Source of the DNA: Deltaproteobacteria bacterium
GTDB lineage: Bacteria; Desulfobacterota; GWC2-55-46; DRQE01
Assembly: GCA_015492495.1 (NCBI GenBank)
Contig: WGEY01000096.1
Location: 1-32,453, forward strand
Length of the DNA: 32,453 bases
Direction: 5' to 3'
In this document: positions 1 to 32,453 of the stretch, in pieces
Numbering within the stretch: position 1 is the first letter of the stretch
How the letters are laid out: every line of letters begins with the position of its first letter
Notes under the pieces: generated by a model
Told to the model about the DNA's origin: nothing
Databases searched by the model: none
What the model saw: the letters and a program-made list of their open reading frames with translations, nothing else
Translations under genes and position numbers: made by a program

Positions 1-11
1 TACTTGCCCGC

Positions 12-467
12 TTACACCGCCCCCGCACCGGACCCCAACCTTTCAAAGAAGTCGTCCGGGCTTACGAACCGGTTTCCCTGAAAGATACAATCGAGCCCCT
101 TCCTGTGTATCTCGAACTCGCCGTCTTCATCCACCCTCAGGGACGGTTTGAGGGCTTCGAACTCATCACCCTTAAGAAGGTATCCTGCGCCGGATGATTC
201 GAGCAGGACCACGAAGAGCTCCGAATTCTCGTCAGAGGCCGCCAGTTGCTGAAAGCTATCAAACAGCCTCGCGTTCAAATCCCAGAGGTCTCCGTTGTCC
301 TTCAACACCTTTATGAACATCACCCCGGAGACATCGCCCTTCTGCACCAGGTACACGACCTGGTCCCTGCGCTTAAGAAAACCTTCGCGCTCGAAGACAT
401 CCCAGCCGCGCGACCTGAGCTCCGCTACGAACCCCCTCCGTACTTCTTCCCCTGCGCACCTATCCAC
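12..467 (-). CDS. Hypothetical protein, 151 aa, last gene of the mdh-fum-hdr operon
   Basis: I do not recognise this protein. It begins with GTG at 467, preceded by an AAGGGGG ribosome binding site about 4 nt away, and lies 34 bp after the mvhD-like stop, so it is probably co-transcribed with the Hdr genes. It is soluble, with no signal peptide, membrane segment or cysteine cluster. It is charged and has alternating hydrophobic stretches (VVYLVQKGD, GVMFIKVL, ELFVVLLES) typical of an alpha/beta core. The spacing of acidic and lysine residues around the first two strands is vaguely like small nuclease-like folds, but that is too weak for a call. It could be an accessory or assembly factor for the operon; that is inference from position only. 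The stop lies close to the window edge. Confidence 0.7.
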   Translation of the reverse strand: MDRCAGEEVRRGFVAELRSRGWDVFEREGFLKRRDQVVYLVQKGDVSGVMFIKVLKDNGDLWDLNARLFDSFQQLAASDENSELFVVLLESSGAGYLLKGDEFEALKPSLRVDEDGEFEIHRKGLDCIFQGNRFVSPDDFFERLGSGAGAV

Positions 468-501
468 AGAACCCCCTTTGCCGATCAGGACCCTTTAAGG
501 T

Positions 502-969
502 TTACCAACCCTGTTTCAGTCCCTTGTATTCAGCAAAGGGGCCGAGTTTCCGGACCTCATCGGTCACGTTGTTGATGAGATCCACCCACTTGAGGGCCTC
601 GGATGCCGAGACCCATGAAAAATGGAGCCTTCTTAAGTCTATGCCCACGAACTCCATGAGGCTCCTGAATGCGATCCACCTCCGCCTTGCATGGTAGTTT
701 CCTGTGGTATAGTGGCAGTCGCCCGGGTGGCAGCCTGAGACCAGGACCCCGTCCGCGCCGTTTTCAAATGCCTTTATGATAAAGAGCGGATCAATCCTGC
801 CGGTGCACGGAAGCTTTACGATCCTCACGTTTTCCTTGTACTCCATGCGGCTCGTACCGGCGAGGTCCGCCCCGGCATAGGTGCACCAGTTGCAGACAAA
901 GGCCATTATGCGGGGCTCGAAGCCCCCTTTGGAGTCTTGCGCAGTGCGTGATACGTCCTTTTCGTCCAT
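502..969 (-). CDS. mvhD: MvhD/FlpD-family hydrogenase iron-sulfur subunit (delta subunit)
   Basis: This small Fe-S protein passes electrons between an electron-donating enzyme (hydrogenase or formate dehydrogenase in methanogens) and HdrA. It is 155 residues from the ATG at 969. The family pattern is present: C26-x-x-C29 in VCNWCTYAGAD, C55 in LPCTGRID, and C80/C85 in SGCHPGDCHY followed by GNYHARRR. It follows hdrA by 53 bp, matching the usual hdrA-mvhD linkage. A longer in-frame reading exists upstream, with a possible ATG at 1005 and further extension into hdrA. I prefer 969 because GGTGAGG precedes it by 6 nt and the family N-terminus aligns there. No hydrogenase, formate dehydrogenase or Flx subunits are in the window, so its electron donor is unknown. 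Confidence 0.92.
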   Translation of the reverse strand: MDEKDVSRTAQDSKGGFEPRIMAFVCNWCTYAGADLAGTSRMEYKENVRIVKLPCTGRIDPLFIIKAFENGADGVLVSGCHPGDCHYTTGNYHARRRWIAFRSLMEFVGIDLRRLHFSWVSASEALKWVDLINNVTDEVRKLGPFAEYKGLKQGW

Positions 970-1022
970 GAAAACCTCACCGGAAGTCTTTAGGAGCTTC
1001 CCCATGATCAGTCGGATTATAA

Positions 1023-2996
1023 CTAAAAAGCGCTTATTGCGGCGTAGACCTGCTCGTCCGTGTACCCGGCAAGGTCTATCACCTTGCTCCTGCACGCGGC
1101 CACGCATACCCCGCAGCCCTGGCAGACACCCTCGTTGACCCTCGCGTTCCACCGTACGGTCTCGCCCTGCCTGTTCTTCACCTCTTCCTTCTCTATGGCC
1201 GAGTACGGACATGCGACCAGGCAGTCCCAGCAGGCGTTGCACCTTGTCTTGTCCACGCCCGCGACGATCGGCTCCCTTGCCATCTCGTCCGCGGAGAAAA
1301 GCGCAAGGACCTTGCTCGCCGCGGCGGACCCCATGCTCACCGACTCGGGTATGTCCATGGGCCCCACGCACGCACCCGCAAGGTATATGCCCGCATTCAC
1401 CGTCTCGACCGGCCTCAGCTTGGGATGGTATTCGTTGTAGAAGCGGTAGCGGTCATAACCTATGCCGAGCCTCTGGGCCAGCGTGTCCGCACCGGTCCTC
1501 GACACGATGGCCGTGGCCAGGACCACCATGTCGGCCTCTATCTCCACCTGGCTTGCGCTCAGGGTGTCGGCGCCCTGCACGACGACCTTTCCGCCCCTCT
1601 CGTAGACGCGGGAGACCCTGCCCCTGAGGTACATGGCCCCCTCATCCTCTATGGCCCTCCTGGTGAACTCCTCGTAGCGCTTTCCACCGGCGCGTATATC
1701 CATGTAGAAGACATAGGCCTGGCCCTCGTGCACCTTGTGCTTGTAGAGCATCGTGTGCTTTGCGGTGTACATGCAGCATATCTTCGAGCAGTACGACACC
1801 CCCTTTGCCTCGTCCCTTGAACCCACGCACTGGATGAAGACCACGCTCTCCGGGACCTTGCCGTCCGAGGGTCTCCGTATCTCTCCGCCGGTCGGCCCGG
1901 AAGAGGAGGCGAGCCTCTCGAACTGGAGCCCGTTTATCACGTCCTTGATCCTGCCGTAGCCGTATTCGCCGAACCTCTCGTTGGGCATGAGCTCGTAGCC
2001 GGTGGCCACGACCACCGCCCCGACCTTCTCCTCCACGATCTCGTCTGTCTGCTCGAAGTCTATGGCCTTGGGACCGCAGACCTTTGCGCAGACCCCGCAC
2101 TTGCCCTTCTGGATCATTGTGCAGTTGGGCGCGTCTATGACCGGGATATTGGGAACCGCCTGCGGAAAGGGCGTGTATATGACCTTCCTCTTGTTGAGCC
2201 CCAACTCGAACTCGCTCGAGGCCTTGAACGGGCACTTCTCGATACACTCGCCGCATCCCGTGCAGAGCTCCTCGTCGACGTACTTGGCCTTCTTCCTTAT
2301 CCGTACGGTGAAGTTACCGATGTATCCGTCGAGCCCTTCGACCTCCGAGTAGGTGTAGATTTTTATCCTCTCGTGGAGCTCGGCCTCGACCATCTTGGGC
2401 GTAAGTATGCACTGCGAACAGTCCATCGTAGGGAAGGTCTCGGAGAGCCGCGCCATGTTGCCGCCTATGGAAGGCTCCTTCTCGACGAGTATGACCTCCC
2501 GTCCACCCTCGGCTATGTCGAGGGCGGCCTGTATGCCGGCTATCCCGCCTCCTATAACAAGGGCCCTCTTGTTGACCGGGATGTTTATCTTCTTCAGAGG
2601 CCTGTTCCTTTTAAGCCTCTCTATGGTCATCCTGGTGAGGTCGTTGCTCTTTACGGTCCCTGTCTTCTTCGTCTTGTCGTGGTGAACCCAGGAGCACTGC
2701 TCGCGGATGTTCGCTATCTCGCACCTGTAGGGGTTCAACCCCGCGCTCTCGCACGCCTTCCTGAAGGTCTTCTCATGCATGTGCGGCGAACAGGCCGACA
2801 CGACCACACCGTCGAGCTTGTGCTTCTTTATGGCCTCCTTGAGCATCTCCTGGCCGGGAGAGGAGCACATGAACTTGTAGTTGCAGGAGAAGACCACACC
2901 GGGGACCTTCTCCATCTCCTCTGAGACGCTCTTGGTGTCGACCGTGCTCTCTATGTTGTTGCCGCACTGGCAGATGAATACGCCTATCCTTGCCAT
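1023..2996 (-). CDS. hdrA: HdrA-like FAD/iron-sulfur subunit of heterodisulfide reductase complex
   Basis: HdrA carries the FAD at which electrons are bifurcated in Hdr complexes, and connects HdrBC to MvhD and ferredoxin. The 657-residue length is normal for the family. Visible parts in order are: N-terminal HdrA motif IGVFICQCGNN (C9, C11) with further Cys at 38, 44, 69, 82, 92 and 101; Rossmann FAD site IGGGIAGIQAA (148-158); the MDCSQCILTPKM cysteine motif (C193, C196); a ferredoxin motif CTGCGECIEKC (C245-C255); CGVCAKVC (C300-C307); and two C-terminal 4Fe-4S motifs, CNACWDCLVAC (C586-C596) and CQGCGVCVAAC (C625-C635). It sits between hdrB and mvhD. All cluster cysteines I would expect are present, so it appears functional. 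QmoA or QmoB is less likely because MvhD and HdrBC are adjacent. Confidence 0.95.
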   Translation of the reverse strand: MARIGVFICQCGNNIESTVDTKSVSEEMEKVPGVVFSCNYKFMCSSPGQEMLKEAIKKHKLDGVVVSACSPHMHEKTFRKACESAGLNPYRCEIANIREQCSWVHHDKTKKTGTVKSNDLTRMTIERLKRNRPLKKINIPVNKRALVIGGGIAGIQAALDIAEGGREVILVEKEPSIGGNMARLSETFPTMDCSQCILTPKMVEAELHERIKIYTYSEVEGLDGYIGNFTVRIRKKAKYVDEELCTGCGECIEKCPFKASSEFELGLNKRKVIYTPFPQAVPNIPVIDAPNCTMIQKGKCGVCAKVCGPKAIDFEQTDEIVEEKVGAVVVATGYELMPNERFGEYGYGRIKDVINGLQFERLASSSGPTGGEIRRPSDGKVPESVVFIQCVGSRDEAKGVSYCSKICCMYTAKHTMLYKHKVHEGQAYVFYMDIRAGGKRYEEFTRRAIEDEGAMYLRGRVSRVYERGGKVVVQGADTLSASQVEIEADMVVLATAIVSRTGADTLAQRLGIGYDRYRFYNEYHPKLRPVETVNAGIYLAGACVGPMDIPESVSMGSAAASKVLALFSADEMAREPIVAGVDKTRCNACWDCLVACPYSAIEKEEVKNRQGETVRWNARVNEGVCQGCGVCVAACRSKVIDLAGYTDEQVYAAISAF

Positions 2997-3070
2997 AACC
3001 TATATCCCGTAGTTCCGGACACCTCGGACCATCGACCCTTCAGACGGACGATCCGTGTCCCTTCATTCCT

Positions 3071-3937
3071 TCATACACCCTTTGCTTCAAGGAGCGGCCT
3101 TACGTCCCACCGGTTCTCCCCGAGCCCGGCCATCTCGTCGCTCTGACCCAGGGCTATGCCGAGGAGCTGCGTGAAGTAGACCACAGGCACATGCCTGTAG
3201 CCGGCCCTGCGCTCTGCGACCTTGGCCTGGCTCTTTTCAAGGTTGTACTGGCAGAGCGGACAGCTCGTGACCACGACCTCGGCCCCGCAATCCACGGCGC
3301 TCTCGAGCACGTTGCCCGAAAGCCTCTCCACCACGTCTGTCCTCGTCATGGCCAGGTGAGCGCCGCAGCACTCGATCTTGTTCGGGAAATCAACGGGCTC
3401 GCACCCGAGCACGCTCAAGAGGTCCTCCATTATGGTCGGCCCTTCGTGCCTGTCTATACCCACCTCGCCGGCGGGTCTAAGGAGCATGCAGCCGTAGTAG
3501 GCCGCGGCCCTGATGCCCCCAAGCGGCCTCTTCACAGACTCCCGGACCCTGTCGAAGCCCACGCGGTCCCTCAGCACCTCGAGAAAGTGTATGACCTCGG
3601 TGGACCCGTCGTATTCCTCCTCTATGAACCCGGTTACTACACTGCGCTTCTCGCCGTCGTCCCTCAAGGCCTTGTTCGTACGCTTGAGCACGTTGTAGCA
3701 TACGCTGCAGAGCGTTGTTACCGCATCCCCCATCCTCGCCGCGCTCGCAAGTACCTTCGCCGGGGCGGTGAGGCCCATGAGGTTATCAGGGCTCAGGGGA
3801 AAGGACGCCCCGCAGCAGTTCCACTGCCCGAGCTCCTCCATCTCGAAGCCGAGCGCCCTGGCGCTCTCCCTCGCAGAGACGTCAAACCCCTTGGCAACGG
3901 TATTCAGCGTACAACCTGGATAATAAGGTATCTTCAT
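3071..3937 (-). CDS. hdrB: HdrB-like heterodisulfide reductase subunit (two CCG domains)
   Basis: HdrB is the disulfide-reducing subunit with two non-cubane 4Fe-4S clusters held by CCG domains. The 288-residue protein keeps both motifs intact: C9, C41-C42, C77 and C80 (PGCTLN, NCCGAS, CSVCYN), then C150, C190-C191, C226 and C229 (YGCMLL, ECCGAH, CPLCQYN). This argues for an active catalytic subunit. The physiological substrate cannot be told from sequence, since non-methanogens lack CoM-S-S-CoB. The start at 3937 has no recognisable ribosome binding site, but the N-terminus MKIPYYPGC is the family start. It lies between hdrC and hdrA in the same operon. Confidence 0.94.
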   Translation of the reverse strand: MKIPYYPGCTLNTVAKGFDVSARESARALGFEMEELGQWNCCGASFPLSPDNLMGLTAPAKVLASAARMGDAVTTLCSVCYNVLKRTNKALRDDGEKRSVVTGFIEEEYDGSTEVIHFLEVLRDRVGFDRVRESVKRPLGGIRAAAYYGCMLLRPAGEVGIDRHEGPTIMEDLLSVLGCEPVDFPNKIECCGAHLAMTRTDVVERLSGNVLESAVDCGAEVVVTSCPLCQYNLEKSQAKVAERRAGYRHVPVVYFTQLLGIALGQSDEMAGLGENRWDVRPLLEAKGV

Positions 3938-4021
3938 GGCATTGTTACAGTAAATACATCAAAGCGATCCGCACGGACCGCGGCCCGGGAAGCCCGGAAC
4001 GAACCGCACGGCCTGTGCGCC

Positions 4022-4429
4022 TCAACTCACCAGCTTCCTGAACCCGCAAACAATGGCCTGCTGGGGGGCCTTTTCAAGGAACGAAACCGGCAGGTCCCTG
4101 ATCTCCCTGTGGTCCTTGCCCTGCCTCAGGCTCATCTGCCTGAGGGCCTCGAAGAGGTTGGCGGCGCTCACGCTCTTGGGGCACCTCGAAAAACACTGCT
4201 GGCACCCCACGCATAGCCACATGGAGTTCGCCTTTTTCACCTCTTCGACCTTGCCCAGCTGCAGAAACCTTATGGCCTGGCTCGGCGGCAGGTCCATCTC
4301 ATACGACACCGGGCATCCACCGGAGCAGTTCCCGCACTGGTAGCAGTTTTTCAACACCTCGCCGCTTGAGCGTTCGATCTGCCGGATCGACGAACCTTCT
4401 ATCTCCTGTTTGAAGAGCTTTATCTTCAT
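4022..4429 (-). CDS. hdrC: HdrC-like ferredoxin subunit of heterodisulfide reductase
   Basis: HdrC relays electrons from HdrA to HdrB through two 4Fe-4S clusters. Both motifs are complete: C29-x2-C32-x2-C35-x3-C39 (CYQCGNCSGGCP) and C73-x2-C76-x2-C79-x3-C83 (CVGCQQCFSRCP). It starts at 4429 behind AAGGAGG, with rather tight spacing of about 3 nt. At 135 residues it is shorter than methanogen HdrC proteins, which run to roughly 180-190; the missing part is the C-terminal tail after the second cluster. The stop is clean, so I read this as a natural short form. It lies between the fumarase beta gene and hdrB, with gaps of about 60-85 bp. Confidence 0.92.
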   Translation of the reverse strand: MKIKLFKQEIEGSSIRQIERSSGEVLKNCYQCGNCSGGCPVSYEMDLPPSQAIRFLQLGKVEEVKKANSMWLCVGCQQCFSRCPKSVSAANLFEALRQMSLRQGKDHREIRDLPVSFLEKAPQQAIVCGFRKLVS

Positions 4430-4492
4430 GGCCTCCTTGCCGCGGGACCGTTCGTCACAGCCCCTCCATCCAGCCGAAGGGTGTAAGCCGAC

Positions 4493-5050
4493 TCACCCTC
4501 TCCTGTACTCTTCGACCCCGCTCTTGAAGAGGTCCCCGCCGTAGATGTCGTTTACGACTATGGCCGGGAACTCCTCCACCTCGAGCCTCCTTATGGCCTC
4601 TGGGCCGAGGTCTTCGTACGCTATGACCTCGGCCTTCTTTATGCACTTCTTTATCAGCGCCGCCGCCCCGCCCACTGCGGCAAGGTAGACGGCCTTGTAC
4701 CTTTTCATGGCCTCCACGACCTCGTCGGAACGCTGGCCCTTTCCTATGGTGGCCTTGAGCCCCAACTCGAGGAGCCTCGGCGTGTAGGCGTCCATCCTGC
4801 CGCTCGTTGTCGGGCCGGCCGAGCCGATGATCTCACCGGGCCTAGGCGGTGTGGGCCCCACGTAGTAGATTATCTGGCCCTTCAAATCGAACGGAAGCTC
4901 TTCGCCCCTGTCGAGGAGATCAATGAGCCTTTTGTGAGCGGCATCCCTCGCGGTATAGAGCACCCCTGTTATGAGGACCCTGTCACCGGCCCTCAGCCCC
5001 TCCACGTCGCCCTCTGAAAGGGGCGGGCTTATCCTTTTCGGTTCACTCAT
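4493..5050 (-). CDS. Class I fumarate hydratase, beta subunit (Fe-S hydro-lyase C-terminal domain)
   Basis: This is the beta subunit of an oxygen-sensitive 4Fe-4S fumarase, interconverting fumarate and malate with the alpha subunit just upstream. It is 185 residues, the normal length for the split form. Visible family motifs are GDRVLITGVLYTARDAAH (about residues 22-39), YVGPTPPRPG, GSAGPTTSGRMD, MIGKG-like TIGKGQ and AVGGAAAL. L-tartrate dehydratase beta (TtdB) shares the fold. Fumarase is preferred because malate dehydrogenase is in the same operon and the product would be its substrate. The start at 5050 is ATG with only a weak upstream purine stretch. It is followed by hdrC after 63 bp. 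Confidence 0.93.
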   Translation of the reverse strand: MSEPKRISPPLSEGDVEGLRAGDRVLITGVLYTARDAAHKRLIDLLDRGEELPFDLKGQIIYYVGPTPPRPGEIIGSAGPTTSGRMDAYTPRLLELGLKATIGKGQRSDEVVEAMKRYKAVYLAAVGGAAALIKKCIKKAEVIAYEDLGPEAIRRLEVEEFPAIVVNDIYGGDLFKSGVEEYRRG

Positions 5051-5122
5051 GGACGGCTGTCCTATCCTAAATAACGGTGCCGGACCCGAGGAATGCGGTT
5101 ACGGGCTCATTCGTGATCCGGT

Positions 5123-5959
5123 TTAAATAATCGCTTCCTTGTGCCTGTCGGCATGGCACTGTATGTTGACCGCCACCGGGAGGCTTGCTATGTGGCACGG
5201 CGCGGCCTCCACGTGGACCGCGAGGGCCGTTATGGTGCCGCCGAATCCCATGGGCCCTATGCCAAGCCTGTTTATCTCCTCGAGGAGGTCCTCTTCGAGC
5301 GAGGCGAGCACTTCATCCGGATTGGGCCTTCCCACGGGCCTAAGGAGCGCCTCCTTGGCAAGGATCGCGGCCCATTCGAAGTTCCCGCCTATGCCCACGC
5401 CGACTATTATGGGCGGACAGGGGTTCCCACCGGCGACCCCGACGGTCTCGACGACAAAGTCCTTTATGCCCTTGAGCCCCTCCGCGGGCTTAAGCATCGC
5501 GAGCCTGCTCATGTTCTCGGAGCCGGCCCCCTTCGGTGCGACCCTTATCCTTATGGAATCTCCCTCCACGACCCTCGTGTGTATCACCGCAGGGGTATTG
5601 TCTCCGGTGTTCTCCCTGGTAAAGGGATCGCACACGGACTTTCTCAGGTAGCCCTCCCGGTATCCCTGCCTTACCCCCTCGTTTATCGCATCCTCAAGCG
5701 AGCCGTCCATGTGGACATCCCTTCCCACATCCACGAAAAAGACCGCAAGCCCCGTGTCCTGACACATGGGGGCCTCCTCGGCCGAGGCTATCTCGAAGTT
5801 TCTGATGATCTGCCCGAGGACGTCCCTGCCGAGCGGTGACTCCTCGCGCTCAAGGGCCGCCCTGAGCGCGGCCTTGACATCCTCGCCGAGCTCGCACGCA
5901 GCATCCCTGCAGAGCCGCTTTACCACCTCTGTTATCTCTTTGGTTGAAATATCTCTCAA
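5123..5959 (-). CDS. Class I fumarate hydratase, alpha subunit (Fe-S hydro-lyase)
   Basis: This catalytic subunit carries the 4Fe-4S cluster of two-component class I fumarase. The 278 residues contain PMCQDTGLAVFF (C66), RENTGDNTPAV, APKGAGSENMSRL, GGNPCPPIIVGVGIGG (C181) and VNIQCHADRH (C268). The three cysteines are the likely cluster ligands. The only start consistent with the family N-terminus is TTG at 5959; in-frame codons upstream run into a stop without an ATG or GTG, and GGTG precedes it. TtdA (tartrate dehydratase) is the alternative. The mdh gene 84 bp upstream supports fumarase. Split class I enzymes are typical of anaerobes and thermophiles. Confidence 0.93.
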   Translation of the reverse strand: MRDISTKEITEVVKRLCRDAACELGEDVKAALRAALEREESPLGRDVLGQIIRNFEIASAEEAPMCQDTGLAVFFVDVGRDVHMDGSLEDAINEGVRQGYREGYLRKSVCDPFTRENTGDNTPAVIHTRVVEGDSIRIRVAPKGAGSENMSRLAMLKPAEGLKGIKDFVVETVGVAGGNPCPPIIVGVGIGGNFEWAAILAKEALLRPVGRPNPDEVLASLEEDLLEEINRLGIGPMGFGGTITALAVHVEAAPCHIASLPVAVNIQCHADRHKEAII

Positions 5960-6043
5960 TGGAGCACCATGTATTACGTATCAATGACAAAGAAAATCCC
6001 CGCGGCCGCCCACCGGAGCGGTCTTACAGGTCCGCCTGCAACC

Positions 6044-6973
6044 TCAGAGGCCCAGTCCGGCCACAAGCTCCCTTATGGCCGCCACAGAGCGGTCGAAGTC
6101 CGCCCTCTCCCGGCTGTCGAGCTCTATCTCGATTATCTCCTCGACCCCGGAGCTTCCGAGCTTTGCCGGCACACCGACGAAGACGCCGTCAAGCCCGTAG
6201 CGGTCCTTGCAGTAGACCGCGCAGGGGATCACCCTCTTTTTATCCTTCAGTATCGCCTCGGCCATCTCGGCTACCGCCGCAGAGGGCGCGTAGTACGCGC
6301 TTCCTGTCTTAAGGAGCGCCACGATCTCCCCGCCTGCCTTCTTAGTCCTCTCCATGAGCGCGTCTATCCTCTCCGCGCTCAAAAGCTGCGGCAACGGGAT
6401 GCCGGCCACGGTCGAATACCTTCCAAGCGGCACCATCTCGTCGGCATGCCCGCCTATGACCATGGCCTGCACGTCCTCGACCGACACGCCGAGCTCCATG
6501 GCTATGAAGGCCCTCAACCTCGAGGAGTCCAGCGCACCGGCCATGCCTATGACCCTTTCCGGCGGAAACCCGCTGAGCTTCCACGCGGTATGGACCATCA
6601 CATCGAGCGGGTTGGTGACTACGATGATGATCGAGTCGGGGGCGTATCTTACGACCTCGGCCACGACCCCCTTCAATATGGCGCTGTTCTTGTCGATGAG
6701 GTCGCTTCGGCTCATGCCGGGCTTTCTGGCCAGCCCGGCGGTGATCACCACGAGGTCGCTTCCCGCGATATCTGCATAGTCATTGGTCCCCGCAATACAG
6801 GCATCGAACCCCGCCACCGGGGATGCCTCCATGATATCCAGGGCCTTTCCAGCCGGCATGCCCTCCACGATATCGACGAGCACTACGTCGGCTATCTCCT
6901 TAAGCCCTATCCAGAGGGCGGAATGCGCCCCCACATGGCCTGCACCGATTATGGATACCTTCTTACGAGCCAC
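6044..6973 (-). CDS. mdh: NAD-dependent malate dehydrogenase (LDH-like family)
   Basis: This enzyme interconverts malate and oxaloacetate. From GTG at 6973 the protein has 309 residues. An AGGAGG site sits about 8 nt upstream, so this start is preferred over an in-frame ATG at 7141, which lies upstream of the predicted promoter. Motifs: NAD-binding GAGHVG (10-15) with acidic D34 after the second strand (NAD preference); substrate-loop ARKPGMSR with R83 and R89, the malate-type arginine where lactate enzymes have Gln; LDSSRL with D149 and R152; and catalytic H176 in GGHADEMVP. It is the first gene of the operon, followed by fumarase and Hdr genes. Confidence 0.95.
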   Translation of the reverse strand: MARKKVSIIGAGHVGAHSALWIGLKEIADVVLVDIVEGMPAGKALDIMEASPVAGFDACIAGTNDYADIAGSDLVVITAGLARKPGMSRSDLIDKNSAILKGVVAEVVRYAPDSIIIVVTNPLDVMVHTAWKLSGFPPERVIGMAGALDSSRLRAFIAMELGVSVEDVQAMVIGGHADEMVPLGRYSTVAGIPLPQLLSAERIDALMERTKKAGGEIVALLKTGSAYYAPSAAVAEMAEAILKDKKRVIPCAVYCKDRYGLDGVFVGVPAKLGSSGVEEIIEIELDSRERADFDRSVAAIRELVAGLGL

Positions 6974-7101
6974 ACTCCACCTCCTCGCCCTTTCAGTCCT
7001 CCGGCTTTTCGGAAAGAAACCACCCCCTGAACCTGCCGGCGGGACGACCGGCCGCCTGGCAGCCCCTTGCGTCGAGATCACCGGTTCATGGAGGCATGTA
7101 G

Positions 7102-7116
7102 TGTATACTGTATACA
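7102..7116. promoter_or_regulatory. Inverted repeat TGTATACTGTATACA, candidate operator over the mdh -10 element
   Basis: This is a 15-bp odd dyad, perfect apart from the centre base, overlapping the predicted -10 of the mdh promoter. Bound protein would block RNA polymerase, so a repressor site is likely. GntR-type and related winged-helix regulators bind sites of this look, but no regulator gene is in the window. The half-site ATGTATAC recurs at the rseC-family promoter (27896-27905). Confidence 0.5.
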
Positions 7117-7135
7117 TAAAATCCGGCCCTGTCAA
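7107..7135 (-). promoter_or_regulatory. Predicted sigma-70 promoter of the mdh-fum-hdr operon
   Basis: Read on the minus strand, a perfect -35 TTGACA (7130-7135) is followed after 17 bp by TACAGT (7107-7112, 4 of 6 consensus). Transcription would start near 7100, giving a leader of roughly 125 nt before the mdh GTG at 6973. The -10 lies inside an inverted repeat (7102-7116). Confidence 0.6.
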
Positions 7136-7215
7136 GGACAATCTCCACGGACAATCACGGCAAAATACAGGGAAAACCGGCTGAAATAACCGCGAAAACC
7201 GCGTTTAGAATTTCC

Positions 7216-7244
7216 TTGACACATTGTTGCCCCTCTGTTAGTTT
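7216..7244 (+). promoter_or_regulatory. Predicted sigma-70 promoter for the serine genes
   Basis: A perfect -35 TTGACA (7216-7221), a 17-bp spacer and TAGTTT (7239-7244). The predicted transcription start near 7250 falls just ahead of the AGGA ribosome binding site (7258-7261) of the leader ORF at 7267. The spacing therefore fits translation of that leader. Confidence 0.5.
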
Positions 7245-7266
7245 TACTTGTCTAACCAGGAAGATA

Positions 7267-7374
7267 ATGGATATGCTAAGCCTGCTGATACCGCCGGACA
7301 CTCGGGTCTCATCAGGCTGCAACAGGCTGAGACAACCATACTTATCGTACCTGAATAAAGACTCATATTTTTAA
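7267..7374 (+). CDS. Candidate 35-aa leader peptide upstream of the serine genes
   Basis: A short ORF starts with ATG at 7267, AGGA about 5 nt upstream, and ends at TAA 7372-7374. The stop overlaps the AAGGAGG ribosome binding site (7373-7379) of the aminotransferase gene, so ribosomes finishing the leader would occupy that site. Five of 35 codons are Ser and six are Leu. AGCCTG (7279-7284) can pair with either of two CAGGCT copies (7313-7318, 7323-7328), and GTCTCA/TGAGAC (7306-7311, 7328-7333) can enclose both. This resembles a translation-coupled attenuator leader. No poly-T terminator follows, so any control would be translational. It is an inference from layout only. Confidence 0.35.
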   Translation: MDMLSLLIPPDTRVSSGCNRLRQPYLSYLNKDSYF

Positions 7375-7391
7375 GGAGGAAGACAAGACCC

Positions 7392-8543
7392 ATGAAGAAG
7401 AGGTATCTGCTTGCCCCGGGCCCCACACCCGTTCCCGAAAGGTCTCTGCTGGCCATGGCCCAGCCCATGATACACCACAGAACACCCCAGTTCTCGGAGA
7501 TCTTCGCCGAGGCCTGTGAGCTGCTCAAATACGTCTTCCAGACGGATCAGGACGTCCTCATACTCGCATCATCCGGAACAGGGGCCATGGAAGGCTCCGT
7601 AACAAACCTCTTTTCGCCGGGGGACGAGGTGGTTGTCATAAACGGCGGAAAGTTCGGCGAGAGGTGGGGGCAGATATCAGAGGCATACGGCCTCAAGGTC
7701 CACTGGGTGAACGTGGAGTGGGGCAAGGCGGTCGACCCGGCCGTGGTAAAGGAACTGCTCGACGGCAATCCGAATATAAAAGGAGTGCTTTCGCAGGCGA
7801 GCGAGACATCGACGACCGTCCAGCACCCTGTAAAGGAGCTCGCAGAGCTTACAAGGGACCGCGAGTGCCTGCTCGTAGTCGACGGCATAACCGCCGTCGG
7901 CGTTTCGGACGTGCCCATGGACAAATGGGGTATAGACGTCCTCGTATCCGGCTCGCAGAAGGCCTTCATGCTGCCGTCGGGGCTCGCCTTCGTCGCGCTG
8001 AGCGAGAAGGCCTGGCGGTTCAACGAGAGATCCACCTGTCCGAGGTACTACTTCGACTTCAGGAAGGAGAGGAAGAACCTCGCCAAGAAGACCACGGCCT
8101 ACACCCCGGCCGTATCGCTCATCACAGGCCTCAGGGAGTCGCTCCTCATGATAAAGGAGGAGGGGCTTCAGAACGTCTTCGCAAGGCACGCGAGGCTTGC
8201 CAGGGCGTCGAGGAGCGCGATGAAGGCGCTCGGCCTCAGGCTCCTTGCGCCGGAGAGCCCGAGCCTTGCGGCAACGGGGGTCTATGTCCCGGAGGGGGTG
8301 GACGGTGCGAAGTTCGTAAAGTACATGCGTGACGAGATGGGGGTCACGATGGCCGGAGGCCAGGACAAGCTCAAGGGCAGGATATTCCGCATCGCACACC
8401 TCGGCTACATCGACACATTCGACATCATCACAGCGGTCTCGGCCGTCGAGATGGCCCTGACCAAGTTCGGCCACGCCGTAACGCCCGGCAAGGGTGTGGC
8501 GGCGGCCCAGGAGATACTCCTTGAAGGCTACGTAAATCCGTAA
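7392..8543 (+). CDS. Class V PLP aminotransferase (serine-glyoxylate/alanine-glyoxylate type), probable phosphoserine aminotransferase role
   Basis: This fold-type I PLP enzyme of the AGXT/small-subunit-hydrogenase-like branch has 383 residues. It shows the N-terminal LLAPGPTPVPE motif, SSGTGAMEGSV (PLP phosphate region, about 60-70), D164 in VVDGITAVG (pyridine nitrogen) and Schiff-base K190 in SGSQKAFMLPSGLAF. It lies 39 bp upstream of serA, and no classical serC is in the window. The likely job is therefore transamination of 3-phosphohydroxypyruvate in serine synthesis. Glyoxylate-dependent transamination of serine or alanine is the alternative. The start is preceded by AAGGAGG at a rather long distance of about 12 nt. 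Confidence 0.9.
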   Translation: MKKRYLLAPGPTPVPERSLLAMAQPMIHHRTPQFSEIFAEACELLKYVFQTDQDVLILASSGTGAMEGSVTNLFSPGDEVVVINGGKFGERWGQISEAYGLKVHWVNVEWGKAVDPAVVKELLDGNPNIKGVLSQASETSTTVQHPVKELAELTRDRECLLVVDGITAVGVSDVPMDKWGIDVLVSGSQKAFMLPSGLAFVALSEKAWRFNERSTCPRYYFDFRKERKNLAKKTTAYTPAVSLITGLRESLLMIKEEGLQNVFARHARLARASRSAMKALGLRLLAPESPSLAATGVYVPEGVDGAKFVKYMRDEMGVTMAGGQDKLKGRIFRIAHLGYIDTFDIITAVSAVEMALTKFGHAVTPGKGVAAAQEILLEGYVNP

Positions 8544-8582
8544 CCACGAACGATCGAGAAATAACGCGAGGACAAAGGGAAG

Positions 8583-10166
8583 ATGAAAGTACTTATAAGC
8601 GACAACCTGTCGGAAGTAGCGGTTGAAGTATTCAAGAGCACGCCCGGGATCGAGTGTGACTTCGAGCCCAAGATAAGCCCGGAGGAGCTCTTGGAGAGGA
8701 TCAAGGACTACCACGCTCTCGCCGTAAGGAGCAGGACCAAGGTCACAAGGGAGGTGCTCGAGGCCGCCCGGAACCTCAAGGTCATAGGACGGGCCGGAAC
8801 CGGCGTGGACAACATCGACGTGGCCGAGGCCACCAAGCGCGGGATCATCGTAATGAACACCCCGGGGGGCAACACCATAACCACGGGTGAGCACGCCATA
8901 GCCATGATGCTCTCGCTTGCAAGGAACATCCCCCAGGCCACGGCATCGATGAGGAGGGGCGAATGGGAAAAGAAGAAGTTTCAGGGCACCGAGCTCACGG
9001 ACAAGACGCTCGGCATACTCGGCGTTGGCAACATAGGGTCGGTTGTGGCATCAAGGGCGCAGGGGCTCAAGATGAACGTCATAGCCTATGACCCGTACAT
9101 ATCCGAGGAGGCGGCGGACAAGCTCGGCATAACCCTTGTGACACTCGACGAGCTGTACCGCAAGAGTGACTTCATCTCCATACACGTACCGCTTACGAAT
9201 GAAACACGCAACCTCGTGGACAGAGAGGCCTTTGCGAAGATGAAAAGGGGTATAAGGCTCATAAACTGCGCCAGGGGCGGGATCGTGAACGAAGAGGACC
9301 TCGCCTGGGCCATCAAGGAAGGGATCGTCGCCGGGGCGGCAATAGATGTCTTCGAGAAGGAGCCGCCGCCCCCGGACAACCCTCTTCTGGGCCTTGACGA
9401 GGTGATCCTGACCCCGCACCTCGGCGCCTCGACGCAGGAGGCTCAGGAGAAGGTGGCCAAGGCCATAGCCGAACAGATCGTGGACTGCCTTACAAAAGGA
9501 AGCATCAGGAACGCAGTCAACGTCCCGAGCGTTCCGGCGGAGCTTCTGGCGGCCCTTGATCCGTACATAAAGCTCGGTGAAAAACTCGGCAGGTTCCAGG
9601 GGCAGATCCTTACCGGGGGCATAGAGGAGGTGACCGTCGAATACTCAGGTGATGTCGTGGCCTATGACATAGCCCCCATAACCATAGCCTGCATAAAGGG
9701 CATACTCGACCAGCTCATGGACCAGTACGTGAACTTCGTCAACGCGCCGCTGGTGGCGAAGGAACGGGGCATAAAGGTCGTGGAGGTCAAGAGCTCGAGG
9801 TCAACTGACTTTGCAAGCTCTGTGACCGTAAGTGTGAAAACGCGGGATGAAGAGCACGTGGTCGAGGGTGCGCTCTTCGGCAAGTCAGAGCCCAGGATAG
9901 TGAAGATAGACAAGTTCTTCCTCGACGCGGTGCCCGAGGGCTATCTCCTGGTGCTCCACAACGAGGACAAGCCCGGTGTCATAGGGAACGTGGGCACGCT
10001 CCTCGGTGACAACGGTGTCAACATAGCCAGGCTCCACCTGGGCCGCCAGAGCGTCGGCGGGGAGGCCGTAAGCGTCTGGAACATCGACACCCCGCTTTCA
10101 AAGGGGCTTATAGAAGAACTTCTCAAACTTCCCCACATACTGTCGGCAAAGGTCGTGGAGCTTTAG
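8583..10166 (+). CDS. serA: D-3-phosphoglycerate dehydrogenase, long (ASB plus ACT) form
   Basis: It catalyses the first step of serine synthesis, oxidation of 3-phosphoglycerate with NAD. The 527 residues comprise the substrate and NAD-binding domains, with GRAGTGVDNID (69-79), GILGVGNIGS (144-153) and catalytic R231 (NCARGGIVNE), E260 (DVFEKEP) and H279 (TPHLGAST). An intervening ASB-type domain (about 315-450) follows, then a C-terminal ACT domain (about 455-527; LVLHNEDKPGVIGNVG), the usual site of serine feedback inhibition. It is downstream of and probably co-transcribed with the aminotransferase. Length and domain order are those of type I PGDH; nothing is odd. Confidence 0.97.
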   Translation: MKVLISDNLSEVAVEVFKSTPGIECDFEPKISPEELLERIKDYHALAVRSRTKVTREVLEAARNLKVIGRAGTGVDNIDVAEATKRGIIVMNTPGGNTITTGEHAIAMMLSLARNIPQATASMRRGEWEKKKFQGTELTDKTLGILGVGNIGSVVASRAQGLKMNVIAYDPYISEEAADKLGITLVTLDELYRKSDFISIHVPLTNETRNLVDREAFAKMKRGIRLINCARGGIVNEEDLAWAIKEGIVAGAAIDVFEKEPPPPDNPLLGLDEVILTPHLGASTQEAQEKVAKAIAEQIVDCLTKGSIRNAVNVPSVPAELLAALDPYIKLGEKLGRFQGQILTGGIEEVTVEYSGDVVAYDIAPITIACIKGILDQLMDQYVNFVNAPLVAKERGIKVVEVKSSRSTDFASSVTVSVKTRDEEHVVEGALFGKSEPRIVKIDKFFLDAVPEGYLLVLHNEDKPGVIGNVGTLLGDNGVNIARLHLGRQSVGGEAVSVWNIDTPLSKGLIEELLKLPHILSAKVVEL

Positions 10167-10230
10167 AAAGGGCCGTAATGCGCGTAAGCCCCCACCGGGC
10201 CAGCGCGGAGCTCATTGCGGACGATGGTCG

Positions 10231-11232
10231 ATGATGAAGGTTCCGCCCGCCATATCCCTGCCCCAGGGCGTAAGGGACATACTGCCCGAGGAGGCCGAAA
10301 AGATAGCCGGTATCGAGTCGTCCATACTCTCGGTATTCAACGGGTACGGATTCAAGAGGGTCATAACCCCTCTCCTCGAATACGTGGACGTGCTCTCGCT
10401 CGGCATGGGACGCGAGCTCGAAAAGAGTGTCCTGAAGTTCATGGACCCGTCCACAGGCAGGGTAATGGCCATAAGGCCGGACATAACCCCCCAGGTGGCA
10501 AGGCTCGTTGCAACGAGGATGCGCGACTGCCCGCTGCCGCTCAAGCTCTACTACAATGAGAACGTACTCAGGTACCAGGAGCGTGGCGGAGCAAGGCCCG
10601 AAGAGGTCCTGCAGATAGGGGCCGAGTACGTAAGCGCCGAGGCTTCACCCGATATAGACGCCGAGATGATAGTGATGGCCGCCGATGCCTTGAAGGTGCT
10701 GGGGATAAAGGACTTCAAGATAGATATCGGCGACGTGGGCTTCGTAAAAAAGGTCCTCTCCAGGCTCCGGGTGGAAGAGAGTCAGATCAAGAGGATAAAG
10801 GATGCCGTGGCAAAGAAGGACAACTCGGGCCTCGAGTTGATACTCGACGAGACAGGTGACGCTATAGATGGCCGCGACAGAGAGATCCTACTTGCGCTCA
10901 CCACCTTCTACGGCGAAGAGGAGGTCCTGGAAAAGGCGAAGGAGATATCCGGCGACCCGGAGGACGTGAAGTCACTCGATTACCTGCACAGCGTCCTCGA
11001 TATAATCGCCTCAAAGGGCTTCAGGGACTCTATAACCATAGACCTCGGAGAGGTCCGCGGCTTCGACTACTACACAGGCATAATCTTCGAAGGCTTTGCC
11101 ATGGGGGTCGGAAAACCCCTGCTCAGCGGGGGAAGGTACGACACGCTCGTGGAAAGGTACGGCTACCGGGCCCGCTCGACCGGCTTCGCATTCAACGTAG
11201 GAAACATAGTCCGGGTATTTGAAAACGCATAG
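10231..11232 (+). CDS. hisZ: ATP phosphoribosyltransferase regulatory subunit
   Basis: HisZ is a histidyl-tRNA-synthetase paralogue that activates the short form of HisG in histidine synthesis. The 333-residue protein has the class II synthetase core: LPQGVRDILPEEA (10-22), a motif 2 region around LYYNENVLRYQE, GFDYYTGIIFEGF and GGRYDTLVERYG. It ends at about residue 333, without the C-terminal anticodon-binding domain of HisS; that supports HisZ. Two in-frame ATGs (10231, 10234) compete and neither has a strong ribosome binding site. The hisZ-purA pair is a common arrangement in Proteobacteria and relatives. hisG is not in the window. Confidence 0.9.
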   Translation: MMKVPPAISLPQGVRDILPEEAEKIAGIESSILSVFNGYGFKRVITPLLEYVDVLSLGMGRELEKSVLKFMDPSTGRVMAIRPDITPQVARLVATRMRDCPLPLKLYYNENVLRYQERGGARPEEVLQIGAEYVSAEASPDIDAEMIVMAADALKVLGIKDFKIDIGDVGFVKKVLSRLRVEESQIKRIKDAVAKKDNSGLELILDETGDAIDGRDREILLALTTFYGEEEVLEKAKEISGDPEDVKSLDYLHSVLDIIASKGFRDSITIDLGEVRGFDYYTGIIFEGFAMGVGKPLLSGGRYDTLVERYGYRARSTGFAFNVGNIVRVFENA

Positions 11233-12600
<1,368 letters not shown>

Positions 12601-12652
12601 CGCCGACCCGCATTCTGAAGAACGCTCCGCCTCTTTCGGACCTTCTTTATAA

Positions 12653-12681
12653 TTGACTCGACACCGAATCTGTGTTATAGA
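12653..12681 (+). promoter_or_regulatory. Predicted sigma-70 promoter of the Fo ATP synthase cluster
   Basis: TTGACT (12653-12658), a 17-bp spacer and TATAGA (12676-12681), in an AT-rich patch after purA. The start would fall near 12688, about 50 nt before the atpZ ATG at 12740. Confidence 0.5.
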
Positions 12682-12703
12682 AGGTTTTATTTTTATTTTG
12701 GGC

Positions 12704-12720
12704 CCCTTAACCGTTAAGGG
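12704..12720. promoter_or_regulatory. 17-bp perfect dyad CCCTTAACCGTTAAGGG in the atp leader
   Basis: Two 8-bp arms are perfectly complementary around one central C, lying just after a T-rich run (12686-12699) and 20 nt upstream of the atpZ ATG. The single-base centre suits a dimeric DNA-binding protein better than an RNA hairpin, although a 6-bp stem with a 5-nt loop is possible. It may control the atp genes. No cognate regulator is identified. Confidence 0.4.
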
Positions 12721-12739
12721 AAACGAGCCCTGGCCCCGT

Positions 12740-12982
12740 ATGGACAACGATAAAAAGGGAGGCCCCGATAAGAAGGGAAGTCTCGGAGGAGTTCTCTTTC
12801 TCAGCTCCATCGGCATGTCGATGGTGGCCTCCATACTTATCGGGCTCGTAATCGGCATATATCTGGACAGATACTTCGACACGAAGCCGTGGCTCACCAT
12901 AATATTCATCTTCATAGGTGTAGCCGCCGGGTTCAAGAACATATATAACACCGTCAAAAAATATGGCTTCAAAAACCATTGA
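12740..12982 (+). CDS. atpZ: AtpZ/AtpI-family ATP synthase accessory protein
   Basis: This small 80-residue membrane protein has two predicted helices, roughly residues 15-37 and 46-65. They flank GIYLDRYFDTKPW, the hallmark of the AtpZ family found at the head of Fo operons. AtpZ with AtpI has been implicated in ion supply to, or assembly of, the ATP synthase. A longer in-frame ORF starts at 12653, but that codon lies in the predicted promoter, so the ATG at 12740 is used. Its ribosome binding site is weak. The stop overlaps the next gene's start by 20 bp. Confidence 0.85.
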   Translation: MDNDKKGGPDKKGSLGGVLFLSSIGMSMVASILIGLVIGIYLDRYFDTKPWLTIIFIFIGVAAGFKNIYNTVKKYGFKNH

Positions 12983-13367
12983 TTCGAAGATGGCCGTGCC
13001 GCACCTGACGGCGGTCGCCTTGAGGGTCGGCCTTGTGAACCTCGCAATGTGGCTCATAGGCTTCGCAGTATCGCTCAGGGTGGACTTCGATACGGCCGTT
13101 GCCTTTACCGCGGGGGTCGCCTCCGGTGTATTAAACCTCTACCTATACATGAGGATAGTGAAAAAGGGCATAACCAAGCCCTTAGAAGAGATGGCCGGGT
13201 TCATAATAAGCAGGTATTACGGAAAATTCTTCATCATAATACTGCTCCTGACGGGCCTGATATGGAGGCTCAAGCTCAACGCCCTGCCGCTTCTCCTGGG
13301 GTTTGTCGGCACCATCATGGCAACGATAGTAACCATGGTCTTTATTTCGAGAAAGGAGTACATATAG
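12963..13367 (+). CDS. atpI: ATP synthase subunit I (AtpI-like)
   Basis: This 134-residue membrane protein has about four hydrophobic segments (near 20-38, 46-65, 86-103 and 108-127) and a positively charged loop (RIVKKGITKPLEEM). It fits the ATP synthase I family, which helps c-ring assembly and ion handling. The start at 12963 overlaps the end of atpZ; an internal ATG at 12990 is possible. It is immediately followed by atpB. Confidence 0.85.
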   Translation: MASKTIDSKMAVPHLTAVALRVGLVNLAMWLIGFAVSLRVDFDTAVAFTAGVASGVLNLYLYMRIVKKGITKPLEEMAGFIISRYYGKFFIIILLLTGLIWRLKLNALPLLLGFVGTIMATIVTMVFISRKEYI

Positions 13368-13368
13368 G

Positions 13369-14025
13369 ATGCATGACATTATCCTGCCGACGTTCGGGCT
13401 GCCGATACATACGGTCCTCATGCTGTATGCTACTTTGGTGCTTCTTGTCTTCTCCCTCATCGTAAGGAGCAGGCTTTCGCTGGTTCCAGGAAAACTCCAG
13501 AGCATCGTGGAGATGATCGTCGAGGCGCTTGCGAACCAGTGTGAAGACATAATGGGACACCGCGGCATCAAATATGTGCCGTTCATAGCAACGTTCTTCA
13601 TATTCATACTTCTTTCGAACGCCTTCGGTCTCGTGCCCGGGCTTCTGCCGCCTACCGCGGACCTGAACAACACCGTAGGGCTTGCGCTGATAGTCTTCTT
13701 CGCCACCCACATAATAGGGCTCAAGACGCACGGGCCTAAGTACTTCAAGCACTTCATCGGGCCGTACATAGCCATGGCCCCGCTGATGATACCGATCGAG
13801 GTCATAGGACATCTGGCAAGGCCGTTCTCGCTTTCGCTGCGACTGTTCGCCAACATGATGGGGCATGAACAGATCGTCGTGGTCCTGTTGATACTCATGC
13901 CCATAGCGTATCCGCTCCTGGCCTTCTCAACGATACTGGGCATACTCGTCATCATAATCCAGGCGTTCGTGTTCACGCTGCTTACCATGGCCTACATAGG
14001 CGGGGCACTGGAGGAAGGACATTGA
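13369..14025 (+). CDS. atpB: F-type ATP synthase subunit a
   Basis: This is the stator channel subunit of Fo. The 218-residue polytopic protein holds the essential arginine R158 in SLSLRLFANMMGHE, preceded by PIEVIGHLARPFS and followed by the last helix ending LLTMAYIGGALEE. The length and C-terminus are standard. It begins 1 nt after the atpI stop, so translation is probably coupled. It precedes atpE by 78 bp. Confidence 0.97.
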   Translation: MHDIILPTFGLPIHTVLMLYATLVLLVFSLIVRSRLSLVPGKLQSIVEMIVEALANQCEDIMGHRGIKYVPFIATFFIFILLSNAFGLVPGLLPPTADLNNTVGLALIVFFATHIIGLKTHGPKYFKHFIGPYIAMAPLMIPIEVIGHLARPFSLSLRLFANMMGHEQIVVVLLILMPIAYPLLAFSTILGILVIIIQAFVFTLLTMAYIGGALEEGH

Positions 14026-14043
14026 TAGTCAGGGAAAAAAAAC

Positions 14044-14072
14044 TTGACTTTACAGGGCTAAAACGTTAAAGT
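14044..14072 (+). promoter_or_regulatory. Candidate internal promoter in front of atpE
   Basis: TTGACT (14044-14049), a 17-bp spacer and TAAAGT (14067-14072) lie in the 78-bp atpB-atpE gap. Extra transcription of atpE alone would fit the need for many c subunits per complex. Confidence 0.35.
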
Positions 14073-14103
14073 TCTCTATCCTAAAAATCAGGAGGTGTGG
14101 TTG

Positions 14104-14457
14104 ATGAAGTTGGGAAAAAGGATGCTCTTCGGAATCACGAGTCTTGCCGTGCTCTTTTCGACAAGCGGCATGGCCTTAGCAGCGGAAGAGGCGGCGGCCA
14201 AGGGTTCTTCGGTTGACGGCACCACCCTGTCGGTGCTCTTCATAGCGGCCGCCTTCGCCATAGCCATCGGGATCATCGCCCCGGCGCATGGACAGGGCAA
14301 GGCCGTTGTTGCGGCATGTGAGGGAATGGCAAGAAACCCCGGCATAGCCGGTAAGCTCATGACAACCATGATCCTTGGATTGGCCATGATGGAGTCTCTC
14401 GCCATCTATGCCCTGGTTGTCGCCCTCATATTGCTCCTTGCAAACCCCTTTATATAA
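14104..14457 (+). CDS. atpE: F-type ATP synthase subunit c, with cleavable-looking N-terminus and Na+-type ligand set
   Basis: This is the rotor ring subunit. From ATG 14104, behind AGGAGGTG, it has 117 residues. The first ~26 look like a signal sequence (GKRM, hydrophobic core, ALA before AEE), leaving about 91 residues of mature hairpin. Helix 1 contains P60 and Q64 (APAHGQG), the loop is ARNP, and helix 2 has the ion-binding E97 in [14 protein letters not shown]. Relative to the Na+ ring of Ilyobacter tartaricus, Q32, E65, S66 and Y70 are all matched (Q64, E97, S98, Y102). T67, a water ligand, is Leu here. An alternative ATG at 14095 is too close to the ribosome binding site. Confidence 0.95.
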
Positions 14458-14555
14458 CCGGAAAGAGGGCCGGCAGGCAGGCGGCTGAGCCGACCCTCCG
14501 GTTGCCGTGAAGTCATACACTTCAGGTGACCGTATGCACATACGACACCGATACG

Positions 14556-14594
14556 ATCCCCCGCTATCCGGATTTGAATAGCGGGGGATTTTTT
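14556..14594 (+). terminator. Intrinsic terminator after atpE
   Basis: A perfect 12-bp stem (ATCCCCCGCTAT, 14556-14567, with its complement at 14578-14589) and a 10-nt loop are followed by TTTTT then CTTT. It ends the Fo cluster without any F1 gene. Confidence 0.9.
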
Positions 14595-14696
14595 CTTTCT
14601 TCTGCAAGAGGGACGGGGACTTCCACCGCGCCCCCTCACATTAAGTTCGGAACCATGCGGAGGCTCCGACCCGAGGCGCGCGGCACCTAAACCACC

Positions 14697-14726
14697 TTGA
14701 CAGGCCTTTGAAAATACTTATATAAT
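14697..14726 (+). promoter_or_regulatory. Near-consensus sigma-70 promoter of rpoH
   Basis: A perfect -35 TTGACA (14697-14702), an 18-bp spacer and a perfect -10 TATAAT (14721-14726). Transcription would begin near 14733, about 50 nt before the rpoH ATG. It is the best promoter match in the window. Confidence 0.8.
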
Positions 14727-14784
14727 ATCTACCGTTAGCAGTCGACCACATAGAGTGCCAAGGAAAGACGGAGAGGTGCCAGAG

Positions 14785-15633
14785 ATGAGTTTGCCGGTAG
14801 TAAGCGACTCCCTACAGAATTATCTTGCCGAGATAAACCGTTTTCCAATACTTTCAAAGGAAGAGGAGTTCAGGCTGGCGGTGCGTTATTACGAAAAAAA
14901 GGACGTGGACGCCGCCCATACGCTTGTCACATCGAATCTGCGGTTCGTTGTCAAGGTGGCCCTTGAGTACCGCAACTACGGGGTAAGCCTAAAGGACCTG
15001 ATCCAGGAGGGCAACATAGGGCTCATGACCGCCGTAAAGAAGTTCAACCCCTACAAGGGCTACAGGCTCATCACATATGCCGTGTGGTGGATAAGGTCCT
15101 TCATACAGGACTACATCCTGAGGACAAGGGGGCTGGTGAGACGGGGCTCAAAGGAGCTCAAAAAGAAGCTCTTCTACAGGAACATGCCTGCACTGGGCCA
15201 GGGCTGCGAGGCATCGGGTAGCGACGTGCGGAACGAAGTGACCGATGAAACCTCGGCCTGGACGATAACGACGAACGATCTTTACCTCGACACCCCCATA
15301 AGCGATGACGACATGAAAACGCACCTCGACGGCCTGGTAGACCCCAACGCATCGCAGGAAGAGCTGGTGGCGGAAAGCGAGGTCGAGGCCATAGTCAAAA
15401 GAGACATCACGAGGGCGCTTGCGCTGCTCGATGAAAGGGAGCGTTTTGTCATCGAAAACAGGGTGATGGCCGAAAAGCCCCGAAGCCTCCAGCGCATAGG
15501 AGATGAGCTCGGCCTTACAAGAGAGCGCGTCAGGCAGATAGAGGGCACAGCGCTAAGGAAACTCCAAAAGGCGCTCTCGGACTCGTACGTTGGTCTTCAC
15601 AGCAGGCCGGCGCTGCCCGCATCGGTAGAGTAA
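14785..15633 (+). CDS. rpoH: RNA polymerase heat-shock sigma factor (sigma-32 type)
   Basis: This sigma factor directs polymerase to heat-shock promoters. From ATG 14785 (GGAGAGG about 8 nt upstream) it has 282 residues. Region 1.2/2.1 starts with SLQNYLAEINRFPILS. Region 2 contains NLRFVVKVALEYRNYG, DLIQEGNIGLMTAVKKF and the YAVWWIRSFIQDYI helix (98-111). Next comes an RpoH-box-like KKKLFYRNMPAL (126-137). Region 4.2 shows RIGDELGLTRERVRQIEG. The RpoH box region is followed by a diverged GQGCEASGSD segment. An in-frame GTG at 14755 would add 10 residues. The strong housekeeping promoter suggests constant transcription, with control at the protein or translation level as in other bacteria. 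Confidence 0.93.
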   Translation: MSLPVVSDSLQNYLAEINRFPILSKEEEFRLAVRYYEKKDVDAAHTLVTSNLRFVVKVALEYRNYGVSLKDLIQEGNIGLMTAVKKFNPYKGYRLITYAVWWIRSFIQDYILRTRGLVRRGSKELKKKLFYRNMPALGQGCEASGSDVRNEVTDETSAWTITTNDLYLDTPISDDDMKTHLDGLVDPNASQEELVAESEVEAIVKRDITRALALLDERERFVIENRVMAEKPRSLQRIGDELGLTRERVRQIEGTALRKLQKALSDSYVGLHSRPALPASVE

Positions 15634-15675
15634 GCCGCCGTTTTCCACCCAAGGCCAGACCGCACCTTTATTTCA

Positions 15676-15690
15676 GCCCCTTCAAGGGGC
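15676..15690 (+). terminator. Weak hairpin after rpoH, possible terminator
   Basis: GCCCC-TTCAA-GGGGC forms a 5-bp GC stem. No clear T-run follows, only scattered T's after 15700, so termination is doubtful. Confidence 0.25.
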
Positions 15691-15784
15691 GGAATCCACA
15701 TTTTCCCTTTACATATAACCGAAAATGATGCAATTTAGTATCAGCCGGACGAAAAAGGGCCCCTTGCGCGAGAAGGAGGATTTT

Positions 15785-16900
15785 TTGGGGAATCGACCCA
15801 CTGTTGCGCTGATAGACATCAATGCACTCGGGAACAACTACAGGCGTATACGCGGGCTCATACAAGCTTCTACCGGAATGATGGCCGTGGTAAAGGCTAA
15901 CGCCTACGGCCACGGGGATGTGGAGGTCTCCAGGGAACTCGAGGCCCTGGGATGCGAGTTCTTCGGTGTGGCCTTCGCCGGCGAAGGCGCAAGGCTCAGG
16001 GAGGCCGGCATACAGAGCCCCATCGTGGTACTCGGCGGCGTAACACCGGAGGAGATAGAGGAAGTCTTCCGCTTCGAGCTAACCCCTGTCGTATACGACA
16101 TCAAGACCGCCGGGCTTCTGAACAAACATGCGGCGAGGACCGGTAAGAGAAGGCCCGTACACGTAAAGATAGATTCAGGGATGGGACGCCTCGGGCTTCT
16201 GCCCGAAGACGTCCCCCTGTTTTTCAGGCGGTTCGCAGCCTTGGACAACCTCTTTCTGGAAGGCATGCTCTCGCACTTCGCGGAAACGTACGGTGAGGAC
16301 AGTGCCTTTTCGGAAAAGCAGCTTTCAACGTTCCTCCACGCCGTCGATACAGCGCGAAAGACGGGTTGCAGCCCTGTTTATACGTACATGGCCAACAGTG
16401 CGGCGATTGTGGACTTCAGGAAAAGCCACTTCAACCTCGTAAGACCAGGGCTCATGCTCTACGGGGTCTACCCCGAATCAGGGCTCAGGGAGAAGATACG
16501 GCTCGATCCGGTGCTCAGCCTCAAGACCAGGATACTGCAGCTTAAGAAGGTCCCGCCGGGCTTTTCTGTAAGCTACGGCAGGACGTTCGTCACATCGAGG
16601 GAGAGCCTCATAGCCACGATCCCCATAGGTTACGGTGACGGCTTGCCGCGCAGCCTCACGGGCAGGGGCGAGGTCATAGTAAGGGGACGCCGCGCCCCCA
16701 TGGTCGGCGCCATATGCATGGACCTCACCATGGTCGACGTCACCGGAATAGACGGCGTAGAGGCCGGCGACGATGTGGTCCTCATAGGGACCCAGGACGG
16801 AGAGACCATCACGGCGGAGGAGATCGCGGAGAAGGCGGGCACGATCCCCTACGAAGTGCTCTGCAGCATCTCAGGAAGGGTGCCCAGGCTGACCGTATGA
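15785..16900 (+). CDS. alr: Alanine racemase
   Basis: A PLP enzyme making D-alanine for peptidoglycan. I place the start at TTG 15785, with AAGGAGG 5-6 nt upstream; the resulting 371 residues match the family. The in-frame ATG at 15725 would add 20 residues with no ribosome binding site. PLP-binding K37 lies in MAVVKANAYGHG, the second catalytic residue Y264 in SVSYGRTF, and PIGYGDGLPR and the C-terminal GTIPYEVLCSIS are typical. The stop TGA overlaps the mlaE ATG (ATGA), so alr and the lipid-transport genes are likely translationally coupled. Both serve the cell envelope. Confidence 0.95.
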   Translation: MGNRPTVALIDINALGNNYRRIRGLIQASTGMMAVVKANAYGHGDVEVSRELEALGCEFFGVAFAGEGARLREAGIQSPIVVLGGVTPEEIEEVFRFELTPVVYDIKTAGLLNKHAARTGKRRPVHVKIDSGMGRLGLLPEDVPLFFRRFAALDNLFLEGMLSHFAETYGEDSAFSEKQLSTFLHAVDTARKTGCSPVYTYMANSAAIVDFRKSHFNLVRPGLMLYGVYPESGLREKIRLDPVLSLKTRILQLKKVPPGFSVSYGRTFVTSRESLIATIPIGYGDGLPRSLTGRGEVIVRGRRAPMVGAICMDLTMVDVTGIDGVEAGDDVVLIGTQDGETITAEEIAEKAGTIPYEVLCSISGRVPRLTV

Positions 16901-17667
16901 GAGAATTTTTCGAAAGATTGGGGCTTATGGCCGAGAAGGCCGTAGTAACGACAGGGCAGATAATAATAATGCTCTTCCAGGCCGTCTACTACCTCTTCCT
17001 GCCCCCCTTCAAATTCAGAAACATGTTCAAGCAGATGGAGTTCGTGGGCGTAAGGAGCCTCTTCGTCGTGGTGCTCACCGGCTCCTTCACCGGAATGGTC
17101 CTGGCCATGCAGGGCTACAACGCCCTGAAGAGGTTCGGCGCAGAGAGCCTCGTGGGCCCCACTGTGGCGCTCAGCATGGCCAGGGAGCTGGGCCCGGTTC
17201 TTACGGGCCTCATGGTCACCGGCAGGGCAGGCTCCGCCATGGCGACCGAGCTCGGCACCATGCGCGTGACCGAACAGATAGACGCGCTCTACACGATGGC
17301 CATAAACCCGGTTAAATACCTCGTCACGCCGCGCATCGTGGCCGGAGTGCTGATGCTCCCGGTGCTCGCCATCATAACCGACTTCGTGGGTGTCCTCGGC
17401 GGATACTTCGTAGGGGTCAAGCTGCTCGGCATAAACCCCGGGGTCTACATAGGCAGGACCATCGACTTCGTGAGCGTGAACGACATATTCTACGGGCTGA
17501 CGAAGTCAGCCGTCTTCGGCCTCATAATAACGCTCATATCGAGCTTCCAGGGCTACCACGCAAGCGGAGGGGCCGAAGGGGTCGGGCGGGCGGCAACGAG
17601 CGCCGTTGTGCTCAGCTGCGTGCTCATACTTGTTTCGGACTACTTCCTTACCTCCATAATGTTCTAA
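16897..17667 (+). CDS. mlaE: MlaE-family ABC transporter permease
   Basis: This is the inner-membrane permease of an MCE-type phospholipid transporter, 256 residues from the ATG that overlaps the alr stop. A longer reading back to 16714 exists but lies inside alr. Hydrophobic helices near residues 18-38, 48-72, 145-170, 195-220 and 230-254 flank the MlaE core motifs GARELGPVLTGLM-like (ARELGPVLTGLMVTGR) and AMATELGTMRVTEQIDAL. It is followed at 23 bp by the ATPase gene. Confidence 0.95.
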   Translation: MREFFERLGLMAEKAVVTTGQIIIMLFQAVYYLFLPPFKFRNMFKQMEFVGVRSLFVVVLTGSFTGMVLAMQGYNALKRFGAESLVGPTVALSMARELGPVLTGLMVTGRAGSAMATELGTMRVTEQIDALYTMAINPVKYLVTPRIVAGVLMLPVLAIITDFVGVLGGYFVGVKLLGINPGVYIGRTIDFVSVNDIFYGLTKSAVFGLIITLISSFQGYHASGGAEGVGRAATSAVVLSCVLILVSDYFLTSIMF

Positions 17668-17690
17668 ACCTTGAAAGAACGCTTGATGTT

Positions 17691-18437
17691 ATGATAGAAA
17701 TTAGGGAGCTGAAGAAGTCCTTCAACGGCAAGGTCGTGCTCGACGGCGTGAACCTTGACATCAAACGGGGCGAGATATCGGTCATAATAGGCAGAAGCGG
17801 CGAGGGCAAAAGCGTACTTATAAAGCACATAATAGGGCTCCTTAAGCCCGACTCCGGAAGGATACTCCTTGACGGCAAGGACATAACCACCATGAGCGAA
17901 AAGGAGTTCCGCGAGGTGCTCAAGCGCTTCGGCATGCTCTTCCAGGGCGCCGCACTCTTCGACTCGATGACCGTTGAAGAGAACGTGGGGTTCGCCCTGA
18001 GGGAACACACAGACCTTCCGGACAGCACCATAAGGAAGATCGTGAAGGAAAAGCTCAAGCGGGTCGGCCTCGAGGGTGTGGAGTCGATGATGCCAGCGGA
18101 CCTCAGCGGCGGTATGAAAAAACGGGTCGGACTCGCAAGGGCTATAGCCATGGACCCCGAGATAGTCCTCTTCGATGAGCCGACGACAGGGCTCGATCCG
18201 ATAATGAGCGACTCCATCGCGGACCTGATGCTAGACACCCAGAGGGCGCTCAAGACGACCTACGTAGTCATCACGCACGACATCAACCTCACCTACAAGA
18301 TAGCCGACATGGTGGCCATGCTGCACCAGGGCAGGATCATAGAAAAGGGCACGGTGGAAGAGATGAAGGCAAACCCCAACCCCATACTGCGCCAGTTCCT
18401 CGAGGGAAGGGCCGAGGGGCCGATAAAGGTCTTCTGA
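17691..18437 (+). CDS. mlaF: MlaF-family ABC transporter ATPase
   Basis: This ATPase drives MlaE and is 248 residues long. All ABC motifs are intact: Walker A GRSGEGKS (34-41, K40), Q-loop Q85 in MLFQGAALFD, signature LSGGMKKR (138-145), Walker B with catalytic E163 in VLFDEPTTGLDP, and switch H196 in VITHD. The MKKR after the signature and the GAALFDS sequence are typical of the Mla/Ttg2A branch. It lies between mlaE and mlaD. Confidence 0.96.
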   Translation: MIEIRELKKSFNGKVVLDGVNLDIKRGEISVIIGRSGEGKSVLIKHIIGLLKPDSGRILLDGKDITTMSEKEFREVLKRFGMLFQGAALFDSMTVEENVGFALREHTDLPDSTIRKIVKEKLKRVGLEGVESMMPADLSGGMKKRVGLARAIAMDPEIVLFDEPTTGLDPIMSDSIADLMLDTQRALKTTYVVITHDINLTYKIADMVAMLHQGRIIEKGTVEEMKANPNPILRQFLEGRAEGPIKVF

Positions 18438-18484
18438 AGGCCTGGGGCGCGGGCCGGCGACTCCGGTGAAAGAGTTTTTCGTAT

Positions 18485-19918
18485 ATGGTAAAACTAAGCG
18501 CTGAAGCAAAGGTAGGCATCTTCGTGTTGATAGGGATCATCCTTCTTGCGTACATGTCCCTGAGGGTGGGCGGTATGAGGTTCGGCAAGGAGGAAGGCTA
18601 CACGCTGACGGTGAAGCTCGACAACGCGGCCGGACTCGACAGGGACGCCTCGGTCAAGGTCGCAGGCGTGGAGGTCGGCAGGATCAAGGATATCAAGCTC
18701 CAGGATCACAAGGCGGTGGTGGTGCTGAGGATCAAGCCGGGGGTCAGGATAGGCAGGGACTTCACCGCCGCGCTAAAGACCAGCGGGCTCCTCGGTGAAA
18801 AGTACCTCGAGCTCATACCTGGCTCGCCCAACGCTCCGTACCTCGAGGAGGGCGAGGAGATAACGCGGGTGAGGGCCTATGCGGACGTGGACAAGCTTAT
18901 AGCAGACCTCTCCGAGGTGGCGGTGGATATAAAGAAGGTCACCGGGTCCATGGCCAAGGTCCTCGGCGGAGAGGCAGGCGCTGCCTCGCTCAGCAACATC
19001 GTAAGTAACCTCGAAGAGATAACCTACAACATAAACGCCGTGGTCGAACAGAACGACGAGAGGCTGTCGACCGTGCTGGCGAACCTCGAGGTATTCTCCG
19101 ACTCCATAAAGGAAGTGGCAGCGGGGCTGAACGTCCTCATAAAGGAAAACAGGGACGACTTCACCGCAGGTGTCACAAACCTCAAAGCGGCCATGGAGAC
19201 GCTCAACAGCATGGCGCCCGAGATAAAGCACACAGTATCGTCCATACAGAGGATAGCAAGGCGGATAGACGAAGGGCAGGGCACCATCGGAAAGCTCATA
19301 AACGACGACACAACCCATGAAAAGCTCAACAGGACGCTCACCGGCATCAACTCTTTCATAGACAAGACCCAGCGTTTCCGTCTGTACGTGGGCTACAGGG
19401 GCGAGTACCTCTTTGATGCCGACGACACCAAGAGCTACCTGTCCCTCAGGATCCAGCCCAAGGCCGACAAGTACTACCTCATAGACATAGTGGACGACCC
19501 CAGGGGGAATCGCCGGACGACCAAGACAGAGGTGACCGAGGGCGGCTCGACCAGGACCGTTGAAACCACGAAGACCTCGGACGAGATAAAGTTCTCCGCC
19601 CAGATCGCAAAGAGGTTCGGTGACCTGGCCCTGAGGGGCGGCATAATCGAATCCACCGGAGGCCTCGGCGCGGACTACTACATGTTCAAGGACAGGCTCA
19701 AGCTTACGCTTGAGGCATTCGACTTCCACAAGGACAGGAACCCCCGCCTGAAGGCCGGCGCGTTCATGTATCTCAACAAGTACTTCTTCATAACGGCGGG
19801 CTACGACGACTTCATAAGCGACGTGGGGCTGGAATCCGCGTACGTAGGGGTGGGGCTGGAGTTCGAGGATGACGACCTGAAGTACCTCTTCTCAAGCGTC
19901 CCGCCCATAAGCTTTTAA
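18485..19918 (+). CDS. mlaD: MlaD-like MCE-domain protein with C-terminal beta-barrel-like domain
   Basis: It binds lipid and bridges membranes in the MlaE/MlaF transporter. The 477 residues fall into four parts: one N-terminal transmembrane anchor (about 10-27); an MCE domain (about 37-115; NAAGLDRDASVKVAGVEVG, then TSGLLGEKYLELIPG); a long helical, probably trimeric coiled segment (about 133-295); and a C-terminal region (about 297-477). That last region has alternating polar and aromatic strands (FRLYVGYRGEYLF, KYYLIDIVDD, YFFITAGYDDF) and ends in Phe, as outer-membrane beta-barrel proteins do. E. coli MlaD, at about 180 residues, lacks the last part. This suggests that one protein spans the periplasm to the outer membrane. 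No mlaC, mlaB or mlaA is present. Confidence 0.9.
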   Translation: MVKLSAEAKVGIFVLIGIILLAYMSLRVGGMRFGKEEGYTLTVKLDNAAGLDRDASVKVAGVEVGRIKDIKLQDHKAVVVLRIKPGVRIGRDFTAALKTSGLLGEKYLELIPGSPNAPYLEEGEEITRVRAYADVDKLIADLSEVAVDIKKVTGSMAKVLGGEAGAASLSNIVSNLEEITYNINAVVEQNDERLSTVLANLEVFSDSIKEVAAGLNVLIKENRDDFTAGVTNLKAAMETLNSMAPEIKHTVSSIQRIARRIDEGQGTIGKLINDDTTHEKLNRTLTGINSFIDKTQRFRLYVGYRGEYLFDADDTKSYLSLRIQPKADKYYLIDIVDDPRGNRRTTKTEVTEGGSTRTVETTKTSDEIKFSAQIAKRFGDLALRGGIIESTGGLGADYYMFKDRLKLTLEAFDFHKDRNPRLKAGAFMYLNKYFFITAGYDDFISDVGLESAYVGVGLEFEDDDLKYLFSSVPPISF

Positions 19919-19935
19919 CAGGACCGCCAGAGCCC

Positions 19936-21216
19936 ATGTCCGAACCCCTCAGAACCCAGTCTCCCCGATTCGGCATAGCAATAGACATCGGCACCACCAC
20001 CCTCGCCGCAGGCCTTGTGCGCACGGACGACGGCGGAACCCTCGGGACAGCCTCCATGCCCAACCCCCAGTCAAGGTGGGGCATGGATGTGCTTTCAAGA
20101 ATAAATGCGATAGCAGAAGACCCTTCTCTGCTCGGCGAGCTCAACCGTGCGGTCGTCGACGCATGCAACGGACTGATATCCGAACTCATAGAGGCTTCCG
20201 GGCTCGACAGGGGCGGGATGGCCGAGATCACGGCGGCCGGCAACCCGGCGATGGAACACATCCTTCTCGGCATATCACCCGAGTCCATGGCCAAGGTCCC
20301 CTACAGGCCCGCGTTCAAGGATTCGAGGCGTATCCGCGCCGCAGAGGCGAGTCTTGACGCGCCTGCCGAGACGATGCTATACGTCTTCCCGCTCATAGGT
20401 GGATTTGTGGGCGGGGACGCTGTGGCCGCAGCCCTCGCAACCGGCATATCAAGGACCGCTGAAAAGACCCTGACGATTGACATAGGTACGAATAGTGAGA
20501 TAATATTGTCTACTCGGCAGCGTATCTTCGCAACCTCCGCGGCGGCAGGCCCGGCCTTCGAGGCCGGCCAGATAAGGCACGGCATGACCGCTGAGGCAGG
20601 GGCCATATGCGGGGTCAAGGCCAATGGCGATGAAATAAGGCTCGACGTGATAGGAGGTGTCACCCCGAAGGGCATCTGCGGCTCCGGACTGGTCGAAGCG
20701 GTCTCGGAGCTCCTTAGAGCTGGCATAGTGGACGAGACAGGAAGGATAAGGTCCCCGGAAGAGGTGGCAACGAACCTCGCAAACAGGATAAGTACATCAG
20801 AGGGGGGAAGCAGCTTCGTCCTCTTCAGGGGCCCTGCCGCTGAAATAACCCTTGATCAGTCCGACATAAGGGCTTTGCAGGTCGCCAAGGCCGCCATACG
20901 TGCCGGAATATCCGTCCTCCTCGAAAGATCGGGGACCGCTCGAGAGGAGATTGAAAGGGTCTATGTGGCCGGCGCCTTCGGGAGCCACATAAAGGATGAG
21001 GCGCTCGCGAGGATCGGGCTACTTGACAAAGGCTGGCTCGGCAGGGTTGAAAGCGTCGGCGACGCAGCCCTTGAAGGCGCCAAGCTCGCGCTCCTCGGCG
21101 AGGACCCGAAGAAAGAGGCGGAAGAGATAGCACGCAGGACAAGCTACGTGTCCCTTTCCGGGAGCAGGCATTTTGAAAGGGAATTCATCCGGAACATGAA
21201 CTTTACGCAACAATAA
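19936..21216 (+). CDS. RACo-like ASKHA ATPase, reductive activator of corrinoid proteins (no ferredoxin domain)
   Basis: RACo-type proteins use ATP to reduce inactive Co(II) corrinoid proteins. This 426-residue version begins directly with the ASKHA fold (DIGTTTLAAG, 17-26). It continues with NPQSRWGMDVLSRI, AGNPAMEHILLG (101-112), the second phosphate loop DIGTNSEI (182-189), GPAFEAGQIRHGM and AGAFGSHI. The usual N-terminal 2Fe-2S ferredoxin-like domain and linker are absent, so reducing power must come from another protein. The target may be a corrinoid methyltransferase or the corrinoid Fe-S protein of the Wood-Ljungdahl pathway; neither is in the window. It sits 18 bp after mlaD and 23 bp before purH, with a weak ribosome binding site. 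Confidence 0.88.
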   Translation: MSEPLRTQSPRFGIAIDIGTTTLAAGLVRTDDGGTLGTASMPNPQSRWGMDVLSRINAIAEDPSLLGELNRAVVDACNGLISELIEASGLDRGGMAEITAAGNPAMEHILLGISPESMAKVPYRPAFKDSRRIRAAEASLDAPAETMLYVFPLIGGFVGGDAVAAALATGISRTAEKTLTIDIGTNSEIILSTRQRIFATSAAAGPAFEAGQIRHGMTAEAGAICGVKANGDEIRLDVIGGVTPKGICGSGLVEAVSELLRAGIVDETGRIRSPEEVATNLANRISTSEGGSSFVLFRGPAAEITLDQSDIRALQVAKAAIRAGISVLLERSGTAREEIERVYVAGAFGSHIKDEALARIGLLDKGWLGRVESVGDAALEGAKLALLGEDPKKEAEEIARRTSYVSLSGSRHFEREFIRNMNFTQQ

Positions 21217-21238
21217 GAAAGGAGCATGGAACGATACG

Positions 21239-22807
21239 ATGAGAAAGATCCGCAGGGCCATCATAAGCGTGACCGACAAGGAAAGGATCGTCGAGTTCGC
21301 GCGGGAGCTTTCATCCATGGGGGTGGAGATAATATCCACCGGCGGCACGGGCGAACTGTTGAAAAAGGAAGGGATAAACATCATACCGATCTCATCCTAC
21401 ACCGGGTTTCCGGAGATGCTCGACGGCAGGGTAAAGACGCTGCATCCGAAGATCCACGGCGGCATACTCGGGATAAGGGACAACAAGGAGCACTCCAGGC
21501 AGATGGAGGACTACGGGATCCTTCCCATAGACATGGTCGTCGTGAACCTCTACGCCTTTGAAAAGACCGTCTCTAGCGCCTGCACGCTCGACGAGGCCAT
21601 AGAGCAGATCGACATAGGCGGCCCCACGATGATAAGGGCCGCGGCCAAGAACTTCCGTTTTGTAGCGTGCGTGGTGGATCCAGCGGACTACCGGTCCATC
21701 ATCGAAGAGATGAAAGAAAACGGCGGCTCGCTGTCCGGCAAGACCCGCTTCAGGCTGGCCAGGAAGGTCTTCGAGCTTACCGCCCGTTATGACGGGGCCA
21801 TATCGAACTACCTCGGAACCTTTTCTGACGGAGAAGAAAGGACCGGTGAGTTCCCGGCAACCTTCAGCTCACAGTTCAAGAAGATCCAGGACCTGCGTTA
21901 CGGGGAGAACCCACACCAGAAGGCCGCGTTCTACGGCACCATACCGGCCCAACCATCGACCCTTGCGACCGCGGTAAAACACCAGGGCAAGGAGCTCTCA
22001 TTCAACAACATACTCGACCTCAACTCGGCCCTCGAGATATCAAGGGAGTTCCACGAGCCCGCATGCGTCATAATCAAGCACAACAACCCCTGCGGCGTGG
22101 CGGAGAGCAAGGAGGGCCTTGTGAGGGCCTATGAGCTGGCACTCGCCTGCGACAGCAAATCGGCCTTCGGGGGTATCGTGGGCTTCAACGGGCCGGTGAC
22201 GGGAGAGCTCGCAGAGAGGTTGACGGAGATCTTTCTCGAAGCCGTGGTGGCGCCCGGGTTCGACGGCGACGCGCTAGAGGTATTCAAGAGAAAAAAGAAC
22301 CTGAGAGTGATAGAGGTCGAAGCCCCGTCCGGGGACTACGCACCCGCAGGCTACGATACAAAGAGGGTCTCGGGCGGCATGCTGCTCCAAACACTCGATG
22401 CAGAGAGCGCATCGGATCTTAAAACGGTCACCGAAAGGGCGCCGACGGAAGAAGAACTCGCGGACCTTCTCTTTGCATGGAACGTATGCAAGCACGTAAA
22501 GAGCAACGCCATCGTCTTTGCAAAGGACCGCAGGAGCACAGGGATCGGCGCAGGCCAGATGTCCAGGATAGACTCGACCCGGATAGCCGCGATGAAGGCA
22601 AAGGATGCAGGGCTCTCCCTCAAGGGATGCGTCATGGCCTCGGACGCCTTCTTCCCCTTCAGGGACAATGTGGACCTGGCCGCCCGGGAGGGTGTCTCGG
22701 CCATAATACAGCCCGGGGGCTCCATAAGGGACGAAGAGGTTATAAAGGCCTCCGACGAACACGGCATGGCCATGGTATTCACCGGGACAAGGCACTTCAA
22801 GCACTGA
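21239..22807 (+). CDS. purH: Bifunctional AICAR transformylase/IMP cyclohydrolase
   Basis: It performs the last two steps of IMP synthesis: formylation of AICAR with 10-formyl-THF and ring closure. The 522 residues hold the N-terminal cyclohydrolase (RAIISVTDK, STGGTGELL, TLHPKIHGGILG at 67-78, DIGGPTMIRAAAKN). The C-terminal transformylase follows, with the catalytic K280-H281 pair in KHNNPCGVA, FNNILDLNSALE and QPGGSIRDEE near the end. A good ribosome binding site (AAGGAG) lies somewhat far upstream (14 nt) and also serves an out-of-frame ATG. It heads a purH-purD-purE cluster. Confidence 0.97.
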   Translation: MRKIRRAIISVTDKERIVEFARELSSMGVEIISTGGTGELLKKEGINIIPISSYTGFPEMLDGRVKTLHPKIHGGILGIRDNKEHSRQMEDYGILPIDMVVVNLYAFEKTVSSACTLDEAIEQIDIGGPTMIRAAAKNFRFVACVVDPADYRSIIEEMKENGGSLSGKTRFRLARKVFELTARYDGAISNYLGTFSDGEERTGEFPATFSSQFKKIQDLRYGENPHQKAAFYGTIPAQPSTLATAVKHQGKELSFNNILDLNSALEISREFHEPACVIIKHNNPCGVAESKEGLVRAYELALACDSKSAFGGIVGFNGPVTGELAERLTEIFLEAVVAPGFDGDALEVFKRKKNLRVIEVEAPSGDYAPAGYDTKRVSGGMLLQTLDAESASDLKTVTERAPTEEELADLLFAWNVCKHVKSNAIVFAKDRRSTGIGAGQMSRIDSTRIAAMKAKDAGLSLKGCVMASDAFFPFRDNVDLAAREGVSAIIQPGGSIRDEEVIKASDEHGMAMVFTGTRHFKH

Positions 22808-22853
22808 CCAGGACCACGGCCCTGCCGTGTAAAAAGGAGAGGAAGTCAAGCAC

Positions 22854-24125
22854 ATGAAGATACTCGTGGTAGGTGGAGGCGGCAGGGAGGACGCGCTTGC
22901 CTGGAAGCTCTCACAAAGCAGACTCGCAGAAAAGATCTTCATCGCCCCAGGAAACGCCGGCACATCGATGCGCGGAGAAAACGTCCCCATAAGCGCGGAC
23001 GACATAGACGGGCTCAGGGAATTCGCCTTAAGGGAGTCGGTGGACCTTACCGTGGTGGGACCGGAGTTGCCGCTGACCATGGGTATTGTAGATGCATTCG
23101 AAGAGGCCGGCCTCAAGGTATTCGGGCCTTCACGAAAGGCCGCTCAGCTGGAGGGGAGCAAGGTCTTCAGCAAGGAGCTCATGACAAGGCTCGGCATTCC
23201 CACGGCAAGGTACCGGAAGTTCACGGACCCGGTCGAGGCCAGGGCCTTTGTCGAGGGACTTAACTCCCAGGTGGTCATAAAGGCCGACGGCCTTGCCGCC
23301 GGCAAGGGGGCCATAGTCTGCCAGACCATGGACGAGGCCCTCAAGGCAACCGATACCATCATGGTCAAGAGGGCCTTCGGCGATGCAGGTGCGAGTGTCG
23401 TTGTGGAGGAGTTCCTCTCCGGCGAGGAGGCGTCGTTCATAGCCGTAACCGACGGCACGACCGTACTGCCCCTCGCCCCCGCGCAGGACCACAAGGCTAT
23501 CTATGAAGGCGACAGGGGCCCCAACACCGGCGGTATGGGCGCATACAGCCCTGCACCGGTCGTAACGAAGGCCATGGAAAGGGAGATAACCGAGAGGATA
23601 ATGGAGCCGGTTGTAAGGGCCATGAAAGAGGCTGGGACCCCTTACAGCGGTGTACTCTACGCCGGTCTCATGTTGACCGAGAACGGCCCCATGGTCCTTG
23701 AGTTCAACTGCCGCTTCGGAGACCCCGAGGCACAGCCGATACTCATGCGCCTCAAAAACGACCTCGTCGAGGTACTCCTTGCATCGGTCGAAGGCAGGCT
23801 CCACGAAATCGAGCTTGACTGGGACGACAGGGCGGCCGTATGCGTTGTAATGGCCTCAGAGGGTTATCCCGGAAGCTACGAGAAGGGCAAGGAGATACAC
23901 GGGCTGGACGAGGCGGTAAAGGTGGAAGATGTCGTGGTCTTTCATGCCGGCACGGCCGAGGTCGACGGCCGCATCGTGACCGCCGGCGGAAGGGTCCTCG
24001 GTGTGACGGGGCTCGGCACAGACATCGGTGACGCAATAAAAAGAACCTACAGTGTAGTGGAGATGATAAGCTGGGAAGGCGTATACTACCGCAGGGACAT
24101 AGGTGCAAAGGCATTGAGAAGATAG
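22854..24125 (+). CDS. purD: Phosphoribosylamine-glycine ligase (GAR synthetase)
   Basis: This ATP-grasp ligase joins glycine to phosphoribosylamine. Its 423 residues start with VVGGGGREDALAWKL, whose usual H of the GREHA motif is D here. Also present are VGPELPLTMGI, KADGLAAGKGA, EEFLSGEEAS, NTGGMGAYSPAP (about 224-235) and EFNCRFGDPE. It lies 46 bp after purH, with an AAGGAGAGGAAG ribosome binding region, and precedes purE. Apart from the H-to-D change at the N-terminal nucleotide loop it is standard. Confidence 0.96.
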   Translation: MKILVVGGGGREDALAWKLSQSRLAEKIFIAPGNAGTSMRGENVPISADDIDGLREFALRESVDLTVVGPELPLTMGIVDAFEEAGLKVFGPSRKAAQLEGSKVFSKELMTRLGIPTARYRKFTDPVEARAFVEGLNSQVVIKADGLAAGKGAIVCQTMDEALKATDTIMVKRAFGDAGASVVVEEFLSGEEASFIAVTDGTTVLPLAPAQDHKAIYEGDRGPNTGGMGAYSPAPVVTKAMEREITERIMEPVVRAMKEAGTPYSGVLYAGLMLTENGPMVLEFNCRFGDPEAQPILMRLKNDLVEVLLASVEGRLHEIELDWDDRAAVCVVMASEGYPGSYEKGKEIHGLDEAVKVEDVVVFHAGTAEVDGRIVTAGGRVLGVTGLGTDIGDAIKRTYSVVEMISWEGVYYRRDIGAKALRR

Positions 24126-24140
24126 ACGAAGGAGGAGAAG

Positions 24141-24653
24141 ATGGATAACAAACCGCTCGTTCTTATACTCATGGGAAGCGACTCGGACCTGCCGGTGATG
24201 GAAGAAGCGGCCGGTATTTTGGATCACTTCGATATACCCTATGAGCTGACCATCTCTTCAGCCCACAGGACGCCGGCAAGGACCGCACGCCTTGTAAGGA
24301 GTGCGGAAAGGAGGGGGGTGAAGGTCGTCATAGCCGGGGCCGGGGCCGCGGCGCACCTGGCCGGCTTCATAGCCGCAGAGACCACGCTGCCGGTCGTGGG
24401 CGTACCCATAGACTCGAGCCCCCTCAAGGGAATGGATTCGCTCCTTGCAACCGTACAGATGCCGGGCGGTGTGCCCGTGGCCACCATGGCCATAGGCAAG
24501 GCCGGGGCGAGGAACGCGGGGATACTGGCTGCACAGATACTTTCTACAGCGGACCAGGACCTTGCGGCGAAGTTGAAGAAGTTCCGCAAGGACCAGGCGC
24601 GCAAGGTCGAGCTCAAGGCGAAGAATCTTTCAAAAAAACGCTCACAGGGTTGA
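24141..24653 (+). CDS. purE: N5-carboxyaminoimidazole ribonucleotide mutase (class I PurE)
   Basis: It rearranges N5-CAIR to CAIR in purine synthesis. The 170 residues have GSDSDLPVM (12-20), the SSAHRTPAR loop (39-47) and the conserved AGAAAHLAGFIA and SSPLKGMDSLLATVQMPGG stretches. These are class I features and imply a PurK partner elsewhere. A strong AAGGAGGAG site precedes the ATG. A basic tail after residue 150 extends the usual ~160-residue length. The stop overlaps the next gene's TTG start. Confidence 0.96.
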   Translation: MDNKPLVLILMGSDSDLPVMEEAAGILDHFDIPYELTISSAHRTPARTARLVRSAERRGVKVVIAGAGAAAHLAGFIAAETTLPVVGVPIDSSPLKGMDSLLATVQMPGGVPVATMAIGKAGARNAGILAAQILSTADQDLAAKLKKFRKDQARKVELKAKNLSKKRSQG

Positions 24654-25273
24654 AGAAGAGACCGCTCATACTCTCACAGGAGGACGACCTATATGAGGCC
24701 GTTACGGTACTCAGGCGAGGCGGAGTTATCGCCTACCCCACCGAGACCTTCTACGGTCTCGCTGCGGACCCGTTCAACGCAAAGGCGGTGGAAAGGGTCT
24801 TCGCCCTGAAAAGACGCCCCGCTGACAAACCGCTTTCCCTGATAGTCAAGGACATGGCCATGCTGAAGAGGGTGGTAGGGGACGTGCCGCCGGTTGCCGT
24901 GGGGTTGATCCGGCGGTACTGGCCCGGACCGCTCACCATCGTTTTCGAGGCCGCAAAGGACCTCCCGCCGGTCGTCACCGCCGGTACCTGTAAGATAGCC
25001 GTAAGGATATCGAGCAGCCCCGTTGCCATGAGGCTTGTTACGGAGCTCGGCTCCCCTGTTACGGCGACCAGCGCCAACCCCTCCGGCAGCCCGCCCGCCG
25101 CAACAGTCCGGCAGGTCATAGACTACTTCAACGGCACAATAGACATAGTCATCGACGCAGGAGAGCTCCCCGGCAGGCTCGGCTCCACCGTAGTCGATGT
25201 CACGGGCAACCTCGTAACACTCGTGCGCGAGGGCGAGATACCGTACTCGGAGCTATCCGAAGGGTCATTGTAG
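24650..25273 (+). CDS. tsaC: L-threonylcarbamoyladenylate synthase (YrdC/Sua5 family)
   Basis: It makes threonylcarbamoyl-AMP for the t6A modification of ANN-decoding tRNAs. The 207-residue YrdC domain has GGVIAYPTETFYGLAADP (24-41), the FALKRRPADKPLSLIV binding loop (51-66), WPGPLTIVFE and TSANPSGSPPAAT. It lacks the long C-terminal Sua5 domain, so it is the short TsaC/YciO-like form. The start TTG (24650-24652) overlaps the purE stop, suggesting coupled translation. Confidence 0.92.
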   Translation: MKKRPLILSQEDDLYEAVTVLRRGGVIAYPTETFYGLAADPFNAKAVERVFALKRRPADKPLSLIVKDMAMLKRVVGDVPPVAVGLIRRYWPGPLTIVFEAAKDLPPVVTAGTCKIAVRISSSPVAMRLVTELGSPVTATSANPSGSPPAATVRQVIDYFNGTIDIVIDAGELPGRLGSTVVDVTGNLVTLVREGEIPYSELSEGSL

Positions 25274-25469
25274 GCAGCCCTGGCACCACTTCCCGGCCTC
25301 CTTGCCCCTGACTTCCGCATCCTTAAGCTCAGCGTATCCACACCTAAAAAGGCGCCGTGTGGCTTCTTGACAGCGCACATCCAGGTTAAGGGCCTAAAGT
25401 TTCGAGGCATCTGCGCCGATATAGCAATCAGGAGGAAAGGAAAGTGCATCTTAGAGACAAGGGGGACCC

Positions 25470-25814
25470 ATGATAAAGACATATGATGTGGCACTTTCCG
25501 GCATCCGGGCCGCGCGTACCATCATGGACGTCACGGCGCGTAATGTCGCCAACGCAAACACCGACGGCTTCAAGAAAGACCGCGCGGTACTCAGCGAAGG
25601 GGCGGACGGCGGGGTGGTCGTTGATATAGAAAAGGTTACGGACCGCGGCCCTGTAAGACAGACCCCCGACGGCAAGGAGGTCGAGGCCTCCAACGTCAAC
25701 CTCGTTGAAGAAACGGGCGCCCGCATCACCGCCCTGCGCTCCCTGGAGGCGAATGTCGCTGCCTTCAGGACGGCCGATGAGATGGAAAGAAGCCTCCTGG
25801 ATATATTCGTTTAG
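25470..25814 (+). CDS. Orphan flagellar basal-body rod-like protein (FlgB/FlgC family)
   Basis: This 114-residue protein has both ends of the rod/hook family. The N-terminal helix shows the ARNVANANTDGFKK signature (24-37); the C-terminal helix pair begins SNVNLVEETGARITALRSLE and ends near MERSLLDIFV. The middle is short, so it is smaller than FlgC (about 135-150). No other flagellar gene is in the window. It may be a true rod subunit encoded apart, or a diverged protein with another role in the envelope. It is preceded by a 196-bp gap (25274-25469) with a 6-bp hairpin (CCACAC/GTGTGG) and TTGACA at about 25362. AGGAGG lies more distant, so the exact promoter is unclear. Confidence 0.8.
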   Translation: MIKTYDVALSGIRAARTIMDVTARNVANANTDGFKKDRAVLSEGADGGVVVDIEKVTDRGPVRQTPDGKEVEASNVNLVEETGARITALRSLEANVAAFRTADEMERSLLDIFV

Positions 25815-25901
25815 AGCCAGCCCGGGACGGTTTTACGCCTCGAATGCCCTCCCGTAACAGGTACGCTCGCGGGCCGTTGCGGGATGGTCCGGCCCTGTGC
25901 T

Positions 25902-26216
25902 TCATCCCCGGGTCTCTTCTATGATCGAATCGTCGGGTGTGATGATGAAGGTTGCGGTCAGCGGCAACGCGACCCTCCAGCTCTTTTCGAAGAGCGCCAC
26001 ATGGACCTCGAGGTTACCGCCCGGCTCGTCCACCCAGGCGGACTCGACCTCTACGTCGTAGCCCACGTCGTCGTTCTTGCCACCCACCTCGTAGGACAGG
26101 ATGTTCGAAGCCCCCATGAATGTGGAAAGCTTTGAATGGGGCATATCCTTTATCTTTTTCAATTCCTCTTCAAGCACCTCTTCGGCATCGGGATTGTCCA
26201 GCCTTTCTATCTCCAT
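25902..26216 (-). CDS. Hypothetical protein, 104 aa, downstream of rsmB
   Basis: I do not recognise this protein. It starts at ATG 26216 with GGAGG 7 nt upstream, 56 bp after the rsmB stop on the same strand, so it is probably co-transcribed with rsmB. It is acidic, with an N-terminal charged helix (residues 1-25), then beta-type segments (YDVEVESAWVDE, LEVHVALFEKSWRVALP, TATFIITP). There is no signal peptide and no cysteine. The reading frame and ribosome binding site support a real gene. No function can be assigned. Confidence 0.75.
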   Translation of the reverse strand: MEIERLDNPDAEEVLEEELKKIKDMPHSKLSTFMGASNILSYEVGGKNDDVGYDVEVESAWVDEPGGNLEVHVALFEKSWRVALPLTATFIITPDDSIIEETRG

Positions 26217-26272
26217 CCGTCAACCTCCACAACTTCTTTTTTCGGGTATTTTAACACACCGCAGAGCGCAGT

Positions 26273-27697
26273 TCACCCCCTTTTCATCCTCACCGCGAAG
26301 AACCCGTCGAGTCCGTGCAGGTGTGGGTACGACCTGAAGTAACCGTTCCCGTCGACAAGGGCCCTGCACTCCGGCGGAATATACATTGAAGCGTCTTCGA
26401 CGTGAAACTCCCCGTGTCCCTTGAGGAACCACTCCACCACCTCGTCGGTCTCCTCGGGCTCGAAGGTGCATACCGAGTAGACAAGCCTTCCGCCTGTACG
26501 TACGTACTTCGAAAGGTTGTCAAGCAACCTCTTCTGGGTCGACGAGAGCCCTTCGAGGTCCCCCTCCTTCCTCCTCAGCTTTATCTCCGGCGTCCTTCTT
26601 ATGACCCCGAGCCCCGAACAGGGTGCGTCCACCAGCACCGCGTCGAAGCCCTCCCCCGGCACTGTGCCCTGCCTTAGCTCCGCCGGCAGGCCTGAGAGCG
26701 CGGGCTGCAGCGCAAGGCCTGCGGCGTCGGCCTGGAACGTCCGGATTATATCCACGCCGAACCTCTTCGCCAGCTTATCGACGAGCCTCAACCTCGATGC
26801 GTGTTTGTCCATCGCGTACACGACACCGCGGTTCTCCATTATCTGCGCGATATGTATGCTCTTTCCCCCGGGCGCGGCACAGGCGTCGAGCACCGACTCG
26901 CCGGGCTCGGGGGAAAGCAGCAACGGCACAAGCTGGGAGGCCTCATCCTGTATGTAAAAGCGGCGGTCCTTCGTACCAAGCCTCCCCCTCTGCCCCACTG
27001 TTATCTCGATGCCCGCCGGTGAATACCTGGTCTTTTCGGACTCTATACCCTCTGCCTCCAGCTCCTTCAGGAGCTCGTCCCTCGTAAGGGCCAGCGTGTT
27101 GGTCCTTATCGTCACGGGCGGAACCCTAAGGTTGGCCTGGCAAAGCTCAATGGCCTCCTTTATGCCGTATCTCCTTATCCACCTCTCCACGAGCCACTGG
27201 GGGTGAGAGAAGACCACGGATACATACCTTACCGGCTCTCTCTTGAGCAGCGGGAACGAGATGGCGCTCCTTGCCGAATCCACCATCCTCAGGACAGCGT
27301 TCACGAAGCCCGCCTTCCTGAACCCCCCGGGTTTTACAAGCTCCACCGTCTCCGAGACCGCGGCCTGGGGCGGTATCCTCGTAAGAAACAGGAGCTGGTA
27401 GACACCCATCCTGAGGGCGCACAGCACCCTGTGCTCGAGTTTTTTCGTCTTTATCTTTGAAAAGCAGTCTATTATCCAGTCTATCTTTATCTGCCACCTG
27501 AGAACTCCGTAGACGAGCTCGGTCGCAAGCGCCCTGTCGGCCTCACCGAGGCCCTTAAGCTCACGGTCGAGCAGTATGTCGGCGTAGGCGCCGCCCGCCT
27601 CCACGCGGGTGAGTATCTCAAGTGCAACCCCTCTTGCGCTCCTGACCGTCGGATTCTTCGTCAACTTCCATGCACCCCGCTCAAAAAGAAGGTTCAC
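26273..27697 (-). CDS. rsmB: 16S rRNA (cytosine-967-C5)-methyltransferase
   Basis: It methylates C967 of 16S rRNA with SAM. From GTG 27697 the protein has 474 residues. A NusB-like N-terminal RNA-binding domain (about 18-150) is followed by the methyltransferase domain with LDACAAPGGK (270-279), catalytic cysteine C360 in VDAPCSGLG and C410 in SVCTFEPEE. The frame stays open to an ATG at 27850, but that codon lies upstream of the predicted promoter (27763-27790). TTG 27664 (463 aa) is an alternative start; neither has a strong ribosome binding site. It reads divergently from the rseC-family gene. Confidence 0.92.
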   Translation of the reverse strand: MNLLFERGAWKLTKNPTVRSARGVALEILTRVEAGGAYADILLDRELKGLGEADRALATELVYGVLRWQIKIDWIIDCFSKIKTKKLEHRVLCALRMGVYQLLFLTRIPPQAAVSETVELVKPGGFRKAGFVNAVLRMVDSARSAISFPLLKREPVRYVSVVFSHPQWLVERWIRRYGIKEAIELCQANLRVPPVTIRTNTLALTRDELLKELEAEGIESEKTRYSPAGIEITVGQRGRLGTKDRRFYIQDEASQLVPLLLSPEPGESVLDACAAPGGKSIHIAQIMENRGVVYAMDKHASRLRLVDKLAKRFGVDIIRTFQADAAGLALQPALSGLPAELRQGTVPGEGFDAVLVDAPCSGLGVIRRTPEIKLRRKEGDLEGLSSTQKRLLDNLSKYVRTGGRLVYSVCTFEPEETDEVVEWFLKGHGEFHVEDASMYIPPECRALVDGNGYFRSYPHLHGLDGFFAVRMKRG

Positions 27698-27762
27698 GCT
27701 GCATTCCCGGCGTCCGCGAAGCAGGCTCGGGTGTATCCCGAAACAGCGAAACGCCAGAGTAC

Positions 27763-27790
27763 AGTTTACCATGGACGCAGCCGCTGTCAA
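27763..27790 (-). promoter_or_regulatory. Predicted promoter of rsmB
   Basis: On the minus strand, TTGACA (27785-27790), a 16-bp spacer and TAAACT (27763-27768). Transcription would start near 27757, which excludes the upstream ATG at 27850 as the rsmB start. Confidence 0.45.
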
Positions 27791-27867
27791 ACACACAACC
27801 GGCAGGCAAGTGCGTACAGGCAAGGCCCTCTTCGTGCCGCCCGGGTGCAAAGGCGAGCCGGGCTTCC

Positions 27868-27897
27868 TTGCAAAGCCCAGCGCTTCTCTGATACTAT
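27868..27897 (+). promoter_or_regulatory. Predicted promoter of the rseC-family gene, implying a leaderless mRNA
   Basis: TTGCAA (27868-27873), an 18-bp spacer and TACTAT (27892-27897). Transcription would start at or next to the A of the ATG at 27904. No ribosome binding site precedes that ATG, as expected for a leaderless message. Confidence 0.4.
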
Positions 27898-27905
27898 GTA
27901 TACAT
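27896..27905. promoter_or_regulatory. Palindrome ATGTATACAT at the rseC-family start
   Basis: A perfect 10-bp palindrome overlaps the end of the predicted -10 and the start codon. It shares ATGTATAC with the dyad over the mdh promoter (read on the minus strand), so the same regulator may act at both places. Confidence 0.35.
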
Positions 27906-28335
27906 GATAGAAGAACGTGGAAAAGTGATAGAGGTCAAGGACGATACGGCACTCATAAGGGCCGCAAAGACGGGGGCCTGCGAAAAGTGCGTATCCAAGA
28001 AGGTCTGCAAGGGCATCACCGATACGGAGATGCTCATAGAGGCTCTGAACCCGGTGGGCGCTTCGGTGGGAGATGAGGTGATATTCACGGTGGGGGCATC
28101 CACGGTCCTGAAGGCCGGGGTCACGATGTACCTTCTGCCGCTACTGGCCTTCATAGCCGGTGTCGTGGCCGGCCAGGTGGCCGGGGGTTCGATACTGCCC
28201 GGCTGGGATGCCGACCTCCTCTCGGCCGTACTGGGCTTTGCCTTTCTTGTCTTCACCTACGCCGGGCTCTATGCCTGCAGCAGGATAACGGAACGGAAAA
28301 GGTCATACATGCCGACCATCATCAGGGTCGTCTGA
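27904..28335 (+). CDS. RseC/MucC (SoxR-reducing system) family membrane protein
   Basis: This family includes RseC, which acts in envelope-stress and redox signalling, and relatives that help electron-transfer complexes. The 143-residue protein has an N-terminal beta domain ([18 protein letters not shown]) and a cysteine cluster C26-x2-C29-x5-C35 ([10 protein letters not shown]). Two transmembrane helices follow (about 75-95 and 107-127), with a basic tail. The cysteines could bind an Fe-S cluster, as proposed for the family. The start has no ribosome binding site and lies about 7 nt after a predicted -10. smpB follows about 100 bp downstream. Confidence 0.85.
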
Positions 28336-28436
28336 TCCCGGTATGCAAAAGGCGGGCGTACGTGGCTTCAACTGCGCCCGCCCTTGTTTCCGTAACCAGG
28401 GTCGACTACGCGTACAGGCGAACCAGGGAGAGGGCT

Positions 28437-28889
28437 TTGCCGATCAAGACAGTCTGCAGAAACAAGAAGGCTTACCATGACTACTTCATCGACGAGACCT
28501 TCGAGGCCGGTATATGCCTCGAAGGGGCCGAGGTGAAGTCGTTGAGGCTCGGCCGCGCAAACCTAAAGGACAGTTACGCCAGGATCAAGGACGGGGAGGT
28601 CTTTCTCTTCAACGCGCACATAAGCCCTTACGCGCAGGCCGACAGATCGAGCATGCCCGAGCCGGACAGGACCCGCAAGCTCCTCCTCCACAAGAGGGAG
28701 ATAAAAAAGCTCATCGGCAAGACCCGCGAGAAGGGCTTCACGCTTGTACCCACGAAGATATACTTCAAGGACGGGAAGGCTAAGGTCGAGATAGCGCTTG
28801 CAAGGGGCAAGAAGCTCTACGACAAGCGCGAGGCCATGAAGAAAAAGACCATCGAAAGGGAGATGGACAAGGCCTTCAAGAGACGGTGA
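28437..28889 (+). CDS. smpB: SsrA-binding protein, trans-translation factor
   Basis: It binds tmRNA and delivers it to stalled ribosomes. The start is placed at TTG 28437, preceded by GGGAGAGG. The product has 150 residues, normal for SmpB, and begins with the family pattern [18 protein letters not shown]. Further motifs are [36 protein letters not shown] and the basic C-terminal tail starting [17 protein letters not shown] at 28362 in the same frame would add 25 residues unlike the family. No tmRNA gene was found beside it. Confidence 0.95.
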
Positions 28890-29036
28890 CGCACCGCCCT
28901 GGGGAGGGGCCGACGGGCAGGGCTTAGGTCCGGGATACAATTCGATCCGACGGTGTCATTCCACCTGCATGCCCCCCTTAACCGTCCCCGACAACAAAAA
29001 TCTGATCATCGCTTCTTCCCGAGTATCGGCTCCACC

Positions 29037-32000
29037 TCATGAAATAAAATCGATTGCAACCAGTTTGAGTAGCTGGGGGTTATATGGCTGAATACCTTTA
29101 CGCTCCACGGCAATCTTGCCTTCCAAAAACTCCGATATGTCTTTCAAGAGTCGCTTCCAGTCCTTATGAATATTCTTGTAGTTCCGCCACACAGCCCTCA
29201 GCTGCTGAAGCCTCTTCTTGGTTAGACCAACCGAAAGGAGTCTTTCTTTTATCACCTCCCACTTTTCTTCGAGCTCTTTGTCTTCAGGAAAATCCAGAAG
29301 ATATTCATCCATCCTCAAATCCATCTCTCTGATGATGCTTGATACAAACTTCTTGCTTCTGTCACGGGTCAACTCGCTGAGCGTCGGGTCAACCGCTTCA
29401 CGTTGTTCCACCTCTTTATAAGTTGCCTCTACGTCACTGACAACTTCGGCATTTACATCATAGACCTTTTCAAAAAAATCTGGTATCACCCTCGTTTCCT
29501 CCGGTGGGCAGGAAATATAATCGAGTATCTTTGTCTTGTTCTTGATTACCTCACCTGTTGTAAGATCATGCAGATACCAGAAATGAAAATCATCACCGTA
29601 TTTATAGTAAAAGAATATGCCTTTTGTGCCCTTCTTAAGACCGCTATGGATACCAAACGGTATGGATTCCATCTCTTCCGCTGTCTTAGCCTTGAGGTAA
29701 TCCATTAATGGCTGATAGAACTTCTCACCGCCTCCGAAAACATCCCTCTCCAACTCATCGAGGACAGTCTCATCGCGCTCTCTTATCCTTCTTATGATTC
29801 CGAATACCTTAGGGTTTACCTCTTCTCCAAGAACGGTTGCGTCAAGCCCGACGGAGCTGTCTATGTTACGGATTTTATTCTGCAGAACTTCCACAAGGCG
29901 CAGCAGATCTTCCAGCTCCTCCTCGGGGAAGAAGTTATATACATGGATTTCCTTGAATGGAGAGCCTATCCTGTCTATCCTTCCTGCCCTCTGGATCATT
30001 CTGGTCGGATTCCAGTGCAGGTCATAGTTGATAAGATACCTGGCTTGCTGAAGGTTCATGCCTTCGGAGAGGACATCGGTACTCATCAGAATATCTATCT
30101 TTCCTCTCATGAAGCTGCTCACTACTTCGGAGCGCTTCCTCGCCGAGGTTATCCTCCCGGATATTTTTTCTATTCTAATCCTGGAAAATCGAGGGTCTTC
30201 TGATATGTTCCGGTAAATATAGTCCAATGTATCCGCATAATACGTGAAGATGACGATCTGTCCTTTTTGGCTCAGCTCCAGAAGCCTTTTTTTCAGTTCC
30301 TTCAGCTTTGCGTCAGCCTCTGCATCGATCGCACCTACTTTGTCTCTCATAGTTTTAAAGGTTGTTATATCCTTTTCGATATCTCCGACGAGTTCCTCTT
30401 TCCTGAAGTCCTCGATATTGATATCTTCCAGCTCCTCCAGGTACTCCTCGCCGGTCTCCTCATCAAGGTTTGAGACATACTTGTAGTAAGTCCGTTTTGT
30501 GAGAAGCTTGCCTTTGTCAAGATAGTTTTTTAACCTCTCAAGAAATCGTACATGATTGGCCACGCTCTTTCTGAATGCTTCGACACTGCTTTCAAGCCTC
30601 TTTAAAAGAATGGTTCTGAAGATGCCGTCCAGGGCCACCATCCTTCCAAGGGCCATCTCTTCGCCCGGTGAGAGTTTATCTACCTTTTTATATTCGAGGA
30701 TTCTGTAGTAGGCCATGGTCAGCTTTTCACTTATCGTTCGGGATATCTCGCCGTAAAGCCCCTGATACGCCTCATCAAGCTGATAATCAAAATTTTCAAG
30801 AAGTCGCTCAGGAAAGATAATCTTTTTTCCGTTTATCTCCGCATCAGGGTAGTTCTGCTTGATGTAGTCCCTTGTTCTTCTTATGGATATCTCATTCATG
30901 AGATCATTTAAGAGCATAGGGTCACCTTCCCTGTCGATCTCTTTGAAAAACCCGAAGAGATCTGAAATTCCCTCCCTGAGAAATGCCTTCTGGTCATTGA
31001 GTACAAGGAGCATCACCTGCCAGTAGAGATCCCATATGGTGTTGTTTATCGGCGTGGCCGTGAGAAAAAGGATGTAGGGCCTTCCACCGCCTTTCGATAC
31101 GTGATCCATTATCAGGGTAAAGAAGTTTTCCCACCTGTTTGAGAGGGGGTTCCTGAAGTTGTGGCTCTCATCTACGACAATCAAAGAGACCTCTTCAAGC
31201 CCCCCGCCGACGGCCTGTTTCGCCTTCTTTAGAAAATCACTCGATGCGAGCTCCTCCTGTGAAAGGATGCTCTCGGCAAGGATAAGGTCCTTTACCTCTT
31301 CCCTCCACATCTCCCTCAACTGGGCGGGACAGACAACGAGGAACCTCCTCCTCTTGTAAAAGCCGAACTCCTCGATAACCCTTTTGGCAATCCAGGTCTT
31401 GCCCAGGCCAACGGAGTCGGCCACCATGCATGCCTTGTATTTCTTGAGACGGCTGAATATCCTCCTTACAGCATCCTCCTGGAACTCCGCGAGGTTGACT
31501 TTTGAGGATGGGCGCAGTTCTTCCTCTTTTTTGGCTTCCCCGTCAGATAGAATGTCTTCTTTCTGCAGTTCATAAAGGGATTTTATGTAGACCTCAAAGG
31601 GGCTGTATTCCCTGGTCCCGAAACGTGAGGCCTCAAGCAGCCTGATGAGTTCTGGCTTGAAGTCCACGGCCTCGCTCCAGAACTTATCAAACCACTTCGT
31701 CCTTACATATTGAGCTTCGCCTTCGAGTGAAACAGAGTTCAGCTCTGTATTATGGGTTAGTCCCGAAGGTGTAAAGTTCGACGACCCCACGACCACAAGC
31801 TCGTCGAAGATATACGCCTTGCCATGGAGGAACTCCTTGTCATAAAGCCTTACCTCTACGTTTTTTCTGTTCAGGAATCCAATAAACTCCCTGACAAGGC
31901 TTTCCTTCTCCCTGGAGAGGTCAAACCTCTCGACCTCCTCCTTTATTATCTTCAGGAGAACGTCTCCAAGGGTGGTCTCGCTCTTTATCTCCGGCGCCCT

Positions 32001-32180
32001 CCCAAGAAGCAGGCGGAAACCCTTTACCCCCTGAATATTGTCCTTTAAAAAGGCGTAGGCCTGGATGTTGAAGAAGGCGGTGGCGATGTCGAATCGGGTA
32101 TCGGGGACCTCCTCAAGAACACTTTTAAGGAAGGCCGAGAGTTTTACATCGCTGTTGTCTATGATTTTTCTGGGGATCAC
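29037..32180 (-). CDS. PLD-family nuclease fused to SNF2-type superfamily II helicase, probable defence or DNA-processing enzyme
   Basis: This 1047-residue protein starts with GTG at 32180 (GAGG about 8 nt upstream). The N-terminal phospholipase-D-like domain has one complete HKD motif: H119, K121 and D126, then GSSN (132-135). PLD nucleases with a single HKD normally dimerise. A two-lobed helicase follows: FQEDAV (233-238), Walker A DSVGLGKT (255-262), DESH (337-340), LTATPINN (373-380), then STDVLSEGMNLQ and QRAGRIDRIGS in the second lobe. Charged helices make up the last ~250 residues. The gene is visibly more AT-rich than its neighbours (sampled lines near 42% versus near 57% GC), which suggests horizontal gain. 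PLD and SNF2 proteins are separate partners in DISARM and Dpd systems. Confidence 0.9.
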   Translation of the reverse strand: MIPRKIIDNSDVKLSAFLKSVLEEVPDTRFDIATAFFNIQAYAFLKDNIQGVKGFRLLLGRAPEIKSETTLGDVLLKIIKEEVERFDLSREKESLVREFIGFLNRKNVEVRLYDKEFLHGKAYIFDELVVVGSSNFTPSGLTHNTELNSVSLEGEAQYVRTKWFDKFWSEAVDFKPELIRLLEASRFGTREYSPFEVYIKSLYELQKEDILSDGEAKKEEELRPSSKVNLAEFQEDAVRRIFSRLKKYKACMVADSVGLGKTWIAKRVIEEFGFYKRRRFLVVCPAQLREMWREEVKDLILAESILSQEELASSDFLKKAKQAVGGGLEEVSLIVVDESHNFRNPLSNRWENFFTLIMDHVSKGGGRPYILFLTATPINNTIWDLYWQVMLLVLNDQKAFLREGISDLFGFFKEIDREGDPMLLNDLMNEISIRRTRDYIKQNYPDAEINGKKIIFPERLLENFDYQLDEAYQGLYGEISRTISEKLTMAYYRILEYKKVDKLSPGEEMALGRMVALDGIFRTILLKRLESSVEAFRKSVANHVRFLERLKNYLDKGKLLTKRTYYKYVSNLDEETGEEYLEELEDINIEDFRKEELVGDIEKDITTFKTMRDKVGAIDAEADAKLKELKKRLLELSQKGQIVIFTYYADTLDYIYRNISEDPRFSRIRIEKISGRITSARKRSEVVSSFMRGKIDILMSTDVLSEGMNLQQARYLINYDLHWNPTRMIQRAGRIDRIGSPFKEIHVYNFFPEEELEDLLRLVEVLQNKIRNIDSSVGLDATVLGEEVNPKVFGIIRRIRERDETVLDELERDVFGGGEKFYQPLMDYLKAKTAEEMESIPFGIHSGLKKGTKGIFFYYKYGDDFHFWYLHDLTTGEVIKNKTKILDYISCPPEETRVIPDFFEKVYDVNAEVVSDVEATYKEVEQREAVDPTLSELTRDRSKKFVSSIIREMDLRMDEYLLDFPEDKELEEKWEVIKERLLSVGLTKKRLQQLRAVWRNYKNIHKDWKRLLKDISEFLEGKIAVERKGIQPYNPQLLKLVAIDFIS

Positions 32181-32193
32181 TATTAAACCTCAA

Positions 32194-32244
32194 TCAATCT
32201 TTTCCGGCACATAACCTTCCTGATCTACACGCTCTCTTGGCCAT
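32194..32244 (-). CDS. Candidate 16-codon ORF just upstream of the helicase
   Basis: ATG at 32244 has an ideal AGGAGG 7 nt upstream (32252-32257 on the plus strand) and ends 13 bp before the helicase GTG. The product would be MAKRACRSGRLCAGKD. A one-base shift after the fourth codon gives a more protein-like reading (RVDQEGYVPEKID) that ends at nearly the same place. It may therefore be the remnant of a small gene or a sequencing slip. It could also be a translational leader. Confidence 0.3.
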   Translation of the reverse strand: MAKRACRSGRLCAGKD

Positions 32245-32267
32245 AAGGGTACCTCCTTATAGTTGGT

Positions 32268-32453
32268 ATGATGAACCGCTATAAATGGTACCTTGACTCA
32301 CAGTTCTCGCAGGAACTAGAGGGCTGGCTGCAGTTGAAGGAGTCGCCCGCCGAGTGGCATTTCGAACGCGTTAAGCTACATCACGGTCCCACGCGAATCT
32401 GAGTACTACTACGCGACTGCGGTGCGAAGAATCTACGCCATTAACATGTTCGA
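32268..32453 (+). pseudogene. Possible frameshifted or partial gene at the right edge
   Basis: From ATG 32268 a frame runs 44 codons (MMNRYKWYLDSQFSQELEGW...) to TGA at 32400-32402. In another frame the sequence stays open from 32338 to the window end, with the plausible protein stretch VPRESEYYYATAVRRIYAIN. A single frameshift between about 32340 and 32383 would join them. There is no ribosome binding site, and I recognise neither part. It could be chance, a broken gene, or lower-quality sequence near a contig end. Confidence 0.2.

Follow-up and report, generated by a model that had tools for sequence, protein, structure and literature searches.

A putative two-gene, ATP-dependent restriction-modification system built on an HKD nuclease–SNF2 translocase fusion

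The gene, its protein and its surroundings

The window, the whole stretch of 32,453 nucleotides that we analysed, is a complete contig (C96) of a Deltaproteobacteria bacterium and ends at position 32453. Near that end lies one intact open reading frame with exact boundaries (table 1). It is read from the minus strand, a point absent from the original prediction, and its GTG start coincides with the start of its homologues. The encoded protein matches PLDc_2, SNF2-rel_dom/ResIII and Helicase_C, all above the Pfam cut-offs. In an alignment of 22 homologues, 23–82% identical to the window protein, H119, K121, GSSN132–135, GLGK258–261, DE-H337–340, ATP375–377 and QR-GR730–734 are invariant, while the aspartate of the HKD motif varies. 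Pfam and the invariant residues thus agree with the prediction that the motifs of an HKD nuclease and a SNF2 motor are intact in a single chain of 1047 residues.

Table 1. Features of the window, with copies of the methylase 3′ end at homologous loci.
Feature	Position	Strand	Basis or remark
smpB, core-gene left border of transferred segment, outside the system	28362–28889	+	profile matches
HKD nuclease–SNF2 translocase fusion, predicted restriction (R) subunit	29037–32180	−	1047 aa, GTG start
Helicase_C, residues 625–739	29964–30308	−	Pfam, 82.5 bits
Motif VI QRAGR, inside Helicase_C	29979–29993	−	homologue alignment
SNF2/ResIII N-terminal RecA domain, residues 228–378	31047–31499	−	Pfam
Walker B, DESH, residues 337–340	31161–31172	−	homologue alignment
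Walker A, DSVGLGKT, residues 255–262	31395–31418	−	homologue alignment
PLDc_2 match, residues 100–168	31677–31883	−	Pfam, 43 bits (cut-off 27)
HKD motif and GSSN, residues 119–135 (HGKAYIFD...GSSN)	31776–31826	−	H, K and GSSN invariant in 22 homologues
Relic of multi-copy insertion sequence end, upstream of the HKD-SNF2 gene	32231–32292	−	62 bp
Methylase 3′-end copies	L006 4179–4388, 5020–5112, 6811–6903, 7694–7825		
Methylase 3′-end copies	L015 7448–7657, 8351–8482		
Methylase 3′-end copies	L017 5529–5693, 6240–6413, 6885–7007		

The roughly 300 residues C-terminal of the motor are covered by no Pfam model, and the Pfam search found no reader domain. An AlphaFold model of the protein (mean pLDDT 48.9) was too poor for use.

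To the left of the gene stands smpB, in a stretch of core genes that also holds rseC and rsmB. To the right, the insertion-sequence relic has 19 further matches in the genome, at 92–94% identity, most of those listed lying near contig ends. The gene had been placed between smpB and a possibly decayed edge; smpB is confirmed, and the edge proves to hold the relic of an insertion-sequence end. In the smpB flanks read in genomes of the same family, no HKD-SNF2-like gene lies 3′ of smpB. One family member carries a Dam-type N6-methylase gene and an unknown gene of 385 codons downstream of smpB (L120, 4407–6160), and this site may be a variable spot.

The GC content is about 58% up to position 29000 and 44–52% beyond it. 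The HKD-SNF2 gene itself has a GC content of 0.468, against about 58% in its surroundings. Its GC3 of 0.580 compares with a mean of 0.760 (SD 0.041) for the 17 other genes of the window (z = −4.4). The claim that composition drops sharply at the borders therefore stands on the left; to the right of the gene only 273 bases remain, and the border can be assessed on the left side only.

Distribution and transfer

If the gene is a newcomer, where are its relatives? Neither the family nor the order yielded a close homologue, 32% identity being the best in the order, and homologues of close or moderate similarity appear only sporadically among 297 genomes of the phylum. In a wider collection, proteins 59–82% identical occur in Nitrospirae/Thermodesulfovibrionales, Brocadia pituitae, a ‘Deltaproteobacteria’ bin, Thermoplasmata archaea and Argoarchaeum. 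More distant relatives lie on plasmids, those of cyanobacteria and Deinococcus at about 33–36% identity and those of actinobacteria and haloarchaea at about 28–31%. No relative was found in the viral contigs searched. Since distant lineages hold homologues of 59–82% identity and the family and order hold no close one, horizontal acquisition of the gene is well supported. The low GC3 and the patchy spread across bacteria and archaea together uphold the suggestion that an AT-rich segment was transferred. In most other hosts the composition of the homologue matches that of the host, as expected of older residents or of AT-rich donors. Two of the records are 99.9% identical over 6677 bases (L007 1–6677 and L012 7482–14158), even though one is named Thermodesulfovibrionia and the other Deltaproteobacteria; the near-identity reflects recent transfer or mis-binning.

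Might the protein instead be a housekeeping SNF2 protein of DNA repair or transcription recycling, in the manner of RapA? By sequence, the solved structures closest to the protein are RapA, in first place, and eukaryotic SNF2 remodellers; the likeness to RapA, however, is confined to the motor. The patchy distribution differs from that of a core gene, and the compositional anomaly, the invariant nuclease motif and the methylase neighbour described below likewise tell against a housekeeping role, which we regard as very unlikely. A consistent housekeeping setting, named beforehand as a sign against a transferred defence gene, was not encountered: the flanks of the homologues vary from locus to locus.

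A probable methylase partner, apparently interrupted in this genome

Which genes accompany the homologues? Most of those with readable flanks adjoin an Eco57I-type N6-adenine methylase of about 1200 residues. At L006, L009, L012 and L013 a protein of 1200–1298 residues, of one methylase family, is encoded upstream of the HKD-SNF2 gene; those of L012 and L013 match the Eco57I methylase (PF07669), and PADLOC assigns them to Type IIG enzyme models. The methylase is split in L015 and in fragments in L016 and L017, and the L007 record begins within its 3′ end. A methylase also adjoins more distant homologues (L071, L099, L101–L104, L108, L111 and L113–L116), upstream or downstream. At L105 and L106 a Type III-like methylase and helicase pair takes the place of the Eco57I-type partner. 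Within the DNA read, L109, L110, L112 and L100 have no methylase neighbour; that of L112 is a NACHT protein and that of L100 a giant sigma-70/AAA protein. This survey, together with a methylase of the same family on another contig of this genome, agrees with the expectation that partner genes lie beyond position 32453, and the adjoining methylase supports the proposal of a compact DNA-restriction effector.

The two proteins have diverged together. Over 17 loci the pairwise identities of methylase and HKD-SNF2 protein correlate at r = 0.83, a value reached in 0 of 5000 permutations, in a statistic that ignores species phylogeny and draws on loci all found through the nuclease subunit. Both adjacency and co-divergence are expected of a two-gene restriction-modification (RM) system.

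A profile of the methylase matches first CamA and BseCI, in an alignment that extends through the C-terminal recognition part of both, and next BrxX and MmeI. Because the alignment spans that part, the methylase probably carries the sequence specificity. By inspection its N-terminal 170 residues or so resemble a restriction-endonuclease-like domain that has degenerated. L012, L006, L009, L013, L015, L071 and L108 carry an E-x-K stretch there, but the position reads ETR in this genome, ETT in L016 and otherwise in distant copies. As E-x-K is not conserved and no acidic residue is fixed before it, we rejected an active PD-(D/E)XK nuclease. The AlphaFold model of the L009 methylase (mean pLDDT 38.8) was again too poor for use.

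Similar sequence turns up in another setting. A sigma-70 factor accompanies the HKD-SNF2 gene in two cyanobacterial loci (L099, 6411–7970; L100, 669–7874). The N-terminal 166 residues of the L099 factor share 32% identity with the N-terminal domain of the methylase (E = 4e-28), and in L100 a domain of this type, sigma-70 and an AAA-like region are joined in one protein of about 2300–2400 residues.

What has become of the methylase in the present genome? Its sole relative lies on contig C64 (20002–22221), which is 22325 bases long, and is 79% identical to the methylase of L012 over residues 3–734. The gene runs to the contig end, and the coding match stops at residue 733 or so, inside the Eco57I domain. 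The terminal 107 bp of C64 recur without change at the end of contig C38, which is what a repeated mobile element would give. The C-terminal 500 residues or so of the methylase (735–1232) have no match in the rest of the assembly. C64 and C96 are ordered and oriented as the pieces of a single broken locus would be; their ends show no overlap, and we infer that they were adjacent. The methylase looks to have been disrupted by an insertion-sequence end at about codon 733, with the HKD-SNF2 gene intact. With its methylase interrupted in this way, the HKD-SNF2 subunit is probably now an orphan. Directly upstream of the interrupted gene on C64 (L049, 7497–9473) we observed three genes, for a LuxI-type autoinducer synthase, for a LuxR-type regulator and for a protein consisting only of an autoinducer-binding domain. 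Contig C33 of the same genome holds a second defence-like locus (L050, 6068–13681), with an HmaA-like SNF2 helicase, SIR2, HerA and a PDC-S19 protein.

A restriction subunit that recognized DNA alone would, without its methylase, endanger the host. A host could tolerate the lone subunit if it is the methylase that confers specificity. The intact HKD-SNF2 gene fits methylase-supplied specificity, or a recently broken system. It would also be accounted for by a stand-alone, modification-dependent (Type IV) enzyme like SauUSI, with its own C-terminal recognition domain and only an incidental methylase neighbour. SauUSI has the identical order of PLD nuclease and then SF2 motor in a single chain (PMC7913695), some 300 residues here follow the motor without a Pfam model, and a few homologues stand without a methylase. 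On the other hand, pairing and co-divergence with the methylase prevail in most loci, Pfam detects no reader domain, and the motor is SNF2/RapA-like, whereas that of SauUSI, an enzyme with its own recognition domain and no methylase, is described as SF2 DExH. We hold the Type IV alternative to be unlikely.

The slot between methylase and HKD-SNF2 genes is itself variable. Copies of the methylase 3′ end (about 23–58 codons, partly decayed) recur there around inserted small genes (table 1). In L006 and in L015 the first insert encodes a 206-residue protein; the two belong to one family and, by our reading, resemble REP-associated transposases. In Argoarchaeum (L013, 3762–4799) the slot is occupied by a Fic protein (PADLOC SoFic), and other loci have HTH/peptidase, PIN, GmrSD_N or AbiEii-type genes. 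A speculative reading, to which we give little weight, is that methylase and HKD-SNF2 genes together make up a mobile RM chassis of two genes, with an intergenic slot that takes cassettes (toxin-antitoxin, ATPase and others), each with a copy of the methylase 3′ end. Cassettes might recombine between systems through that tail, and a restriction subunit devoid of specificity might persist harmlessly once its methylase is lost, as here.

The proposed system and its known relatives

We propose, with a probability of roughly 0.7, that the HKD-SNF2 protein serves as restriction subunit in an ATP-dependent, Type III/ISP-like RM system of two genes. The methylase, with its target recognition domain (TRD), would read a specific site and methylate host DNA there. 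An unmodified site on incoming DNA would lead to recruitment of the HKD-SNF2 subunit into a complex, in which the SNF2 motor would translocate at the expense of ATP. HKD domains would then pair and cleave the two strands, and could thereby act against phage. The models for this scheme of recognition, translocation and cleavage are the Type III and Type ISP enzymes (PMC7049714, PMC4666363) and SauUSI (PMC7913695).

The pairing would supply the missing partner of a frequently annotated, unexplained ‘helicase-related’ protein common to bacteria and archaea, and would cast the two as the components of a compact, ATP-dependent RM system that could be cloned whole. In the present genome a restriction subunit would have survived the loss of its methylase, a natural example that bears on the seat of specificity. 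A limited literature search, covering few subscription journals, found no published description of the two-gene pair.

How does the proposed system compare with known ones? The original prediction pointed to DISARM and Dpd, and SNF2, methylase and PLD components do exist in DISARM (DrmD, DrmMI, DrmC). DrmD is the best NCBIfam model for the HKD-SNF2 protein, but its 197.7 bits fall far short of the cut-off, 610; DpdE gives 119.6 bits against 500, and the DrmMI models match the methylase weakly. DrmA and DrmB were not recognized at the window locus, nor beside the homologues examined among the part of the neighbours scanned. Of the partners anticipated, a methylase relative was found, on C64; the only DUF1998-type protein of the genome lies away from the locus, on contig C49. 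Scores far below cut-off and context led us to reject membership of either family, and a DISARM or Dpd effector seems to us extremely improbable: no kinship other than a common SNF2 ancestry is supported.

The DUF499-centred BREX-Related Type-2 systems come closest among those published. They combine an HKD and Swi2/Snf2 fusion with an N6-methylase and a DUF499 ATPase, and DUF3780 occurs in 98% of taxa (PMC12839542); an archaeal version has COG1743-DUF499-SWI2/SNF2-nuclease operons with a COG1743 methylase (PMC7641849). An N-terminal HKD nuclease on a SWI2/SNF2 motor, an N6-adenine methylase partner (interrupted here) and an RM-like logic are shared. Could the present system be a reduced form that has lost the ATPase and the DUF3780 protein? 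We think it decidedly unlikely. This genome lacks DUF499 (PF04465), as do 14 of the 15 other homologue-bearing genomes or records tested, the one match being on a Halorubrum plasmid some 80 kb from its homologue, and the methylase is Eco57I/Type IIG-like, not COG1743.

CglI and NgoAVII are ATP-dependent RM enzymes that likewise combine a PLD nuclease with an SF2 ATPase, but there nuclease and motor form separate subunits, the former carrying the B3 recognition domain (PMC7913695). R-M-like operons, and likewise PbeABCD, have been described with HKD domains fused to SF2 helicases (PMC2292703, PMC10853773). PADLOC already has a candidate family of this kind, ‘HKD+Snf2’ or C3a139 (PDLC01075). It has the same architecture and is the best PADLOC model for the window protein (202.6 bits), but it fits the plasmid homologue L105, neighbour of the Type III-like pair, far better (415 bits).

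The Type ISP enzymes LlaGI and LlaBIII unite nuclease, SF2 motor, N6-methylase and TRD in a single chain. Here the same functions are divided between two polypeptides from separate genes, the nuclease is HKD rather than Mrr-type and the motor is of the SNF2 class. The distant homologue L116 nevertheless pairs with a methylase that bears a Type_ISP_C specificity domain, as in Type ISP enzymes.
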